Source: Peptococcaceae bacterium (lineage in GTDB: Bacteria; Bacillota; Peptococcia; Peptococcales; Peptococcaceae). From it: a stretch of 64,000 nucleotides of DNA. The notes below the pieces were generated by a model, which worked only from the letters and a program-made list of their open reading frames with translations, was not told the origin of the DNA and searched no databases. The stretch is from assembly GCA_017399005.1 (NCBI GenBank), contig JAFQEO010000003.1, forward strand, positions 1 to 64,000, in the 5' to 3' direction. The number at the start of each line of letters is the position of its first letter. The first letter of the stretch is position 1. A program made the position numbers and the translations under genes. Positions 1 through 64,000 of this stretch are shown piece after piece.

Positions 1-33
1 AGTCCTCTGCTCTACCGACTGAGCTATCGAGGC
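1..33 (-). tRNA. tRNA-Phe (5' part only, cut by window edge)
   Basis: The minus strand shows the 5' acceptor arm GCCTCGA, a D-arm GCTC...GAGC and the first anticodon-stem strand GAGGA followed by CT; the anticodon lies outside the window. The AGAGGACT stretch before the missing anticodon is what bacterial tRNA-Phe (GAA) normally carries, so identity is inferred from the D and anticodon stem. It is the last visible member of a minus-strand tRNA cluster. Confidence 0.7.
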
Positions 34-38
34 GAATA

Positions 39-112
39 CGACGCAGAAGGGGCTCGAACCCTCGACCTCCAGCGTGACAGGCTGGCATTCTAACCAGCTG
101 AACTACTGCGCC
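39..112 (-). tRNA. tRNA-Asp (GTC)
   Basis: Read on the minus strand, the acceptor GGCGCAG pairs with CTGCGTC (one G-T pair) with G as discriminator. The anticodon stem CCAGC/GCTGG holds the loop CTGTCAC, so the anticodon is GTC. The T-arm has the GGTTCGAGCC core. CCA is not encoded. Confidence 0.95.
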
Positions 113-122
113 ATATTAAAAA

Positions 123-196
123 TGACATGTACGGGATTCGAACCCGTGAATGCCAGCGTGAAAGGCTGGTGAGTTAAGCCCCTTCTCCAACATGCC
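123..196 (-). tRNA. tRNA-Glu (TTC)
   Basis: Acceptor GGCATGT pairs with ACATGTC, discriminator A. The anticodon stem CCAGC/GCTGG holds the loop CTTTCAC, giving anticodon TTC. The T-loop is GGTTCGAATCC. CCA is not encoded. It lies 10 nt from tRNA-Asp and in the same transcript. Confidence 0.95.
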
Positions 197-205
197 ATAA
201 AATGA

Positions 206-278
206 TGCGCTATCCGCGACTCGAACGCGGGACACCCTGATTAAAAGTCAGGTGCTCTGCCGACTGAGCTAATAGCGC
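206..278 (-). tRNA. tRNA-Lys (TTT)
   Basis: Acceptor GCGCTAT pairs with ATAGCGC, discriminator A; D-arm GCTCAGTCGGCAGAGC; anticodon loop CTTTTAA between CCTGA and TCAGG gives anticodon TTT. It is the first gene of the minus-strand tRNA operon, about 40 nt from its promoter. Confidence 0.95.
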
Positions 279-319
279 ATTTGGGCTTCGTGACTGTTTC
301 GTGTCAGCCACAGTTATAT

Positions 320-348
320 ATAATACAGACAGTTGAACAAAAAGTCAA
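320..348 (-). promoter_or_regulatory. Promoter of the tRNA operon
   Basis: On the minus strand, TTGACT (343-348) and TATTAT (320-325) are separated by exactly 17 bp, a near-consensus housekeeping sigma promoter, and point into tRNA-Lys. Confidence 0.8.
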
Positions 349-470
349 GCGAAAATTTGAAAAAATTTTAGATTTTTTTAAGATTTTTTGTACTGCCTGT
401 TTTTAATGAGGATACTTGTATTACAAAAAGAAGCCCGCGTACTATTTTCTGTGTTTAGACATGTTCATAT

Positions 471-621
471 AGCAGGGCGGGAATATTTTTCTGCGTGTCG
501 AGATTGAAATGAACAGATGCGCGCGTTGTCTTGCAGTACTGGACGAAGTCCAGAATACAAAAGACAATGCAAGCAGATGTACATTTCACGAGGGTGTCAG
601 AAAAATGATTCCCGTCCTGCT
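471..621. repeat. Long bulged-hairpin element, copy A
   Basis: About 150 nt fold into one long rod: the outer arm at 471-484 pairs with 608-621, then TTTTCTG pairs with CAGAAAA, and the apex is CTGGAC-GAA-GTCCAG (539-553). Two blocks, 487-502 (TTTTCTGCGTGTCGAG) and 589-604 (CGAGGGTGTCAGAAAA), recur exactly in copy B at 27940-28092, as do the internal AACAGAT and CAGATGT tracts, while outer and apical helices have unrelated but still complementary sequence. No protein is supported here. It sits 3' of the aminotransferase gene. Confidence 0.75.
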
Positions 622-637
622 GTCTGCTATCAGTCAT

Positions 638-670
638 ACAAAAAACCGGCACAGCCAATGGCCATGCCGG
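638..670 (-). terminator. Terminator of the aminotransferase gene
   Basis: On the minus strand the stem CCGGCA/TGCCGG is followed by a run of six T (640-645 on the plus strand as A). It lies about 17 nt after the aminotransferase stop codon. Confidence 0.75.
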
Positions 671-686
671 AATAAATAATCAGAAA

Positions 687-1847
687 TTATTTTAAGCTGT
701 TGATGAAACGTTCGATACGAACCAGAGCTTCTTTGATGTTTTCCATGGAGGAAGCATAGCTGCAGCGGATGAAACCTTCACCGCTGGCACCGAATGCGTT
801 ACCAGGAACAACAGCAACTTTTTCTGCATTCAGTAATTTTTCGCAGAATTCTTCACTGCTTAAGCCGGTTGTTTTGATGCATGGGAAGCAGTAGAAAGCA
901 CCTTTTGGTTCGAAGCAGGACAGACCCATATCACGGAAGCCCTGTACGATTACTTTTCTTCTTTCATCGTAGGATTCTACCATTTTAGCTACATCTTCTT
1001 CACCGTTGCGTAAACCTTCCAGAGCTGCATACTGACCCATTGTTGGAGCGCTCATGATACCATACTGGTGGATTTTTGTGATAGCAGCAACAACATCTTT
1101 TGGACCGCATGCAAAACCGATACGCCAGCCGGTCATAGCGAATGCTTTAGAGCAGCCGTTCAGTACCAGAGAACGTTCTTTCATACCTGGCAGAGCTGCG
1201 AAGGAGTAGTGTTTTTCGCCGCCATATACCAGTTCACTGTAGATTTCGTCACAGATTACAAACAGGTCGTGTTTTACAACGATGTCTGCGATTGCTTCGT
1301 AATCTTCTTTTTTCATGATACCGCCGGTTGGGTTGTTAGGATATGGCAGTAACAGAACTTTGGAGTTTGGAGTGATTTTCTTTTCCAGTTCTTCTGCTGT
1401 TAAGCGGAATTCATCTTTTTCAAATGTGTCAACGGATACTGGAGTACCGCCAGCCATTGTGGTTAATGGGCCGTAGCATACGAAAGATGGGTCTGGAATC
1501 AGAACTTCATCGCCAGGTGCTAATAATGCACGGAAAGCCAGGTCGATAGCTTCGGAAGCACCTACAGTTACCAGTACTTCTGTTGCAGCGTCGTAGCTCA
1601 GTTCATATTTTGTCAGGTAGTTGCAGATTTCCTGACGCAGTTCCATTAAACCAGCGTTGGAAGTGTATGCGGTTTTACCCTGGTTCAGGGATTCAATACC
1701 TGCATCCAGCATACGTTTTGGTGTTACGAAGTCTGGTTCCCCGATACTTAAAGAGATGCAGCCTTCTACAGTTGCTGCCAGGTCAAAGAATTTACGAATC
1801 CCGGATGGTGGCAGATCAACAACTTTTTTACTTACGTAGTTAGACAT
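687..1847 (-). CDS. Class I/II PLP-dependent aminotransferase
   Basis: A 386-residue fold-type I aminotransferase, probably of the aspartate/aromatic group, moving amino groups between an amino acid and a 2-oxo acid in the cytoplasm. Visible motifs are SIGEPDF near the N-terminus, the PNNPTGG loop, the CDEIYSELVYGG strand and the Schiff-base lysine in NGCSKAFAMTGWRIGF (about residue 235). The frame is open for 38 more codons upstream, but the ATG at 1847 is preferred because AAAGGTGAT lies at correct distance and family proteins begin with a short MSNY-like N-terminus. A long AT-rich leader precedes it; a possible TTGCTA-18-TATACT promoter lies at 1952-1981. Exact substrate cannot be read from sequence; the DAHP synthase nearby makes an aromatic role plausible but this is inference. 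Confidence 0.9.
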   Translation of the reverse strand: MSNYVSKKVVDLPPSGIRKFFDLAATVEGCISLSIGEPDFVTPKRMLDAGIESLNQGKTAYTSNAGLMELRQEICNYLTKYELSYDAATEVLVTVGASEAIDLAFRALLAPGDEVLIPDPSFVCYGPLTTMAGGTPVSVDTFEKDEFRLTAEELEKKITPNSKVLLLPYPNNPTGGIMKKEDYEAIADIVVKHDLFVICDEIYSELVYGGEKHYSFAALPGMKERSLVLNGCSKAFAMTGWRIGFACGPKDVVAAITKIHQYGIMSAPTMGQYAALEGLRNGEEDVAKMVESYDERRKVIVQGFRDMGLSCFEPKGAFYCFPCIKTTGLSSEEFCEKLLNAEKVAVVPGNAFGASGEGFIRCSYASSMENIKEALVRIERFINSLK

Positions 1848-2112
1848 TTTGAAATCACCTTTCTTTTTATAAAAATAAATTTTAAAGATATACAAATGTG
1901 TCAACGGAGTCATGAATACTGTATACCAGAACACACTCCCCCTTAAATTATAGTATAACACAAAGGGAAAAGCAGTAGCAAATTTATTTATCCTGCGAAA
2001 AGAATTTTAATGACTATTATTATTCTATATGTAAAAAAAGGCACACAAACCAGGTGCAGAAACGTATAACAAATCGATGAAGAAGTAAAGTGATAATATA
2101 TATTAAATAATA

Positions 2113-2142
2113 TTGTTCATTAGAAATGGGATTCTATATAAT
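2113..2142 (+). promoter_or_regulatory. Promoter of amidohydrolase 1
   Basis: TTGTTC (2113-2118) and TATAAT (2137-2142) are 18 bp apart. The -10 surroundings (TTCTATATAATAATTG) resemble those before the second amidohydrolase (TTCTATAATAATAATTG, -10 at 3998-4003), so the promoter was probably duplicated with the gene. The rest of the 1848-2238 gap is AT-rich and shows no further gene. Confidence 0.65.
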
Positions 2143-2238
2143 AATTGTTATAAGAGTGTATGCTAGCCGTGTGGCGGCGTTCTTTTTGAAATCGTGAGAA
2201 AGTTTGAGTAATCAGTGAATAAACGGGAGGTTTGTTTT

Positions 2239-3840
2239 ATGGAAAAATTATATTTTAACGGCGATATTATTACTATGGAAGGCGAAGGCCAGTATGCAGA
2301 AGCGGTGCTGGTAGCAGACGGCAAAATTAAAGCTGCCGGTGCATATGACGAAGTGGCGGCACAGAAAGGGGCCGACTGCGAAATCGTTGACCTTGAGGGC
2401 AAAACACTGATGCCTGCATTTATTGATGCGCATGGTCATGCAACTATGACTCCGGCTTTTGCCAGCCTGTGTGACTTATCGGTATGTAACAATTTTGATG
2501 ATGTAGTGGCTGAACTGAAAGCTTTTATGGAAAAACGTCAGATTCCGGCCGGTGAACTGGTAATCGGTGTAAACTATGATAACAACTTCCTGGCTGAACA
2601 GGCGCATCCGGATCGTGATGTGCTGGATAAAGTGTCTACAGAACATCCGGTAACGATCATTCATGTATCCATTCATGCAGCATGCGGCAACAGCCTGGCG
2701 CTGAAAAACATTAACTATACGGATGATATGGCCGATATTCCTGGCGGCGAAATCGGGCGTTATGAAGATGGCCGCATTAATGGATATCTGGCAGAGGCGG
2801 CAATGTATCCACTGGTATTCGGTACACTGGGCAAAATGATGGCCGATGTTGCAAGTGTGTGGGATTTCGGTCAGAACTTGTACTTATCCAACGGGATTAC
2901 CACTGTACAGGAAGGTGCCGGCAATGAAGGAAATCTGCAGCTGTTAAATGCTATGGAACAGGCTGGCAGAGTAAAAATGGATGTTATTGTTTATCCAACC
3001 TTCGGTGATCTGGGAGACGGTGAATTAAAAGTAAAAGAAGAGCATCCAGACCAGTGGCAGCAGTATAAGGGCCATATCAAAATCGGTGGTTATAAACTGG
3101 TGCTGGATGGTTCTCCGCAGGCAAGAACTGCATGGATGACCGAGCCTTATGTTGGCGGCGGCTGCGGTGTGCCGATTTTAGAAGACAGTTTTGTACTTGA
3201 TTGTATGCGGAAAGCTCTGGCCGACGATGCACAGGCGCTGGTACATTGTAACGGTGATGCTGCCGGTGATCAGTTCCTGAACGCATTTGAAACCGCATAC
3301 AAGGAATCGGACAATCCAAACAAAGACAACCTGCGTTTCACTATGATTCACTGTCAGACAGCTCGCAGAGACCAGTTCGAAAAAATGGCGAAATACAAAA
3401 TGGTGCCATCCATCTTTACCGGTCATGTAAATTACTGGGGTGATGTGCATATGAAAAACTTCGGGCCGGTTCGCGGCAGTCGCGTGAGCCCTGTAAAAGA
3501 TGCACTGGATTTAGGGCTGGTTTACAACTTCCATACCGATACTCCGGTAACCAGACCAGACCTGCTTCATTCTGTATGGGCTGCAGTAAATCGTGTAACA
3601 CGCAGCGGTCAGACCATCGGCGAAGAACAGAAAGTTGGCGTGTATGATGCGCTGAAGGGTATCACTATCAATGCGGCATATGCCTATTTTGAAGAAGATT
3701 CCAAAGGTTCCATCAAAGCCGGCAAACGTGCCGACCTGGTAGTACTGGATGGCAACCCTCTGAAAGTGGACCCGATGGCTATCAAAGATATTAAAGTTCT
3801 GGAAACCATCAAAGATGGCGTAACCGTTTACACTGCATAA
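2239..3840 (+). CDS. YtcJ-type metal-dependent amidohydrolase, paralogue 1
   Basis: A 533-residue Amidohydrolase_3 family protein, a cytoplasmic metal-dependent hydrolase of an unknown amide or imine substrate. It shows the family architecture: a beta-sandwich N-terminus (MEKLYFNGDIITM), the metal-binding strand FIDAHGHA, a HCNGDAAGD segment, MIHCQTARRDQ and the late aspartate in NFHTDTPVTRPDL, closing with KRADLVVLDGNPL. The ATG at 2239 has GGGAGG upstream; eight further in-frame codons upstream lack a ribosome site. It is followed by a hairpin and a close paralogue with its own promoter. YtcJ relatives have been annotated from amidase to laccase-like, so the substrate should not be transferred. 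Confidence 0.88.
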   Translation: MEKLYFNGDIITMEGEGQYAEAVLVADGKIKAAGAYDEVAAQKGADCEIVDLEGKTLMPAFIDAHGHATMTPAFASLCDLSVCNNFDDVVAELKAFMEKRQIPAGELVIGVNYDNNFLAEQAHPDRDVLDKVSTEHPVTIIHVSIHAACGNSLALKNINYTDDMADIPGGEIGRYEDGRINGYLAEAAMYPLVFGTLGKMMADVASVWDFGQNLYLSNGITTVQEGAGNEGNLQLLNAMEQAGRVKMDVIVYPTFGDLGDGELKVKEEHPDQWQQYKGHIKIGGYKLVLDGSPQARTAWMTEPYVGGGCGVPILEDSFVLDCMRKALADDAQALVHCNGDAAGDQFLNAFETAYKESDNPNKDNLRFTMIHCQTARRDQFEKMAKYKMVPSIFTGHVNYWGDVHMKNFGPVRGSRVSPVKDALDLGLVYNFHTDTPVTRPDLLHSVWAAVNRVTRSGQTIGEEQKVGVYDALKGITINAAYAYFEEDSKGSIKAGKRADLVVLDGNPLKVDPMAIKDIKVLETIKDGVTVYTA

Positions 3841-3852
3841 TAAAGAGACTGG

Positions 3853-3880
3853 GCAGCCGGGATATCCCGGCTGCATTTGT
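3853..3880 (+). terminator. Terminator-like hairpin after amidohydrolase 1
   Basis: Perfect stem GCAGCCGGGATATCCCGGCTGC (shown here in two halves: GCAGCCGGGAT and ATCCCGGCTGC) followed by ATTTGTG. The T tract is poor, so read-through into the second copy is possible. Confidence 0.6.
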
Positions 3881-4033
3881 GTGGCAGTATTTATTCAAAA
3901 AATGTATACAGGAAAAATTATGCTTTCATATGAGAAATAATATTATTTATTTGTTATATTTTTATGTATAATTACTATATGACTAGTTGTACGGTTCTAT
4001 AATAATAATTGCTAATGGGAGGATTCGCAACAA

Positions 4034-5632
4034 ATGGAAAAATTATATTTTAACGGTGACATTATCACCATGGAAGGCGAAGGCCAGTATGCAGAGGCAG
4101 TGCTGGTAGCAGACGGTAAAATCAAAGCTGCCGGTGCATACGACGAAGTAGCTGCACAGAAAAGTGCAGACTGCGAAATCGTTGACCTCGGGGGCAAAAC
4201 TCTGATGCCTTCTTTCATCGACGCACACAGCCACGCAGCATCTATGGCTCCAATGTTTGCAAGCCTGTGCGATCTGGCAGTATGCAACAATTTTGATGAT
4301 GTAGCAGCTGCACTGAAAAAATACATTGAAGAAAAACAGATTCCAGCTGGCGAAATGGTAGTTGGTATCAACTATGACGACAGCTTCCTGGCTGAACAGG
4401 CTCATCCTCATCGTGACCTGCTGGATTCCGTATCCACTGAACATCCAATCGTAATCATGCATGTATCCGTTCACATGATTGTGGCAAACAGCCTGGCACT
4501 GGCAAGCGTAAACTACAATGAAGACATGGCGGAAATTCCTGGCGGTGAAATCGGTCGTTATGAAGATGGCCGTCTGAACGGTTACCTGGCAGAGGCATCC
4601 TCCTACGCATTAATTGGCGGTATCTTTGCTTCTATGCAGCAGAAAATGGCACAGCTGTGGCTGGTAGCTCAGGATATGTATCTGTCTTACGGTATCACCA
4701 CTGTACAGGATGGCGGTTCTGCGCCTGCAATTGTAAGAATGATGCAGCAGTTTGACAAAGCTGGCATGGTAAAACTGGATACCATCGTATACACATCTTA
4801 CGATCCGGCTTTAGCAGAAGCATTCCCTGAATTAAACGATGTTCATCGCAAATATGACGGCCATGTAAAACTGGGCGGTATCAAAATCGTTCTGGACGGT
4901 TCTCCACAGGCAAGAACCGCATGGATGACTGAACCATATGTAGGTTCTGACGAATGCGGTGTAGCAATTAGAAAAGACGAAGAAGTAGAAGCATGCGTAA
5001 AAATGGCTCTGGACTTCGATGCACAGCTGCTGGCTCACTGTAACGGCGATGCTACCGGTGACCAGTTCCTGAACAGCATCGAAAAAATGATGCCGCTGTC
5101 TGACAACGCAAACAAAGAAAATCTGCGTTTCACCATGATTCACTGCCAGACTGCTCGTAAAGACCAGATTGAAAGAATGGCAAAATGGAACATGATTCCA
5201 TCTATCTTCGTTGCTCATGTAAACTACTGGGGCGACGTACACATGAAAAACTTCGGGCCGGTTCGCGGCAGCCGCGTAAGCCCTGTAAAAGATGCTCTGG
5301 ATGCAGGTTTAGTATACAACTTCCACACCGATACACCAGTAGTGAAACCAGATCTGCTGCACTGCGTGTGGACTGCTGTAAACCGTGTAACACGCAGCGG
5401 CCAGACCATCGGTGAAGATCAGAAAGTTGGCGTTTATGATGCACTGAAAGGTATCACAATCAATGCTGCATATGCATATTTTGAAGAAGATTCCAAAGGT
5501 TCCATCAAAGCCGGCAAACGCGCTGACCTGGTAGTTCTGGATAGCAACCCGCTGAAAGTAGATCCAATGGCTATTAAAGATATCAAAGTTCTGGAAACTA
5601 TCAAAGACGGCGTAACCGTTTACACTGCATAA
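4034..5632 (+). CDS. YtcJ-type metal-dependent amidohydrolase, paralogue 2
   Basis: A 532-residue paralogue of the preceding gene with the same domain order: FIDAHSHAA, HCNGDATGD, MIHCQTARKDQ, NFHTDTPVVKPDL and KRADLVVLDSNPL. The first roughly 50 and last roughly 125 residues are almost identical to copy 1, while the middle, which forms most of the substrate pocket in this family, is clearly diverged (for example HMIVANSLALAS against HAACGNSLALKN). The start at 4034 has GGGAGG 11 nt upstream. Inference: a recent tandem duplication whose copies bind different but related substrates. It ends in its own strong terminator and has its own -10 box at 3998-4003. Confidence 0.88.
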   Translation: MEKLYFNGDIITMEGEGQYAEAVLVADGKIKAAGAYDEVAAQKSADCEIVDLGGKTLMPSFIDAHSHAASMAPMFASLCDLAVCNNFDDVAAALKKYIEEKQIPAGEMVVGINYDDSFLAEQAHPHRDLLDSVSTEHPIVIMHVSVHMIVANSLALASVNYNEDMAEIPGGEIGRYEDGRLNGYLAEASSYALIGGIFASMQQKMAQLWLVAQDMYLSYGITTVQDGGSAPAIVRMMQQFDKAGMVKLDTIVYTSYDPALAEAFPELNDVHRKYDGHVKLGGIKIVLDGSPQARTAWMTEPYVGSDECGVAIRKDEEVEACVKMALDFDAQLLAHCNGDATGDQFLNSIEKMMPLSDNANKENLRFTMIHCQTARKDQIERMAKWNMIPSIFVAHVNYWGDVHMKNFGPVRGSRVSPVKDALDAGLVYNFHTDTPVVKPDLLHCVWTAVNRVTRSGQTIGEDQKVGVYDALKGITINAAYAYFEEDSKGSIKAGKRADLVVLDSNPLKVDPMAIKDIKVLETIKDGVTVYTA

Positions 5633-5643
5633 TGATGTTTTTG

Positions 5644-5676
5644 ACGCAGTCGGGAAATCTCCCGGCTGCGTTTTTA
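5644..5676 (+). terminator. Terminator of amidohydrolase 2
   Basis: GACGCAGTCGGGA and TCCCGGCTGCGTTTTT form a strong stem (one G-T pair) followed by a T run, 10 nt after the stop codon. Confidence 0.85.
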
Positions 5677-5726
5677 TATTGCGCAGGTACAGGAAGGTGT
5701 TCTCAGAGTTTTTTGCCGCAGAAAAC

Positions 5727-5755
5727 TTGTCTGCCGGGTTCTTTTGCGTTATACT
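5727..5755 (+). promoter_or_regulatory. Promoter of the TRAP binding-protein gene
   Basis: TTGTCT (5727-5732) and TATACT (5750-5755) with a 17-bp spacer. The parS site at 5814 then lies inside the 5' leader. Confidence 0.7.
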
Positions 5756-5813
5756 TATAGTCTGCGTGAATGGAAATGCAGAGATGGGTTATACTGCTAC
5801 TGAACATTATTAA

Positions 5814-5829
5814 TGTTTCACGTGAAACA
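5814..5829. other. parS centromere site 1
   Basis: The 16-bp perfect palindrome TGTTTCACGTGAAACA matches the ParB-binding parS consensus of Bacillota. The identical 16-mer occurs three more times in this window, always between genes. Here it sits in the leader between the promoter and the TRAP gene. Confidence 0.9.
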
Positions 5830-5871
5830 TTTTAATAGAACGGGTTTTACATAACTGAAGGAGCGATTATC

Positions 5872-6921
5872 TTGAAAAAACATAAATGGAGTACACGGTT
5901 TGTCGGTGTATTGCTGGCGGTATCTATGCTTCTGAACGGCTGCGGCGGGGCATCTGCCGATGAAAGCCAGCAGGCAGATACCGAAGAAACAATCAGCATT
6001 GTGTTCTGCCATAATCAGCCGGTAGGTTCGCCGGAAGATGTGGGTGCACAGGCCATGGTGGAAAAATTAAAAGATAAACTGGGTGACCGGGTCAGCGTGG
6101 AATTATATCCGGCACAGCAGATGTACGATATGGATACCCAGCTTGAAAAACTTCAGCTGGGCGAAATTCATCTCACGATGCAGCCAACGGCTACTGTTTC
6201 GCAAGTGGTGGATGATATCAAGGTTATGGATTTACCATATCTGATGCCGGTAAATGATGCGAAGAAAATCCATGAGGTGCTCGATGGCGAACTGGGCCGG
6301 GAGGCCCTGAGCCGGTTAGAGGCTGGAGGATTCAAAGGGCTGGGGTTCTGGTATGGCGGTTATAAACTGTTTACCACCAACGGACCGGAGATTCACAGCC
6401 CGGCAGATTTTCAGGGGCTCTCTATGCGGGTATTAAACTCGCCGGTATTAAAAGCCCAGTATGAAAACTGGGGTGCACAGCCCGTGCCGACCACTTATAC
6501 CGAGCTGTACGGTGCTCTGGAGGAAGGCCTTGCCGAAGGGCAGGAAAATCCGGTACAGACCATCGTGCTGAACAATTATCAGGATGTGCAGAGCCAGATG
6601 GTACAGAGCTATCACGGAGTGATGCATTATGTGCTGATGACAAATGCCGAATGGTTTAACAGCCTGCCGGAAAATGTGCAGGAGGCCATCATGGAGGCCG
6701 AGGAATACGGCCGCGAGAAAGCCCGCAAAGCCTATGCTGCACAGGAATCTGATTATATTGAAACACTGAAAAGCGCTGAAGGCGTTCACTACTATGAACT
6801 GACCGAAGAGGAAATCAGCGTATTCCAGAAAAGCGTTCAGCCTGTTTATAACAGCCAGACCGCGGGCAGCCAGTGGCAGATGGATTGTGTAAAACGTCTG
6901 CAGGAAGCCTTCGCTGAGTAA
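5872..6921 (+). CDS. TRAP transporter DctP-type solute-binding lipoprotein
   Basis: A 349-residue extracytoplasmic binding protein of the DctP family, which captures carboxylate-type ligands for a TRAP permease. The start is a TTG with AAGGAG 8 nt upstream. The N-terminus is a lipoprotein signal with lipobox LLNGC (Cys24). Family signatures are visible at GFWYGGYKLFTTNGPEIHSP, the GLSMRVLNSPV segment bearing the usual ligand-binding arginine, and the ALEEGLAEGQENP loop. No DctQ or DctM membrane gene lies beside it, so it is an orphan that must pair with a permease elsewhere or act on its own. The ligand is unknown. Confidence 0.88.
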   Translation: MKKHKWSTRFVGVLLAVSMLLNGCGGASADESQQADTEETISIVFCHNQPVGSPEDVGAQAMVEKLKDKLGDRVSVELYPAQQMYDMDTQLEKLQLGEIHLTMQPTATVSQVVDDIKVMDLPYLMPVNDAKKIHEVLDGELGREALSRLEAGGFKGLGFWYGGYKLFTTNGPEIHSPADFQGLSMRVLNSPVLKAQYENWGAQPVPTTYTELYGALEEGLAEGQENPVQTIVLNNYQDVQSQMVQSYHGVMHYVLMTNAEWFNSLPENVQEAIMEAEEYGREKARKAYAAQESDYIETLKSAEGVHYYELTEEEISVFQKSVQPVYNSQTAGSQWQMDCVKRLQEAFAE

Positions 6922-6944
6922 AAACGAAATGAATAGCAAGCCTG

Positions 6945-6977
6945 AATCTCCCTGCATTCAACCGCAGGGAGATTTTT
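6945..6977 (+). terminator. Terminator of the TRAP gene
   Basis: AATCTCCCTGC and GCAGGGAGATT pair perfectly around a short loop and are followed by TTTTG. Confidence 0.85.
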
Positions 6978-7025
6978 GTGTTTTGTTTGAATTTGGATTG
7001 TATTGTGTATTATTAAATAAATCTA

Positions 7026-7054
7026 TTGCAACAAAATGTAAAAAAGGCTAAAAT
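7026..7054 (+). promoter_or_regulatory. Promoter of the DAHP synthase gene
   Basis: TTGCAA (7026-7031) and TAAAAT (7049-7054) separated by 17 bp. Confidence 0.6.
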
Positions 7055-7100
7055 AGCAGTCAATACTAAATAAATGACAATGGAGAGGGGTCGAAAGCGT

Positions 7101-8114
7101 ATGATTATTATTTTAAAACAGGGTGCCAACAAGGCACAGGTAGGTCAGATTTCTCAATGGATTGAGGAACATGCAAATGTAACAGTGAATCCGATTTACG
7201 GTTCCATGACCACCATTTTAGGGCTGGTTGGCGACACCAGCAGCGTGGATATGGGCTTAATCCGCTCCAATGAACTGGTAGAGGATATTAAACGTGTATC
7301 GGAACCATATAAAAAAGCAAATCGTAAATTCCATCCGGATGACACCATTCTGCAGATTGGTGACCAGAAACTGGGCGGTGAAAACTTCCAGATTATCGCA
7401 GGGCCATGTTCGGTAGAGTCAGAGGAACAGATTCTGGAAGTGGCAAGAAGCGTTCACAAATCGGGTGCAAAGATGCTGCGCGGCGGTGCATTTAAACCTA
7501 GAACCTCTCCATACTCCTTCCAGGGGATGCGTGCGGAAGGTCTGGAACTGCTGCTGAAAGCAAAAAAAGAAACCGGTATGCCGATTGTTTCCGAGCTGAT
7601 GAGCCTGTCGCATCTGGATTTATTTGAAGATGTGGATGTGATTCAGATTGGTGCCCGTAATATGCAGAACTTTGAGCTGTTAAAAGAGCTGGGTAAGTGC
7701 AATAAAACCATTCTGCTGAAACGCGGTCTGGCAAATACCATCGAGGAACTGCTGATGAGTGCTGAATATATTATGGCCGGCGGCAACGAAAACATCGTGC
7801 TGTGTGAACGCGGTATCCGCACTTATGAAACCTACACCAGAAATACTCTGGATTTATCGGCCATTCCGCTGATTAAAAAATATTCTCACCTGCCGGTAGT
7901 GGTTGACCCTAGCCATGCAACCGGTCAGGCATGGATGGTGCCTACTATGGCCAAAGCTGCTATTGCAGCCGGTGCCGACGGGTTATTAATCGAAGTACAC
8001 AACAATCCATGCAAAGCAAAATGCGATGGTGCACAGTCGCTGGATTGCACCGAATTTGATAATTTAATGACAGACCTGAAAAAACGTCTGGCATTTGAAG
8101 GAAAAGTATTATAA
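7101..8114 (+). CDS. aroF: 3-deoxy-7-phosphoheptulonate (DAHP) synthase, type I-beta
   Basis: Condenses phosphoenolpyruvate and erythrose 4-phosphate, the first step of the shikimate pathway, in the cytoplasm. The 337-residue protein has the N-terminal ferredoxin-like (ACT-type) regulatory domain of the I-beta class (about residues 1-75) and the TIM-barrel catalytic domain with IAGPCSVES, GGAFKPRTSPYSFQG, IGARNMQNFELL, KRGL and VVDPSHATGQ. The start at 7101 follows GGAGAGGGG; nine codons upstream are in frame but include that ribosome site. Length equals the usual 335-345. It stands alone between two terminators, apart from other aro genes, so it may serve regulated aromatic supply rather than a full operon. 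Confidence 0.96.
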   Translation: MIIILKQGANKAQVGQISQWIEEHANVTVNPIYGSMTTILGLVGDTSSVDMGLIRSNELVEDIKRVSEPYKKANRKFHPDDTILQIGDQKLGGENFQIIAGPCSVESEEQILEVARSVHKSGAKMLRGGAFKPRTSPYSFQGMRAEGLELLLKAKKETGMPIVSELMSLSHLDLFEDVDVIQIGARNMQNFELLKELGKCNKTILLKRGLANTIEELLMSAEYIMAGGNENIVLCERGIRTYETYTRNTLDLSAIPLIKKYSHLPVVVDPSHATGQAWMVPTMAKAAIAAGADGLLIEVHNNPCKAKCDGAQSLDCTEFDNLMTDLKKRLAFEGKVL

Positions 8115-8121
8115 AAAAGTT

Positions 8122-8157
8122 TGACGCAGGATTGCTTATGCAGTTCTGCGTCTTTTT
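8122..8157 (+). terminator. Terminator of aroF
   Basis: GACGCAG pairs with CTGCGTC and is followed by TTTTT. Confidence 0.8.
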
Positions 8158-8284
8158 GTGCAGTTTTACAATAATTTAAAAGAAATTAGTTGAAAAGAAT
8201 ATATTCTGTAAAAGAAATTGATAAATATCGCCTGATATATTGGAAAATAGAAATTTTTGGACGGTGCAATTAGGAGAACATGCC

Positions 8285-8312
8285 TTGTTAAGCTGTTTTT
8301 ATGTGTTATAGT
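8285..8312 (+). promoter_or_regulatory. Promoter candidate for the DASS transporter
   Basis: TTGTTA (8285-8290) and TATAGT (8307-8312), spacer 16 bp. A leader of about 180 nt follows, AT-rich, in which I see no gene and no riboswitch class I recognise. Confidence 0.5.
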
Positions 8313-8501
8313 ATTATTCAATAACCCCATATAAAGACCATCAAATTCCGTAAAATCTTCTTTCAGTGTATGATTGGGACAGATAGAAATCGTTTATGTG
8401 ACCTATGAGGCAATGGAAATACTCGCAATTATTCTTTATGCGCTATTTGGTACATATAAGCGTTCTAAAACAATCACTATACAATAAAAGGAGTGTTATT
8501 T

Positions 8502-9980
8502 ATGGCAGAAGCAAAAAAGAAAAAAGATTTATATCTTGTGCACACCGCCATTGGCCTGGCAATTACTGCCCTGTTCTGGGTACTGCCGCCGATTGAACCG
8601 ATTACCCCAGTAGGGATGAAATGTGTAGGTGCCTTTTTAGGCATGGTTTATTTATGGTCTATGGTTGATACTTTATGGCCAAGTATTTTCGGTTTATTCA
8701 TGCTGGGGATTTCCGGTATTGATCCAGCTGGTTTAAACAGTGTATGGTTAAATGCAGTTGGTAACTTCACTGTACTGCTGGTAATGTTTGCACTTGTACT
8801 GTTTGGTGCCGTGCATGAAGTTGGCGATACCATGTACATTGCAAGATGGTTTCTGACCAAAAAAGTATTTAAAGGTCGTCCTTTCGTATTTATCGCAATT
8901 TTCTATGTATGCTGCGGCGTTCTGTCTGCACTGTTAAGCCCGATTACTTCTCTGATTATTCTGTGGCCAATCGCAATCAGTTTAACAAAGACACTGGGGC
9001 TGACCAGAGAAGATAAAATCTGGAGCTGGTTCTTTGTAGGGATGTTCCTGGTATCTACATTAATGCAGCCGTTCTTCCCATTCATGGGCGCTCAGCTGGT
9101 TCCATTAAGCGCATTCCAGGGTATGACTGCACAGATGGGTACTCCAATGGAAGTGCCAATGCTTCAGTATATGGCTGTAAACTTAATCATGACGGTTCTG
9201 ATTATGACAATTTATATTCTGGCTATCAAACTGCTACGTGTTGATGTAAGCAAACTGAAAGCAATCGACCCTGCTATGATTGAAGCACAGATGCAGCTGC
9301 CTCCGATGAGCAAAGTGCAGAAAATATATCTGATTATGATTCCTTGCTATATTGCAGCTCTGTTACTGCCAAACTTCTTAAAAGGGTTATGGGCACCGTT
9401 TGGCTTCCTGGCACAGTTAGGGCCTCTGGGTGTGACAGTACTGTTTATCCTGATCTTCCTGATTGTAAGAATTGATGGCAAACCATTATTAGACTTTAAA
9501 GAAATGGCATACCGTCAGATGAACTGGGGTATTTTCTTCATGATTGCGGCTGCAGTTTATGGTGCGAATACTCTGTCGAATGAGGCTACAGGTGTAGTTC
9601 CATTCCTGATTCAGGTGCTGAACCCGATTCTGGGCGGTCAGTCTGAAATGGGCTTTGTAGCTATCATGTTCCTGGTAGCCCTGCTGATTACAAACTTTGC
9701 AAACAATGCGGCTATGGCGGTTGTATTATTACCAGTTGTTCTGGCATTCTCCAATCAGCTGGGTATCAGCCCAATCCCTGTAGCTCTGGGTGTTACCCTG
9801 ATGGTATTCGTTGCAATGCTGACACCTGCTGCTTCTCCACATGCAGGTATGATGCATGGCCGTAAAGACCTGTACAGCACTGGCGAAATCCTGAAAATCG
9901 GTTTCCCAATGTGCTTAATTACCTGGGCACTGTATTCCTTCGTAGGCTATCCACTGATGAAACTGTTACTGGGTGTTTAA
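8502..9980 (+). CDS. SLC13/DASS-family anion symporter
   Basis: A 492-residue inner-membrane transporter of the divalent anion:Na+ symporter (DASS, SLC13/CitT-like) family, which moves dicarboxylates, citrate or sulfate. About a dozen hydrophobic segments are visible. Two pseudo-repeats carry the helix-hairpin and S/T-rich loops expected, for example LSPITSLIILWPIA in the first half and NFANNAAMAVVLLPV and LTPAASPHAGMMHG in the second. The ATG at 8502 has AAAGGAG 8 nt upstream. The ASST gene starts 116 nt downstream with no promoter that I can see, so the two are probably cotranscribed; this suggests, as inference, that the transported anion could be a sulfate or aryl sulfate. Confidence 0.85.
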   Translation: MAEAKKKKDLYLVHTAIGLAITALFWVLPPIEPITPVGMKCVGAFLGMVYLWSMVDTLWPSIFGLFMLGISGIDPAGLNSVWLNAVGNFTVLLVMFALVLFGAVHEVGDTMYIARWFLTKKVFKGRPFVFIAIFYVCCGVLSALLSPITSLIILWPIAISLTKTLGLTREDKIWSWFFVGMFLVSTLMQPFFPFMGAQLVPLSAFQGMTAQMGTPMEVPMLQYMAVNLIMTVLIMTIYILAIKLLRVDVSKLKAIDPAMIEAQMQLPPMSKVQKIYLIMIPCYIAALLLPNFLKGLWAPFGFLAQLGPLGVTVLFILIFLIVRIDGKPLLDFKEMAYRQMNWGIFFMIAAAVYGANTLSNEATGVVPFLIQVLNPILGGQSEMGFVAIMFLVALLITNFANNAAMAVVLLPVVLAFSNQLGISPIPVALGVTLMVFVAMLTPAASPHAGMMHGRKDLYSTGEILKIGFPMCLITWALYSFVGYPLMKLLLGV

Positions 9981-9990
9981 TTAATTCATA

Positions 9991-10034
9991 AACAGCGAAG
10001 TGATTTCTGTTTTAGAAACTGCTTCGCTGTTATA
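9991..10034 (+). terminator. Weak terminator-like hairpin
   Basis: AACAGCGAAG pairs perfectly with CTTCGCTGTT over a 21-nt loop, but only TAT follows rather than a T tract. It may stabilise the upstream mRNA or attenuate rather than stop transcription into the ASST gene. Confidence 0.45.
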
Positions 10035-10096
10035 GCATCAGGCTAAAAAATCAAGGCTTAGAATTAATCAATAAAATAAAAAAGGAGCGATTTATT

Positions 10097-11617
10097 ATGG
10101 CAATTCCAAGTATTTTCCCTACCGGTGTTACAATCTACAAACCGGAAAAATGCTGGAACGGTTACACCCTGTTCCATGAATTTGACAAAGGTGCTACCTT
10201 AATTGACATGAACGGTAATGTTGTTCGCCACTGGAAGGATTTTCAGGGCTTCCCAAATAAAATGCTGCCAGGCGGCTATATTATGGGTTCTCTGGGTGTG
10301 CGTAAAGCAGAATACGGTTATCAGGACCAGACTGACCTGACTCAGATTGACTGGGACGGTAATATCGTATGGAGCTTCAATAAAAAAGAATATATTGAAG
10401 ACAGCGAAAATGAAAAATACTGGCTGGCTCGTCAGCACCACGATTATCAGCGTGAAGGCAACCCTGTAGGTTACTATGCACCTGGTATGGAATGTAAAGT
10501 GGACGGTGGCAACACTCTGATTCTGTGCCATGAAGATGTATACAACAAACGCATTTCCGACAAAAAACTGCTGGATGACTGCATTGTAGAAGTTGACTGG
10601 GAAGGCAATATCGTGTGGAAATGGAATGTAAGCGACCATTTCAGAGAATTAGACTTTGATGAATTCCAGAAAAGCGCGCTGTTCCGCAATCCTAACTATC
10701 ATCCAATCGGCAAAGAAGGCCAGAGCGACTGGATGCACATTAACTCCATGAGCACACTGGGCCCTAACAAATGGTACGACCAGGGTGACGAACGCTTCCA
10801 TCCAGACAACATTATCTGGGATGCCCGCGAAGCAAACATTATGGCTATCATCAGCAAAAAAACCGGTAAAATCGTATGGCAGATCGGCCCTGACTTCACT
10901 AAAACAAAAGAATTAAGAAGAATTGGTCAGATTATCGGTCAGCATCACTGCCACATGATTCCAAAAGGTCTGCCTGGCGAAGGCAACATTCTGATTTTCG
11001 ATAACGGCGGCTGGGCTGGTTATGGTGCGCCTTGCAGAATGAGCAAAGACGGTACAAAAGTAGATATTCGTGACCATTCTCGCATTCTGGAAATCGACCC
11101 GATTACATTAAATGTAGTATGGGAATTCAAAGGCAAAGATATGGATACAGCTCTGCCTATGGGCTTACTGTCCGACACTATTTTCTACAGCCAGCTGACA
11201 AGCTCCGCACAGAGACTGCCAAATGGCAATACTATGATTTGTGAAGGCTGCGGTATGCGTTTCCTGGAAGTAACAGCTGATAAAGAAGTTGTATGGGAAT
11301 ACATTTCCCCATTTGGCAAAGGGATTGATTTTACTTATCGTGCATATCGTTATCCATACGATTATGTACCACAGCTGGAAAAACCAGAAGAAATTCCTGT
11401 GGAAAAAATTGATATTCATACATTCCGTATGCCTGGTGCTGCTGAAGGTCTGTACACAGAAGAGACTACCGTTTCTGTAGCAGGTACATGGGGTTACACC
11501 AGAATGGATGAATGCGTAACTGAAGATTCCACAAGCGGCTCTGCTGATGCTGCGGCAGAAGTGAAAGCCAAGGTAGAAGAGGAAGAAGAAATTTACGATA
11601 CTTCCCGCATGGTATAA
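10097..11617 (+). CDS. Arylsulfate sulfotransferase (ASST)-family protein 1
   Basis: A 506-residue beta-propeller protein of the arylsulfotransferase family, which transfers sulfate from one phenolic sulfate to another phenol without PAPS. Repeating blades such as TQIDWDGNIVWS, VEVDWEGNIVWKWN and LEVTADKEVVWEY are evident, and conserved polar patches RQHHDYQREGNP, DWMHINSMSTLGPNKW and GQHHCHMIPKGLPGEGN with FDNGGWAG are those expected around the active site. The C-terminus is an acidic low-complexity tail (AKVEEEEE). There is no signal peptide or Tat motif, unlike characterised periplasmic ASSTs, so it is predicted cytosolic. AAAGGAGCG precedes the ATG. It is a close paralogue of the 15079 gene. 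Confidence 0.8.
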   Translation: MAIPSIFPTGVTIYKPEKCWNGYTLFHEFDKGATLIDMNGNVVRHWKDFQGFPNKMLPGGYIMGSLGVRKAEYGYQDQTDLTQIDWDGNIVWSFNKKEYIEDSENEKYWLARQHHDYQREGNPVGYYAPGMECKVDGGNTLILCHEDVYNKRISDKKLLDDCIVEVDWEGNIVWKWNVSDHFRELDFDEFQKSALFRNPNYHPIGKEGQSDWMHINSMSTLGPNKWYDQGDERFHPDNIIWDAREANIMAIISKKTGKIVWQIGPDFTKTKELRRIGQIIGQHHCHMIPKGLPGEGNILIFDNGGWAGYGAPCRMSKDGTKVDIRDHSRILEIDPITLNVVWEFKGKDMDTALPMGLLSDTIFYSQLTSSAQRLPNGNTMICEGCGMRFLEVTADKEVVWEYISPFGKGIDFTYRAYRYPYDYVPQLEKPEEIPVEKIDIHTFRMPGAAEGLYTEETTVSVAGTWGYTRMDECVTEDSTSGSADAAAEVKAKVEEEEEIYDTSRMV

Positions 11618-11648
11618 GTTTATATTGCAAATATGCCGCACAGGACAT

Positions 11649-11687
11649 AAAAAAACCGCCCTTTCACACACGATGGGGCGGTTTTTT
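11649..11687. terminator. Bidirectional terminator, ASST1 / LysR
   Basis: AAAAAACCGCCC and GGGCGGTTTTTT form a perfect stem with A and T runs on both sides, serving the convergent ASST and LysR genes. Confidence 0.92.
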
Positions 11688-11693
11688 GCAGTA

Positions 11694-12695
11694 TCAGTAC
11701 AATAGATACTGATTGTGTTTATCAGCGATGCTTTTTTCGATTTTCTGTTTCTGCTGTTTGTGTTTTTCTTCGATGTCATGGTACATCTGCCGGATTATTT
11801 CAATGGTAAGTTGAGCGGATTTTGGCAGCGTATTGCGAGAAGAATAAGCGATATAATTAGTGAGTGTCACATCGGCATCGGCCAGTGGCACAGGAATAAT
11901 CATTCCAGAGTTTACATACACATCGTCATAGGCCATTAAATGCGGCAGAACTGCAAAAGCCAGACCTTTGGCTACGGCTTTTTTAATACTGGAACGATCG
12001 GTAAAGCTGTAATAATTGCTGCTGTATTCGGTATTTATCTGCTGCACCGATTCGTAGCTGTCCATCAGCACATGGTCGTTAAAAAAAGCTGGAATGGTGT
12101 CACTTGCAGTTATTTCATCGAAGCTGACAGCGTGTTTTTGTGCCAGGGGGTGATTGCGGTGCAGAAAACAGTACATTTCGTCTTCGTATATGGGTTCGAT
12201 GATAAGATTGTTTTTTGCCGCCTCCTGAAAAACCTGTTCGCGGGTACTTGGGGAAAAGGTGCCAATGGCAAGATCTGCCTGGCCGGAAACCAGTGTCGGC
12301 AGAATTTTTGTTGGCCGCAGTTCCATAATATTTACATTGATTTGCGGATGATTTTTTTTCAGCAGCTGAATCAGCTGAATCATCAACGCATTGCAGAACA
12401 CCGGCACTGCTGCCAGATTTAAGGTGGTGACGGTTTCTTTATCCGGGTCAGACAGGTCCTTAATAAGTCCAAGCTGTTTTACCATTTCCTCGGAGATTTT
12501 TAAAAATTCCTCGCCTTTTTCGGTAAGGGCTACACCAGAAGCGGAACGCTTAAAAATCTGGAAACCCAGTTCCTCTTCCAGGTTCTGAATGGCAGTGCTG
12601 AGCGATGGTTGTGTGATATATAGTTTTTTCGATGCTTTTGACATCGATTTGCAGCGTGCAATTTCTACAACGTATTGAAAATGTTCCAGACGCAT
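11694..12695 (-). CDS. LysR-family transcriptional regulator
   Basis: A 333-residue LysR-type regulator. Residues 1-60 hold the winged helix-turn-helix (MRLEHFQYVVEIARCKSMSK, then ASKKLYITQPSLSTAIQNLE), and the rest is the periplasmic-binding-protein-like effector domain, ending in a lysine- and glutamine-rich tail that is longer than usual (about 35 residues). GGAAGGGAAG precedes the ATG. It is divergent from the second ASST gene, the classic arrangement for a LysR regulator controlling its neighbour, so it probably senses an aromatic or sulfated compound and activates the ASST genes; the effector is inference. Confidence 0.92.
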   Translation of the reverse strand: MRLEHFQYVVEIARCKSMSKASKKLYITQPSLSTAIQNLEEELGFQIFKRSASGVALTEKGEEFLKISEEMVKQLGLIKDLSDPDKETVTTLNLAAVPVFCNALMIQLIQLLKKNHPQINVNIMELRPTKILPTLVSGQADLAIGTFSPSTREQVFQEAAKNNLIIEPIYEDEMYCFLHRNHPLAQKHAVSFDEITASDTIPAFFNDHVLMDSYESVQQINTEYSSNYYSFTDRSSIKKAVAKGLAFAVLPHLMAYDDVYVNSGMIIPVPLADADVTLTNYIAYSSRNTLPKSAQLTIEIIRQMYHDIEEKHKQQKQKIEKSIADKHNQYLLY

Positions 12696-12772
12696 AGGGT
12701 TCGCTTCCCTTCCGAAAATAAAATGAAAAGCAGAGATTATCTGCTTTCTGAAAAAAGATTTTGTACAATTCT

Positions 12773-12807
12773 GATTCTATTATAAAGAATCATACGGGAA
12801 AAAACAA
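12773..12807 (-). promoter_or_regulatory. LysR promoter with overlapping palindrome
   Basis: On the minus strand, TTGTTT (12802-12807) and TATAAT (12779-12784) are 17 bp apart. The -10 box sits inside the inverted repeat GATTCT-N7-AGAATC (12773-12791), which fits an autoregulatory operator. Confidence 0.6.
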
Positions 12808-12909
12808 TTAAGAATATTTCCAGCACTGCTGAAATTTGTGCAAAACGGCTTTGCAGTGCACATGGTAAGTTATTGATAAGAACAATAGGGGGGTATAAAG
12901 ATTCAGAAA

Positions 12910-12938
12910 TTGGCAAAATAAAAACAGATTATTATAAT
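12910..12938 (+). promoter_or_regulatory. Promoter of ASST 2
   Basis: TTGGCA (12910-12915) and TATAAT (12933-12938), spacer 17 bp, followed by a leader of about 100 nt. The remaining intergenic DNA to the LysR promoter is where LysR binding would be expected. Confidence 0.75.
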
Positions 12939-13044
12939 TATACTTGAGAACAGTAAAATTTATAAATAGGCTGTTCCCGAAAAATAATTGCGAGTATTTA
13001 GTAACAAAGAATAAATTCATAAAAATCAAAGGAGAAATTTTGTA

Positions 13045-14964
13045 ATGGAAACTATCACTTATGAAAGAATTCCTCATATTGTTGAAAGACAGTACGCTGC
13101 TGAACAGGCATTTCTGGCTGAATTCGAAGCAGGCAGCTACACACTGGCAAATCCGCTGGTAAAACTGAACCCATACGAATTCTGCCCGCTGACAGCTGTG
13201 GTAATGTTTGAAACCCCTGCTGCAAGCGAAGCAACCATTACTGTATTAGGGAAAGAAGCAGAAGGCAATATCACTCACAGATTCCCTGCAACTAAAAAAC
13301 ATATCCTGCCAATCTACGGTTTATACGCTGATTATGAAAACACTGTAGAAATCGTTCTGGCAAACGGTGAAAAATCCACCATTAAAATTCAGACGGAACC
13401 CGTTATGGATGGTGTGCCTCTGGCAACAAAAATGGAAACCACAAAAGAATATCTGGGCGACAATCTGATTTTCTTAACTGCAGCTATGCGCTCCATGCCT
13501 GTTGGTTTTGACTACAAAGGGGACCTGCGCTGGTATGCAAGTGTAAACTTTGCATTTGACTGCAAACGTATGCCAAACGGTCACATCTTAATCGGTACCG
13601 AACGCTTAATCCAGATGCCATACTTCACAACCGGTATCTATGAAATGGCATTCAGCGGCAAAGTATTTAAAGAATACCAGAGCCCAATCGGCGGTTACCA
13701 TCACGATCAGTTCGTTATGGAAGACGGCAATATTTTAATGCTGACTTATGACCGTTACTCCGGCACTGTAGAAGACGTTTGTGTACTGCTGGATAAAGAA
13801 ACCGGCGAAGTTCTGCGTAAATGGGACTACAAAGATGTTCTGCCTCAGGATGTTGCAGGTTCCGGCAGCCAGGATGCGCACGACTGGTTCCACAACAATG
13901 CGGTATGGTACGACAAAAAAACACACAGCCTGACCTTATCCGGTCGTCATCAGGACGCTGTTATCAACCTGGATTATGAACTGGACGAAAACGGTAAATG
14001 CAAACTGAACTGGATTATCGGCGACCCTGAAATGTGGCCGGAAGATATGCAGAAATATTTCTTCAAACCGGTTGGAGACCTGAGCAATTTTGACTGGCAG
14101 TATGAACAGCACGCATGTGTAGTTCTGCCAGATGGCGATATCATGCTGTTTGACAACGGTCATTTCCGTTCTAAAAATCCAGAAACACGTATTCCAAACC
14201 ATGATAACTTCTCCCGTGGTGTACGTTACAGAATCAATACTGAAAAAATGGAAATCGAACAGATCTGGCAGTACGGGAAAGAACGCGGCGCAGACTTCTT
14301 CTCTCCATATATCTGCAACGTAGAATACTATAACGAAGGTCATTACATGGTACACTCCGGCGGTATCGGTTACGAAGATGGCAAACCATGTGACGGTTTT
14401 GCAGTAATGGATGCTATGGACCCGGTAAAATCCAAAGAACATACCTACACTTTCAACTCTATCACCGTTGAGCTGGTGGATGATGAAGTGAAACTGGAAC
14501 TGCATGTGCCAGCAAACCTGTATCGTGCAGAAAAACTGCCACTGTACTATGCCGGTGAAACTATTGAACTGGGCAAAGGTGTTGTACTGGGCGGTTTAAT
14601 CGAAACCAAATCCACCAAAATGAAAGTAAAAGCGGAAGAAACAGGCGTACTGCTGCCAGCTGATTATAAAGCAAAAATCGTGGAAGAAGACGATAGATTC
14701 TTAGTAAACGGTTTCTTTGAAGAAAGCTCTATTGCACAGGTACTGTTAGTGAAAGGGGACGAAATCGTTCGTTATGCAATCGACACCGTTCCAAAACATT
14801 TCCAGGCGATGTGCGTAGGTACTTTCCAGAAAGCTGACAGCCGTGAAATTGATACCTTCATCAATAAAACCGGTCTGTCCGGCGAATATCAGGTGAAAGT
14901 GCTGGTTCAGGAAGGCGAAGATACTTATAAAATTTATGAAACCGGCGTAACCGTTTCCTGCTAA
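13045..14964 (+). CDS. Arylsulfate sulfotransferase (classical two-domain type), ASST 2
   Basis: A 639-residue protein with the architecture of enterobacterial AssT: an N-terminal beta-sandwich (about residues 40-130, including FCPLTAVVMFETP) followed by a beta-propeller with conserved DAHDWFHNNAVWY, LSGRHQDAVINLDY, EQHACVVLPDGDIMLFDNGH and YRINTEKMEIEQIWQYG. These histidines, asparagine and arginine match the positions used for sulfate transfer through a sulfohistidine in that family, although I cannot align them residue by residue here. The start (AAAGGAGA 8 nt upstream) leaves no signal peptide, so it is predicted cytosolic. A C-terminal extension of about 140 residues after the propeller is unusual. 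No DsbL/DsbI pair accompanies it. Confidence 0.85.
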   Translation: METITYERIPHIVERQYAAEQAFLAEFEAGSYTLANPLVKLNPYEFCPLTAVVMFETPAASEATITVLGKEAEGNITHRFPATKKHILPIYGLYADYENTVEIVLANGEKSTIKIQTEPVMDGVPLATKMETTKEYLGDNLIFLTAAMRSMPVGFDYKGDLRWYASVNFAFDCKRMPNGHILIGTERLIQMPYFTTGIYEMAFSGKVFKEYQSPIGGYHHDQFVMEDGNILMLTYDRYSGTVEDVCVLLDKETGEVLRKWDYKDVLPQDVAGSGSQDAHDWFHNNAVWYDKKTHSLTLSGRHQDAVINLDYELDENGKCKLNWIIGDPEMWPEDMQKYFFKPVGDLSNFDWQYEQHACVVLPDGDIMLFDNGHFRSKNPETRIPNHDNFSRGVRYRINTEKMEIEQIWQYGKERGADFFSPYICNVEYYNEGHYMVHSGGIGYEDGKPCDGFAVMDAMDPVKSKEHTYTFNSITVELVDDEVKLELHVPANLYRAEKLPLYYAGETIELGKGVVLGGLIETKSTKMKVKAEETGVLLPADYKAKIVEEDDRFLVNGFFEESSIAQVLLVKGDEIVRYAIDTVPKHFQAMCVGTFQKADSREIDTFINKTGLSGEYQVKVLVQEGEDTYKIYETGVTVSC

Positions 14965-15078
14965 TTGAATACAAGAATCGAAATCGTAATCGGGCAGGGC
15001 TTGTGAAAACAGACTTGCCTGATTTGCTATCAGGATGTTACAGTAACGATAAAGAGATAATCGAGGGAGGTTTTTATT

Positions 15079-16524
15079 ATGGGAACACCTAGCGTATACC
15101 CTATGGGGACAACTATTTATAATCCGGAGAAAGCATGGAGCGGCTATACCATCATGCCTGTTGTAGGTGTTGGTACCGTATTAATTGATATGAACGGAAA
15201 CGTAGTGAAAACCTGGAGAAATCTGCAGGGTTTTCCGAACAAACTGCTGCCTGGCGGTCAGGTATTTGGTGCATTAGGCATGCGTGGTTCTGAATATGCA
15301 TATCAGGACATGACCGACCTGGTACAGGTAGACTGGGACGGCAATGTAGTCTGGAAATGGAATAAAAAAGAACTGGTGAATGACGGCGGCAAAGAAATGT
15401 GGGTAGCTCGTCAGCATCACGATTTCCAGCGTGAAGGCAATCCGGTAGGGTATTATGTACCTGGCATGGAATGCAAAACATCTAGCGGGAATACTCTGCT
15501 GCTGTGCCACAGCGATGTTTATAACAAACGTATTTCCGATAAACGTTTACTGGATGATACCATTATCGAGGTTGACTGGGAAGGCAATATTGTATGGGAA
15601 TGGACCGTAAGCAAACATTTCGGTGAGCTGGGCTTCTCTGAAGCGGCGAAAAATGTTCTGTTCCGTAATCCAAATAATCATCCGAACGGTGGCGGTCAGG
15701 CGGACTGGATGCACATCAACTCCATGAGTACTCTGGGGCCGAACAAATGGTATGATCAGGGTGACGAACGCTTCCATCCGGACAATATTATCTGGGATGC
15801 CCGCGAAACTAATATTCTGGCAATTATCAGCAAAGAAACCGGTAAAATTGTATGGCAGATTGGCCCGGATTTCACCGTGAGCCGTGAACTGCGCGCTATG
15901 GGTCAGATTATCGGTCAGCATCACTGCCATATGATTCCGCAGGGGCTGCCGGGTGAAGGCAACATTCTGGTATTTGATAACGGCGGCTGGGCTGGTTATG
16001 GTGTGCCGGACAGAATGAGCAAAGACGGTACCAAAACAGATAAACGTGATTACTCTCGAGTTCTGGAAATTGACCCGGTTACTTTGCGTGTGGTATGGGA
16101 ATATACCGGCGCACAGATGGGTGGTCCTGGCATGTCTCCAATGGTTGCCAACACCAAATTCTACAGTCAGCTGGTAAGTTCTGCGCAGCGTCTGCCAAAC
16201 GGCAACACACTGATTACCGAAGGCTGCTGCTGCCGTATTTTTGAAGTAACTGCTGATAAGGAAGTAGTATGGGAATACTATGCGCCGTTTGATTTCAACA
16301 ATCCGTTTATCTATCGCGCATATCGTTATCCGTACAGTTATGTTCCGCAGCTGAATGTGCCGGAAGAAATCCCGGTTGAACCGATTAACAATAAAACATT
16401 CCGTGTTCCAGGTGCAGCAGAAGGCATGATTGCCAATGAAACACTGGTAGGCGAAGCATTTGGTTACGAAGGTTCGTTTGAAAACTGTGTAACCGAAGAC
16501 GAGGACAGTAATTCTCCATTCTAA
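15079..16524 (+). CDS. Arylsulfate sulfotransferase-family protein, ASST 3
   Basis: A 481-residue paralogue of ASST 1, sharing its N-terminus (PTGVTIYKPEKCWNGYT against PMGTTIYNPEKAWSGYT), the RQHHDFQREGNPVGYY, DWMHINSMSTLGPNKW, GQHHCHMIPQGLPGEGN and FDNGGWAGYG patches and the C-terminal RAYRYPYSYVPQL segment. No signal peptide. GGGAGG precedes the ATG. It follows ASST 2 by 114 nt with only an imperfect hairpin between, so cotranscription is likely. Having two members of this subtype plus one classical ASST suggests different acceptors or donors; this is inference. Confidence 0.8.
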   Translation: MGTPSVYPMGTTIYNPEKAWSGYTIMPVVGVGTVLIDMNGNVVKTWRNLQGFPNKLLPGGQVFGALGMRGSEYAYQDMTDLVQVDWDGNVVWKWNKKELVNDGGKEMWVARQHHDFQREGNPVGYYVPGMECKTSSGNTLLLCHSDVYNKRISDKRLLDDTIIEVDWEGNIVWEWTVSKHFGELGFSEAAKNVLFRNPNNHPNGGGQADWMHINSMSTLGPNKWYDQGDERFHPDNIIWDARETNILAIISKETGKIVWQIGPDFTVSRELRAMGQIIGQHHCHMIPQGLPGEGNILVFDNGGWAGYGVPDRMSKDGTKTDKRDYSRVLEIDPVTLRVVWEYTGAQMGGPGMSPMVANTKFYSQLVSSAQRLPNGNTLITEGCCCRIFEVTADKEVVWEYYAPFDFNNPFIYRAYRYPYSYVPQLNVPEEIPVEPINNKTFRVPGAAEGMIANETLVGEAFGYEGSFENCVTEDEDSNSPF

Positions 16525-16571
16525 TTGCAGGAAGGCAATGGGAGAACTGGCTGAATGAAAAACAGAAAATC

Positions 16572-16602
16572 GGGGATACACAGCGGTGTGTCCCCCTTTT
16601 TA
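16572..16602 (+). terminator. Terminator of ASST 3
   Basis: GGGGATACAC pairs with GTGTGTCCCC (one mismatch-free outer stem plus inner ACAC/GTGT) and is followed by a T run. Confidence 0.85.
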
Positions 16603-16725
16603 TTGGCGATATAAAATCTATAATCAGATGCTGTCTGGAAATCTACTGTAAAACGCTGTATAATAATACGCTGGAAACAGGCTTCAACAACATAATTTAA
16701 CAGACAAAGGAGTGTACATAATTTC

Positions 16726-17940
16726 ATGAGTGCAAAAGAAAATGTAGAAAAGCAGAAATATTTAGGCAAAACCGGGCTGATTCTGTTCATCGCAATGATG
16801 AATATGTTTATTCCGTTATCAACAGACCTGTATCTGCCGGCGTTGCCGAGTATGAGTGAGGTATGGCAGGTGCCGACTGCACTGACTAACTTGACGCTGG
16901 TTGCGTTTTTCTTTTTTTATGCCGTGGGGACATTGTTCTGGGGGCCAATGAGCGACAAATACGGCCGTAAAAAAATTCTGCAGACCGGTGCGGCTATTTA
17001 CACCGCTGCCAGCATGACATGTGCATTGTCGATGAATGTGTATATGCTGATTGCAGCCCGTGTAGTGCAGGGTATTGGTGCTGGGGCAATTACCTCGGTA
17101 TCTATGGCTTTGGTAAAAGACTGCTTTAGCGGTAGACAGCGTGAGACCATTCTGGCGATTGTGCAGACGGTATCCGGCCTGGCACCGATGTTGGCACCTG
17201 TGGTAGGGGCAATTCTGCTGCTGTTTGTTGACTGGCGTGGTTCGTTCTGGGTGCTGACCGGTGCGGGGCTTGTATGTCTGATTATGTCTGTGCTGTATCA
17301 GGAAACACTGCCGGAAAATGAAAAATTTGAGGGCTCGGTGATTGGATCTATTGGCCGGTTATTTGCAGTAGGACGCAATGTGAGTTTTATCGTGCCGTGC
17401 TTTATTTTTTCGATGTATAATCTGGCGTTCATGGGGTATATCTCCATGTCGTCCTATATTTATGTAGATTACTTTGGATTATCGGAGCAGGTGTACAGTT
17501 ATTTCTTTGCCGCTAATGCGGGGCTGTCCATGCTGGGGCCGATGCTGTATGTGAAGTTTTTCAGCAGAGCCAGTAAAAAGAAATTTGCCTTCAGCTGTTT
17601 TGCAATATATGCAGTCTGCGGGTTTGCCATCATGACCATTGGCGGCTTGGCACCATTTCTGTTCTGGCTGGGTTTTGCACCATTCTCGTTAACTGGTACC
17701 ATAACCCGTCCGTTCAGTACCAACATTATGCTGGATCAGCAGGATGGCGATACCGGTTCGGCTTCTTCGTTAATCAGCGGTGTTGCAACGGTATTCGGCA
17801 GCGTGGGGATGGTAACCGTATCCATGTTCAGCAATCCGGTTATGGGGCTGGGCACGATTATCTGCATCACAGGCATTGTCAGCCTGGCGGGATGGACGCT
17901 GCTGATGAAGTCCAGTCTGCCGTTAAGAGGCGTAAAATAA
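16726..17940 (+). CDS. Bcr/CflA-family MFS exporter
   Basis: A 404-residue, twelve-helix major facilitator of the drug:H+ antiporter-1 Bcr/CflA type. The first helix carries STDLYLPALPSM, the family form of motif D1, and the loop after helix 2 reads GPMSDKYGRKKIL, the MFS motif A. It would pump small molecules such as sulfonamides, bicyclomycin or endogenous metabolites out of the cytoplasm. AAAGGAGT lies 12 nt before the ATG, somewhat long. The following hydrolase starts 10 nt after its stop, so the two form an operon. Confidence 0.9.
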   Translation: MSAKENVEKQKYLGKTGLILFIAMMNMFIPLSTDLYLPALPSMSEVWQVPTALTNLTLVAFFFFYAVGTLFWGPMSDKYGRKKILQTGAAIYTAASMTCALSMNVYMLIAARVVQGIGAGAITSVSMALVKDCFSGRQRETILAIVQTVSGLAPMLAPVVGAILLLFVDWRGSFWVLTGAGLVCLIMSVLYQETLPENEKFEGSVIGSIGRLFAVGRNVSFIVPCFIFSMYNLAFMGYISMSSYIYVDYFGLSEQVYSYFFAANAGLSMLGPMLYVKFFSRASKKKFAFSCFAIYAVCGFAIMTIGGLAPFLFWLGFAPFSLTGTITRPFSTNIMLDQQDGDTGSASSLISGVATVFGSVGMVTVSMFSNPVMGLGTIICITGIVSLAGWTLLMKSSLPLRGVK

Positions 17941-17950
17941 GGAGAATATC

Positions 17951-18754
17951 ATGGAACAGCTAACTGCTCTGGGCACCGGCTATGCCATTGCCACAAACTG
18001 CTATACCACCTGCTTTACTCTCTCCGACGGGCAGGAACATTTTATGATTGACTGCGGCGGAGGAAACGGGGTGCTGACCAATTTAGAAAAAGCCGGTATC
18101 TCGCTGGCCAATATTCACCATATCTTTCTGTCCCATCGTCATACCGACCATGTGACCGGAGCTATCTGGATGCTGCGTATGATTGCGCACAGCATAGAAA
18201 AGGGTGCATATGAGGACAATCTGCACATCTACTGTCATAAGGAAATCGCTGATGGTTTACTGCAGATGTGCCAGTTTATGCTGCCTGCCCGGATGCTGCC
18301 ATTATTCGGTCAGCGCATTCTGTTTCACTGTCTGGCGGATGGGATGACATTTGATATTCTGGGACGCAGAACCACATTTTTTGATACCCGCAGTAAAAAA
18401 ACGCTGCAGTACGGTGTAAAAACTGAATTGAAAAATGGAAAGACCATTACTTATCTGGGTGATGAGCCGTATCGGGAAGAATGTGCCCCATATGCAGCGG
18501 CTGTGGATTATCTTATGCATGAAGCGCTGTGTATGGAGCGGGATGAAGCTATCTATCATCCGCACAGAATGCAGCACAGTACTGTAAAAGATGCGGCGGA
18601 ATGTGCCGAAGAGCTGCAGGTGAAAAATCTGATACTGTTTCACACGGAGGACAAACATCTGGCAACACGCAAACACAGCTACACCGCCGAGGCAGAAGCG
18701 TATTTCCGGGGCAATGTGTATGTACCGGATGATCTGGACAGCATCATATTATAG
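17951..18754 (+). CDS. Metallo-beta-lactamase-fold hydrolase, RNase Z-like
   Basis: A 267-residue cytoplasmic MBL-fold protein. Metal-binding motifs are complete: SHRHTDHVTG (about residue 57), the later GDEP aspartate, MHEAL, and the C-terminal FHTED histidine, in the arrangement of the RNase Z/arylsulfatase-like subgroup. Substrate is not predictable: RNase Z, phosphodiesterase and arylsulfatase activities all occur in this subgroup. AGGAGAA overlaps the exporter stop codon, so translation is probably coupled. The neighbouring ASST genes make a sulfate or phosphate ester attractive, but this is inference. Confidence 0.8.
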   Translation: MEQLTALGTGYAIATNCYTTCFTLSDGQEHFMIDCGGGNGVLTNLEKAGISLANIHHIFLSHRHTDHVTGAIWMLRMIAHSIEKGAYEDNLHIYCHKEIADGLLQMCQFMLPARMLPLFGQRILFHCLADGMTFDILGRRTTFFDTRSKKTLQYGVKTELKNGKTITYLGDEPYREECAPYAAAVDYLMHEALCMERDEAIYHPHRMQHSTVKDAAECAEELQVKNLILFHTEDKHLATRKHSYTAEAEAYFRGNVYVPDDLDSIIL

Positions 18755-18762
18755 GGAATTAA

Positions 18763-18790
18763 GAGGACATCTTTCGGGATGTCCTTTTTC
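18763..18790 (+). terminator. Terminator of the exporter-hydrolase operon
   Basis: GGACATC pairs with GATGTCC across TTTCGG, followed by TTTTT. Confidence 0.85.
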
Positions 18791-18806
18791 TGTGCCTGTA
18801 TACAAT

Positions 18807-18822
18807 TGTTTCACGTGAAACA
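18807..18822. other. parS centromere site 2
   Basis: Second exact TGTTTCACGTGAAACA palindrome, directly after the terminator and before a region of nested inverted repeats. Confidence 0.9.
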
Positions 18823-18852
18823 TTCTGAAAATGTGATTCTATATGTATGGTA

Positions 18853-19006
18853 GTGTAGGACTGGTGTAGCTTTGATGCAGGAAGAAATCGCTCAACCAAT
18901 AGGGCGGTGTAGGATATGTAGGACTTTTAGGAAAAATTCAGAAAAACGAAAATAATATAGAGAAAAGTTTTAGAAAAGTGCAGCATATCCTACACTCCTA
19001 CACCAG
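18853..19006. repeat. Nested GTGTAGGA inverted repeats
   Basis: GTGTAGGATATG (18907-18918) has a perfect 12-bp inverted partner at 18984-18995, and CTGGTGTAG (18861-18869) is matched by CTACACCAG (18998-19006). Extra GTGTAGGA/TGTAGGA copies lie at about 18853 and 18917. No gene is supported; function unknown, possibly a protein-binding array beside parS. Confidence 0.6.
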
Positions 19007-19012
19007 AAGTAC

Positions 19013-19054
19013 AAAAAAGCAGGCAATACATGTAATGGTGTATTCCCTGCTTTT
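19013..19054 (-). terminator. Terminator of tmk
   Basis: Stem GCAGG-AATACA against TGTATT-CCTGC. On the minus strand it is followed by six T (19013-19018), just past the tmk stop codon; the plus side has a weaker TTTT. Confidence 0.8.
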
Positions 19055-19063
19055 AGTGTTTTC

Positions 19064-19732
19064 CTATTCTTTGCAGATGGTTCTGAGAATTTCAGTGTGG
19101 ATGTCATCCACGGTGCGGATTTCATCGTTTGCCACACAGCTGATGGTGTGCCACTGCTGATGTTTTGCGATGCCGATGGCGTTGTCGTAGGCATTTTGCA
19201 GATAGGTCTGGTCGGCTTCGTGAATATCGGCGGTGAGCCCCTGTTTGAGTTCGCCGCGCTGCTGACGCAGTCTCAGGCTGTAAGCCGGCGGCATATCTAA
19301 AAAGATAACGCAATCGGGTTTTGGCAGCCCGAAGATATTATATTCTAAATCAGACAGCCACTGAATGTAGCGTTCCTTTTCTGCGACATCGCTGATTTTA
19401 CCGGCCTGATGTACCAGATTGCTTGTTACATAGCGGTCGGCAATGATGATACCGCCTTCTTCGTAAAACTGCTGCCAGTCTTTGCGGAAAGAGGCGAAGC
19501 GGTCTACGGCAAAAAAAACCGATGTGGCAAAGGCATTAACCGATTGCGGGTCGGTGCCGAATTCACCGTTTAAGTACATTTTAATCAGGCTGGAGGACGG
19601 GCTGTCGTAATCGGGAAAGCTCACTTTGCGTACCGGTTTGCCCTGTGCCAGCAGTGCCTGATAGAGGCGTTCGGTCTGGGTGGCTTTGCCGCTGCCGTCT
19701 ACGCCTTCGATAACATATAAGGTTCCATTCAT
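19064..19732 (-). CDS. tmk: Thymidylate kinase
   Basis: Phosphorylates dTMP to dTDP for DNA synthesis in the cytoplasm. The 222-residue protein has the P-loop EGVDGSGKAT near residue 9, the FPDYDS loop, the dTMP-binding ADRYVTSNLVHQAGK segment and the LDMPPAYSLRLRQQRG lid region. It is slightly longer than the usual 205-215. The gene overlaps the upstream decarboxylase gene by 4 nt (ATGA), so the two are translationally coupled, as in Bacillus where a similar decarboxylase (yaaO) sits beside tmk. Confidence 0.95.
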   Translation of the reverse strand: MNGTLYVIEGVDGSGKATQTERLYQALLAQGKPVRKVSFPDYDSPSSSLIKMYLNGEFGTDPQSVNAFATSVFFAVDRFASFRKDWQQFYEEGGIIIADRYVTSNLVHQAGKISDVAEKERYIQWLSDLEYNIFGLPKPDCVIFLDMPPAYSLRLRQQRGELKQGLTADIHEADQTYLQNAYDNAIGIAKHQQWHTISCVANDEIRTVDDIHTEILRTICKE

Positions 19733-21150
19733 AATTGTTCTCCTTTCAGCACCGTTACCGGCTCATCGGCAGAGCCGCCTGCGGCAATCCATAAATCCAC
19801 GATGGTCTGTGTGATACGTTCACCGGGAACGAGCAGAGGGATTCCGGGCGGATAGCGCAAAATAAACTGACCGGCGATTCGTCCGGCGGCCTGACGCCAT
19901 AAAATCTGCTGTTTTTCCATATAAAAGGCTTCCTGCAATGGATAAGTCTGTTCCGGAATCTCGTTACAGTAAAAGCTGGCGGCAGAGGTTACCGGCAGTT
20001 TGCAGTTTTGTTCCTGGCTGTAGCGGTCTAATTGCAATAGTGCCTGAAAAATTCGTTCTGTCCAGGCTTCATCGGTCTGTACCGGCAGAATAAATAAAAT
20101 GCCGTTGTTATCGTGCATTTCACTGTAGATGGCGTGGTGTTTCCGCAGATATTCATCCATTTCGGCACCAGAGAGGGTATCCGATAAAATATAAAGTTTA
20201 AACGGGTCCTGTTTCCATTCCGGTTTCCAGAGCACACGCAGAGTTTTGCAGGTATCTGCGATGCGTCTGTGAAGTGCAGAAATGGCCTGTAATGAGGTTT
20301 CTGTATCATTGCGGGCGTTTATGCCCATGTAGATGCTTCCGGCTTCCAGAGAGGCCATCAGCAGATAGGATGGCGAAGTGGTCTGCAACAAACTGAGAAA
20401 TGCTTCCGGGGATGGGCCGGTGTAGGTTCTGTTTACTAACAGAGCGCTGCCCTGTGTCAGAACCGGCAGTGTTTTGTGCCAGCTCTGTACCACCAGATCG
20501 GCCCCGGCATCCAGCAGGGAAGCCGGCAGATTTTTATGAAAATGCAGATGGGAGCCGTGCGCCTCATCCACAATAACCGTGAGGCCGTGCTGTTTTGCCA
20601 ACTCTACGCACTGGACATTGTTTGCGGTAATGCCCTGATAGGTCGGGTTTACCAGAATCAGATTTTTGCAGTCTGGATAGCGTTCGATATACTGTTGCAG
20701 TACTTCTGTTGAAATGCCTACGGGAAGGCTGGTTGCTTCGTCAAGCTCCAGAGGCAGATAAACCGGTTGTGCATGCGCCAGTAGTAAGCTGTGATACACT
20801 GAGCGATGCACATGGCGGGGCACAAATACCTGCCGGTTGCTGCAGGCTGCCATAATAGCCGCCTGCAATCCTGCCGTGGTGCCGTTTACCAGATAAAAAC
20901 ACTGGCCTGCGCCGAAAATTTTTGCGGCCTGATGCTGACTCTGTGCAATGCAGTCGCTGGAAAAATGCAGGTTATCCAGCCCGTCCAGTTCGGTAAAATC
21001 GTATGCTGCAAAAGTGCTGCCCCATGCGTTCTGCAGAGATGCGGGCAGAAAGAGCCCGTTTTTATGCCCCGGTGTGTGGCCCGATACAGGATTCTGCCGA
21101 TGCAGGTTTTGCATGCGCTGCCACAGATAAGGCGTGTATGTGTGATTCAT
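19729..21150 (-). CDS. Orn/Lys/Arg decarboxylase family, PLP-dependent
   Basis: A 473-residue fold-type I decarboxylase of the lysine/arginine/ornithine family, which makes cadaverine, agmatine or putrescine in the cytoplasm. Motifs: SGHTPGHKNG near the N-terminus, NGTTAGLQAAIMAACS (PLP phosphate), VDEAHGSHLHFH (PLP ring aspartate and histidine) and the Schiff-base lysine in QSWHKTLPVLTQGS. AGGAG lies 8 nt before the ATG. It lacks the N-terminal wing domain of inducible acid-stress enzymes, like the short biosynthetic YaaO/SpeA type of Bacillota. Amino-acid specificity cannot be assigned. Confidence 0.92.
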   Translation of the reverse strand: MNHTYTPYLWQRMQNLHRQNPVSGHTPGHKNGLFLPASLQNAWGSTFAAYDFTELDGLDNLHFSSDCIAQSQHQAAKIFGAGQCFYLVNGTTAGLQAAIMAACSNRQVFVPRHVHRSVYHSLLLAHAQPVYLPLELDEATSLPVGISTEVLQQYIERYPDCKNLILVNPTYQGITANNVQCVELAKQHGLTVIVDEAHGSHLHFHKNLPASLLDAGADLVVQSWHKTLPVLTQGSALLVNRTYTGPSPEAFLSLLQTTSPSYLLMASLEAGSIYMGINARNDTETSLQAISALHRRIADTCKTLRVLWKPEWKQDPFKLYILSDTLSGAEMDEYLRKHHAIYSEMHDNNGILFILPVQTDEAWTERIFQALLQLDRYSQEQNCKLPVTSAASFYCNEIPEQTYPLQEAFYMEKQQILWRQAAGRIAGQFILRYPPGIPLLVPGERITQTIVDLWIAAGGSADEPVTVLKGEQL

Positions 21151-21210
21151 ATAGTTACTCCTGTCGGATCATTGGTATCAATATGTGTATTGTACCATAA
21201 CCGGAAGAGG

Positions 21211-21232
21211 ATTGTACCGTTTGCGGTACAAT
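21211..21232. promoter_or_regulatory. Inverted repeat upstream of the decarboxylase gene
   Basis: ATTGTACC-N6-GGTACAAT is a perfect dyad, with a third half-site ATTGTACC at 21189-21196. It lies 60-80 nt before the decarboxylase start on the minus strand and resembles an operator; the regulator is unknown. Confidence 0.55.
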
Positions 21233-21335
21233 AATTTTATGCAGAATCCGATTATTTTTGCAGGATTTCATAGAAAAATAGTAGAAATTATTGCGGAGCG
21301 GAACTGGCATTTATGTGCAGAGATACAGTTTGTTA

Positions 21336-21386
21336 TTGACATATGTCGGAAATGAGCTATAATAATCTTAATAAATGACATATGTC
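21336..21386 (+). promoter_or_regulatory. Promoter and paired operators of the DUF134/ORP-like operon
   Basis: TTGACA (21336-21341) and TATAAT (21358-21363) form a strong promoter with 16-bp spacer. The perfect palindrome GACATATGTC occurs twice, at 21338-21347 overlapping the -35 and at 21377-21386 just downstream of the start site, 39 bp apart centre to centre. This is a textbook layout for a repressor, probably the DUF134 protein encoded next. Confidence 0.75.
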
Positions 21387-21411
21387 AGTAACAACAGGAG
21401 GTGAACTGCAC

Positions 21412-21783
21412 GTGCCAAGGCCAAGAAAGTGGCGCAATGTCTGCTGTCTGCCAGATAACAACCGGTTTGGACCGCTGAATGGCTGCATGTCTGCACCGGA
21501 GATTATTCGGATGACGGTGGATGAGTATGAGACTATTCGTCTGATTGATTTAGAAGGCATGAATCAGGAGGAATGTGCCGGTCACATGAACATTGCCCGC
21601 ACCACCGTGCAGGGCATTTATCTGGAAGCACGGCGCAAGCTGGCGCAGGCGCTGGTAGAAGGCAGAGAGCTTTCTATCGAGGGCGGTGACTATCAGCTGT
21701 GTGATGGAAAAAACAGCTGCTGCCGGAAAGGCGGATGCCATAAAGAACGCATGCGGCATTCGCATTGCGGCGAAACAGAATAA
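21412..21783 (+). CDS. DUF134-family DNA-binding protein
   Basis: A 123-residue protein with the DUF134 signature [14 protein letters not shown] at the start, a helix-turn-helix ([20 protein letters not shown]) in the middle, and a cysteine/histidine-rich tail ([20 protein letters not shown]) that could bind metal or an iron-sulfur centre. The GTG at 21412 is chosen because AGGAGGTGA ends 7 nt upstream and the family begins MPRPRKWR. It heads an operon with a NifX-like protein and two ferredoxin-ATPases, and two palindromes flank its promoter, so autoregulation in response to redox or metal is likely by inference. Confidence 0.88.
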
Positions 21784-21816
21784 TATCCCGCAGGGAAGAG
21801 AAAAGGAGATACGTTT

Positions 21817-22182
21817 ATGATTATTGCAATTCCAGTAGAAGATAATGAAGTTGAAATCTGTCCATCTTTTGGACGCACCCCGCTGTTTTATATTTATGAT
21901 ACCGAAACAAAAGAAGGGAAATACATTGACAATGAAGCGATGAATTCTCCGGGCGGTGCAGGTATTAAAGCAGCGCAGACCGTTATTGATGAAAAGGCTG
22001 AAGTGGTTCTGGTGCCTCGCTGCGGGGAAAATGCGGCGAAAGTACTGGAGGCTGGCGGCGTAAAACTGTATGAGAGCGTAGGCCTGTCGGTAGAAGAAAA
22101 CATTCAGGCATTTTTAGATAATAAGCTGGGAATCGTGACCGATATTCATCCAGGCTTCCACGGGGCAAACAGGGGGAAATAA
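21817..22182 (+). CDS. NifX/NifB-type dinitrogenase iron-molybdenum cofactor family protein
   Basis: A 121-residue single-domain protein of the family that includes NifX, NafY and the orange protein (ORP) of Desulfovibrio, small carriers of metal-sulfur clusters. Motifs: the N-terminal MIIAIPVEDNEVEICPSFGRTPLFYIYD, with the SFGR loop, and the NSPGGAGIKAAQTVID segment. Its position between a DUF134 regulator and two MinD/ferredoxin ATPases matches orp loci. No nitrogenase genes are present, so a nitrogen fixation role is not supported. Confidence 0.9.
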   Translation: MIIAIPVEDNEVEICPSFGRTPLFYIYDTETKEGKYIDNEAMNSPGGAGIKAAQTVIDEKAEVVLVPRCGENAAKVLEAGGVKLYESVGLSVEENIQAFLDNKLGIVTDIHPGFHGANRGK

Positions 22183-22183
22183 T

Positions 22184-23050
22184 ATGAAAATTGCGGTATT
22201 AAGCGGGAAAGGCGGTACCGGGAAAACACTGGTTTCCGTTAATCTGGCGGCTGTGGCTGGCAATGCCTCTTATTATGACTGCGATGTGGAGGAACCAAAC
22301 GGCCACCTGTTTTTTAAACCGGAAGATGTTGTAGAAGAGGCGGTTACCGTAAAATCGCCGGAAGTAGATGCAGATTTGTGTGATGGCTGTCGGAAATGCT
22401 CTGATTTCTGTAAATTCAATGCCATCGCAAATATTCAGGATAAAGCTATTGTGTTTCCGGATGTTTGTCATCCATGCGGCGGTTGTATGCTGGTCTGCCC
22501 GAATCATGCGATTCGTGAAATCCAGCGTCCGATTGGCAAAATTATGCGCGGTGTTTCCGGGGATGTGAAAATCACCAGCGGGATGTTGAATATGGGTGAA
22601 GAATCCGGTGTGCCGATTATCCGTGCTATGCTGCAGGATATGAAAGCAAACCCGAATGAAATGACATTGATTGACTGTCCGCCGGGTAGTGCCTGTGTGG
22701 TAATGGAAAGCATTCTGGATGCGGACTACTGCGTTCTGGTAGCAGAACCAACCGTATTTGGTGTACACAATCTGGCGATGGTGCATGAGCTTGTTCAGAT
22801 TTTTAACAAACCGCACGGTGTGGTTCTGAATAAATGTTTTGAAGGTGAAAATCCAGCTGAAGTGTACTGTAAGGAACATCAGGCAACGGTGCTGGGTCGT
22901 ATTCCGTTTGACCAGGAGCTGGGGCATCTGAATTCCAATTCGGAAATTGTCAGCCGCGTCAGCGATAAATATAAAGCTATTTTTGCAGAAATTTTAGAGC
23001 AGGTAAAGGAGGCGGTATCCCATGCCAATGAAGCAGTTATTAATTCTTAG
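22184..23050 (+). CDS. MinD/Mrp-type ATPase with inserted two-cluster ferredoxin domain, 1
   Basis: A 288-residue P-loop ATPase (deviant Walker A SGKGGTGKT near residue 7, Walker-type IDCPPGSAC) with a ferredoxin insertion between about residues 60 and 110 carrying two CxxCxxC motifs (CDGCRKCSDFC and CHPCGGCMLVCP), thus two [4Fe-4S] clusters. It starts 1 nt after the NifX-like gene stop and overlaps the next gene by 29 nt. In Desulfovibrio, two such ATPases assemble with the orange protein; a cluster-transfer or positioning machine is the likely role here. Confidence 0.92.
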   Translation: MKIAVLSGKGGTGKTLVSVNLAAVAGNASYYDCDVEEPNGHLFFKPEDVVEEAVTVKSPEVDADLCDGCRKCSDFCKFNAIANIQDKAIVFPDVCHPCGGCMLVCPNHAIREIQRPIGKIMRGVSGDVKITSGMLNMGEESGVPIIRAMLQDMKANPNEMTLIDCPPGSACVVMESILDADYCVLVAEPTVFGVHNLAMVHELVQIFNKPHGVVLNKCFEGENPAEVYCKEHQATVLGRIPFDQELGHLNSNSEIVSRVSDKYKAIFAEILEQVKEAVSHANEAVINS

Positions 23051-23897
23051 CGGGAAAGGCGGCACCGGGAAAACCACCGTTGCCAGCGCCTTTGTAAAGT
23101 TGTCGCAGGCGAAAGCCTTTGCCGACTGTGATGTGGATGCGCCAAACCTGCATCTGGTGACCAGCTGCACAGCAGAGCCGGAAAAAGAAGATTATTTTGG
23201 GCTGCCGAAAGCAGTTATCAATCAGGAAAAATGTGTTCAGTGCGGAAGCTGTATGCATCACTGCCAGTTTCATGCCATCGAAAAAGAAAACGGTGTGCTG
23301 ACTGTAAATCAGTTTGCCTGCGAAGGCTGTGCAGTATGTCAGTATGTATGCCCGAATGATGCCATTGATATGAAAGAACTGCTGGCTGGTGAAATGAATC
23401 TGTACAAAAACGAGGACAATATTTTCTCCACTGCTCAGCTGAAAATGGGCAGCGGCAATTCCGGCATGCTGGTGACACAGGTGAAAAAACGGATGCGCCG
23501 TGCAGCAAAAACAGCGGAATTTGCCATCATTGACGGTTCTCCCGGGATTGGATGCCCGGTTATCGCATCGCTTTCCGGTGTAGATTTAGCACTGATTGTG
23601 GCGGAACCATCGGTATCCGGCATCAGCGATCTGGAGCGTATCGTGCACACAGCGGGGATTTTCCATGTGTTGCCGATTGTCTGCGTAAATAAATATGACA
23701 CCAACATTGAAAATACAGAAAAAATTGAGGATTACTGCTATCGGAATGATATTCCGTTTATGGGACGGATTCCGTTTGATTTAGAGGCTGTACAGGCTAT
23801 CAACAGCGGCCAGACTATTGTTGACCGCGACTGTGCAGCAGGCAGTGCCGTAAAAGAAATCTACGAAAAAACCATGCAGCTTCTGCAGAGAATTTAA
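23022..23897 (+). CDS. MinD/Mrp-type ATPase with inserted two-cluster ferredoxin domain, 2
   Basis: A 291-residue paralogue of the preceding protein, with SGKGGTGKT, the ferredoxin motifs CVQCGSCMHHC and CEGCAVCQYVCP, and IDGSPGIGCP. The start at 23022 lies inside the previous gene, with AAAGGAGG 9 nt upstream; a second ATG two codons later is also possible. The pair presumably works as a heterodimer, as in the Desulfovibrio ORP complex. A terminator follows directly. Confidence 0.92.
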   Translation: MPMKQLLILSGKGGTGKTTVASAFVKLSQAKAFADCDVDAPNLHLVTSCTAEPEKEDYFGLPKAVINQEKCVQCGSCMHHCQFHAIEKENGVLTVNQFACEGCAVCQYVCPNDAIDMKELLAGEMNLYKNEDNIFSTAQLKMGSGNSGMLVTQVKKRMRRAAKTAEFAIIDGSPGIGCPVIASLSGVDLALIVAEPSVSGISDLERIVHTAGIFHVLPIVCVNKYDTNIENTEKIEDYCYRNDIPFMGRIPFDLEAVQAINSGQTIVDRDCAAGSAVKEIYEKTMQLLQRI

Positions 23898-23925
23898 TCG
23901 TAGTAGAAATTGTAACAGAAATAAA

Positions 23926-23974
23926 AGAGCACTGGATGCTGTTCCTGCCAGGGACAGCACCCGGTGCTCTTTGT
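23926..23974 (+). terminator. Terminator of the ORP-like operon
   Basis: AGAGCAC/GTGCTCT outer stem with inner GCTGT/ACAGC, then TTTGTTT. Confidence 0.8.
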
Positions 23975-23990
23975 TTGGGATAGAAAATTA

Positions 23991-24162
23991 AAACGAGCAG
24001 GTATACAGTTTGGATATCATTACTCTTACTGTTTGATGCCGGACATCCCCTTGATTGTTTGTCTTTGTAAGACTTCGTCTTCCACGGCATAAACAATCTT
24101 CGCTGATGTTCGGCGCAAACAGAATTCGTTAATGATATCTCAATCTGTATATCTGCTCGTTT
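23991..24162. repeat. Long rod-like inverted repeat, element C
   Basis: About 170 nt fold back almost completely: AAACGAGCAG (23991-24000) pairs with CTGCTCGTTT (24153-24162), followed inward by GATATCATTA, CTGTTTG, GACATC-type and GATTGTTT helices with internal bulges, and the apex AAGAC-TTC-GTCTT. It lies between convergent operons but in addition to a normal terminator, so it is not needed as one. Sequence differs from copies A and B apart from the apex-like GACTTCGTC. No gene is supported. Confidence 0.65.
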
Positions 24163-24176
24163 ATTTTTTTATTAAA

Positions 24177-25718
24177 TTAAATTAAATCTTCTGGTTTGAT
24201 TTCCTTGCGGGTCAGTTTATCACCGCGGGAATAGTAATGCGTGTGCAGCAAATCATGTGCTACATGGCTCAGCGGTTCCCCCACAAAGTTATTGTACAGT
24301 GCCTGAATTTCCGGGTTGTCATGAGAATTACGCAGTTCATAGGATGCGTCTTTCGCATAGTTGGTGTCGATACGAGCCTGGCGTACCCAGTCCTGAGGAG
24401 GAACAGAAGTACGAGGCTGACCACCGCCGGAAATACATCCGCCCGGACATGCCATAACTTCCATGAAATGAAAATCGCAGGTACCGTTTTTTACTTCTTC
24501 GCACAGCTTGCGCGCATTGTATAAACCGTGGGCAACGGCAACTTTTACATCGCCAACACCAGGAATATTGACGGTTGCTTTTTTGATACCGTCCAGACCG
24601 CGCACGGCTTCCAGCTTGAGTAAATCAGCCGGTGGCTGATTACCGGTGATGTAGTAATATGCAGTACGTACTGCAGCTTCCATAACCCCGCCGGTATTGC
24701 CGAAAATTAACGCCCCGCCGCTGCCTTCACTGCAGAGAGGGTCAAATTCGCCATCTGGCAGATTCGGGAAGTCAATGTTTAACCGGCGCAGCATTTCTGC
24801 ATATTCACGGGCGCACAGAATAATATCGTTATCTTTCAGATTGTCGTTATTATGATACTTTGCAACAGCACCTTTCTGGAATTCAGGGCGGGCAATCTCA
24901 AATTTTTTTGCAACACAAGGTGTCAGTGTTACGGTCAGCAGTTTTTCCGGGTCAATGCCACGCTGCTCTGCAAAGTAGGTTTTAATAACCGGACCGTGCA
25001 TGCCGATTGGCGAACGAGCACTGGATACGTGCGGAAGCAGTTCCGGATAATAGTATTCTACAAATTTTACCCATGCCGGACAGCAGGAGGTAAACTGCGG
25101 CAGTACACCGCCGTTTGTTACACGATGCACCAGTTCTGCGGCTTCTTCAGTGATGGTGAGGTCTGCCGAGAAATTAATATCCATCGCATAGTCAAAACCG
25201 GCTTCTTTCATGGAGGTAGCCAGTTTTTCCTCCACCCAGGTGCCGGCAGGCATACCGAATTCTTCACCTAAGCCTACACGGGTTGCCGGAGATGGCTGAG
25301 CAACTACCACATAGTTCGGGTCATTGATGGCAGCCAGTACTTCGTCAATCTGATTTCTTTCGTGAATAGAGCCGGTCGGGCACCACAATGCGCACTGACC
25401 ACAATGCACACAGATAAAATCATCGTGTACCGGCAGTTCATAGTAACCGAATACACTCTGTACTTTTTCGCAGGCTTCTACGCACTGTCCGCAGAGAATA
25501 CATTTTTCATCATCTCGCACAATAGCAGGGTCGGCAGGGTCGAGAGCCACACGGCCTTTTACGCTTGGCGCAAGCGCAGTCTGGTCACGATACTGATTAG
25601 GCAGCCAGCCCTGTCCGGACGGGTCAGAAACAGGACGGCATCCGGTCATTGTGGATGCGGCTGCAACAACGCCGGTACCAGCCAGCGCTGAAAGGAAACG
25701 TCTTCTTGAAATATGCAT
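24177..25718 (-). CDS. Tat-exported [FeFe] hydrogenase
   Basis: A 513-residue monomeric iron hydrogenase oxidising or producing H2. A twin-arginine signal (SRRRFLS, with a hydrophobic stretch ending near TGC) predicts transport across the membrane. Two [4Fe-4S] ferredoxin motifs follow (CILCGQCVEAC and CVHCGQCALWC, about residues 70-115). The H-cluster motifs are complete: TSCCPAW, LTPCVAKKFE and EVMACPGGCISGGGQP; a small-subunit domain closes the protein. AGGAGGT precedes the ATG. No HydE, HydF or HydG maturation gene lies in the window. Export of a folded, cofactor-loaded enzyme agrees with a role in periplasmic or surface hydrogen oxidation, by inference. Confidence 0.95.
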   Translation of the reverse strand: MHISRRRFLSALAGTGVVAAASTMTGCRPVSDPSGQGWLPNQYRDQTALAPSVKGRVALDPADPAIVRDDEKCILCGQCVEACEKVQSVFGYYELPVHDDFICVHCGQCALWCPTGSIHERNQIDEVLAAINDPNYVVVAQPSPATRVGLGEEFGMPAGTWVEEKLATSMKEAGFDYAMDINFSADLTITEEAAELVHRVTNGGVLPQFTSCCPAWVKFVEYYYPELLPHVSSARSPIGMHGPVIKTYFAEQRGIDPEKLLTVTLTPCVAKKFEIARPEFQKGAVAKYHNNDNLKDNDIILCAREYAEMLRRLNIDFPNLPDGEFDPLCSEGSGGALIFGNTGGVMEAAVRTAYYYITGNQPPADLLKLEAVRGLDGIKKATVNIPGVGDVKVAVAHGLYNARKLCEEVKNGTCDFHFMEVMACPGGCISGGGQPRTSVPPQDWVRQARIDTNYAKDASYELRNSHDNPEIQALYNNFVGEPLSHVAHDLLHTHYYSRGDKLTRKEIKPEDLI

Positions 25719-25740
25719 GGCGCACCTCCTGAATCATAAA

Positions 25741-25777
25741 CAAAAAACAGGCCCAGAGGTTGAAAAGTTCCGGGCCG
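25741..25777 (-). terminator. Terminator of the superoxide reductase gene
   Basis: On the minus strand GGCCC and GGGCC pair across the loop and are followed by six T (25742-25747 as A). Confidence 0.75.
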
Positions 25778-25807
25778 TGAACATTTCGGGGGTAAAAGAT
25801 TTCTGAA

Positions 25808-26182
25808 TTACGCTTTCCACAGACCGTGCAGGTTGCAGTATGCGTAGACAGCTTCTACTTCGTCATCAGCTTCCACCATGAAGGAAACTTCCGGTGCGGA
25901 GCCAGGAACTAAGGCTTTTCTCTGATTACCGTGTTTTGTCTGTAAGGAAACCCATTCAATAAAATGTTCTGGAATCATTGGATGAGCAACTTCACCAACC
26001 TGTACTTTTACAACGTTGCCTTCAACTGTGTAAGCTGGTACATGTTTTTCGGCAGCGGCATCGGTTGTGCCAGGGATTAACTCTTTCATAATTTTACCGC
26101 AGCATACAATTGGCACGCCGCTTGGTTTTACCATAGCGATGATGTTACCGCAGTGTTCGCAAATAAAAAATTTCTGTTCCAT
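25808..26182 (-). CDS. dfx: Superoxide reductase, desulfoferrodoxin type
   Basis: A 124-residue cytoplasmic protein reducing superoxide to peroxide without making oxygen, typical of anaerobes. The N-terminal desulforedoxin domain has the rubredoxin-like cysteines CEHCG and CC (about residues 8-28). The catalytic domain shows EKHVPAY, GEVAHPMIPEHFIEW and the Cys-His ligands in YAYCNLHGLWK. Both iron centres therefore look intact. AGGAGG precedes the ATG and a clear promoter lies at 26234-26263. It is read in the same direction as the hydrogenase but separated by a terminator. Confidence 0.96.
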   Translation of the reverse strand: MEQKFFICEHCGNIIAMVKPSGVPIVCCGKIMKELIPGTTDAAAEKHVPAYTVEGNVVKVQVGEVAHPMIPEHFIEWVSLQTKHGNQRKALVPGSAPEVSFMVEADDEVEAVYAYCNLHGLWKA

Positions 26183-26233
26183 AATTCATTCCTCCTGAGT
26201 ATTTATCGCATGTCGATTATTTTCTACAAGTTT

Positions 26234-26263
26234 ATTATAATACTTTTACCCGTGTTCAGACAA
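26234..26263 (-). promoter_or_regulatory. Promoter of the superoxide reductase gene
   Basis: Minus strand TTGTCT (26258-26263) and TATAAT (26234-26239), spacer 18 bp. Confidence 0.7.
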
Positions 26264-26303
26264 TCGTAAACTGAAATTTTATGTATGAGAAAATAAAATA
26301 AAA

Positions 26304-26336
26304 ACAAAAAATCCGACTCATTTGAGTCGGATTTTC
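26304..26336 (-). terminator. Terminator of purA
   Basis: AAATCCGACTCA and TGAGTCGGATTT form a perfect stem; the minus strand continues with TTTTTG. It may also act from the plus strand. Confidence 0.9.
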
Positions 26337-26367
26337 GAAACCTGTATGGATTACAGGATAATCACAA

Positions 26368-27654
26368 TTATTCAAATAAACCGCCACGGATGATGGTCTG
26401 GTCACGACGTGGACCAACAGCAACGATTTTAACCGGTACGCCGGTCAGTTCTTCGATGCGTTCTACATAGCGTTTTGCGTTTTCTGGCAGTTCATCAAAA
26501 GTGGTGCAGCCGGTGGTATCGGTGTTCCAGCCTGGCATTTCCTCATAAACAGGTTTGCATTCTGCCAGTTTTTTCAGGCTGGTTGGGAAGTGGATTACTT
26601 TTTCACCGTTACATTCGTAGTGTGTACAGATTTTTACGGTTTCCAGAGTATCCAGAACGTCAAGTTTCATCAGAGCAAATTCGTTGATGCCGCTTAAACG
26701 GATTGCGTAATTTACCATTACGATATCCATCCAGCCGCAGCGGCGGGTACGACCGGTAACAGTACCGAATTCGTGACCAATACGCTGTAAGGTTGCGCCG
26801 GTTTCATCAAACAGTTCGGTAGGGAATGGGCCTTCGCCAACACGGGTTGTGTAAGCTTTGATGATACCCAGTACATTTTTGATATTGGTTGGGCCAACAC
26901 CGGCACCTACACATGCGTAGCTTGCAATCGGGTTGGAGCTGGTAACGTATGGATAAGTACCATGGTCGATATCCAGCAGAGTACCCTGTGCGCCTTCGAA
27001 CACTACGTTTTCATCTGCCTGCAGTGCTTCCGATACTAATACGGAGGTATCAGCCACATACTGACGCAGCTGGTCTGCGTAGTCGCAGTACTGGTTGAAT
27101 ACTTCGTCGAAATCAAATGGTTCGCCGCCGTATAATTTTACGATGATATCATTTTTAGAAGCCAGAACGGTTTTCAGACGTTCTGCAAATACTTCTTTAT
27201 CCATCAGGTCTGCAATGCGGATACCAACGCGAGCGTATTTGTCCATGTAGCATGGGCCAATACCGTTTTTGGTGGTACCGATTTTTTTATCGCCTTTTGC
27301 AGCTTCTTCCAGAGTGTCAATTGCAATGTGATAAGGCATAATAACATGTGCACGTTCGCTTACACGAAGACGGCTGGTGTCTACCCCTTTTTCCTGCAGA
27401 TATGCGATTTCACTCAGCATAACTTTCGGGTCAACAACAACGCCGTTGCCGATAACACAGGTTTTGCCCGGATACAGAATGCCGGAAGGAATCAGACGCA
27501 GTTTGAATTCTTCATCGCCTACAACAACAGTATGACCTGCGTTGTTACCGCCCTGGTAACGTACGATTGTAGTAGCCTGTTCTGCTAAATAGTCTGTGAT
27601 TTTACCTTTCCCTTCGTCGCCCCACTGAGCGCCTAATAATACTAATCCTGCCAT
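26368..27654 (-). CDS. purA: Adenylosuccinate synthetase
   Basis: Joins IMP and aspartate using GTP, the first committed step to AMP, in the cytoplasm. The 428-residue protein has GAQWGDEGKGK at the N-terminus (GTP phosphate loop with the catalytic Asp), QGGNNAGHTV with the catalytic histidine, GTTKNGIGPCYMDK, VLEGAQG-like FEGAQGTLLDIDHGTYPYVTSSN and the C-terminal VGPRRDQTI. Length is normal (425-430). AAGGGGTTG precedes the ATG at some distance. The leader holds an intrinsic-terminator-like hairpin that may attenuate transcription. Confidence 0.98.
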   Translation of the reverse strand: MAGLVLLGAQWGDEGKGKITDYLAEQATTIVRYQGGNNAGHTVVVGDEEFKLRLIPSGILYPGKTCVIGNGVVVDPKVMLSEIAYLQEKGVDTSRLRVSERAHVIMPYHIAIDTLEEAAKGDKKIGTTKNGIGPCYMDKYARVGIRIADLMDKEVFAERLKTVLASKNDIIVKLYGGEPFDFDEVFNQYCDYADQLRQYVADTSVLVSEALQADENVVFEGAQGTLLDIDHGTYPYVTSSNPIASYACVGAGVGPTNIKNVLGIIKAYTTRVGEGPFPTELFDETGATLQRIGHEFGTVTGRTRRCGWMDIVMVNYAIRLSGINEFALMKLDVLDTLETVKICTHYECNGEKVIHFPTSLKKLAECKPVYEEMPGWNTDTTGCTTFDELPENAKRYVERIEELTGVPVKIVAVGPRRDQTIIRGGLFE

Positions 27655-27702
27655 AGCTTATGACAACCCCTTCAAATTATTTTTATTTAAATGGTTTTAT
27701 TC

Positions 27703-27751
27703 ACACAAAAAAATTACTCAAAACCGATTACAGGATAATCCAGCTGAGTAA
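27703..27751 (-). terminator. Terminator or attenuator in front of purA
   Basis: Minus strand: TTACTCA pairs with TGAGTAA, with an inner GATTA/TAATC helix, followed by seven T (27705-27711 as A). It lies 50-100 nt before purA and 350 nt after ksgA. An upstream TTTACTCA could compete for the same TGAGTAA arm, as in attenuators; it could instead simply end the ksgA transcript. Confidence 0.6.
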
Positions 27752-27857
27752 CGGAGTTATGAGTAAACATATTCCCTTATAATGTTAGCAGGAATACGCA
27801 AAAAAATCAACCTTTATTTCATAATATTTCAATGAAATAAAAAATGTTTGTCATAAA

Positions 27858-27873
27858 TGTTTCACGTGAAACA
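27858..27873. other. parS centromere site 3
   Basis: Third exact TGTTTCACGTGAAACA palindrome, in the gap between purA and ksgA. Confidence 0.9.
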
Positions 27874-27939
27874 TAAAAAAACAGAGCCCCGGCAAGCAAT
27901 TCTCTGACATCATCTTTAGGTAACGCGAATAAATAACAG

Positions 27940-28092
27940 ACACCCTCGGCAAGAATTTTCTGCGTGTCGAGCTTAAAATGAACAGATAAGTAGTCACGTT
28001 CTTTTTACGGTGAACGCAGTTCACAACGTGAAAGACGGGACAATCAGATGTCTATTTTACGAGGGTGTCAGAAAATTGCCTGCTGAGGGTGT
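27940..28092. repeat. Long bulged-hairpin element, copy B
   Basis: About 153 nt forming a rod: ACACCCTC (27940-27947) pairs with GAGGGTGT (28085-28092), TTTTCTG with CAGAAAA, and the apex is GTGAAC-GCA-GTTCAC (28010-28024). Blocks 27956-27971 and 28060-28075 are identical to those in copy A, with AACAGAT and CAGATGT also kept, whereas the outer and apical helices have changed on both strands together. It lies directly 3' of ksgA. Confidence 0.75.
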
Positions 28093-28103
28093 ATTATGGG
28101 TTA

Positions 28104-28946
28104 TTATTTAATTGCTTCGCTAAGTGCGTTGCTCAGTGCTACAAATTCAGCAACACTCAAGGTTTCACCGCGGCGTGTGCCGTCAATTTCGCAGCCGGAT
28201 AATGCAGACTGCACCAGAGCGCTATCCAGCTGTAAGGTTTTCAGTGCATTGTTTAAAGTTTTGCGACGCTGACCGAATGCCGCTTTTACCAGGCGGTGAA
28301 ATAAAGCTTCATCGTCTGCCTGCAGCGGCTTCTGAATCCATGGCTGAATATCCACCACGGCAGAATCTACATCCGGCTGTGGTGTAAACATCTGGCGAGG
28401 CACGGTGAAGGCATTGCGCACAGCTCCGTAATAATTCAGCGATACAGTGATAGCGCCGTAATCTTTTTTGCCGGGCTGTGCAGCAAAACGCTCGGCGACT
28501 TCTTTCTGTACCATAATAACGATACGGTCAATGGAGAAGCCCTGCTCTAAAAAGTGCATCACAAGCGGTGTGGTGATGTAATACGGCAGGTTGGCCACGA
28601 CTTTACAGCGATGCGGAGAGCCCAGTTTTTCAATAATCAGGTCATCCAGATTCAGTTCCAGTGCATCGCCCTGTACCAGATAGAAATTATCAAAGCCTTC
28701 CATCGTTTCTTCAATAATCGGAATCAGGTCGTAATCAATTTCAATTGCGATAACGGCTTTTGCCCGTTGTGCCAGTGCTTTTGTAAGAGTTGCTGCACCA
28801 GGCCCGACTTCGATAATCACATCGTCCGGGCCTACATCACCGGCATCCACGATTTTCTGCAGCAGATTACCGTCTGTAATGAAGTTTTGACCGAATTTTT
28901 TCTTAAATTTAAAATTATGTTTCTGTAAAGTATCTCTTAAATTCAT
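28104..28946 (-). CDS. ksgA: 16S rRNA adenine(1518/1519)-N6 dimethyltransferase
   Basis: Dimethylates two adjacent adenines near the 3' end of 16S rRNA during small-subunit maturation (also called rsmA). The 280-residue protein shows FKKKFGQNFITD, the SAM-binding IIEVGPGAATLT, the NLPYYITTPLVMHFLE motif IV and the C-terminal GQRRKTLNNAL. It overlaps the upstream rnmV by 4 nt, the usual Bacillota order rnmV-ksgA. Confidence 0.97.
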   Translation of the reverse strand: MNLRDTLQKHNFKFKKKFGQNFITDGNLLQKIVDAGDVGPDDVIIEVGPGAATLTKALAQRAKAVIAIEIDYDLIPIIEETMEGFDNFYLVQGDALELNLDDLIIEKLGSPHRCKVVANLPYYITTPLVMHFLEQGFSIDRIVIMVQKEVAERFAAQPGKKDYGAITVSLNYYGAVRNAFTVPRQMFTPQPDVDSAVVDIQPWIQKPLQADDEALFHRLVKAAFGQRRKTLNNALKTLQLDSALVQSALSGCEIDGTRRGETLSVAEFVALSNALSEAIK

Positions 28947-29494
28947 AGCATCGCCTCAATTTCTTCCCGTGAGATTTGGTAACTGTTCAGTTTTTTCACA
29001 AGCTGTTTTGCATTGCAGTGCCCGATGGATAAACGGTCGCATAATGCGGCACGGCGCTGGGCACTGTCCGGCAGCCCGGCTAAGCCCCACTGTACCAGAT
29101 CGTTCAAATCGTATATGATATTATACTGCTGCTGTTCTGCTTTGGCAGCATTCAGAGCTCGCAGAATTGCTTCCGGTGAGGCGTATTCCACGCCCAGTTT
29201 TCCGGTTTTCGGGCAGCGGCCTTCTTCTTTGGTGATATAGGCATGTTTGCAGCTTGGTACTTTGTCTTTTAGAATGTGACGGATTTTGCCGCCCGGAAAG
29301 TCCGGGTCGGTAAATACAATCACACCGCGGCGTTCTGCCAGTGCTTTGATTTCCTCTATTTTTTTCGGTGTCAGGCCAAGACCGGTTGTGATTAAAATGT
29401 CGGCTTCCACTGCCTTGCGCAGTGCACTGACATCATCTTTGCCTTCCACCACAATTACTTCTTTGATTTTTGGTTTTGTATGTGTATCAGCCAT
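28943..29494 (-). CDS. rnmV: Ribonuclease M5
   Basis: A 183-residue Toprim nuclease that matures 5S rRNA on the ribosome. The Toprim motifs VIVVEGKDDVSALRK, TDPDFPGGKIRHIL and the KLGVEYASPEAI segment are clear. The start at 29494 gives the family length; the frame continues 31 codons upstream but with a non-family N-terminus. AAAGGA sits about 13 nt upstream, a long spacing, so the exact start is less certain than the gene. Operon with ksgA. Confidence 0.93.
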   Translation of the reverse strand: MADTHTKPKIKEVIVVEGKDDVSALRKAVEADILITTGLGLTPKKIEEIKALAERRGVIVFTDPDFPGGKIRHILKDKVPSCKHAYITKEEGRCPKTGKLGVEYASPEAILRALNAAKAEQQQYNIIYDLNDLVQWGLAGLPDSAQRRAALCDRLSIGHCNAKQLVKKLNSYQISREEIEAML

Positions 29495-29542
29495 GAAAAT
29501 GAAAATCCTTTCGGCGTAAAATTTGCAAATCATTATTTTTTT

Positions 29543-29570
29543 ATTATACCCTATTCGAAGGAGACAACAA
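29543..29570 (-). promoter_or_regulatory. Promoter of rnmV-ksgA
   Basis: Minus strand TTGTTG (29565-29570) and TATAAT (29543-29548), spacer 16 bp, about 50 nt before rnmV. Confidence 0.65.
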
Positions 29571-29645
29571 AGAAAAAATTTCCGCAAAAGAGAAACATGC
29601 TGTAAAAAAGAACTTCGGCTATCTGGATTCTATAATGCTTTGGAC

Positions 29646-29675
29646 TTGTCTGCTATGCAGATTACATGATATAAT
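29646..29675 (+). promoter_or_regulatory. Promoter of dnaX
   Basis: TTGTCT (29646-29651) and TATAAT (29670-29675), spacer 18 bp, divergent from the rnmV promoter. Confidence 0.65.
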
Positions 29676-29714
29676 TAATTTTACGAGTAAATCTCAAAAG
29701 AAAGAGGTGCGGCT

Positions 29715-31244
29715 ATGAGTTATCGTGCCCTGTATCGAGTTTTCCGGCCCCAGACTTTTTCGGAAGTGCGAGGGCAGGATCATATCAGCACAACACTGAA
29801 AAACGCTATTGTGACAGAGCGTCTGGCCCATGCCTATCTGTTTTGCGGGCCGCGAGGCACCGGGAAAACCAGTTCGGCAAAAATTCTGGCCAAAGCAGTG
29901 AACTGTCTGGATTTACGGGACGGGGAGCCGTGTAATCAGTGTGCAAGCTGTAAAGCTATCAATGAAGAAAACTTTCTGGATGTACTGGAAATTGACGCTG
30001 CCAGCAATCGCGGCATTGATGAAATCCGTGATTTGCGTGATAAAGTGCGTTTTGCACCATCGCAGGGCAAGCGTAAAGTGTATATTATCGACGAAGTGCA
30101 TATGCTGACCAATGAGGCATTCAATGCGCTTTTAAAAACGCTGGAAGAACCGCCGGCTCATGTGTTGTTTATTCTGGCAACAACCGAGCCGCAGAAAATT
30201 CCGCTGACGATTTTATCGCGCTGCCAGCGTTTTGATTTCCGCAAAATTAATACAGCAGAAATCAGCGCCCATCTGGCCGATATTGTGCAGGAGGAAGGGG
30301 TATCGATTTCTGACGATGCACTCAATGCCATTGCACGAAAAGCGGCAGGAGGGATGCGAGATGCAATCAGTGTACTGGATCAGTGCATTGCCTTTGCCGG
30401 AGAACGCATTGAACTGCATCATGTGGAAATGGTTCTGGGTACGGTCAGTGAAGAGGCAACGGCAGCTCTGGTGGATACCGTGATTCAGCAGAATTACAGT
30501 CAGCTGTTTCTGTCGCTTAACGATTTTATCCAGCAGGGGAAAGACATTAAGCAGATTTTGCGGGACTGTATTCAATATTGCCGTCAGCTGTTATTATTGA
30601 AAGTGGCACCGGATGAACAGCTTGTGGAGTTATCGCCGGATAGTCTTGGCAAAGCAAAAGAACAGGCGAAAGCACTGCCTGTTGAATTTCTGGGCCGTAT
30701 GATTAACCGCTTAACAGCTGCGGAAAAAGATTTGCGGTATTCCAATCAGCCGCAGATTTTACTGGAGGCTGCGTTTGTTGACCTGATGATTCAGGGACTG
30801 GAACCTGCAGCGGTACAAACAGCAGCACCGGCATCTGGGAAGGCCCGCAGAACATCTTCGGCTGCGGAAGAAAAACCGGCAGCAAAACCGGTACAGAAAC
30901 TGATTGCCAGCGAAGAACTGCTGCAGCAGTGGTCTGAAGTAATGGCACAGATTAAAAGTAAAAGCATTAAACTGCACGCCTTCCTGAATGATGTGAAACC
31001 GGCATCATTTAAAAATGGAGAGTTGATTTTACGATTTGGCCTGCAGTATAAATTCCATCACAACATGGTGAATCAGGAAGAAAACATCCGCATAATCAGT
31101 CAGGCAGTTACACAACTGACCGGGCAGCCTGCAAAAGTAACCGTAGAGCTGGAAAATGAAGATGGTTATATTAAACAGGAGCTGACTCTGGCCGATGAGG
31201 CGAAGCGGTTGTTTGGCGCGGATGTCCCGATCGAGATAGTGTAA
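29715..31244 (+). CDS. dnaX: DNA polymerase III subunits gamma/tau
   Basis: Clamp-loader ATPase of the replisome. The 509-residue protein has the Walker A GPRGTGKTSSAK (about residue 45), the zinc-binding cysteines CNQCASC, Walker B IIDEVHML, and the sensor region LATTEPQKIPLTILSRCQRFDF, then domain III and a Pro/Ala/Lys-rich linker leading to the tau-type C-terminus. No obvious slippery frameshift site of the E. coli type was seen, so one product is expected. AAAGAGGTG precedes the ATG. Confidence 0.97.
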   Translation: MSYRALYRVFRPQTFSEVRGQDHISTTLKNAIVTERLAHAYLFCGPRGTGKTSSAKILAKAVNCLDLRDGEPCNQCASCKAINEENFLDVLEIDAASNRGIDEIRDLRDKVRFAPSQGKRKVYIIDEVHMLTNEAFNALLKTLEEPPAHVLFILATTEPQKIPLTILSRCQRFDFRKINTAEISAHLADIVQEEGVSISDDALNAIARKAAGGMRDAISVLDQCIAFAGERIELHHVEMVLGTVSEEATAALVDTVIQQNYSQLFLSLNDFIQQGKDIKQILRDCIQYCRQLLLLKVAPDEQLVELSPDSLGKAKEQAKALPVEFLGRMINRLTAAEKDLRYSNQPQILLEAAFVDLMIQGLEPAAVQTAAPASGKARRTSSAAEEKPAAKPVQKLIASEELLQQWSEVMAQIKSKSIKLHAFLNDVKPASFKNGELILRFGLQYKFHHNMVNQEENIRIISQAVTQLTGQPAKVTVELENEDGYIKQELTLADEAKRLFGADVPIEIV

Positions 31245-31393
31245 GGCTTGCTAAATTTCCGCATAACGGCGTTGTTTTTAATTTTTCTCGCCTTGTTCTG
31301 CGAAAATTTTTCGTCGCCTTTTGTATCATGTAAGAAGGATATAATATTAAAATCAAAATATTAATTAATGAAAAGTCTTAGGAGGATTTTAAA

Positions 31394-31720
31394 ATGGGTG
31401 CAAATATGCAGAAAATGATGAAACAGATGCAGCAGATGCAGGCAAAAATGGCAAAATTACAGGAGGAACTGGCACAGACTCCAGTGGAAGCAACTGCTGG
31501 CGGCGGTGTTGTAAAAGTTGTGGTAAACGGTGCTAACGAAGTACTTTCTGTAGAAATTAAACCAGAAGTATTAGATCCAGATGATCCGGAAATGGTACAG
31601 GATTTAGTAATGGCAGCGGTAAACGAAGCGCTGCGTAAAGCACAGGATATGGTAAACACCGAAATGGGCAAACTGACAGCCGGCGTAAAAATGCCAGGCG
31701 GTATGGGTGGTCTGTTCTAA
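31394..31720 (+). CDS. YbaB/EbfC-family nucleoid-associated protein
   Basis: A 108-residue small DNA-binding protein, dimeric and nucleoid-associated in characterised homologues. It shows the family's N-terminal amphipathic helix [21 protein letters not shown]-like glutamine/methionine-rich segment, [20 protein letters not shown] and the glycine-rich end [15 protein letters not shown] precedes the ATG. Its stop overlaps the recR start (TAATG), the standard dnaX-ybaB-recR order. Confidence 0.95.
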
Positions 31721-32322
31721 TGAGCAGTGCTTATTCGGATGCGCTGGGAAACCTGGTCGATCAGCTGGCAAAACTGCCGGGGATTGGACGAAAATCGGCG
31801 CAGCGTCTGGCGTTTCATATTCTGAAACAGCCGGAAAAAGAGGCTCGCATGCTGGCCAGTGCCATTATCGATGCCAAAGAGAAAATTCGTTATTGCAAGC
31901 TTTGCTATAATCTGACGGATCAGGAACTGTGCCCGATTTGCAGTAACCCAGACCGGGATTCTTCGGTTCTCTGTGTGGTAGAAGATGCCCGAGATGTGCT
32001 GGCATTGGAACGGGCCAGTCAGTTTCACGGGCTATATCATGTACTGCACGGAGCAATTTCGCCAATGGATGGAATCGGGCCGGAGCAGTTAAAGGTAAAA
32101 GAACTGCTTCAGCGTTTACAGGAGCATCCTGCTGATGAAGTTATCATTGCCACCAACACCAGCATTGAGGGCGAGGCAACGGCAATGTACCTCAGTAATC
32201 TGCTGAAACCTCTCGGGATGAAAGTAACCCGTATTGCACAGGGCCTGCCGGTTGGCGGCGATATTCAGTATGCGGATGAAGTTACTCTTGCGAAAGCTTT
32301 TGAGGGCCGCTGGGAGATATAG
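31720..32322 (+). CDS. recR: Recombination mediator RecR
   Basis: Works with RecO and RecF to load RecA at gaps. The 200-residue protein has the N-terminal helix-hairpin-helix ([18 protein letters not shown]), the zinc finger [16 protein letters not shown], and the Toprim domain [12 protein letters not shown] through [13 protein letters not shown]. Length is the normal 198-200. Start overlaps the ybaB stop. Confidence 0.98.
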
Positions 32323-32338
32323 AACCAGACATTTTTAG

Positions 32339-32366
32339 AAAAGACGCAGTTTTGCGTCTTTTTTTA
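32339..32366 (+). terminator. Terminator of dnaX-ybaB-recR
   Basis: AAGACGCA and TGCGTCTT around GTTT, followed by TTTTT. Confidence 0.88.
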
Positions 32367-32393
32367 TAGAAAACAGGATACGAGGTGATTCTT

Positions 32394-32873
32394 TTGAAAT
32401 TTCAGATTATTACAGTGGGCAAGCTGAAGGAAAAATATCTGAAAGACGGTATCAATGAATATCTGAAACGCTTGCAGCGCTATGCTACGGTTGAGATTAT
32501 CGAGGTGGCGGATGAACAGACACCGGATAACGCATCTGATGCGGAAGAACTGCAGATTAAAGCAAAAGAGGCGCAGCGGATTCAGAAATATATAAAAGAT
32601 GACACATATCTGATAGCACTGGCCATTGAGGGGAAAATGTTTACATCGGAACAGCTGGCAGACAAAATTGAACAGCTGGGTATTGGCGGCAGAAGCCATA
32701 TAACAATGGTGATTGGCGGTTCTTTAGGGCTGGATGACAGTATTCTGAAACAGGCGGATTTATTATTATCGTTCTCTAAAATGACATTTCCTCATCAGCT
32801 TATGCGGCTGATTCTGGTAGAGCAGCTGTATCGCATCTATCGGATTATCAAAGGGGAACCTTATCATAAATAA
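32394..32873 (+). CDS. rlmH: 23S rRNA pseudouridine(1915)-N3 methyltransferase RlmH
   Basis: A 159-residue SPOUT methyltransferase acting on the assembled 70S ribosome. It has the start KFQIITVGKLKEKYLKDGI, the knot region MVIGGSLGLDD and the C-terminal FPHQLMRLILVEQLYRIYRI with PYHK end, exactly the family length. The start is the TTG at 32394, because GAGGTGA lies directly upstream and the residue order then matches the family. Confidence 0.95.
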   Translation: MKFQIITVGKLKEKYLKDGINEYLKRLQRYATVEIIEVADEQTPDNASDAEELQIKAKEAQRIQKYIKDDTYLIALAIEGKMFTSEQLADKIEQLGIGGRSHITMVIGGSLGLDDSILKQADLLLSFSKMTFPHQLMRLILVEQLYRIYRIIKGEPYHK

Positions 32874-32887
32874 AAGGTGGATGAACT

Positions 32888-33787
32888 ATGGAACGGAAAA
32901 CATTTATTCTTGGTGCGTTTCTTGCACTGCTTCCCGGAGTTTTGTGGGGGCTTTCCGGTGTATTTGGGCAGTATCTGTTTCAGCAGAGAGGGATTAGTGC
33001 AGAGTGGCTGGTTACAACCCGTCTGCTGATTTCGGGCAGCTTGATGCTGATAATCAGCTTTGCCGGCAGCCGCCAAAAAACGCTGGCAATTTTTCATGAT
33101 AAAAAAGATGCAGGGCGTTTACTGATTTTTGCAATTTTTGGTCTGATGGCTGTTCAGCTTACTTATTTTGTGGCAATCGCAAAATCGAATGCGCCGACGG
33201 CAACCATTCTGCAGTATGTATTCCCGGTGATGATTGTATTATATACAGCAGTACGCGGGCACAAGCTGCCAAATAAAAAAGAGGTTGTAGCGGTTGTGTT
33301 AGCGATGGTGGGTATTTTCCTGCTGGTGACTCACGGCAATCCGGGAACACTGAGTATTACGGTAGAAGCGCTGGTGTGGGGCTTATCGTCTGCGGTAGCG
33401 ATGGCATTTTACACCATGTATCCCGGCAGTCTGCAGAAACGCTGGGGGTCGCCGGTGGTTGTCGGCTGGGGGATGCTGTTTGGCGGTATTGCGCTGAACT
33501 TTTATCATCCGTTCTGGGCCTTTACCGGTGATGTTGATTTGATGTGCATTCTGATGATTGCATTTATTATTCTGTTTGCAACATTCGGTGCGTTTTATAT
33601 TTATCTAGTCAGTGTTACAATGATTGGGGCAACCTATGCGAGCCTGTTTGCGTGTATTGAGCCGCTGGCATCTGCATTTTTCTCGGTGGTTGGTCTTAAT
33701 CTGGTGTTTAACTATATGGACTGGATTGGTGCGGCACTGATTATGATTACAATGTTTCTGCTGTCCTGGAAAACCGGGGAAAAATAA
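32888..33787 (+). CDS. EamA/DMT-family transporter
   Basis: A 299-residue inner-membrane protein with ten predicted helices in two EamA repeats (first from LPGVLWGLSGVFGQYLFQQ, second from LVWGLSSAVAMAFYTMYPG). Family members export amino acids or other metabolites; the substrate is unknown. AAAGGTGG precedes the ATG 14 nt after the rlmH stop, so it is probably cotranscribed with rlmH. Confidence 0.9.
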   Translation: MERKTFILGAFLALLPGVLWGLSGVFGQYLFQQRGISAEWLVTTRLLISGSLMLIISFAGSRQKTLAIFHDKKDAGRLLIFAIFGLMAVQLTYFVAIAKSNAPTATILQYVFPVMIVLYTAVRGHKLPNKKEVVAVVLAMVGIFLLVTHGNPGTLSITVEALVWGLSSAVAMAFYTMYPGSLQKRWGSPVVVGWGMLFGGIALNFYHPFWAFTGDVDLMCILMIAFIILFATFGAFYIYLVSVTMIGATYASLFACIEPLASAFFSVVGLNLVFNYMDWIGAALIMITMFLLSWKTGEK

Positions 33788-33879
33788 CGAAAAAATTTGG
33801 AATAAAATCGTTTTCAGTATTCGATTAACGGGTATGATATCAGTAGTGAATTGCGAAAATACGGGAGGCGTATGATATT

Positions 33880-34611
33880 ATGGATACAAAAGCATTATTT
33901 AAATTAGGATATGGATTATATGTTATCGGTACAGAACTGGATGGGCAGCTCTCCGGATGCACTGCAAATACTGTTGTGCAGATTACCAATGACCCTGTGC
34001 AGATTGCGGTTGGTTTAAACAAAGCCAATTACACGAATGAACTGATTCATAAAAGCGGTAAACTGAGCGTTTCCATTCTGGACAAGTCTGCTGAAATGGA
34101 TTTAATCGCCAACTTCGGATTCCAGAGCAGCCGTACTGCCGACAAATTCCATACAAGCGGGCAGCCGTTTGTTACAGATGTACAGCAGGTTCCATATCTG
34201 AGTGAACACACCAGCGGTGTGTTATCGGCTAAAGTTGTGAACACTATGGATTGTGGAACCCATACATTATTCCTGTGTGAAGTGGTGGATGCGCAGGTGC
34301 TGTCCAGTGAAGAGCCAATGACCTACGCATATTATCACAGCGATGTGAAAAATAAAAAGAAACCGGCAGAGGCTGCTCCTGCGGAACAGTGGAAATGCGC
34401 AATCTGCGGTCATGTACACGAAGGGGCTCTGCCGGATGATTTTGTATGCCCAATCTGCAAACAGCCTGCGAAAGTGTTCTCGAAAGTAGAACCGGAAGTA
34501 AAAGAAAGCTGGAAATGCCAGATTTGCGGTCATGTACATGAAGGGGAGCTGACAGAAGATTTTATCTGCCCGATTTGTAAACAGCCGGCAAAAGTATTTG
34601 TAAAACAGTAA
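33880..34611 (+). CDS. Flavin reductase fused to two rubredoxin-type domains
   Basis: A 243-residue protein: residues 1-155 are an FMN-binding flavin-reductase-like split barrel (GCTANTVVQITNDPVQIAVGLN), then two near-identical rubredoxin-like modules, WKCAICGHVHEG...CPICK and WKCQICGHVHEG...CPICK, each with four iron-binding cysteines. This resembles high-molecular-weight rubredoxin (Hrb), which passes electrons from NADH to oxygen-reducing flavoproteins in anaerobes, but Hrb normally has one rubredoxin. The second module is a recent internal duplication. GGGAGGCG precedes the ATG. Function inferred: electron donor in oxidative-stress defence. Confidence 0.9.
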   Translation: MDTKALFKLGYGLYVIGTELDGQLSGCTANTVVQITNDPVQIAVGLNKANYTNELIHKSGKLSVSILDKSAEMDLIANFGFQSSRTADKFHTSGQPFVTDVQQVPYLSEHTSGVLSAKVVNTMDCGTHTLFLCEVVDAQVLSSEEPMTYAYYHSDVKNKKKPAEAAPAEQWKCAICGHVHEGALPDDFVCPICKQPAKVFSKVEPEVKESWKCQICGHVHEGELTEDFICPICKQPAKVFVKQ

Positions 34612-34631
34612 AACAGGATAACGTAAATAAT

Positions 34632-34680
34632 AAACAGGCGGAAACTCGAGGTTATACTTCGATTTTCCGCCTGTTTTGTT
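34632..34680. terminator. Bidirectional terminator, flavin reductase / dnaB
   Basis: AAACAGGCGGAAA and TTTTCCGCCTGTTTT pair with an imperfect inner stem, with A and T runs at both ends. Confidence 0.85.
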
Positions 34681-34697
34681 TGAAGTTGTTTTTCAAT

Positions 34698-34713
34698 TGT
34701 TTCACGTGAAACA
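34698..34713. other. parS centromere site 4
   Basis: Fourth exact TGTTTCACGTGAAACA palindrome, 10 nt from the dnaB stop codon. Confidence 0.9.
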
Positions 34714-34722
34714 TTCTGAATT

Positions 34723-36060
34723 TTAGCCCGGCATATGGCTGAGATTGCCGAATTTGGTGAATTCTTTGCGGAAACTCAGGTCAACAGAGCCGGTGGCGCC
34801 GTTTCTATGTTTTGCGATAATAATTTCCGCCTGGCCTTTTTTCTCGGAGTTTTCGTTGTAATACTCGTCACGGTAGATAAACATAACGATATCGGCATCC
34901 TGCTCTAAGGAACCGGATTCACGCAGATGGCTCAGGCTTGGTTTTTTCTCCTGCCCCTGTTCTACGGAACGGCTCAGCTGTGATAGCGCGATGATTGGAA
35001 TATCCAGTTCTCTTGCCAGTGCTTTCAGGCTTCTGGAAATCTGAGATACTTCCTGCTGACGGCTTTCGATACGGCCGGTACTGCCCATCAGCTGCAGGTA
35101 GTCGATAATAATCAGCGAAAGCCCCTGTTCCGCTTTTAGCCGACGGGCTTTTGCACGCACTTCACGCACGGAAATAGCCGGGGTATCATCGATATAAACC
35201 GGTGCTTCGCCCAGAGGTGCAATGGCATTGACGAGACGAATCCAGTCATCGCCGAAAATACGGCCATTGCGCAGAGTTTGTTGGTCGATTTCGGCCATGG
35301 AGGAAATCATACGATTTACCAGCTGCTCCTTGGACATTTCCAGACTGAATATGGCTACCGGCTGTCCGGTTGCCATAGCAGCATTCTGCGCCATATTCAG
35401 AGCCAGAGCGGTTTTTCCCATAGCCGGACGGGCAGCCAGAATAATAAAGTCGGATTTCTGCCAGCCAGATGTCATACGGTCTAAATCAATAAAGCCGGAA
35501 GTAAGACCAGTCAGGCCTTCTTTTTTCTGTGCCAGAATTTCCAGTTGATTTAATGTCTGACCGATTACTTCGGAAATTGGTGTTAAACCGGAACGGGTGC
35601 GTTTTTGCGAAATTTCCAGAACCATGCGCTCGGCATCGTCCAGAATTTTTTCGGTTTCCTCGGTATCATCGTAACTGCGGTTGGAAATATTGCTGGCGAT
35701 ACTGATTAAATCGCGCAGCACCGCTTTTTCTTTTACGATTCCGGCATAGTGTACAATATTGGATGCACTGCCCAGAGAGTTTGCAATCTGTGCCACATAG
35801 GCCATGCCGCCGGCTTTTTCCAGATTGCCGTCTTTGTCCAGCTGTGCAGTGATGGTAACCAGATCAACCGGTACATTCTGTTCATTCATTTTGCGCATGG
35901 TGGCAAACAGCACACCGTGGTCATGCCGGTAAAAATCGGATTCTTTTAATAACGGGATAACTTCCAGGATGGCATCCCGATCGTTAAACATGGCCGCCAG
36001 TACAGCCTGTTCTGCTTCCAGACTCTGCGGCAGCATTTTGTCGTTTGTAAATTCAGCCAT
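34723..36060 (-). CDS. dnaB: Replicative DNA helicase
   Basis: Hexameric 5'-3' helicase of the replication fork. The 445-residue protein has the N-terminal domain (LPQSLEAEQAVLAAM), the RecA-like domain with Walker A ARPAMGKTALALN, Walker B LIIIDYLQLM, the H4 region SRQQEVSQISRSLKALARE and the C-terminal AKHRNGATGSVDLSF. The start at 36060 follows GAGGAGGT; thirteen more codons upstream are in frame without a ribosome site. Its promoter carries a pair of direct repeats. No rplI or other usual partner is adjacent. Confidence 0.97.
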   Translation of the reverse strand: MAEFTNDKMLPQSLEAEQAVLAAMFNDRDAILEVIPLLKESDFYRHDHGVLFATMRKMNEQNVPVDLVTITAQLDKDGNLEKAGGMAYVAQIANSLGSASNIVHYAGIVKEKAVLRDLISIASNISNRSYDDTEETEKILDDAERMVLEISQKRTRSGLTPISEVIGQTLNQLEILAQKKEGLTGLTSGFIDLDRMTSGWQKSDFIILAARPAMGKTALALNMAQNAAMATGQPVAIFSLEMSKEQLVNRMISSMAEIDQQTLRNGRIFGDDWIRLVNAIAPLGEAPVYIDDTPAISVREVRAKARRLKAEQGLSLIIIDYLQLMGSTGRIESRQQEVSQISRSLKALARELDIPIIALSQLSRSVEQGQEKKPSLSHLRESGSLEQDADIVMFIYRDEYYNENSEKKGQAEIIIAKHRNGATGSVDLSFRKEFTKFGNLSHMPG

Positions 36061-36097
36061 GTAGCGACCTCCTCGATTGATGAACGATATTTGTTTC

Positions 36098-36139
36098 ATT
36101 ATACACTTTAAAGTTCGTATTTACAATTTAAAGTTCGTA
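36098..36139 (-). promoter_or_regulatory. dnaB promoter with direct repeats
   Basis: Minus strand TTGTAA (36121-36126) and TATAAT (36098-36103), spacer 17 bp. The 13-mer TTTAAAGTTCGTA (plus-strand reading) occurs at 36107-36119, inside the spacer, and at 36127-36139, directly upstream of the -35, 20 bp apart. This is a probable operator for an unknown regulator. Confidence 0.75.
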
Positions 36140-36190
36140 CTCATCATGAAAAGAAAGAATAACTTCTAAAGAGGAGAAAGTTTTTAAGAA

Positions 36191-36218
36191 TTGCACAGAT
36201 AAACGAATGTGTTATAAT
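36191..36218 (+). promoter_or_regulatory. Promoter of the sirtuin-like gene
   Basis: TTGCAC (36191-36196) and TATAAT (36213-36218), spacer 16 bp. Confidence 0.65.
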
Positions 36219-36252
36219 AAAAGGCAGAGATTATGTTTACGGAGTGAGTGTT

Positions 36253-37032
36253 ATGGCAAAACAGACGGATACAAGCTGGAATGAAGAGAAACTGGAACAG
36301 ATTGCAAAAACACTGCGGCAGGCAGATCAGATTCTGGTCGGCATTGGCGGAGGTTTTAATGCAGCTGCCGGGGTTGCGGAACTGCCGTTAAATAAAAAAT
36401 TGAAAGAAAATGAATACTGGCCGTTCTGGCTGCCTTATATCCGGAAGCAGAGGCTGAATAAAGAGGTGCCGGAGTTATATAAACAACTGGCACAGATTCT
36501 GAGCGGGAAAGATTATTTTATTATCGATAGTAATCCAGACGGGTTTTTGTATTACAGCGGGCTGGAGATGGCTCGCATTTACAAAGCACAGGGCGATATG
36601 GCTCGTGTGCAGTGCAGTAAGAACTGCCAGAACCACAGCTGGATTGGCAAGCAGTATTTTGATAAAGTGGAGGCCGATGCATCGTTTTTACCGGTTTGTC
36701 CGCATTGTGGAGCTCCTCTGGTGATGAATGTATATACCGGCGGCAAATTCTGCGATGAACCGTATCAGGAAAAAAACAGTGCCTATTTCCGGTTTATTAA
36801 CGGCTCTGCAAGAAATAAGCTGGCGATTCTGGAACTGGGTGTAGGATACACGATGCCGGAGCTGATTCGTTTCCCGTTTGAACAGATTGTCATGAATCAC
36901 AAACAGGCAAAACTGATTCGGGTGAACACCATGCATCCGCTTTGCGTGGAAGAAAATCGGCATAAGGCTATTTGCACAGAGGCAAGTATTGCAGAGGTGT
37001 TGCCGGCCCTGCTGAAAAAAGCGATGAACTGA
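36253..37032 (+). CDS. SIR2-like protein, degenerate catalytic motif
   Basis: A 259-residue protein related to NAD-dependent deacylases. A glycine-rich NAD loop (LVGIGGGFNAAAGVAEL) near residue 30 and a four-cysteine zinc site (CSKNC...CPHCG) near residues 117-155 are visible, and the C-terminal ILELGVGYTMPELIRFPFE and KLIRVN strands match the sirtuin Rossmann fold. The usual catalytic QNxDGLH reads SNPDGFL, so the histidine is replaced. It may be an ADP-ribosyl-transferring or inactive sirtuin; function unknown. GGAG lies 8 nt before the ATG at 36253. Confidence 0.75.
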   Translation: MAKQTDTSWNEEKLEQIAKTLRQADQILVGIGGGFNAAAGVAELPLNKKLKENEYWPFWLPYIRKQRLNKEVPELYKQLAQILSGKDYFIIDSNPDGFLYYSGLEMARIYKAQGDMARVQCSKNCQNHSWIGKQYFDKVEADASFLPVCPHCGAPLVMNVYTGGKFCDEPYQEKNSAYFRFINGSARNKLAILELGVGYTMPELIRFPFEQIVMNHKQAKLIRVNTMHPLCVEENRHKAICTEASIAEVLPALLKKAMN

Positions 37033-37054
37033 CTTTACGATACAGAAGTCAACA

Positions 37055-37087
37055 AAAAAGCCGGAACAGAATGTTGTTCCGGCTTTG
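37055..37087. terminator. Bidirectional terminator
   Basis: AAGCCGGAACA and TGTTCCGGCTT form a perfect stem with an A run on the left and TTT on the right, between the convergent sirtuin-like and kinase-like genes. Confidence 0.85.
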
Positions 37088-37115
37088 CTAATGTATTCGT
37101 TTGTGAATAGATGAA

Positions 37116-37715
37116 CTATTTGCCCATTTTCTGTTCAACAATGGCTTTCAGCATTGCAACAGTGCCATCAATTCCTAACAGACCACTGTTAATCATTAAA
37201 TCCTGACCTTCCACGCGGCCCCATTTCATTTCGCTGTAGAACTGGTAATATGCACGGCGCTGTTTGTCAGTTTTTTTGATTAATTTCAGAGCTACATCGC
37301 GATCTGCGATGCCATGACGGCTCATAATACGATTGATACGTTTTTCAATATCAGCGTAGATAAATACGCGGATAACATTTTCACGGTCTTCCAGTACATA
37401 GTTTGCACAGCGACCAACGATTACACAGTTTTCTGTATCTGCTTTCTCTTTAATTAAATCCGACTGCATTTTAAATACGCGGTCATTTAAAGAGCCAGGA
37501 TCGATAGATGGTGGATAATAAGGAGCAAATAACGGATTGGATGCAGCTTCATCTGCTTTCAGCAGAACCTGTTCGTCAATACCGCTTTTTTCAGATACGA
37601 TTTTTAATAAATCCTTGTCATAGAAAGAGAAACCTAATTCCTTAGCGAGTTTTTCACCGATTTCGTGCCCGCCGCTGCCGTATTCACGACCGATAGTAAT
37701 AATCATGTTAGCCAT
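37116..37715 (-). CDS. Cytidylate-kinase-like family protein
   Basis: A 199-residue P-loop protein of the cytidylate-kinase-like (AAA_33-related, Cytidylate_kin2) family. It has the glycine-rich ITIGREYGSGGHEIG loop near residue 5, CVIVGRCANYVL in the centre and RRAYYQFYSEMKWG near the C-terminus, all standard for this family, whose members are common in anaerobic Bacillota but have no established substrate. AGGAGG precedes the ATG. Not the housekeeping cmk, which has a different motif set. Confidence 0.88.
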   Translation of the reverse strand: MANMIITIGREYGSGGHEIGEKLAKELGFSFYDKDLLKIVSEKSGIDEQVLLKADEAASNPLFAPYYPPSIDPGSLNDRVFKMQSDLIKEKADTENCVIVGRCANYVLEDRENVIRVFIYADIEKRINRIMSRHGIADRDVALKLIKKTDKQRRAYYQFYSEMKWGRVEGQDLMINSGLLGIDGTVAMLKAIVEQKMGK

Positions 37716-37966
37716 ATGAATTCCTCCTGCTGTAAAAAATTAAGATAAATGTAATTAAGACGGATAAGAATATATAAAAAATCTTTTTCCTTGTGATAAT
37801 TATAACATGTATATCTGGAAAAGAAAAGCAATTATAATGGGGACCGGGCACAAAAAAGATTTTATAGAAGGGCTTTTTTTGCAACATGGGGAATACTATA
37901 ATGAAATAATAACAGCTGTAATAAATATAAACTGTATATGCGAAATAGAATGTGAGAGTGAGTTAT

Positions 37967-38806
37967 ATGCCGGGGCTGGTTTTAGAGGGCGGCACATTCC
38001 GTCCGATTTTCAGTGCGGGAATCATGGATGCCATGGTGAAGCACAATATTATGTTTCCATATTGCATCGGGGTATCGGCCGGAATTACCGACGGATTCTC
38101 CTATGCATCCAGACAGATTGGACGAAACCTGGAAATACTGAAGCAGTATCGCAATGATAGACGATATCTGGGAGCGCAGAATTTTCTGACGGATCGCAGC
38201 CTGTTCGGGGTAAAGTTTGTGTTTGAAGAGATTCCCAATAAACTGCTGCCGTTTGACTGGGATGCTTTTGCAGAATACAATGGAACATTTCTGGTTGGTG
38301 TAACGAATGCACGAACCGGCAAAAGTGAATACCTGGATGGGAAAAAGCTGGATAAGACCAATGCTATAGTGAAAGCCACCTGCGCCATTCCACTGATGTT
38401 TCCGCCGGTTTCTATTAATGGGGAAGAGTATTACGATGGGGGAATCTGTGATCCGATTGCTGTGCGCAAAGCGCTGGCAGATGGAAATGAGAAACTCCTG
38501 ATTATTCTGACCCGACCGAAAGAATATGAGAAAAAACTGGGCAGCAGTAATAAAATTGCGGCTCGTGTATTGAAGAATAAATATCCAAATCTGATAGAAC
38601 CGCTGCTGACCCGGCATGAAAAATATAATGAAACGGTCCGGTTCTGTGATGAACTGGAGCGGCAGGGCAAAGCCATTGTGCTGCGGCCAGCCGATGAGGG
38701 AATTATCGACAGTATGGAAAAAGATGTAGACAAGATTGTCGCCTGCTATCAGTATGGGTATCAGCTGGCAGAAAGACGTATGGACGAAATTGCTGCATTG
38801 TTTTAG
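37967..38806 (+). CDS. Patatin-like phospholipase
   Basis: A 279-residue serine lipid hydrolase of the patatin family (YjjU-like). The oxyanion loop LEGGTFRPIF, the nucleophile elbow GVSAG (Ser near residue 43) and the catalytic aspartate in YYDGGICDP are all present. The ATG at 37967 is chosen over a GTG five codons earlier because the family begins MPGLVLEGG; the ribosome site is weak (GAGAGTGAG). A diacylglycerol-kinase-like gene starts 12 nt later, so the pair probably acts in phospholipid turnover, by inference. Confidence 0.9.
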   Translation: MPGLVLEGGTFRPIFSAGIMDAMVKHNIMFPYCIGVSAGITDGFSYASRQIGRNLEILKQYRNDRRYLGAQNFLTDRSLFGVKFVFEEIPNKLLPFDWDAFAEYNGTFLVGVTNARTGKSEYLDGKKLDKTNAIVKATCAIPLMFPPVSINGEEYYDGGICDPIAVRKALADGNEKLLIILTRPKEYEKKLGSSNKIAARVLKNKYPNLIEPLLTRHEKYNETVRFCDELERQGKAIVLRPADEGIIDSMEKDVDKIVACYQYGYQLAERRMDEIAALF

Positions 38807-38818
38807 GGGGAGAATTAG

Positions 38819-39766
38819 ATGCAGAAAGAATTGCTTTTTTTGGTAAATCCAAAAGCCGGAAAGGCTGAAATTAAAAATAATCTCATGGATATCATTGACC
38901 ACTTTGTAAAGAATGAATGGAAAGTGGCTGTGCGCACGACACAGTATTCAGGTGAAGTTTCGGATATTATCCGGGAAGATGCCTGCAATTACCAGATGAT
39001 TGTATGTGCAGGTGGTGACGGCACTTTAAACGAGGCGGTAGGGGGGCTGATGCAGACAGACTGTAAACCGCTGCTTGGTTATATTCCGGCCGGCACAACT
39101 AATGATTTTGCGGTGAGCCTGGATTTGCCCCGCGAAGTACATCATGCGGCAGAAACCATTATGAACGGGAAACCGTTTTCCTGTGATGCGGGGCGTTTTA
39201 ACGACAGGCATTTTGTATATGTAGCTGCATTCGGAATTTTTACAGAGGTGAGCTATTCTACCCCGCAGCCGTCTAAAAACATGCTGGGACGTGCGGCCTA
39301 TATTTTAGAAGGTATTAAATCTTTAACCGATATCAAAACATATCAGCTCACGATTGAACACAATGGTGAAACCATCACCGGGGAATTTTTATTCGGGATG
39401 GTATCTAACTCCATTTCTGTTGGCGGATTCAAGATGGGCAAGCCGGAAGATGTATCGATGAATGACGGGCTGCTGGAAGTGCTGCTGGTGAAAAAACCGC
39501 GCAACCTGGCAGAATTGCAGAGTACAATTGCATCGCTGCTGCGCAACGATTTAAACAATCCTTGTCTGTATACTTTCCACACCAGTGATTTGCGGGTATT
39601 CTCCAGTGAAGATGTTTCCTGGACGCTGGACGGAGAATTTGGCGGCAATCTGCGTGATGTACAGATTGATGTAATCCCGCAGGCGTATACCATTATGGTT
39701 CCTTCTAGGGAAGTAAACAGGGCAAAATCATTTGATGAGATTAGCTTAGTAGCAGAAAAATTATAA
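38819..39766 (+). CDS. Diacylglycerol kinase family lipid kinase
   Basis: A 315-residue DagK/YegS/LCB5-family kinase phosphorylating diacylglycerol or a related lipid at the inner membrane face. Motifs: LLFLVNPKAGKAE, VCAGGDGTLNEAVGGLM (nucleotide-binding), LGYIPAGTTNDFA, and the C-terminal SWTLDGEFGG. Family members recycle diacylglycerol released during lipoteichoic acid or membrane-derived glycan synthesis. Operon with the patatin gene. Confidence 0.92.
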   Translation: MQKELLFLVNPKAGKAEIKNNLMDIIDHFVKNEWKVAVRTTQYSGEVSDIIREDACNYQMIVCAGGDGTLNEAVGGLMQTDCKPLLGYIPAGTTNDFAVSLDLPREVHHAAETIMNGKPFSCDAGRFNDRHFVYVAAFGIFTEVSYSTPQPSKNMLGRAAYILEGIKSLTDIKTYQLTIEHNGETITGEFLFGMVSNSISVGGFKMGKPEDVSMNDGLLEVLLVKKPRNLAELQSTIASLLRNDLNNPCLYTFHTSDLRVFSSEDVSWTLDGEFGGNLRDVQIDVIPQAYTIMVPSREVNRAKSFDEISLVAEKL

Positions 39767-39776
39767 AAGAACAATA

Positions 39777-39807
39777 AAAGCAGACACCGACCGGTGTCTG
39801 CTTTTTT
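39777..39807. terminator. Bidirectional terminator
   Basis: AAAGCAGACACCG and CGGTGTCTGCTTTTTT pair, serving the lipid kinase on the plus strand and the trxB operon on the minus strand. Confidence 0.9.
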
Positions 39808-39829
39808 GTCGTACAGAAGTCATATAGAA

Positions 39830-39949
39830 TCAGAGATAGTATAAAAGTGATGCAAATGATGGTAACAGCAAACCAATGGAAAGCATGGCAACCAGAATGA
39901 TTAAAAATGCTTTCTGCAGTTTGGACTGTTTGTCCTTGTTGTAATACAT
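39830..39949 (-). CDS. 39-residue single-span membrane peptide
   Basis: A small gene downstream of trxB. Its peptide begins MYYNKDKQSKLQKAF, a basic N-terminus, and continues with a hydrophobic helix (LIILVAMLSIGLLLPSF) to a TGA at 39830. AGGAGGGG stands about 6 nt before the ATG, one of the best ribosome sites in the window, 17 nt after the trxB stop codon; a terminator follows directly. This layout resembles the tiny DUF4044-like proteins of Bacillota, but I cannot confirm homology. Function unknown. Confidence 0.7.
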   Translation of the reverse strand: MYYNKDKQSKLQKAFLIILVAMLSIGLLLPSFASLLYYL

Positions 39950-39966
39950 AGGAACCCCTCCTGTGC

Positions 39967-40875
39967 CTAGCCTCTGAAGTACTCTTCAATCCCGTGCATA
40001 ACAGCGCCGCCGTCACCAACTGCAGTAGTAACCTGACGCAGTTTTTTCTGACGAACATCGCCGATTGCAAATACGCCAGGGATATTGGTAGCCATTTCCT
40101 CGTCGGTAATGATATAGCCCTGTTCGTTTACTTCCAGTTCTGCAGGCAGGAAGGAAGCGTTTGGCAGATAGCCTACAAAAATGAATACGCCGTTGACATC
40201 CAGTGTGCTGGTTGCATCGGTTTTTTTGTTGCGCAGTTTCAGCTGGGTTACTTTTTCATCACCCACAATTTCATCCACTACTGTGTCATAGATGATATTC
40301 AGTTTTTCGTTTGCCAGTGCACGACTCTGTGCCAGTTTATTTGCACGCAGTTCATCACGGCGATGAATCAGAGTAACGCTGGAGCACATTTTGGTTAAAT
40401 ACATCGCTTCTTCTACAGCGGTATCGCCGCCGCCAACAACAGCAACCGGCTGATCACGGAAGAAGAAACCGTCACAGGTTGCACAGTAGGAAACACCACG
40501 GCCACGCAGACGACCTTCGTTTTCTACGCCCAGTGTTCTAGGTTTTGCACCGGATGCAATTACAATCGCTTTTGCTTCGATGGTCTGTTTGTCAGTGATT
40601 ACTTTTTTGATATCACCGGACAAATCCAGAGACTGCACCTGTTCATAAATCATTTCTACACCAAAAGTCTGGGTCTGTTCGAAAAATTTCATCATCAGCT
40701 CCGGGCCGGAAATCCCTTCCGGAAAGCCCGGGTAGTTTTCAATCATATCGGTAGTAGCAGCCTGACCGCCAGGAACCCCGTGTTCCAGAATAGCGGTTTT
40801 GTAACCTGCACGTGATGCATAAATTGCAGCAGTCATGCCAGCAGGGCCGGCACCGATAATTAACACTTCATACAT
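39967..40875 (-). CDS. trxB: Thioredoxin reductase
   Basis: FAD- and NADPH-dependent disulfide reductase of 302 residues. It has GAGPAGMTAAIYASRAG (FAD), the redox-active CATC in GVSYCATCDGFFF (about residue 134), the NAD(P)-binding GGGDTAVEEAMYL and the C-terminal FAIGDVR. AGGAGG precedes the ATG. A small membrane peptide follows in the same transcript. The NADPH motif HRRDELRA has the two arginines expected for NADPH. Confidence 0.97.
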   Translation of the reverse strand: MYEVLIIGAGPAGMTAAIYASRAGYKTAILEHGVPGGQAATTDMIENYPGFPEGISGPELMMKFFEQTQTFGVEMIYEQVQSLDLSGDIKKVITDKQTIEAKAIVIASGAKPRTLGVENEGRLRGRGVSYCATCDGFFFRDQPVAVVGGGDTAVEEAMYLTKMCSSVTLIHRRDELRANKLAQSRALANEKLNIIYDTVVDEIVGDEKVTQLKLRNKKTDATSTLDVNGVFIFVGYLPNASFLPAELEVNEQGYIITDEEMATNIPGVFAIGDVRQKKLRQVTTAVGDGGAVMHGIEEYFRG

Positions 40876-40930
40876 AAAAGTAGCCTCCTTATATAAATAG
40901 ATACATAATCGTATACTGCCAGTTTACAGT

Positions 40931-40959
40931 ATCATAGCACAAAAAAAGCGCGGGAGCAA
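40931..40959 (-). promoter_or_regulatory. Promoter of trxB
   Basis: Minus strand TTGCTC (40954-40959) and TATGAT (40931-40936), spacer 17 bp. The -35 lies inside the terminator stem of the preceding gene. Confidence 0.65.
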
Positions 40960-40968
40960 TTCCCGCGC
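40941..40968 (-). terminator. Terminator of the M23 peptidase gene
   Basis: Minus strand GCGCGGGAA and TTCCCGCGC-complement arms pair perfectly and are followed by seven T (40941-40947 as A). Confidence 0.9.
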
Positions 40969-41002
40969 AGTTAATTTCGTATTTAGATTTGATTGCAATT
41001 CT

Positions 41003-42397
41003 TTATTTCAGGTAGTTTACAGGGTTTTTGGTACTGCCGTTTACAATTACTTCGAAATGTAAGTGAGGACCAGTACTTCTACCAGTGTTACCTGCACGAC
41101 CAATCTGCTGACCGCGTGCTACCTGATCGCCAACTTTGCAGTTGTAAGCGGATAAGTGTGCATATCTTGTTTTCATGCCATTGCCGTGGTCAACTACGAT
41201 GCAGTTGCCGTAAGCGTAATACCAGCTTGCCAGTACCACTTTACCACCGGCAGCTGCATAAACAGCATCGCCTGTTTTTGCGGAGATATCGATACCGGAG
41301 TGGAACCCGCGGCTTCTGGTACCATATGGAGAAGTGATTTTACCGCTCTTTGGCCAGCTCAGCACACCGCTGCTGTTTGCAGCACGGGAGGAGATTTTGA
41401 TAGATGCGGTACCTTTGCTTACCACTTCTGTAACAGGCTGAGAAATTACAACTTCATTCAGAGCCACTTTTTCGATTGTTGCACCGTTTGCTTCTTTTAC
41501 TTCGTAAGTTACCTGTTTTTTACCGTCGGCACCTTTTGTGATGACTTTGGTTTCACCTTTTAACAGGCTGTTGTTTTCTTTGTATTCTGTTGCATGAGCG
41601 ATTGCTTCTTCAACAGTTACTTCTTTTGTTACCACTACGCTAACCAGTGGTTCCAGTTTGGTTAAGGAAATTTCCTGACCAATCTGCAGTTTTTCCGGAA
41701 CGATGTTTGGATTCAGGTTCTGCAGTTCGGATACGGATAAGTCATTGTTGTGTGCGATTGTCCAGAAGGATTCGCCTTCCGCAACTTTATGGGTCTGTAC
41801 TGCTTCTTTACCTGCTGCAATTTTTTCCAGTACTTTTTCTGGAGACGCGATTTCAGAAGCTTTTACATTGCCAGGTTCAATGGCTACATCCTGCAGGAAG
41901 TCAACAGATTTTACAACTGCATTGCCTGCATTTGCTGTAGCATTTTCTTTTAACTTGTCCAGAACTTTCTGTGCATCTGCTTCAGAAGCCAGAGCCAGCT
42001 GAATTTCTCCGTTGTTTACATTTAACATTGCACCAGGAGCCAGCCATTCAACATTTTCATCAATTAAACTGTTCAGTTCTTCGTTGCTTAATTTATCAGA
42101 GAAGAAACCGTGAGTTGCTTTTGCTTCTACAGTGTTGTAGGAAGCTGTGATGGTCATGCCTGTTTCCTGCTGTGCCTTAGCTTTGGATGCATTCAGAGCC
42201 TGATTCAGTGCCGATGCGGAACTGATCTGTCCCATGTTTTTTCCGTCAATCACAACCGAGTAGGAGGTTGTCATTGAGAATGTACATGCAAATAAGATAA
42301 GAACGGCGATTGCAATGCCGCCAAGAAAATACTGTTTTGAACCTTTACCTTCAAAAAATTTAACCAGATTCATGAACTTTGCCGTCAGATTGTTCAT
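41003..42397 (-). CDS. M23 peptidoglycan endopeptidase with LysM and G5 domains
   Basis: A 464-residue envelope protein. A single membrane helix (about residues 24-45, FLGGIAIAVLILFACTF) anchors it; a LysM domain (HKVAEGESFWTIAHNNDLSV, about 200-245) and a G5 domain (about 255-330) follow, and the C-terminal M23 domain carries the zinc ligands HSGID and HLHFE (about 368 and 446). It should cleave peptide crosslinks during cell-wall growth. No promoter is obvious; the 140-nt leader contains GC-rich overlapping hairpins. Confidence 0.93.
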   Translation of the reverse strand: MNNLTAKFMNLVKFFEGKGSKQYFLGGIAIAVLILFACTFSMTTSYSVVIDGKNMGQISSASALNQALNASKAKAQQETGMTITASYNTVEAKATHGFFSDKLSNEELNSLIDENVEWLAPGAMLNVNNGEIQLALASEADAQKVLDKLKENATANAGNAVVKSVDFLQDVAIEPGNVKASEIASPEKVLEKIAAGKEAVQTHKVAEGESFWTIAHNNDLSVSELQNLNPNIVPEKLQIGQEISLTKLEPLVSVVVTKEVTVEEAIAHATEYKENNSLLKGETKVITKGADGKKQVTYEVKEANGATIEKVALNEVVISQPVTEVVSKGTASIKISSRAANSSGVLSWPKSGKITSPYGTRSRGFHSGIDISAKTGDAVYAAAGGKVVLASWYYAYGNCIVVDHGNGMKTRYAHLSAYNCKVGDQVARGQQIGRAGNTGRSTGPHLHFEVIVNGSTKNPVNYLK

Positions 42398-42659
42398 ACG
42401 TTATGCAGATTCGATATCTGCTGTCCGCCACCTTTCTTTTCGTTGGAGTTCTGTGTCTTCGTGATATATTCTATTTTGTAGAAGAAAACCAAATGTAAAT
42501 TTGCGCGGTCTGCTATTCGCGCGACCTTATTCTAGCATAATTCATCAGAAAGGAAAAGGAAAATCAAGGTTTTGTAACCTGACTGTAACTAAATAGGCAC
42601 AAAATCTTTAGAAATTTGTGACGATGAGGAAGATTTCCAGATAAAAAACGGACTTTTCT
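42398..42659. other. Gap upstream of the M23 gene: leader hairpins, otherwise nothing seen
   Basis: The minus-strand leader of the peptidase gene holds two mutually exclusive small helices: GCGCG/CGCGC (42503-42507 with 42518-42522) and GGTC/GACC (42507-42510 with 42522-42525). It does not match the cyclic-di-AMP riboswitch that often precedes such genes. The rest is AT-rich with no gene. Confidence 0.35.
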
Positions 42660-42688
42660 TTGGCTTTCTGCAGGAAATATGATAAAAT
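42660..42688 (+). promoter_or_regulatory. Promoter of the M20 amidohydrolase gene
   Basis: TTGGCT (42660-42665) and TAAAAT (42683-42688), spacer 17 bp. Confidence 0.55.
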
Positions 42689-42778
42689 GCAGGAGAATAC
42701 AGATTGTATACGGGAAGTAAAAAAATGAAATGTAGATAGCTTCATAATTTCTATATACAAAAGGAGTTAAGTTCAATA

Positions 42779-44101
42779 ATGAGAAGATTATCTTTACAGC
42801 AGCTGAACTGGGAACAGTTTCAGGCAGATTTTAATGCACTGGCCGCAATCGGCCAGAATGAAACCGGCGGTATGGAACGCCTGGCTTATACAGAAGCCGA
42901 TCAGCAGGCGCATAAACTGCTGGCAGATATGGCGGTTGAAGCCGGCTTTGAAGTAAAATGGGATGGTGCAGGCAACCTGTGGATTACACGCCGCGGTACA
43001 GAAGACGAAAATCCGGAATTTCCTCCAATGATTGTGGGTTCCCACATGGATACTGTGCCGGATGGCGGCAAGTATGACGGTCTGCTGGGTGTTATGACAG
43101 CGTTTCACGCAATGCGCCAGCTGGATTTATTTCCACAGCGTCGCACTGTTACACTGATTGTATTCCGTTGTGAAGAATCCAGCCGTTTCAATTGTGCAAC
43201 TATCGGCAGCAAACTGCTGGCGGAGCAGCTGACCGGCGAAATGCTGAAACGTTATGTGGATAAAGATGGCATCAGCGCCTATGATGCAATCCGGGAGCTG
43301 GGCGGCAGTCCGGACAACCTGTATCTGGAACGCAAATATATTAAAGAAGCGTTTGGTTTTATTGAAATGCATATTGAACAGGGTCCGGTTCTGTTGGAAA
43401 GAAACACTGAAATCGGTCTGGTAAGCCATATTGCGGCACCACATCGATTCCGCATTACGGTAGAAGGGGCAGCAGCGCACTCCGGCGCATGCCCGATGAA
43501 TGCTCGTCAGGACGCACTGGCTGGTGCAGCTGAGATTATTCTGGCAGTAGAACGGTTAGGAAAAGAATACGCAGAACAGCGTATTGTTGCGACTGTTGGA
43601 AAATGTGATGTGCTGAACGGTGCTATGAATGTTGTACCGGGTCATGTAGAGCTGTATGTGGATATTCGCGGTATTGACCGGGAGGTTATTACCGAAGTGG
43701 TAACCAAGCTGCATCAGGAACTTTCGCTGATTGCATCCCGCCGTAATCTGAGAATTGATCCTGCAATTTTGAGCCAGGAAACTCCGGTGAAACTGAATGA
43801 CGAAATGTCCGAACTGCTGGTAGAACAGTGTCTGAAAAATATGCTGACCTTCCTGCACATGGTAAGCGGTGCTGGTCATGATACCATGTATATGGCAAAA
43901 CTGACCCGCGCAGCCATGTTCTTTGTGCCATGTGAAAAAGGTATCAGTCATAATAAAGCGGAAGCAGTTACCGACGATGCAGTGCAGAACGGCCTGCGTC
44001 TGATGCTTGCAACACTGGTTCGTATCTGCAACTGGGATCCGGAAACCGAACGTGAAAAAGCGGAAATGGATCGAATGCTGCTGGATGAAGCATATAACTG
44101 A
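42779..44101 (+). CDS. M20-family amidase/hydantoinase-type hydrolase
   Basis: A 440-residue zinc-dependent amidohydrolase of the allantoate amidohydrolase / N-carbamoyl-L-amino acid hydrolase group. Metal-binding motifs GSHMDTVPDGGKYDGLLGV, FRCEESSRF, and MHIEQGPVL (His) are present, and the C-terminal MVSGAGHDTMYMA holds the last histidine. It removes ammonia and CO2 from carbamoyl or ureido compounds; the exact substrate is not predictable. AAAAGGAG precedes the ATG. It stands between its own promoter and the tsaC block. Confidence 0.9.
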   Translation: MRRLSLQQLNWEQFQADFNALAAIGQNETGGMERLAYTEADQQAHKLLADMAVEAGFEVKWDGAGNLWITRRGTEDENPEFPPMIVGSHMDTVPDGGKYDGLLGVMTAFHAMRQLDLFPQRRTVTLIVFRCEESSRFNCATIGSKLLAEQLTGEMLKRYVDKDGISAYDAIRELGGSPDNLYLERKYIKEAFGFIEMHIEQGPVLLERNTEIGLVSHIAAPHRFRITVEGAAAHSGACPMNARQDALAGAAEIILAVERLGKEYAEQRIVATVGKCDVLNGAMNVVPGHVELYVDIRGIDREVITEVVTKLHQELSLIASRRNLRIDPAILSQETPVKLNDEMSELLVEQCLKNMLTFLHMVSGAGHDTMYMAKLTRAAMFFVPCEKGISHNKAEAVTDDAVQNGLRLMLATLVRICNWDPETEREKAEMDRMLLDEAYN

Positions 44102-44147
44102 TAACGTGATAGGAAAAAATAACGGATAGCAGCGGGAGGCGGAATCG

Positions 44148-44822
44148 ATGATAACCAGAATATTGCCGGGGCAGTCTGATTCTGCACTGCAGGAGGCGGC
44201 TGAACTGCTTCGATGTGGGGCAACGGTTGCCTTTCCAACGGATACAGTGTATGGCTTGGGGGCTCATGCCCTGAATGCAGAAGCTGTGCATAAAATTTAT
44301 GAAGCAAAAGGGCGTCCGTCGGACAAACCGCTTATCATTCTGATTTGCGATAAAACCCAGCTGGATATGCTGGCTGCAGATGTGCCTGAACAGGCTCAGA
44401 AGCTGATGGATGTGTTCTGGCCAGGGCCGCTGACGCTTGTGTTTCAGAAAAAAGCGGATGTCGTGCCCGATTATGTGACACGAGGGTTTGAAACGGTGGC
44501 CGTTCGTATGCCGAATCATCCTGTAGCGCTGAACCTGTTAAAAAAGGCAGAAGTTCCGGTAGCAGCACCAAGTGCCAATCTGTCCGGCAATCCAAGTGCG
44601 GTCAATGCAGAACAGGTGATAAAAGATCTGGATGGACGGATTGCTGCTGTTGTAGATGGGGGCAGCTGTCAGGTAGGCATTGCATCGACAATTCTGGATA
44701 TGAGCGGGACGGTGCCGGTGATTCTCCGGCAGGGCTCTGTGACGAAAGCACAGCTGGAAGCGGTGCTTGGACAGCCGGTGGAAGATGGTTTCGGAAGTGC
44801 GGGAAAGCAGGTGAAAGCGTGA
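44148..44822 (+). CDS. tsaC: L-threonylcarbamoyladenylate synthase (Sua5/YwlC)
   Basis: Makes the intermediate for t6A37 modification of tRNAs reading ANN codons. The 224-residue protein shows CGATVAFPTDTVYGLGAHA, the KxR motif EAKGRPSDKPLII and SANLSGNPS. It consists of the TsaC-like domain only, without the Sua5 C-terminal domain. GGGAGGCGG precedes the ATG. Its stop overlaps the next start (GTGA). The block order with ywlE, rpiB, ywlG and glyA matches Bacillus. Confidence 0.95.
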   Translation: MITRILPGQSDSALQEAAELLRCGATVAFPTDTVYGLGAHALNAEAVHKIYEAKGRPSDKPLIILICDKTQLDMLAADVPEQAQKLMDVFWPGPLTLVFQKKADVVPDYVTRGFETVAVRMPNHPVALNLLKKAEVPVAAPSANLSGNPSAVNAEQVIKDLDGRIAAVVDGGSCQVGIASTILDMSGTVPVILRQGSVTKAQLEAVLGQPVEDGFGSAGKQVKA

Positions 44823-45289
44823 ATCTTTTATTTGTATGTACAGGTAATACCTGCCGCAGTGCAATGGCAGAAGCGGCGGCAAAAAAACTGACAGCGGAAT
44901 ATCCAGGGTATGAGGATTATACTGTTATGTCTGCAGGTGTTATGTGCGCAGGGCCGTCTCCGGCCTCACCGCAGGCGGTGGTTGTGGCTGCGGAACACCA
45001 GTGTGATTTATCGCAGTTTACGGCAAAGCAGATTACAGAATCCATGGTGGAGAAAGCAGATTATGTGTTCACGATGACACGCAGTCATAAACAGATGCTG
45101 GATTATGCATTGCCGCAGTATAGTGGAAAAGTGTTTCTGCTGACTGCGTATGCAGATGCCAATCCGGATGCACCGGATATTCCAGATCCGTTTGGCGGCA
45201 GCGTGGAAGAATATCGGCAGTGCTTTTCTGTGCTGATAGAAAAGATTGCCTCTGTTTTGGAAAAAATAAAAAAATCTAATGAACTGTGA
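44819..45289 (+). CDS. Low-molecular-weight phosphatase, YwlE-type protein-arginine phosphatase
   Basis: A 156-residue LMW protein-tyrosine-phosphatase-fold enzyme with the signature CTGNTCRS at residue 7 and the general-acid DPFGGS near 120. The threonine in CTGNTCRS, where tyrosine phosphatases have isoleucine, is the residue known to give YwlE arginine-phosphate specificity. The start is a GTG overlapping the tsaC stop. No McsB arginine kinase lies in the window. Conserved position after tsaC supports the assignment. Confidence 0.9.
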   Translation: MNLLFVCTGNTCRSAMAEAAAKKLTAEYPGYEDYTVMSAGVMCAGPSPASPQAVVVAAEHQCDLSQFTAKQITESMVEKADYVFTMTRSHKQMLDYALPQYSGKVFLLTAYADANPDAPDIPDPFGGSVEEYRQCFSVLIEKIASVLEKIKKSNEL

Positions 45290-45414
45290 TTGCCGGAAAC
45301 GTTGGGGAAGGCTGTACGGAATCCCCACTTTGCGGTATCATAAAGATATCAGGAAATAACCTGAAAAATAAAGAATATCATAATTCACAATCAGGATAAG
45401 GAGGCAGCATCATA

Positions 45415-45855
45415 ATGAAAATTGCGATTGGCTGTGACCACGGCGGTTTTGAACTGAAACAGGCTGTGGCGAAATTCTTAGAGGAAAATGGATATGAATA
45501 TAAAGATTACGGGACATACGATACACAGTCCTGTGATTATCCGGATATTGCAATTCCGGTAGCAGAAGCGGTAGCGGCCGGCGAATTTGACCGCGGCATT
45601 TTAATCTGCGGTACCGGTATCGGTATTGGCATTGCGGCAAACAAAGTAAAAGGCATTCGTGCGGCTCTTTGCCACGATACCTTCTCTGCTCATGCAACAA
45701 GACAGCATAACGATTCCAACATTTTAACCATGGGTCAGCGTGTAATCGGCCAGGGTCTGGCACTGGATATCGTGAAAATCTGGCTGACTACTGAATTTGA
45801 AGGCGGCCGCCATCAGAAGAGAATCGACAAAATTCATGCACAGGAGGCGCGTTAA
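45415..45855 (+). CDS. rpiB: Ribose 5-phosphate isomerase B
   Basis: Interconverts ribose 5-phosphate and ribulose 5-phosphate. The 146-residue protein has the N-terminal CDHGGFELK, the catalytic cysteine in ICGTGIGIGIAANK (about residue 64) and RAALCHDTFSA. AAGGAGG precedes the ATG; the next gene begins 3 nt after its stop. Confidence 0.96.
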   Translation: MKIAIGCDHGGFELKQAVAKFLEENGYEYKDYGTYDTQSCDYPDIAIPVAEAVAAGEFDRGILICGTGIGIGIAANKVKGIRAALCHDTFSAHATRQHNDSNILTMGQRVIGQGLALDIVKIWLTTEFEGGRHQKRIDKIHAQEAR

Positions 45856-45857
45856 TT

Positions 45858-46406
45858 ATGGAAATGCAGGAAATTCAGCAGCAGATGCAGCAGGCATTTG
45901 CAGAGTATCTGGAAGTGGCAAACCTGAAACCGGGTCAGATTTGTGTAATCGGTTGCAGTACCAGCGAGGTGCACGGCGGCAGAATCGGCAAGGACAGCCA
46001 GCCGGACATCGCTGCAGCGCTGTATGAAGTAATTGCACCAATGGCAGCAGAAAAAGGTATTTATCTGGCATTCCAGTGCTGTGAGCATCTGAATCGTGCT
46101 CTGGTTGTAGACCGTGAAGTTGCTGAAAAATACAATCTGCCGGAAGTGACCGTTGTGCCGCATGTAAAAGCCGGCGGTTCTATGGGCAGCTATGCATATC
46201 GTCATAAAGCGGATGCTGTTGTGGTTGAAAATATTCAGGCACACGGCGGGCTGGATATTGGCGAAACTTTAATCGGTATGCATCTGCGTCCTGTAGCTGT
46301 GCCAAAACGCCTGAGCGTAAAATACATCGGCAGTGCAAGACTGACCGCAGCTTCCTGCAGAGGGAAATTGATCGGCGGGGAACGCGCAAAATACACCTTA
46401 GAGTAG
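45858..46406 (+). CDS. ywlG: TIGR01440-family (YwlG, DUF436) protein
   Basis: A 182-residue conserved protein of unknown role, always in this gene context in Bacillota. Family landmarks are VIGCSTSEVHGGRIGKDS, QCCEHLNRALVV, VPHVKAGGSMGSYAY and the IGGERAKYTLE end. It is translationally close to rpiB. A MITE-like repeat separates it from glyA. Confidence 0.93.
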   Translation: MEMQEIQQQMQQAFAEYLEVANLKPGQICVIGCSTSEVHGGRIGKDSQPDIAAALYEVIAPMAAEKGIYLAFQCCEHLNRALVVDREVAEKYNLPEVTVVPHVKAGGSMGSYAYRHKADAVVVENIQAHGGLDIGETLIGMHLRPVAVPKRLSVKYIGSARLTAASCRGKLIGGERAKYTLE

Positions 46407-46422
46407 AACCTGTCTTTTCATA

Positions 46423-46502
46423 TTGTAGGGGCGGATGACCACATCCGCCCGCAAGATAACGCAATATAAAAAATGGGCCGTTGTGGTCAACGGTCCCTAC
46501 AA
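46423..46502. mobile_element. 80-bp MITE-like inverted-repeat element
   Basis: TTGTAGGG (46423-46430) and CCCTACAA (46495-46502) are terminal inverted repeats, with inner self-complementary blocks GGATG...CATCC and a GGCCGTTGTGGTCAACGGTC segment. The TTGTAGGGGCGGATGACC form is a known style of short non-autonomous intergenic repeat in gut Bacillota. No transposase or obvious target duplication was found. It sits in the ywlG-glyA gap. Confidence 0.7.
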
Positions 46503-46544
46503 GACAATTCATAAATAAAATCAATAATAACGGAGGTTTGTTTA

Positions 46545-47786
46545 ATGATTGATTACGTAAAAGAGCTGGTTCAGCCAGTGGATCCGGAATTAGCAGAAGC
46601 GATTTTTCTGGAAAAAAACAGACAGAGCAGCAAAATTGAGCTGATTGCATCTGAAAACTTTGTAAGCCCTGCAGTTATGGCTGCACAGGGCAGCGTGCTG
46701 ACCAACAAATATGCAGAAGGCTATCCAGGCAAACGCTATTATGGCGGTTGCGAATTTGTTGATATCGCAGAAAATCTGGCAAGAGACCGTGTAAAAAAAC
46801 TGTTTGGTGCTGAGCATGCAAATGTACAGCCGCATTCCGGCGCTAATGCAAATACCGCAGTATACTTTGCGATGCTGCAGCCGGGCGACACTGTACTGGG
46901 TATGAACCTGAACCACGGCGGTCATCTGTCTCACGGGAGCCCGGTAAACATTTCCGGTAAATACTTCAACTTTGAAGCTTACGGCGTAGAAGAAGGCACC
47001 GAAGTTATTGATTATGATAAAGTTCGTGCTCGCGCAATCGAAACAAAACCAAAACTGATTGTTGCCGGTGCAAGTGCATACCCACGCACACTGGATTTCA
47101 AAAAATTCCGTGAAATCGCTGATGAAGTTGGCGCATACCTGATGGTTGACATGGCTCATATTGCTGGTTTAGTTGCAGCTGGCCTGCATCCAAACCCAGT
47201 AGAATATGCAGACTTTGTAACCACCACAACCCATAAAACACTGCGCGGCCCAAGAGGCGGTCTGATTATGTGCAAAGAAGAATATGCAAAACAGATTGAC
47301 AAAGCAATCTTCCCTGGTATTCAGGGTGGCCCTCTGATGCATGTAATCGCAGCAAAAGCTGTTTGCTTCCACGAAGCACTGCAGCCTGAATTTAAAGAAT
47401 ATCAGAAACAGATTGTTGCCAATGCAAAAGCGCTGGCAGACGGTCTGCAGAATCAGGGCTTCCGTCTGGTATCCGGCGGTACCGATAACCACCTGATGCT
47501 GATTGATGTAAAATCCAAAGGCTTAACCGGGAAAGACGCAGAACGAATGCTGGATGATGCAAACGTTACCGTTAACAAAAACACCATTCCGTTTGAAACC
47601 GAAAGCCCATTTGTTACAAGCGGTATCCGTGTTGGTACACCGGCTGTTACTTCCCGCGGCATGAAAGAAGCAGAAATGGGCGAAATCGCAGAAATTTTCG
47701 AAACCGTTCTGCTGAAAAAAGACGAAGCAAAAGCAAAAGAAATGGTAAAAGGCTTAACTGACCGTTTCCCACTGTATGCTGACTAA
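46545..47786 (+). CDS. glyA: Serine hydroxymethyltransferase
   Basis: PLP enzyme converting serine and tetrahydrofolate to glycine and methylene-tetrahydrofolate. The 413-residue protein has the [24 protein letters not shown] and [15 protein letters not shown] motifs, the last with the PLP lysine (about residue 229). Length is typical (410-417). Codon use is strongly biased, typical of highly expressed genes. It ends the tsaC block and is followed by a strong terminator. Confidence 0.98.
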
Positions 47787-47806
47787 TTCGTCATCATAAG
47801 CAATGC

Positions 47807-47838
47807 ACGACTCCATCTTTACAGGTGGGGTCGTTTTT
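47807..47838 (+). terminator. Terminator of glyA
   Basis: ACGACTCCA and TGGGGTCGT pair (two G-T or G-C adjustments) and are followed by TTTTTG. Confidence 0.8.
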
Positions 47839-47845
47839 GTCTCCA

Positions 47846-47886
47846 AACAAAAACGCAGAGGCGAAATTAACTCGCTTCTGCGTTTT
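47846..47886 (-). terminator. Terminator of the radical SAM gene
   Basis: Minus strand AACGCAGAAGCGA pairs with TCGCCTCTGCGTT (one mismatch) and is followed by TTTTG TTT. Confidence 0.8.
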
Positions 47887-47902
47887 CTGTTTCTTTACTC
47901 AA

Positions 47903-49288
47903 TTATTCATTTTCGCTCTGCATCAGTGCTTTTTTTACCTGAGCACCGATGGCTGTTTCCAGACGTTTTTTCTGCAGGGTGCAGCCTTTGTCGTATGGCT
48001 GTGTCAGGCTTCCGCCATAACGAATGTTATTGGCATGGCAGCCGCCGCTGCAGTAAAATCTTGCCCAGCATTTCATGCAGGCTTCTTTACTCAGCACATT
48101 GCTTTTCTGGAATTCTTTGCATAAATCCAGATTTACAATGCCGGTGTCTACAGTCCCTACTTTGTATGCTTCTTCACCTACGAACTGATGACATGGATAC
48201 AGGTCGCCTTCCGGGCTGATAGCCAGATAATCATGGCCGGCACCGCAGCCGCTTAAACGTTTTGGCAGGCATGGGCCGCCGGTTAAATCCACATTAAAGT
48301 GGAAGAAGTTATATGGGTCGCCTTTTTCATGGTAAGCCAGATAATGACGAGCCAGTTTGTCATATTCTTTGCAGGCAGCAAATACATCTTCATCGGTTAA
48401 TGCGTAATCAAATTCAGCAGGAGCCACAACTGGTTCCATGGATAATTCACGGAAGCCTAAATCCACCATATGAGCCACATCGGCAGCAAAATCAGTATTG
48501 TGATGGGTGTAGGTGCCGCGCAGATAGTATTCTTCGCCGTTGCGGTTTTTTACGAAGTCCTGGAAGTTTTTCACGATAGCATCGTAAGAACCTGCACCGT
48601 TCGGGAATTTACGCATATTGTCGTTGGTTTCTTTTCTGCCGTCCAGACTGAGCACAGCACTAATGCCTTCTTCGTTCAGGAAATCCTGTACTTCTTTTGT
48701 CAGCAGAACACCGTTGGTGGTCAGGGTGAATTTAAACACTTTGCCATGCAGTGCTCCCTGTTCTTTCCCGTATTTCACCAGTTCTTTGCAGACTTCAAAG
48801 TTCAGCAGAGGTTCGCCGCCAAAGAAGTCAACTTCGATATGTTTGCGATGTTTGGATGCCTGAATTAAAAAGTCCAGCGCTTTTTTACCGGTTTCCAGAC
48901 TCATCAGCGAACGCTGGCCGTGATATGCTCCGCTGTCGGCAAAGCAGTATCCGCAGCGCAGGTTGCAGTCGTGTGCCATGTGCAGGCAGATTGCTTTTAC
49001 AATCGGCTCGGTGTGAGGGGTGAACCCTTGCAGTTCCCGGTCGTCGGTGAACAGCTGACCAGCCATCATCAGTTCACTGACTTCATCAATAACTGCAGTT
49101 GCTTCTTCGTAGCCGTACTGTTCCATCAGCATGGAGAATGCTGTTTCAAATGGATTAACGATTAAATAATCAAAAAAGTCCCAGGTTGCCTGGTCTACGA
49201 TATGAACAGAGCCGCTGTTTACATCCAGCACGATATTTAAATCTTCAAAACGAAACCGGTGAATCCGGCTAAAATCTAAGTTTTCCAT
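47903..49288 (-). CDS. scfB: Radical SAM/SPASM peptide maturase, SCIFF (CteB/ScfB) type
   Basis: A 461-residue radical SAM enzyme that forms thioether crosslinks in the SCIFF six-cysteine peptide in characterised homologues. The N-terminal precursor-recognition region reads FRFEDLNIVLDVNSGSVHIVD, the SAM-cluster motif is CNLRCGYC (about residue 103), and a SPASM domain closes the protein with several cysteines (GCGAGHDY, YPCHQFVGEE, CMKCWARFYCSGGCHANN). AGGAG precedes the ATG and a strong promoter is immediately upstream. The small cysteine-rich precursor gene that normally precedes it is absent, which is unusual. Confidence 0.9.
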   Translation of the reverse strand: MENLDFSRIHRFRFEDLNIVLDVNSGSVHIVDQATWDFFDYLIVNPFETAFSMLMEQYGYEEATAVIDEVSELMMAGQLFTDDRELQGFTPHTEPIVKAICLHMAHDCNLRCGYCFADSGAYHGQRSLMSLETGKKALDFLIQASKHRKHIEVDFFGGEPLLNFEVCKELVKYGKEQGALHGKVFKFTLTTNGVLLTKEVQDFLNEEGISAVLSLDGRKETNDNMRKFPNGAGSYDAIVKNFQDFVKNRNGEEYYLRGTYTHHNTDFAADVAHMVDLGFRELSMEPVVAPAEFDYALTDEDVFAACKEYDKLARHYLAYHEKGDPYNFFHFNVDLTGGPCLPKRLSGCGAGHDYLAISPEGDLYPCHQFVGEEAYKVGTVDTGIVNLDLCKEFQKSNVLSKEACMKCWARFYCSGGCHANNIRYGGSLTQPYDKGCTLQKKRLETAIGAQVKKALMQSENE

Positions 49289-49331
49289 TGTGATAGCTCC
49301 TTTGCCAAATCTTCATGCTTTCATTCTTTTC

Positions 49332-49360
49332 ATTGTAAATTTTTTTGCATCATTCGTCAA
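49332..49360 (-). promoter_or_regulatory. Promoter of the radical SAM gene
   Basis: Minus strand TTGACG (49355-49360) and TACAAT (49332-49337), spacer 17 bp. It leaves no room for a precursor gene in the same transcript. Confidence 0.75.
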
Positions 49361-49403
49361 CCGTTTGGGGATTAAATAACATATTATACGAGGAGGATGA
49401 AAA

Positions 49404-49580
49404 ATGAAGAGACAAAAACATATCTCCCTCCTGCTGGCCTTTTCCCTGCTGTTTCTGCTAAGCAGCTGCCGGGACGAACCTGCACCGTTGGTCATTGACC
49501 ATGAACAGATGACCGCTTCGGACACCGGCCAGAAGATCGCCCAGACCTCGGGCTATGTCCCCATGATGCCCCTCAACTGA
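49404..49580 (+). CDS. Small lipoprotein, 58 residues
   Basis: A short plus-strand gene with GAGGAGG upstream of the ATG. Its product has a basic N-terminus, a hydrophobic signal (LLLAFSLLFLL) and the lipobox LSSC (Cys22), leaving a mature peptide of about 37 residues with no recognised domain (QKIAQTSGYVPMMPLN at the end). Codon choice (CTG, ATC, AAG, GCC, CCC) differs from neighbours, which prefer AAA and ATT, so it probably came by transfer together with the two genes that follow on the other strand. Function unknown. Confidence 0.6.
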   Translation: MKRQKHISLLLAFSLLFLLSSCRDEPAPLVIDHEQMTASDTGQKIAQTSGYVPMMPLN

Positions 49581-49591
49581 TCCGGATATGG

Positions 49592-49622
49592 AAAAAGCCG
49601 CCCGACAGGCGGCTTTTCTTTT
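49592..49622. terminator. Bidirectional terminator
   Basis: AAAAAGCCGCC and GGCGGCTTTT form a perfect stem followed by CTTTT; it also reads on the minus strand and touches the stop codon of the convergent gene. Confidence 0.85.
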
Positions 49623-50340
49623 AACCAGTGTGCTTCTTCACAAACTGCTCAAGGCTCATCGAGCCCCTGCTGACAGCCAGAAAATCCATATCGTATCTGT
49701 CCACGACCGCACAGGCACACCGAATCATCTCCTGGAACATAGCCGTTTCAACATGACACTTTTCATACATCTGTGTCATGCGATAGAGAATCAATCTATT
49801 CTCTATATTATAGTCAAAGCTGCCGTTGACCAGATCATTACTGGCAGCACCGGTCATAATGACACCCGCCACACGCTTGTCTTCCGGCATATGGAACATC
49901 GGCGAAAACAGACAAACTCTATGGTTCACATCGATTTGCAGGATCATTTTAACCGGCAGATGTTCACCTTGGGCAGAAAACCTGACTACGTAATCCTCTT
50001 CTTTTTTCGTGTATTCCAGGCCCATTTCGCCCAGTGCCTTGCAAAGCAGCCCAAAAGCTTCATCACGTGTAATCTGACTAGCCTCCGCAGCGACGACCTT
50101 CTTCTTTTCAGCAGCTTCTTCTGCCGCTTTCCGTTCCGCTTCGATTAGCTTCTGCGTCTCGGCGATTTGCCAATCCTGTTCTGCCTTTTTCCGTTTCAGC
50201 TCGGCAAGCTCCCGTTCTTCCTTTGCTAGAGCTTTTTCATCCGCTGCGATCTCCCGCTTGAGTGCCTCCAGCTTTCGTTCGGCCTCGGCCTTCTTCCGTG
50301 CCGCTTCTGTCTCATGGCGCTTTTTACCAAAAAAGAACAT
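49621..50340 (-). CDS. Coiled-coil plus YbjN-like domain protein
   Basis: A 239-residue protein: residues 10-95 are an uninterrupted charged coiled coil (repeats of A, E and K such as REIAADEKALAKEERELAEL), and residues 98-239 are a YbjN-like domain ending in the characteristic IRCACAVVDRYDMDFLAVSRGSMSLEQFV. GGGGGAG precedes the ATG at 50340. It lies 10 nt downstream of a shorter paralogue lacking the coiled coil. YbjN domains resemble type III secretion chaperones and regulators of E. coli; function here is unknown. Codon use differs from neighbours, suggesting transfer. Confidence 0.75.
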   Translation of the reverse strand: MFFFGKKRHETEAARKKAEAERKLEALKREIAADEKALAKEERELAELKRKKAEQDWQIAETQKLIEAERKAAEEAAEKKKVVAAEASQITRDEAFGLLCKALGEMGLEYTKKEEDYVVRFSAQGEHLPVKMILQIDVNHRVCLFSPMFHMPEDKRVAGVIMTGAASNDLVNGSFDYNIENRLILYRMTQMYEKCHVETAMFQEMIRCACAVVDRYDMDFLAVSRGSMSLEQFVKKHTG

Positions 50341-50350
50341 ATCGCTCCCC

Positions 50351-50857
50351 CTACTCCTTGCTATTCCTCTGTTCTGCAAACTGCGCGATGGTCATCATGC
50401 CCTCGTTGATCGCCAGAAATATATAGTTGTATCTATCGACAACCTGGCAGGCACAATCTACAAGATACTTGCAGACCTCTCCAGAGACGACCATGCCCTC
50501 GTAAAACTCCTGAATACGAAATATGATTTCTCCGTAAGTCCAATCATAATCAAAACAGCCATGAATCAGCCTGTTGTTGACCATTGAAACGGCAACCGCC
50601 ACATCTACCGCCTTGCTTTCCGCTATTTTGAAAGGCAGAGGGGAATAAATGCCAAAGGTTTTTGGAGCTTTCCGCACGTAGATGACCAGCTCCATCGGCA
50701 TATCCTTGCCGGATACGATACACTGAATTATTAGATCCTCTTCAAGTTTTTTATATTTCCAACCCATTGCATCCAACGCTTCGCAAAAAGTGTTATAGGT
50801 CTGTTCAGCCGAGAGCTGCGCCCGGTTCTCAGCAAGGTTTTTATCGGCTTCTGTCAT
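50351..50857 (-). CDS. YbjN-like domain protein
   Basis: A 168-residue single-domain YbjN-like protein. The C-terminal DCACQVVDRYNYIFLAINEGMMTIAQFAEQ and the FDYDWTYGEIIFRIQEFYEGM segment are shared with the downstream coiled-coil paralogue. AAGGAGTGG precedes the ATG at 50857. The two genes form an operon with a strong promoter at 50889-50917. Codon use again prefers ATC, AAG and CTC. Function not known; a chaperone-like or signalling role is only speculative. Confidence 0.75.
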   Translation of the reverse strand: MTEADKNLAENRAQLSAEQTYNTFCEALDAMGWKYKKLEEDLIIQCIVSGKDMPMELVIYVRKAPKTFGIYSPLPFKIAESKAVDVAVAVSMVNNRLIHGCFDYDWTYGEIIFRIQEFYEGMVVSGEVCKYLVDCACQVVDRYNYIFLAINEGMMTIAQFAEQRNSKE

Positions 50858-50888
50858 AAGGGTCCACTCCTTACAATATATTGCTTCC

Positions 50889-50917
50889 ATTGTAAACGAT
50901 TCCTCGGATGCCGTCAA
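50889..50917 (-). promoter_or_regulatory. Promoter of the YbjN-like pair
   Basis: Minus strand TTGACG (50912-50917) and TACAAT (50889-50894), spacer 17 bp. Confidence 0.75.
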
Positions 50918-51241
50918 CGAAAAAGCCTAGCTTTTATATATTCTACAGAATAGTTACTTGATTTTTCGTACGGAATTATAATATAAAAATGATTAGGGCA
51001 TCAAAAACCGTCAAAGGTGGTGGTGCAAAAAATGGAATATATAAGGATAAAGCTTTCGTACAATCTATATAGTCACCATATTTCATGCTGCTTTGTAGTA
51101 TAATGAGTATAAAATCTTAACAATTCCTTGAATGATTAATAACCATTTCATCACAAAAAACGGTTATAATAAAAATGTACTAAAGAAAAATAAGGAAATA
51201 TCTGATGAAATCATCAGAGAGAAAATGAAGGAGTGTTGTTT
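50918..51241. other. AT-rich gap upstream of HtrA
   Basis: About 320 nt, very AT-rich, with several TATAAT-like boxes (for example 50977-50982) but no -35/-10 pair of good spacing and no gene I can support. It may be a degenerate remnant of inserted DNA at the edge of the YbjN island. Confidence 0.35.
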
Positions 51242-52504
51242 ATGCCGGAAGAGAAAGAGTTTCAGATTTATGATGTACAGGAAAGAACACAAAATGCGTA
51301 TACAGCAGATGCGGAAGCTCGTATGGAACAGGCCGCTTATAGTTCGGGCAGCACACAGCAGACTGGAAATAAAAAGCGCAAAAAAAATAACGGTTTCAAA
51401 GCAGTTGTGGCAACCGGGTTAATCTGTTCGCTGATTGGCGGCGGTATCGGTGGTGTTGTAGGTGCTAATATTGCGGCCAGCAATCTGGAAGCTGCTCTGA
51501 TAAGCAGTGAAGCAGCAGAAAAAGAAAACGATGGTCCTGGGCGGCTGCAGCTGATGGGCAATAACGGGGAAATCTCTCCGGTTATTGCGATTGCGGAAAA
51601 AGTAACGCCGTCGGTGGTTGGGGTAAAAACATTCGGTACGGCCTATACCTACTGGGGGCAGCGGATTCCGAACCAGGAACTGGGCAGCGGTTCCGGCATT
51701 ATTTATAGTAAAGACGGCTACATTATCACCAACTATCATGTTATTGAGGATGCGACTTCGGTGATGATTACTCTGAGCAACGATGAAGAATACGATGCTC
51801 GTATTATTGGCTCCGATGCTTCCAGTGATCTGGCTGTGCTGAAAGTGGAGGCGGAAAACCTGCCTGCTGCAGATTTCGGGGATTCCAGCGCCCTGCAGAT
51901 TGGGGAACTTGTGGTAGCCATCGGTAATCCTCTGGGATACGAAAATACGGTAACCGACGGGATTGTAAGCGGTCTGAACCGTCAGCTGACCGATTATATT
52001 GACAGTGCCACCCTGATTCAGACAAATGCTACGATTAACAGCGGCAACAGCGGCGGGGCCCTGGCAAACAGCAGGGGAGAAGTCATTGGCATTAACAGTG
52101 CCAAACTGGTAGCATCCAATGCGGAAGGCATGGGCTTTGCACTGAGTATCAATGAAGTGCAACCGATTGTGGAGGAAATCATCAGCAAAGGGCATGTAAG
52201 CCGTCCATATCTGGGTGTATCGATTAACAGCCAGTATCAGGTGGATGCCGACACTGCAGAACGCTATGAGATTCCAATGGGTATTCAGATTGCCGAGGTT
52301 GTACCTGGCGGACCTGCGGATCGTGCAGGGCTGCAGCCTGGTGATATCATCTATAAGGTGAATGATACGCTGATTCAGAGTTTTGATGATTTGAGCGACA
52401 TTATCGATGACAGCCGTGTAGGGGATAAACTGCGGATTCTGGCAGAGCGCAACGGCCAGAAAATCGTGGCGGATGTTACACTGGCGGAAGCGAATGTAGA
52501 ATAA
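51242..52504 (+). CDS. HtrA/DegP-like membrane-anchored serine protease
   Basis: A 420-residue S1C envelope protease. The N-terminus is cytoplasmic, followed by one membrane helix (VVATGLICSLIGGGIGGVVG, about 57-76). The catalytic triad is visible: His in TNYHVIEDA, Asp in ASSDLAVLK and Ser in INSGNSGGALAN. A C-terminal PDZ domain starts near RPYLGVSIN. It degrades or refolds misfolded exported proteins. Start 51242 has AAGGAG 8 nt upstream. Strong homologues in Bacillota use the same layout. Confidence 0.96.
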   Translation: MPEEKEFQIYDVQERTQNAYTADAEARMEQAAYSSGSTQQTGNKKRKKNNGFKAVVATGLICSLIGGGIGGVVGANIAASNLEAALISSEAAEKENDGPGRLQLMGNNGEISPVIAIAEKVTPSVVGVKTFGTAYTYWGQRIPNQELGSGSGIIYSKDGYIITNYHVIEDATSVMITLSNDEEYDARIIGSDASSDLAVLKVEAENLPAADFGDSSALQIGELVVAIGNPLGYENTVTDGIVSGLNRQLTDYIDSATLIQTNATINSGNSGGALANSRGEVIGINSAKLVASNAEGMGFALSINEVQPIVEEIISKGHVSRPYLGVSINSQYQVDADTAERYEIPMGIQIAEVVPGGPADRAGLQPGDIIYKVNDTLIQSFDDLSDIIDDSRVGDKLRILAERNGQKIVADVTLAEANVE

Positions 52505-52532
52505 GTATAGCTGAATATTTCAGGAAGTACAG

Positions 52533-52570
52533 CCGGAACTGTGACAGGATATTGCGGTTCCGGTTTTTTT
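52533..52570 (+). terminator. Terminator of the HtrA gene
   Basis: CCGGAAC and GGTTCCGG pair (one bulge) and are followed by seven T. Confidence 0.82.
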
Positions 52571-52761
52571 CTGTTTCTTTTTTGGAAAAGCAGGAGAGTG
52601 GCGGTGTTCTGGATAATTTAAATAAGGAATTATAAAACGCTGGTTTTTTTAGAAGTTTCTTCAGAAGCGTTACGCCTTCCCTTCACGCAGACACTTTATT
52701 CGGGATGCTGATTGCAGTGAAGGATTGCGATAAAAATAAAATCAGAAAGAGAGAGGATGTT

Positions 52762-53892
52762 ATGACCAATCTATCATTGAAAAAATTCACCCAGTTTGCC
52801 CTTGTTATAGCGCTGGTATATCTGGGTGTGGCATATCTTCCGCAGATTGTCAGTTTTGGAGGCATCATCTGGAGTGCCGCATCACCGCTGGTTATTGGCT
52901 GTGTGATGGCGTATGTGCTGAATATTCTGCTGGTGCGTCTGGAAAAAATTTATTTTCCGCGTTCCACGAACCCGGCTGTGCAGAAAAGCCGGCGGCTGGT
53001 TTGCATTATTCTGGCTTTCATTATTCTGCTTACGATTCTGATGCTGGTAATCAATGTAGTTCTGCCGGAAGTGACATCCAGTGTGACGCTGATTGTGCAG
53101 GAAATCCCGCGTGTGTGGGAAGAATGCCGGTTATGGCTGGTTGCTCATGCGGATTATATCCCGGTAATTCAGGATTATCTGCAGCAGGCTGAATTTGACT
53201 GGTCCTCGTCGCTGAAGAAGGTGTTTGATGCGGTGGCGAACAGCGCCGGAGATGTTGTAAACTCTGCCGTGGGGATTGCCACATCGGCATTTGGAATTGT
53301 AGCAAAAGTCGTTATCGGGTTTATTTTTGCTCTGTATCTGCTGTTTGGGAAAGAAAAACTGAGTGCGCAGGGTTTGAAGATTCTGCGTGCCTATCTGAAA
53401 CCGGAGCAGAAAGAGAAAGTGCTGTATGTACTGCGTACGGTACATGAAGCCTTCAGCAACTTTATTGTGGGGCAGTGTACCGAAGCTGTTATTTTAGGCG
53501 GGCTCTGTGCACTGGGCATGACCATACTGGGGCTGCCGTATGCCGTTATGACTGGAACGGTTATCGGGGTATCGGCTTTAATTCCGGTAGCAGGGGCCTA
53601 TATCGGCGGTGCGCTTGGTGCTTTTATGATTTTTACAGTAAATCCGGCGAAAGCCATGGTGTTTTTAATCTTTTTAGTAATTCTGCAGCAGGTGGAAGGA
53701 AACCTGATTTATCCGCGTGTAGTTGGTAATTCCATCGGTCTGCCGGGGCTGTGGGTACTGGCAGCTGTTACCATCGGCGGCGGTGTTATGGGGATTGGCG
53801 GTATGCTGATCGGGGTTCCGATGTCCGCAGCGCTGTATAAACTGTTTGCCGAACATGTGAACGGAAAGCTGGAATGTGTAGCAAAAGACTAA
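52762..53892 (+). CDS. AI-2E/PerM-family permease
   Basis: A 376-residue polytopic membrane protein of the AI-2E transporter (YdiK/PerM/YtvI) family with about eight helices and the conserved C-terminal LQQVEGNLIYPRVVGNSIGLPGLWVL. The family includes exporters of unknown natural substrates; quorum-signal transport is shown only for some members. GAGAGGATG precedes the ATG at 52762; nineteen upstream codons are in frame but lack a ribosome site. Confidence 0.92.
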   Translation: MTNLSLKKFTQFALVIALVYLGVAYLPQIVSFGGIIWSAASPLVIGCVMAYVLNILLVRLEKIYFPRSTNPAVQKSRRLVCIILAFIILLTILMLVINVVLPEVTSSVTLIVQEIPRVWEECRLWLVAHADYIPVIQDYLQQAEFDWSSSLKKVFDAVANSAGDVVNSAVGIATSAFGIVAKVVIGFIFALYLLFGKEKLSAQGLKILRAYLKPEQKEKVLYVLRTVHEAFSNFIVGQCTEAVILGGLCALGMTILGLPYAVMTGTVIGVSALIPVAGAYIGGALGAFMIFTVNPAKAMVFLIFLVILQQVEGNLIYPRVVGNSIGLPGLWVLAAVTIGGGVMGIGGMLIGVPMSAALYKLFAEHVNGKLECVAKD

Positions 53893-53921
53893 ACTTGAAA
53901 ATTAAAAAGTGGCTATAAAAC

Positions 53922-54109
53922 AAAAGACATCCTGTTATGATTTGCCTCTTCCTCCACGCCCCACGCTTTTCTGGTGGGGTGCTGGACACTTCCTTTTCTC
54001 TGTTCAGTATTTCCGGACTAGCGCAAGTGCTGTCCGTTATACTTTTGAACAGAGAAAATCGTGCCCATCTATAGTCGGAATTCGGGCAAATATAATCAGG
54101 ATGTCTTTT
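53922..54109. repeat. Long rod-like inverted repeat, element D
   Basis: About 188 nt between convergent genes. AAAAGACATCCTG (53922-53934) is inverted at 54097-54109; further in are paired TTTGCC/GGCAAA and TTTTCTCTGTTCA/TGAACAGAGAAAA helices, an apex around CGGAC...GTCCG, and an extra GC-rich side hairpin on the left arm (CGCCCCAC/GTGGGG-type at about 53957-53982). No gene is supported and there is no simple terminator between the two genes, so it may serve as one or as a stable RNA. Confidence 0.6.
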
Positions 54110-54134
54110 ATTTTTAAAAAGATTACATATTCAA

Positions 54135-55352
54135 TTAGTAAATCCGGTTTACTTTGAAGCCACCGGCTTCCAGCGCTTCGATAACCGTTTTAATGTGGTC
54201 GTGACCGTTTGTTTCGGCAGTCACTTCCAGCTGCACATTCTGTACACGGTCAATGGCCTTGAACTGGTTGTGTTCCAGTTTGATAACATTGGCGCGGTGG
54301 TCGCTCAGAATCTGTGCGATACTCAGCAGCTGGCCTGGTGTGTCTGGCAGGTCAACGGTGAAGCACAGAACACGACCGCGGGTTACCAGACCGGAATTGA
54401 TGGTGGAAGAGATAGTAACCATATCAATATTACCGCCGCTGACAACACAGGCAATATTTTTATTGCGGGTGTTCAGTTTTTTGATGGCTGCCAGCGGAAG
54501 AGCACCTGCTGCTTCACAGATAATTTTATGCCGTTCCAGCAGCAGAAGCAGGGCTTCCATGATTTCTTCCTCGGTTACCTGAATAATACCGTCTACATAT
54601 TTGCTGCATACATCCAGACATAAATCACCGACGGTTTTTACGGCAACGCCTTCTGCACCGGTCTGTACTTTTGGCAGGGTCACCACATGGCCGGCATCCA
54701 GAGCAGCTGTCATACTTGCCGCCCCAACCGGCTCTACCCCGATAACCTGAATGGTAGGCTTGATTGCTTTAGCAGCCAGTGCAATACCGCTGATTAAACC
54801 GCCTCCGCCAACCGGCACCAGAATCTGGTCGATATCTTCTAATTCTTCTAAAATTTCTAATGCAATAGTCCCCTGACCGCACATTACATCATAATCATTG
54901 TACGGATGCACGAATGTATAACCGTTAGCCTCTGCCAGTTCAACCGCTTTGCTGTATGCTTCATCATATACGTTGCCGTGCAGAACAACATCAGCACCGT
55001 AGGATTTGGTAGAGTCAATTTTAATCAGCGGAGTAACCTGTGGCATAACGATGGTTGCTTTAATCCCCATTTTAGAGGCGGCCAGCGCTACCCCCTGTGC
55101 ATGGTTGCCTGCGGAAGAAGCGATAATCCCTTTGGCACGTTCTTCTTCACTCAGGTTAGCAACTTTATTGAAAGCGCCGCGGATTTTAAAGGAACCTGTT
55201 CTCTGCAGATTTTCCGGTTTAATATAAATGCGATTGCCAGTCTCCTTGCTGAAAAAATCGCTGTAGATCATATCGGTAGACCGCAGTACGCCTTCCAGAT
55301 TGGCAGCCGCTTTGCGGACGTTTTCCAGATGATTGGTTGTATCCAGATTCAT
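54135..55352 (-). CDS. ilvA: Threonine ammonia-lyase
   Basis: PLP enzyme converting threonine to 2-oxobutyrate. The 405-residue protein has the PLP lysine in RTGSFKIRGAFNK (about residue 55), the SSAGNHAQGVALAA motif, GGGGLISGIALA and a C-terminal ACT-like domain (VDLPDTPGQLLSIAQIL) of about 80 residues. This single-ACT form could be biosynthetic or the catabolic TdcB type with ACT; both are called threonine dehydratase. A strong promoter lies upstream. Confidence 0.92.
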   Translation of the reverse strand: MNLDTTNHLENVRKAAANLEGVLRSTDMIYSDFFSKETGNRIYIKPENLQRTGSFKIRGAFNKVANLSEEERAKGIIASSAGNHAQGVALAASKMGIKATIVMPQVTPLIKIDSTKSYGADVVLHGNVYDEAYSKAVELAEANGYTFVHPYNDYDVMCGQGTIALEILEELEDIDQILVPVGGGGLISGIALAAKAIKPTIQVIGVEPVGAASMTAALDAGHVVTLPKVQTGAEGVAVKTVGDLCLDVCSKYVDGIIQVTEEEIMEALLLLLERHKIICEAAGALPLAAIKKLNTRNKNIACVVSGGNIDMVTISSTINSGLVTRGRVLCFTVDLPDTPGQLLSIAQILSDHRANVIKLEHNQFKAIDRVQNVQLEVTAETNGHDHIKTVIEALEAGGFKVNRIY

Positions 55353-55413
55353 TTCCCATTCTTCCTTTCTGTTTGTGCTGTAATTTCAATTTGTTTTTGC
55401 GTTTAGAGTTTCT

Positions 55414-55442
55414 ATTATAACATCACTTGCACAGCGGCACAA
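55414..55442 (-). promoter_or_regulatory. Promoter of the threonine ammonia-lyase gene
   Basis: Minus strand TTGTGC (55437-55442) and TATAAT (55414-55419), spacer 17 bp. The dyad CATGGACAAATGTCCATG (55450-55467) next to it is a possible operator shared with the divergent gene. Confidence 0.7.
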
Positions 55443-55635
55443 GAGAAAACATGGACAAATGTCCATGTATAAAATATAGTAAGATATAATTACAATCGGA
55501 TGCCCGGCAGAAAAATATTCTGAAAATTTTTAAAAAAATGCGGAACTTTTTTTAAAGTGCTGCGTCTGTGTATATGTGCAATGAGGCACACAGAAAAATG
55601 AATTCAAAAACCCCCGAAAAAGGAGATTTTTTATT

Positions 55636-56553
55636 ATGAAAAACAAAAAATTAGTAACTCTGGCATTAGCCACTGCATTAACAGTATCTGCATTCACACC
55701 TGCATTCGCCAATCCTGTACTGATTAGCGAAGCACCTGCAGCCGATGCAGCAATCGTATCTCAGGAGGAACAGGCTATGCAGTTTGCAAAAGCATATGGT
55801 ACCGTACAGGAAGTAAATGAACAGGAAAGCTACATTCTGGTGCAGACTGCAGAAGACAGCATTCGTTTCAACATTGACACTCAGACATGGCTGATGGATG
55901 GCCAGACAGGTTTCCCAATCACATTAGCTGAACTGGAAGGCAAAGAGGTTGCAGTATCTCACAGCATGGCTATGACCATGAGCCTGCCGGCACAGAGCTA
56001 TGCATATGCTGTTATTACAAAAGGCGATGTAATGCCAAACTATGCAGTGATTGAAGCTGTGACTGAAACAGAAGACGGCATTCGTTTAACAACGGAAAAC
56101 GGCGGTATGTGGGTAACGGTAGCAAAAGATGCGCAGGTATCTCCATTCCGTACCAGAAACATTGTAACTACTCAGGATCTGCAGCCAGGTGCGCAGGTTG
56201 TATTATACTATGATGTAGTAGCAATGAGCTATCCAGGTCAGGCATTCACAGACAAAGTGGTTCTGCTGCAGCCGGCAGATGCTGTTCAGGCTGAAGCAGC
56301 AGCACCTGCTGAAAACGAAATGGTAAATCTGCGTGAAGCAGTAAGTGGCCTGGGTCTGGATATTCTGTGGGATGCAGAAGGGCAGACCGTAACTCTGCAG
56401 AAAGGTGCATTTACCGCAACTGTTGTAATCAATGATGTGAACTATGGTATCAACAAAATGCTGGTACGCGAAGCGCAGGCGGCAGAAATTCGCGATGGTC
56501 GCACTTATGTGCCACAGAGCTTTGTAGATGCAGTAAAAGAAGCGTTGAACTAA
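55636..56553 (+). CDS. Exported protein with copper amine oxidase N-terminal-like domain
   Basis: A 305-residue secreted protein. A signal peptide ends near AFTPAFA-N (about residue 26). The C-terminal 75 residues (NLREAVSGLGLDILWDAEGQTVTLQKG through RDGRTYVPQSFVDAV) are a copper-amine-oxidase N-terminal-like domain, which in Bacillota exported proteins serves as a wall- or matrix-binding module, not as an oxidase. The central region has beta-rich repeats with no assigned fold. AAAGGAG precedes the ATG. Codon bias suggests good expression. Function unknown. Confidence 0.85.
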   Translation: MKNKKLVTLALATALTVSAFTPAFANPVLISEAPAADAAIVSQEEQAMQFAKAYGTVQEVNEQESYILVQTAEDSIRFNIDTQTWLMDGQTGFPITLAELEGKEVAVSHSMAMTMSLPAQSYAYAVITKGDVMPNYAVIEAVTETEDGIRLTTENGGMWVTVAKDAQVSPFRTRNIVTTQDLQPGAQVVLYYDVVAMSYPGQAFTDKVVLLQPADAVQAEAAAPAENEMVNLREAVSGLGLDILWDAEGQTVTLQKGAFTATVVINDVNYGINKMLVREAQAAEIRDGRTYVPQSFVDAVKEALN

Positions 56554-56583
56554 TAGAGAAAACGGTATAGAGTAAAAGAGTTT

Positions 56584-56619
56584 AACGGAACCGGCAGTTT
56601 TTCTGCGGTTCCGTTTTTT
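56584..56619 (+). terminator. Terminator of the exported-protein gene
   Basis: AACGGAACCG and CGGTTCCGTT pair perfectly, followed by six T. Confidence 0.9.
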
Positions 56620-56729
56620 ACAATGTTTTTAACAATGCATTTATAGAAATTTTTTAGAAAAATGACTTTATTCCAGCGAAGAAATCTTATATAATCATCG
56701 TAGAAAGACAACAGAAAGGAAGACGAACG

Positions 56730-57203
56730 ATGCGGATTCTGATTGATGCCGATGGATGCCCGGTGGTGGATTATGCGATTGCATTAGCGCAGGAGTTTCA
56801 GCTGGAATGTATCATATTATGTGATACGGCACATTATTTCAACCGGGAAGGTGCTCGTACGATTGTGTTGTCTCAGGGGGCAGACAGTGTGGATTTTGCA
56901 CTGGTTAATATGGTCAGAGCTAACGACATTGTGGTAACACAGGATTACGGTCTGGCAGCCATGTGTCTGGCCCGCGGAAGCAAACCGATTCATCAGAACG
57001 GAATGGTTTATCATGCCGGTAATATTGATGGTCTTCTGGCAAGTCGGCATGCTGCTCAGAAAGTCCGGCGCGGAGGAGGCCGTACAAAAGGCCCGTCCAG
57101 ACGGACAAAAGAACAGGATATGCAATTTATCAGCCAGCTGCGAAACCTGATTGTAGACACGCTGGCGGAAGAACATAATAATAAAATGGACATAACGGAT
57201 TGA
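56730..57203 (+). CDS. YaiI/YqxD-family (DUF188) protein
   Basis: A 157-residue protein of the DUF188 family, PIN-like fold, with the standard start MRILIDADGCPVVDYAI and the ANDIVVTQDYGLAAMCLARGS segment whose aspartates could bind metal as in PIN nucleases. Biological role unknown. Ribosome site AAAGGAAG. The ALDH-like gene starts 13 nt after its stop, so they share a transcript. Confidence 0.9.
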   Translation: MRILIDADGCPVVDYAIALAQEFQLECIILCDTAHYFNREGARTIVLSQGADSVDFALVNMVRANDIVVTQDYGLAAMCLARGSKPIHQNGMVYHAGNIDGLLASRHAAQKVRRGGGRTKGPSRRTKEQDMQFISQLRNLIVDTLAEEHNNKMDITD

Positions 57204-57216
57204 GGGGGAATTAAGA

Positions 57217-58590
57217 ATGAAAGAAGCTGTACAGAAACATCGTGAGTTTTTCCGTTCCGGAGTAACACAGGATCTGGACTGGAGAATTCATCAGTTAAAA
57301 ATTCTGAAAAAGACAATTAAAAAATATGAAGATAATCTGGTATGGGCTCTGCGTGATGATTTGGGAAAATCGGAATTTGAAGCGTATGTCAGTGAAATCA
57401 ATATGGTACTGACCGAGCTGAGCAGTGCCATTAAAAATCTGCCGAAATGGGCGGAAAACAGAAGCGTGGAAGGCGGTGGCCTGGTACAGTATCCGGGTAA
57501 GCTGGAAACCCATGTAGACCCTCTTGGGGTTGTACTGCTGATTTTACCATGGAACTATCCGGTTCAGATGGTGTTCTCGCCGCTGATTGCAGCTGTGGCA
57601 GCCGGGAACTGTGTTGTGGTAAAACCATCCAATCTGGCACCAAAAACAGAAGAAATTGTGCAGATCATTATCCGTGAAACCTTTGAAGAAGGGCATGTCA
57701 GTGTATTTACCGGCGGTGCGGAAGTGGCACAGGAACTGCTGCAAGAAAAATTTGATCATATTTTCTTCTCCGGCACATCGGAACATGGTAAAAATGTTAT
57801 GCGTGCGGCGGCAGAACATCTGACTTCCGTTACATTACAGCTGAGTGGTAAAAACCCTTGCATCGTAGACGAAAGTGCGGATATTAAAATTGCTGCAAAA
57901 CGTATCATCTGGGGGAAATGCCTGAACTGCGGCCAGACTGCAGTAGCTCCGGACTATGTTATGGTAGCCCGCTCCAGAATGGATGAACTGATTGACTATA
58001 TGCACTATTATCTGGATGAATTCTATCCGGATGGTGTTATGGACAATCCGGACTATCCTTGCATTATCAATGCGCAGGAAATTGACCGTCTAGCAGGGTA
58101 TCTGGAAGAAGGCACTGTAGTACGCGGCGGCACTTACAATAAGGAAATCCGCAAAATGGAGCCAACCATTCTGGTGAAAATGGATATTGAAAACAGTAAA
58201 GTGATGCAGGAGGAAATTTTTGGCCCGATTCTGCCGATTATCCCGTTCGATAAAATGAGCGAACCGATGAATTATGTGACCAGCCGTCCAAAACCACTGG
58301 CGCTGTATCTGTTTACAAGAGACCCGGGCGTGAAAGATCTGGTGATGGAAAATGTGCCATTTGGCGGCGGCTGCATCAATGATACGATTTTCCACAACAA
58401 CAACTCCAACATTCCGCAGCGCGGTGTAGGGGAAAGCGGCTTTGGCGGCGGCTATCACGGGAAAGCCGGTTTTGATACCTTCTCCCATGTGAAAGTTATC
58501 CTGAAACAGTCCAATGAGATTGAGTTACCGCTGCGTTATCCGCCATATCAGAAAAAACTGAAAATTGTTCGTAGTATGATGAACCGTTAA
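57217..58590 (+). CDS. Aldehyde dehydrogenase-family protein, probable pseudoenzyme
   Basis: A 457-residue protein of the class 3 ALDH fold (ALDH3/YwdH-like), which normally oxidises aldehydes with NAD(P). The scaffold is well kept: VLLILPWNYPVQM, AAGNCVVVKPSNLAPKT, FSGTSEHGKNVM and the C-terminal GGVGESGFGGGYHGKAGFDTFSH. But the catalytic cysteine of GQTC is alanine (GQTAVAPDYV, Ala242, GCA at 57940), and the general base of LELGGK is glutamine (LQLSGK, Gln208, CAG at 57838). Both changes are clear codons, not a frameshift. A nearby Cys238 (NCG) is present in some active relatives too and is not the nucleophile. Likely inactive as an oxidoreductase. Confidence 0.9.
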   Translation: MKEAVQKHREFFRSGVTQDLDWRIHQLKILKKTIKKYEDNLVWALRDDLGKSEFEAYVSEINMVLTELSSAIKNLPKWAENRSVEGGGLVQYPGKLETHVDPLGVVLLILPWNYPVQMVFSPLIAAVAAGNCVVVKPSNLAPKTEEIVQIIIRETFEEGHVSVFTGGAEVAQELLQEKFDHIFFSGTSEHGKNVMRAAAEHLTSVTLQLSGKNPCIVDESADIKIAAKRIIWGKCLNCGQTAVAPDYVMVARSRMDELIDYMHYYLDEFYPDGVMDNPDYPCIINAQEIDRLAGYLEEGTVVRGGTYNKEIRKMEPTILVKMDIENSKVMQEEIFGPILPIIPFDKMSEPMNYVTSRPKPLALYLFTRDPGVKDLVMENVPFGGGCINDTIFHNNNSNIPQRGVGESGFGGGYHGKAGFDTFSHVKVILKQSNEIELPLRYPPYQKKLKIVRSMMNR

Positions 58591-58606
58591 GCGAAAACAG
58601 GTGAAG

Positions 58607-58716
58607 TTTTCCACAGAGTTATCCACATTATCCACATAGTTATACACAGAGAAAAGCGGATAATGACGATGTTTTCGCAAGGTGCTGTGTATAAATATTG
58701 TATTTCCTGTACACAG
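58607..58716. other. DnaA-box cluster
   Basis: Plus-strand boxes TTTTCCACA (58607-58615), TTATCCACA (58619-58627), TTATCCACA (58628-58636) and TTATACACA (58640-58648) lie at 12-, 9- and 12-bp steps, followed by degenerate AGCGGATAA (58655-58663, minus), TGTGTATAA (58686-58694, minus TTATACACA) and CTGTACACA (58708-58716). Two boxes are perfect. It resembles a DnaA-titrating or replication-control cluster, near AT-rich DNA. Confidence 0.85.
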
Positions 58717-58752
58717 AAAATACAAAACGGAATGTAAAAGTTCCTCGAACAG

Positions 58753-58806
58753 AAAATACTGCTGCAGGTGCGAAGCTGAAACAGGCTTTGCCCTGCAGTA
58801 TTTTTT
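58753..58806 (+). terminator. Terminator-like hairpin after the ALDH gene
   Basis: AATACTGC-TG-CAGG pairs with CCCTGCAGTATT (two extra bases on the left) and is followed by TTTTTT. Confidence 0.65.
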
Positions 58807-58858
58807 ATGCCTGTTATCAGCAGGACAGGGCTGAAATATGTCTGCTTTTGTCGATTTG

Positions 58859-58884
58859 AGAACCGGAAGTGCGCTTCCGGTTCT
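58859..58884. repeat. Perfect 11-bp hairpin upstream of the pseudopilin
   Basis: AGAACCGGAAG and CTTCCGGTTCT around TGCG. There is no T run; it is probably part of the pseudopilin leader. Function unknown. Confidence 0.6.
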
Positions 58885-59033
58885 GGATTGTCAAAGGAAC
58901 GGGGATTCTGTTGAGCGGATTTTGTAAATATATGTTGACCGGTCGAAAAGTGGCGATATATGGCGGTTTTTTTGGCTATCCTTATTCTGGAAACTGTGAT
59001 ATTCTGGGTTCACAGAGAAAGGAGGGATGCATC

Positions 59034-59462
59034 ATGGAACAGCAGAAAAACGTGCATCAGACAGGTAAAAAGAAATCTGGGAAGAGAGGAAACGGCGGAT
59101 TCACCCTGGTGGAACTGATTGTGGTAATCGTAATCATGGGTATTTTAACCGCAGCCATTCTGCCGACGGTAACCGGGTATGTGGCCAGTGCCAGAGAACA
59201 GGTAGCGGAATCCAACAAACACATGGTGGAGCAGGCGGCACATCTGTATCTGACAAACTGGGAAATGGAGAACGGCGGTGCTGAAACAGAAACAATTACA
59301 GCGTCGGAGCTGGTTACCGAAGGTTACCTGTCTGCACTGCCAGACGGGGAAGACTATACTGTGACCATCACCAAAAATACGAATGGCCGTTATAATGTAG
59401 CTGTGGAAGCAATCAGCACAGGCGGTGATTCCAGTACAGATGATACGGAATCACAGGAGTGA
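59034..59462 (+). CDS. Type IV pseudopilin-like protein
   Basis: A 142-residue protein with a prepilin peptidase site (GNGGFTLVELIVVIVIMGIL, cleavage after Gly around residue 22) and the N-methylated hydrophobic helix of type IV pilins and competence or type II pseudopilins. The mature part is about 120 residues with an acidic end (STDDTESQE). AAAGGAGGG precedes the ATG. It stands alone: no other pilus assembly gene is near. It may be a competence ComGC-like minor pilin or a sheathed surface fibre. Confidence 0.88.
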   Translation: MEQQKNVHQTGKKKSGKRGNGGFTLVELIVVIVIMGILTAAILPTVTGYVASAREQVAESNKHMVEQAAHLYLTNWEMENGGAETETITASELVTEGYLSALPDGEDYTVTITKNTNGRYNVAVEAISTGGDSSTDDTESQE

Positions 59463-59525
59463 GAGACAAAATACGGGAATATTCGGGCTGCAAGGGACAA
59501 TTCATAACAAATAACATCTGACAGG

Positions 59526-59583
59526 CTGCCGTACAGAGTGTAAAGTGATGCCGACTTTAGCTGTACGGCAGTCTTTGTTTTTG
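59526..59583 (+). terminator. Terminator of the pseudopilin gene
   Basis: CTGCCGTACA and TGTACGGCAG with inner GTAAAGT/ACTTTAG-like pairing, followed by TCTTTGTTTTT. Confidence 0.85.
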
Positions 59584-59803
59584 GCATAAAACGGTGTTAT
59601 TGACGGGTTATATGATATTCTGCCGGGCTGCAGCTGTGACAGTTTACAGGCACGAATCAGCATCAGATGTATTCTGTACATCTGTCCGTGACCTGGAGAC
59701 ATTACCGGGTGACAGATAACGGTGTATGCTTTGGCTATGGAGTGAGAAACGGGCTTTGTTGAGAAAAATTTATTGTAATAAGAAAAACTTTTATGAAAAC
59801 TTG
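59584..59803. other. Gap with no recognisable gene
   Basis: Between the pseudopilin terminator and the kinase promoter I see no coding frame, tRNA or strong structure; a weak imperfect hairpin lies at about 59683-59716. Nothing further can be said. Confidence 0.5.
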
Positions 59804-59832
59804 TTGTCAAAAAATTAAGAATATCGTACAAT
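59804..59832 (+). promoter_or_regulatory. Promoter of the pyridoxal kinase leader
   Basis: TTGTCA (59804-59809) and TACAAT (59827-59832), spacer 17 bp. The predicted start, near 59839, coincides with the first base of the leader's outer helix. Confidence 0.8.
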
Positions 59833-59838
59833 AATAGC

Positions 59839-59951
59839 AGCAAAGTTGTGAAGTGATTCGCATAAGTCGACTAACCAATCAAACACACACAAACCGACTG
59901 GCTTTGCTAATAGATGCTTTGTGGGATTTTCCCTGAAGCATCTTTTTTTTT
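59839..59951 (+). ncRNA. Structured leader with terminator: candidate riboswitch
   Basis: An outer helix AGCAAAG (59839-59845) with CTTTGCT (59902-59908) encloses AGTCG (59865-59869) with CGACT (59895-59899) and an A/C-rich single-stranded loop. It is followed directly by an intrinsic terminator, GATGCTT (59913-59919) with AAGCATC (59936-59942) and nine T. The CAAAG of the outer helix can alternatively pair with the CTTTG inside the terminator's left arm (59917-59921). This is the design of a transcription attenuator. I do not recognise a known riboswitch class; ligand unknown. Confidence 0.65.
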
Positions 59952-60004
59952 CCTCTGTTTTCGTGTAGAATAGGGATATCGTGTACAGGAAATGAGGATT
60001 TACG

Positions 60005-60850
60005 ATGAAACGAAATTTTAAACGGGTTATGGCCGTTCATGATTTGTCAGGGCTGGGCCGGTCTTCGCTGATGGCTGCTACACCGGTGCTTTCTGTTATG
60101 GGGATGCAGGTTTGTCCGGTGCCAACGGCGGTGCTGTCTACGCAGACCAGCGGCTTTGAAAATTATACATTTGTTGATTTAACCGATAATATGCCGCCTT
60201 ACCTGCAGCACTGGAAAGAACTGCAGATGGATTTTGACTGTATTTACAGCGGGTTTCTGGGCTCTGTGCGGCAGATTGAGATTATGGAACGGGTTCTGGA
60301 GGATTTTAATGCCGACGGGCAGGCATTAGTGGTTGTCGATCCGGTGCTAGGTGATGATGGCGCCTTATATGATACCATGGATATGGAAATGGTACAGGAA
60401 ATGTGTCGTCTGGTGAGCCATGCCGATATTATTACTCCCAACATGACCGAATTGAAACTTTTGCTGGGGATTCCGGCCGAGAAGGAACTCTATGCAGAAC
60501 AGCTTCCGGAACTGCTGCCGCAAATGGCGGCGAAAGGGCCGAGAACCGTGGTGGTTACCGGAGTTCACCGGAAAAACGGGCAGCGCTGTGTGTGCTGTTA
60601 TCAGCGTGAGCAAGCAGAGTATCAGGAAATTGATTACAAAGAACTGCCGATTTCTTATCCGGGAACCGGTGATATTTTTGCATCGGTACTGATTGGTGCC
60701 ATTCTGCAGGGGCGAAGTTTAAAAGACAGTATCCAGCTTTCTGCCGATTTTATCTGCCATGCAGTTGCGGATGCGATCGAAGCAGGGGAGCCGATTCGGG
60801 ACGGTGTGCAGCTGGAAAAAAATTTGTATCGGCTGGTTCAGAAACCATAA
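60005..60850 (+). CDS. Pyridoxal/pyridoxamine kinase
   Basis: A 281-residue ribokinase-fold PdxY/PdxK-type kinase phosphorylating the vitamin B6 vitamers in the salvage of PLP. Motifs: AVHDLSGLGRSSL at the N-terminus, TQTSGFENYT, VDPVLGDDGALYD (binding and catalytic region) and the anion-hole PGTGDIFASVLIG with the catalytic aspartate. Start 60005 has GAGGA upstream. HMP kinase (ThiD) relatives share the fold but lack the TQTSGF substrate loop; B6 kinase is better supported. Its leader is a candidate riboswitch. Confidence 0.9.
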   Translation: MKRNFKRVMAVHDLSGLGRSSLMAATPVLSVMGMQVCPVPTAVLSTQTSGFENYTFVDLTDNMPPYLQHWKELQMDFDCIYSGFLGSVRQIEIMERVLEDFNADGQALVVVDPVLGDDGALYDTMDMEMVQEMCRLVSHADIITPNMTELKLLLGIPAEKELYAEQLPELLPQMAAKGPRTVVVTGVHRKNGQRCVCCYQREQAEYQEIDYKELPISYPGTGDIFASVLIGAILQGRSLKDSIQLSADFICHAVADAIEAGEPIRDGVQLEKNLYRLVQKP

Positions 60851-60922
60851 ACAGAAATCCGGCCGATTTCATGTAACAGTGTTGATTTAAATTGTTCAAA
60901 AACGAATAGAATATCGCAAACT

Positions 60923-60955
60923 AATCCACTCTAGTTGAAAAACGGAGTGGATTTT
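60923..60955 (+). terminator. Hairpin covering the next ribosome site
   Basis: AATCCACTC and GAGTGGATT pair perfectly and are followed by six T and then the ATG of the following gene. The right arm contains the GGAG of the ribosome site, so the hairpin both resembles a terminator and could mask initiation. Confidence 0.65.
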
Positions 60956-60957
60956 TT

Positions 60958-61791
60958 ATGAGAAAGCGGAAAGAAGATGAGATGCGGGCAGTAGCCCTGG
61001 CCTGTGCAGTTTTGCTGATGCTGGGCTGGTATATGTTTTCAGCGGCACAGATGCAGATGCATAATCTGGCAGCAGACAGTGCTGTTACAGAACCAGCGGT
61101 ACCGGTGCTGATGTATCATCACATTCTGCCTGAAGAGGATATCACAGGGATGTTTATCGACAACAATGTGGTTGTAAGCCTGGAGCAGTTTCAGCAGGAC
61201 ATCCAGACACTGAAAAGCAGAGGCTATGAGACCCTCAGCCTTCGTCAGCTCAGCGATTTTGTACGAAACGGTGCAGCATTGCCAGCGAAAAGTGTATTGA
61301 TTACATTTGATGACGGTTATCTCAGCAATAAGCAGTATGCTATGCCGGTTTTGCAGGAGGCTGGTTATACGGCAGTGATTTTTGCATTAACCGGCTGGGT
61401 GGAGGAACATCCGCAGATTTTTAATCCGGCCGGGCTTCAGTATCTCAGCTGGCCAGAGCTGAAGCAGATGAGGCACGTGTTTCAGTTTGCCAGTCATACC
61501 GACAATCTGCACAGCCTGTCGTGGAACGGCTCGGGAAAACTGACTGCGGTATCACAGCAGGAACTGGTAGATGATTTACAGCGCTCTGTCCGCAAACTGC
61601 AGGGTACCAGCTATTTTTCCTATCCGTACGGCCATTATAATGCAACCGCCCGGCAGGTGCTGGAAGAGCAGGGCATAGACCTTGCCTTTACCGTAAATCC
61701 CGTTTCTGTACAGGCTGGCGATGACCCGCTGACCCTTGGCCGGTGGGATATGTATCAGTACCGTCTGGAGGATATTCTGCCGCCGGTCTGA
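60958..61791 (+). CDS. Polysaccharide deacetylase, membrane-anchored
   Basis: A 277-residue carbohydrate esterase family 4 protein. One N-terminal signal-anchor helix (AVALACAVLLMLGWYMF, about 10-28) is followed by the NodB homology domain: VLMYHHI near residue 50, TFDDGY (metal-binding aspartate, about 118), ASHTDNLH as histidine motif and the FSYPYGHY motif. It probably removes acetyl groups from cell-wall or exopolysaccharide sugars. The ATG is embedded at the end of a hairpin. A second deacetylase is encoded at the right window edge. Confidence 0.88.
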   Translation: MRKRKEDEMRAVALACAVLLMLGWYMFSAAQMQMHNLAADSAVTEPAVPVLMYHHILPEEDITGMFIDNNVVVSLEQFQQDIQTLKSRGYETLSLRQLSDFVRNGAALPAKSVLITFDDGYLSNKQYAMPVLQEAGYTAVIFALTGWVEEHPQIFNPAGLQYLSWPELKQMRHVFQFASHTDNLHSLSWNGSGKLTAVSQQELVDDLQRSVRKLQGTSYFSYPYGHYNATARQVLEEQGIDLAFTVNPVSVQAGDDPLTLGRWDMYQYRLEDILPPV

Positions 61792-61810
61792 GTAAGTGGC
61801 TTTGCCGGAG

Positions 61811-61852
61811 AGGAATTGCAAAATAATCGGCAAACAGGCAATTCCTTTCTTT
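61811..61852 (+). terminator. Terminator of the deacetylase gene
   Basis: AGGAATTGC and GCAATTCCT form a perfect stem followed by TTCTTTG. Confidence 0.75.
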
Positions 61853-61878
61853 GCCGTTCCACAGTTTTGTGATACAAT
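61851..61878 (+). promoter_or_regulatory. Promoter of the next membrane-protein pair
   Basis: TTGCCG (61851-61856) and TACAAT (61873-61878), spacer 16 bp. Confidence 0.6.
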
Positions 61879-61946
61879 GAAAGATAATATACAATGCGCT
61901 TTTTGTGTTTGGATGATTGTATCTCGAAAGAACAGGTGGTGATGGC

Positions 61947-62924
61947 ATGCGGCTGAAAACATTGCGAATGTGGAGATATTTCAAACCAGTGGCGTTTCTG
62001 GTGGCTGGCTGGGCTGTATGCAGTGCGGTCATGCTGGTGCTGTTTAGTTATCATCTGTTTGATTTTCGCGGAGGGCTGCCGGAGGTAGAAATTGCGGCCA
62101 GCCAGACGGTTGCTGTGGATGAAGTTGAAGATATTAAATCTGTCGAAATTTTTGCCGAGGGGGCATCGGTGGAGGTTGCGGCCAGTGCTGACATCAAAGA
62201 GGTGCAGATTCAGCTTTACGGGCCGGGTTATATGCATCAGCGTGCTACCTGGGATTTAAACGAGAACGGACGGCTGACTCTGAAACTGGATCGTTACCCG
62301 ATTACCGCCAACGCATACGGCAGCCGGTATGAGGACGAGCTGACCATGAGGGTGCTGCTGCCAAAACGGAGTTATGATGAAATTGCTGTGTCTGGTAAAC
62401 GTATGAATGCGGCCTTTTATCAGTGCCGCGGCAAACAGCTGAATGCTGATGTGGCCTACGGTTCCATTTATGTGCATAAAGCCGATTTGCAGCGTATGAA
62501 TCTGCTGAGTGACACATCAGACATTTCCATTGAACGCAGCCGGATTCATTATCTGAACATTGAAAATAATGCAGGGGATACCCGCCTGCTGGATAATAAA
62601 CTGAAATACTGGAATTATTACAGCAAATCCGGTAATCTGGAGGCTCTGACAAGTAAAATCACCGGTGTGTGGGAACTGGAAAGTCAGCGGGGCGACATTC
62701 ATGTAGGCACCCGCAAATGGCAGCACACCAATCTGCTGCTGGATTTACACACCGATAAAGGTACTGTTACGGCATCCAGCAAAAAGAAACCATGGAAGAA
62801 AACCATTCCGGAAGCTGTGACCGAACACGATTTGCTGCTGTTAGAAGGCAGAGGCGAAAATATGCTGTATGTGAACAGCGTAGAAGGCGATATTACGCTG
62901 GATACCGTTAAATTTGCCGTATAG
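61947..62924 (+). CDS. Membrane-anchored protein with DUF4097-like beta repeats
   Basis: A 325-residue protein with one N-terminal membrane helix (FLVAGWAVCSAVMLVLFSY, about 19-37) and a long extracytoplasmic beta-rich region of short ladder-like repeats (NADVAYGSIYVHKADLQ, NIENNAGDTRLLDNKL, VNSVEGDITLDTVKF), as in DUF4097/DUF4098 putative adhesin proteins. No catalytic motif was seen. Start 61947 is chosen as the first ATG after GGTGGTG. The next gene starts 23 nt after its stop, so they form an operon. Function unknown. Confidence 0.75.
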   Translation: MRLKTLRMWRYFKPVAFLVAGWAVCSAVMLVLFSYHLFDFRGGLPEVEIAASQTVAVDEVEDIKSVEIFAEGASVEVAASADIKEVQIQLYGPGYMHQRATWDLNENGRLTLKLDRYPITANAYGSRYEDELTMRVLLPKRSYDEIAVSGKRMNAAFYQCRGKQLNADVAYGSIYVHKADLQRMNLLSDTSDISIERSRIHYLNIENNAGDTRLLDNKLKYWNYYSKSGNLEALTSKITGVWELESQRGDIHVGTRKWQHTNLLLDLHTDKGTVTASSKKKPWKKTIPEAVTEHDLLLLEGRGENMLYVNSVEGDITLDTVKFAV

Positions 62925-62947
62925 TGCGGATAACGGAGGATGTGAAG

Positions 62948-63208
62948 ATGAAAACGAAACTTCTGAAAACTGCACTTGTTCTGTTTCTGCTGTGGGTAGC
63001 TCTGGTGACTGTTGATTTTTTCCGGCTTACGAATACCGATTCTTACAAAGCGCCTCTGATTCATCTGGGTGGTATTCATCACGCCTATGATTATTCAGAA
63101 ATAAATGGGTTAGGCTATACAATTCGTTATGATTACGGCGGCGATGAGACGTATGACATCAAAAAGATTACATTTCGTCTGCTGGGCATAGCAATATATA
63201 AACAGTAA
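62948..63208 (+). CDS. Small membrane-anchored protein, 86 residues
   Basis: A short protein with one N-terminal hydrophobic helix (TALVLFLLWVALVTVDFF) and an exterior tail containing YTIRYDYGGDETYDIKKITFRLLG. GGAGG precedes the ATG at 62948. It follows the DUF4097-like gene and probably works with it. No family recognised. Confidence 0.7.
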   Translation: MKTKLLKTALVLFLLWVALVTVDFFRLTNTDSYKAPLIHLGGIHHAYDYSEINGLGYTIRYDYGGDETYDIKKITFRLLGIAIYKQ

Positions 63209-63221
63209 TAAAAACGGTAAT

Positions 63222-63261
63222 AAAAAAGGAATGCACTCAAAACGAGATGCATTCCTTTTTT
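63222..63261. terminator. Bidirectional terminator
   Basis: AAAAAAGGAATGCA and TGCATTCCTTTTTT pair with A and T runs on both sides, between the convergent genes. Confidence 0.9.
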
Positions 63262-63263
63262 GT

Positions 63264-64000
63264 TTATTTCATTTTACCAAATACATAGCCTTGTGCTCTT
63301 GCATTATCAATAAAATCGCCCATAATCTGTGTGTTGGTGGAGGATACGGCGTGAAGCAGATAAACAGCGCCCGGATGCAACCGGTTTGTTACCTGCTGTA
63401 ATGCGGCTGCAGGGTCTGGCTGGTCATCGGTTACCCAGTCCCGATATGCAAAACTCCAGAACACACTGCGATATCCAAGCTGCTGCACAAGGGCCAGCGA
63501 CTGGTCGCTGTGAATACCGGCCGGGTAGCGGAACAGATACATATCATAATCAAACTGCTCTTTCACATAGCGATGCAGCGCCATCAGTTCTTCGGCCTGT
63601 ACATCAATACTCTGGCTCGGCAGTCCTGCTGCAGGATGGGTTACACTGTGGTTGCCCACCACATGCCCTTCGTCAATCATGCGGCGAACCAGGTCCGGGT
63701 TCTGTTTTACATAATCCATAGTCACAAAGAACACAGCCGGACATTTCTTCTCTTTCAGAACATCCAGAATTTTTGCAGTGTAGCCGTTTTCGTAACCTTC
63801 ATCAATTGTGAGATAAATCATTGGACTGTCTTCAGCAATATACACGGCATCATAAACGCCGTAGGTCTGCTGGGCGTTTACAGCGCCGCGCGGACGATTC
63901 TTTTCATCAAAATTTGTGCCCTGTCCCCAGCCCCGGCTGGCGTTGCTGATACTATTTAATGCTTCAGCATCGTAGGCGCCGGTGACAGAGCCGGATTCGG
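63264..64000 (-). CDS. Polysaccharide deacetylase, PdaA-like (5' end beyond window)
   Basis: The frame is open from the stop at 63264 to the right edge, so the N-terminus is missing; 245 codons are visible. The region SRGWGQGTNFDEKNRPRGAVNAQQTYGVYDAVYI precedes the NodB domain (shown here only as landmarks: SRGWGQG and TYGVYDA), an arrangement found in the PdaA muramic-delta-lactam deacetylases. The domain itself has LTIDEGYENGYT, GNHSVTHP and FRYPAGIHS. DEG replaces the usual DDG/DNG. It should act in the envelope on peptidoglycan. A shorter GTG start inside would lose these family residues and is rejected. Confidence 0.85.
   Translation of the reverse strand, partial: ESGSVTGAYDAEALNSISNASRGWGQGTNFDEKNRPRGAVNAQQTYGVYDAVYIAEDSPMIYLTIDEGYENGYTAKILDVLKEKKCPAVFFVTMDYVKQNPDLVRRMIDEGHVVGNHSVTHPAAGLPSQSIDVQAEELMALHRYVKEQFDYDMYLFRYPAGIHSDQSLALVQQLGYRSVFWSFAYRDWVTDDQPDPAAALQQVTNRLHPGAVYLLHAVSSTNTQIMGDFIDNARAQGYVFGKMK

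Follow-up and report, generated by a model that had tools for sequence, protein, structure and literature searches.

Pseudoenzymes are commonly discussed as duplicates that stand alongside an active copy. Among the aldehyde dehydrogenases (ALDHs), which catalyze through a Cys residue and a covalent intermediate (PMC8160307), human ALDH16A1 lacks catalytic activity and has been proposed to be a binding protein (PMC8160307; PMC10650815). In bacteria, the second AldDH of GRM1 microcompartment loci has its Cys replaced by Ser or Pro and has been proposed to serve as a scaffold or regulator (PMC4207490). Given these cases, a pseudo-ALDH is not in itself a new kind of protein. We analyzed a class 3 ALDH gene located next to a DUF188 gene in a 64,000-nucleotide stretch of DNA (termed the window) from the draft genome (39 contigs, 99.8% complete) of a gut-dwelling member of the Peptococcaceae.

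The window ALDH is like ALDH16A1 in being, by prediction from its sequence, a catalytically dead ALDH, but ALDH16A1 is eukaryotic, belongs to another ALDH family, carries an extra domain, and misses the whole catalytic triad, whereas the window ALDH keeps the Asn and consists of a single 457-aa ALDH3 domain, without the second ALDH-like domain of the ALDH16 family. With the GRM1 protein it shares a bacterial origin and a replaced Cys, yet the GRM1 protein is encoded in a microcompartment locus, next to an active AldDH. We found no microcompartment genes among the adjacent genes examined (ilvA and the genes for a Cu_amine_oxidN1 protein, DUF188, a prepilin, and pdxK), and a search of the genome for an active class 3 partner found none (see below). 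The new part is thus the in-place, stepwise route to a pseudo-ALDH, with living intermediates and no such partner.

Fold and active site of the window ALDH

The open reading frame starts with ATG, has no internal stop, and reads TSVTLQLSGKNPC and IIWGKCLNCGQTAVAPDYV, with the replaced active-site residues (Table 1). The Aldedh domain (PF00171) scored 237 bits in Pfam against a cut-off of 23, the AlphaFold2 (AF2) model has a mean pLDDT of 92.8, and class 3 ALDHs are its top matches in the PDB (TM 0.94 to 0.96), the nearest solved structures being Staphylococcus aureus AldH and ALDH3A1/3A2. The protein aligns with 6k0z across residues 8 to 454, has the length (∼450 aa) and C-terminal tail of class 3, lacks the N-terminal extension typical of classes 1 and 2, and is placed within the ALDH3 tree, so that it is class 3 by both descent and fold. 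Bacterial class 3 ALDHs (S. aureus AldH, PDB 6k0z/6k10; YwdH type) and ALDH3A1/ALDH3A2 share with it ∼42% full-length identity, the oxyanion Asn, the cofactor Lys, and Glu333. Compared with them, it has neither the catalytic Cys nor the general base, an altered PFGG loop, a one-residue insertion (G410), and Asn139.

Table 1. Features of the locus (positions in the window)
Feature	Position	Strand	Evidence or remark
Secreted-looking Cu_amine_oxidN1-domain protein	55636-56553		Directly 5' of the DUF188 gene; conserved across the genus, partly in G004
DUF188 (YaiI/YqxD, PIN-like) gene	56730..57203	+	Pfam PF02639; NF001095 above its cut-off
Class 3 ALDH-fold protein, probable pseudoenzyme, 457 aa	57217..58590	+	Pfam, AF2 model, PDB matches
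Asn139 (AAT), at the adenine-ribose-binding Glu position	57631..57633	+	Outgroup alignment
Gln208 (CAG), for the general-base Glu (LQLSGK versus LELGGK)	57838..57840	+	Outgroup alignment
Ser210 (AGT), for the invariant Gly beside the general base	57844..57846	+	Outgroup alignment
Ala242 (GCA), for the catalytic Cys (GQTA versus GQTC)	57940..57942	+	Outgroup alignment
Gln401-Arg402 (CAG CGC), for Phe-Gly of the PFGG substrate loop	58417..58422	+	Outgroup alignment
DnaA-box-like cluster, 3' region of the ALDH transcript	58607..58694	.	Four TTATNCACA and one TTTTCCACA
Intrinsic-terminator-like hairpin and T run, probable transcript 3' end	58752..58806	+	RNA fold, -29 kcal/mol, z -5.2

A first-pass annotation of this DNA had read Ala242 in place of the catalytic Cys of GQTC and Gln208 in place of the general base of LELGGK. 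Both readings held, positions 208, 210, and 242 being Glu, Gly, and Cys in all 82 class 3 ALDHs examined from outside the genus. The protein therefore lacks the Cys and the general-base Glu of an active ALDH and has the oxyanion Asn (WNYP). Formation of a thiohemiacetal or thioester requires the Cys, and the protein should accordingly show neither dehydrogenase nor esterase activity.

We then looked at the 79 sites that are at least 95% conserved across outgroup ALDH3s. The window ALDH departs at nine of them (L118M, T185S, P204S, E208Q, G210S, S213N, C242A, F401Q, and G402R), against zero to four in the outgroup proteins. All nine lie in motifs that line the catalytic center or the nicotinamide/substrate pocket, a placement taken from established ALDH motifs and not from coordinates. 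Kept are Asn113 (oxyanion), Lys136 (cofactor), G186, G191, Glu333, Phe335, N388, and YHG. Position 139 is Glu in 54/81 outgroups and in the orthologues of genomes G010 and G005, Asp in that of G009, and Asn in the window and in G008. An acidic residue at the equivalent place is thought to disfavor NADP in ALDHs, with ALDH3A1/3A2 tolerating one (PMC8160307), so the change to Asn suggests that the window protein tolerates or prefers NADP(H). The cofactor pocket is affected by two replacements, Asn for Glu139 and Ser for Gly210, which could weaken cofactor binding instead of retuning it. Taken together, the protein is predicted to have retained an ALDH3 fold and a largely conserved cofactor cleft, with a remodeled substrate pocket. 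An NAD(P)-sensing function, suggested in the first-pass annotation, thus gains partial support: most cofactor-site residues are kept, and the protein may bind the cofactor.

Order of the losses and selection on the gene

The same annotation had proposed that the two catalytic residues were lost together, which proved wrong in detail. The A/Q pair is shared by an orthologue with 91% identity from another species (G008, JAFYPD010000081.1; a separate MAG, from the cecum of water buffalo) that has the same Gln208, Ser210, and Ala242. It is not shared by the other three orthologues compared within the genus: the orthologue from water deer colon (G009, 79% identity) has Glu208 and Ala242, and those of G010 (65% identity) and G005 (63%) have both catalytic residues. 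The maximum-likelihood tree backs this nesting, with support of 100/97 or better at the forks concerned (100/99 and 100/100). The nested states, Q/A in two species, E/A in one, and E/C in two, point to a stepwise loss, Cys first and Glu later. By parsimony, the first step was Cys to Ala on the stem of three species, whose Ala codons (GCA, GCC, and GCA) are at least two nucleotide changes away from TGT or TGC; the second was Glu to Gln through a single change (GAG to CAG), accompanied by Gly210 to Ser. P204S, G402R (Arg402 being common to the entire genus clade), and the Gly insertion at 410 are genus-wide and occur in both E/C members, showing that rebuilding of the pocket preceded the loss of the Cys.

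The window comes from a draft assembly of many contigs, and one might ask whether sequencing or assembly errors created the substitutions. The presence of the same residues in an independent MAG of another species, where the Ala242 codon is GCC, and of Ala242 in a third species rules this out, and the probability that we leave to it is negligible.

We also examined whether the loss could have occurred in a spare copy. No second class 3 ALDH was found in the 99.8% complete genome, whose other PF00171 members are, according to their sequence motifs, of the methylmalonate-semialdehyde, CoA-acylating, and ProA types. The DUF188-ALDH pair is present in seven genomes of two genera (the window, G008, G009, G010, G005, G007, and G004). 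In G007 it lies at a contig end, the ALDH starting with MNETVQKH. In G004, of the other genus (L113, G004:C193), the ALDH has Glu and Cys and is canonical up to the contig end, which cuts it at about residue 354, and the gene pair therefore predates the loss. No such pair was seen at outgroup loci outside the family. An old gene pair and no spare class 3 copy together argue for loss at the ancestral locus rather than in a duplicate. The lack of a spare copy also bears on the idea of a dominant-negative or stabilizing subunit in hetero-oligomers with an active ALDH, like the inactive ALDH2*2 subunits. Inactive ALDH2 subunits do affect active ones (reviewed in PMC10211241), and the window protein is predicted to retain the dimer fold, but the genome offers no other class 3 ALDH as a companion, and we consider such a role very unlikely.

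A search of 398 genomes of the phylum for other Cys-less class 3 ALDHs, with the pattern GQT[non-Cys]-x-APD[Y/F] (which leaves aside residues with T-initial codons, e.g., Ser TCN), yielded only the window protein and one chance match to a non-ALDH. The canonical GQTC pattern gave 28 sites in 27/199 genomes. As a side observation, a class 3 ALDH gene in a genome of the same order (L109, G020:C21:11601-12917) contains one internal TGA and is either a pseudogene or the product of an assembly error.

A GY94 codon model, fitted to five orthologues with four branch groups, put omega at 0.062 for the two terminal branches that follow both losses and at 0.049 for the canonical branches. The branches leading to the losses had raised values, 0.29 for the stem and 0.16 for the intermediate group. 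The four-omega model beats a single omega by 23 log-likelihood units, and the log-likelihood falls by 140 when omega is fixed at 1 for the two terminal branches. Pairwise dS between the window and G008 is ∼0.8, at which the terminal-branch omega is robust; dS on the stem is high, and the stem values are therefore rough. Between these two species, the ALDH is more constrained than 7/8 neighboring genes, only ilvA being tighter. These values decide against a decaying pseudogene that is intact by chance, as the nine departures at conserved sites, compared with the outgroup maximum of four, might have suggested. Neutrality is rejected with pairwise dS at ∼0.8, the frames are intact in both species, and most neighbors evolve under weaker constraint; decay is thereby excluded, and we hold it to be extremely improbable. 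With its catalytic motif lost in separate species, an intact frame, and an omega close to that of canonical branches, the gene probably encodes the selected pseudoenzyme that the first-pass annotation had proposed, and the opposing prospect that it had raised, a decaying copy whose orthologues all keep the catalytic pair, did not materialize. A change of role would be expected to produce such a burst of change and then a return of constraint. Relaxed constraint during the transition would equally give a burst, and we therefore do not claim positive selection.

A second ALDH of the lineage seems to have been altered elsewhere. The sister-genus orthologue (G001, L102/L012; G001:C33:30665-31936) keeps Glu and Cys but has Thr in place of Asn113 and Ser in place of Gly210, and part of its PFGGVG loop is deleted; we read this from its sequence as an independent and different erosion of the active site. 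The loss of other catalytic elements there suggests that catalytic chemistry is dispensable in this lineage.

Proposed role and the DUF188 neighbor

Strong purifying selection after both losses makes a noncatalytic job the most likely one for this protein. We propose, with good though not full confidence, that it is a selected pseudo-ALDH that lost its chemistry in place and works through its conserved fold and pocket, probably as a cofactor- or ligand-binding regulator or as a scaffold. Covalent aldehyde chemistry would have been lost in place by the change of Cys242 to Ala and then of Glu208 to Gln with Gly210 to Ser. The protein would still fold as an ALDH3 dimer and bind NAD(P)(H); its inert pocket may also take up a small ligand resembling an aldehyde or acyl compound, and ligand occupancy may alter the activity or assembly of a partner. 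Under this proposal, chemistry disappeared stepwise from the genome's sole class 3 ALDH at the ancestral locus while constraint was kept or regained, and assays of the five natural orthologues could test directly whether a new role came first and the loss of chemistry later.

A different possibility is that the protein is still an enzyme with altered chemistry, its pocket binding NADP(H) together with a substrate. The reaction would then proceed without Cys and Glu, e.g., by direct hydride transfer with a non-aldehyde carbonyl as acceptor or donor, or would rely on a migrated nucleophile, the nearby Cys238. The retention of Asn113, Lys136, and Glu333, the burst of pocket substitutions followed by strong constraint, the cofactor shift suggested by Glu139 to Asn, and the genus-wide S204, R402, and inserted G410, older than the loss of the Cys, would all fit such an enzyme. 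However, Cys238 is ancestral, being found in the canonical genus members and in 21/81 outgroups, and is thus not a compensatory change, which makes a migrated nucleophile unlikely. In addition, the literature searched gave no example of an ALDH that lacks the Cys and has acquired a defined new reaction. We therefore regard altered chemistry as a minor possibility and prefer the noncatalytic, selected pseudo-ALDH.

As to the partner of this pseudo-ALDH, the DUF188 protein could fill the place, on the basis of linkage. The first-pass annotation had described the two genes as cotranscribed. We found that the DUF188 gene ends 13 bp upstream of the ALDH start, a gap which, with the recurrence of the pair across genomes, makes cotranscription probable. 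The order ilvA, Cu_amine_oxidN1 protein, DUF188, ALDH, prepilin, pdxK is kept in G008, G010, and G005, and an equivalent of the downstream hairpin is also found in G008. A rate shift in DUF188 matching the branch of ALDH change was looked for and not found, so coevolution lends no support to a partnership, and we consider DUF188 an unlikely partner, though linkage makes it the obvious candidate. DUF188 (YqxD) has been described as PIN-like and was recovered alongside RNA-binding proteins in Bacillus subtilis (PMC12456014). A broader and more speculative scheme would turn the ALDH3 lineage, at its own locus, into a regulator of RNA metabolism that responds to NADP(H) or aldehydes and acts on this PIN-like protein, with the E/C, E/A, and Q/A states all alive in sister species; we think it improbable.

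The DnaA-box-like cluster downstream of the ALDH

The cluster of DnaA boxes said to adjoin the ALDH is real and sits between the ALDH stop codon and the terminator-like hairpin. It recurs 3' of the ALDH in G008, G009, G010, G005, and the sister genus (G001) and is absent at the ALDH loci of G002 and G003 and at that of the G005 paralogue. GC skew does not flip at this position, and dnaA lies on another contig with boxes of its own, which led us to reject the cluster as a replication origin. It may instead be a candidate DnaA-titration (datA/DBC-like) or regulatory site outside the origin. The genome has the exact tandem TTATCCACATTATCCACA at no more than three places.
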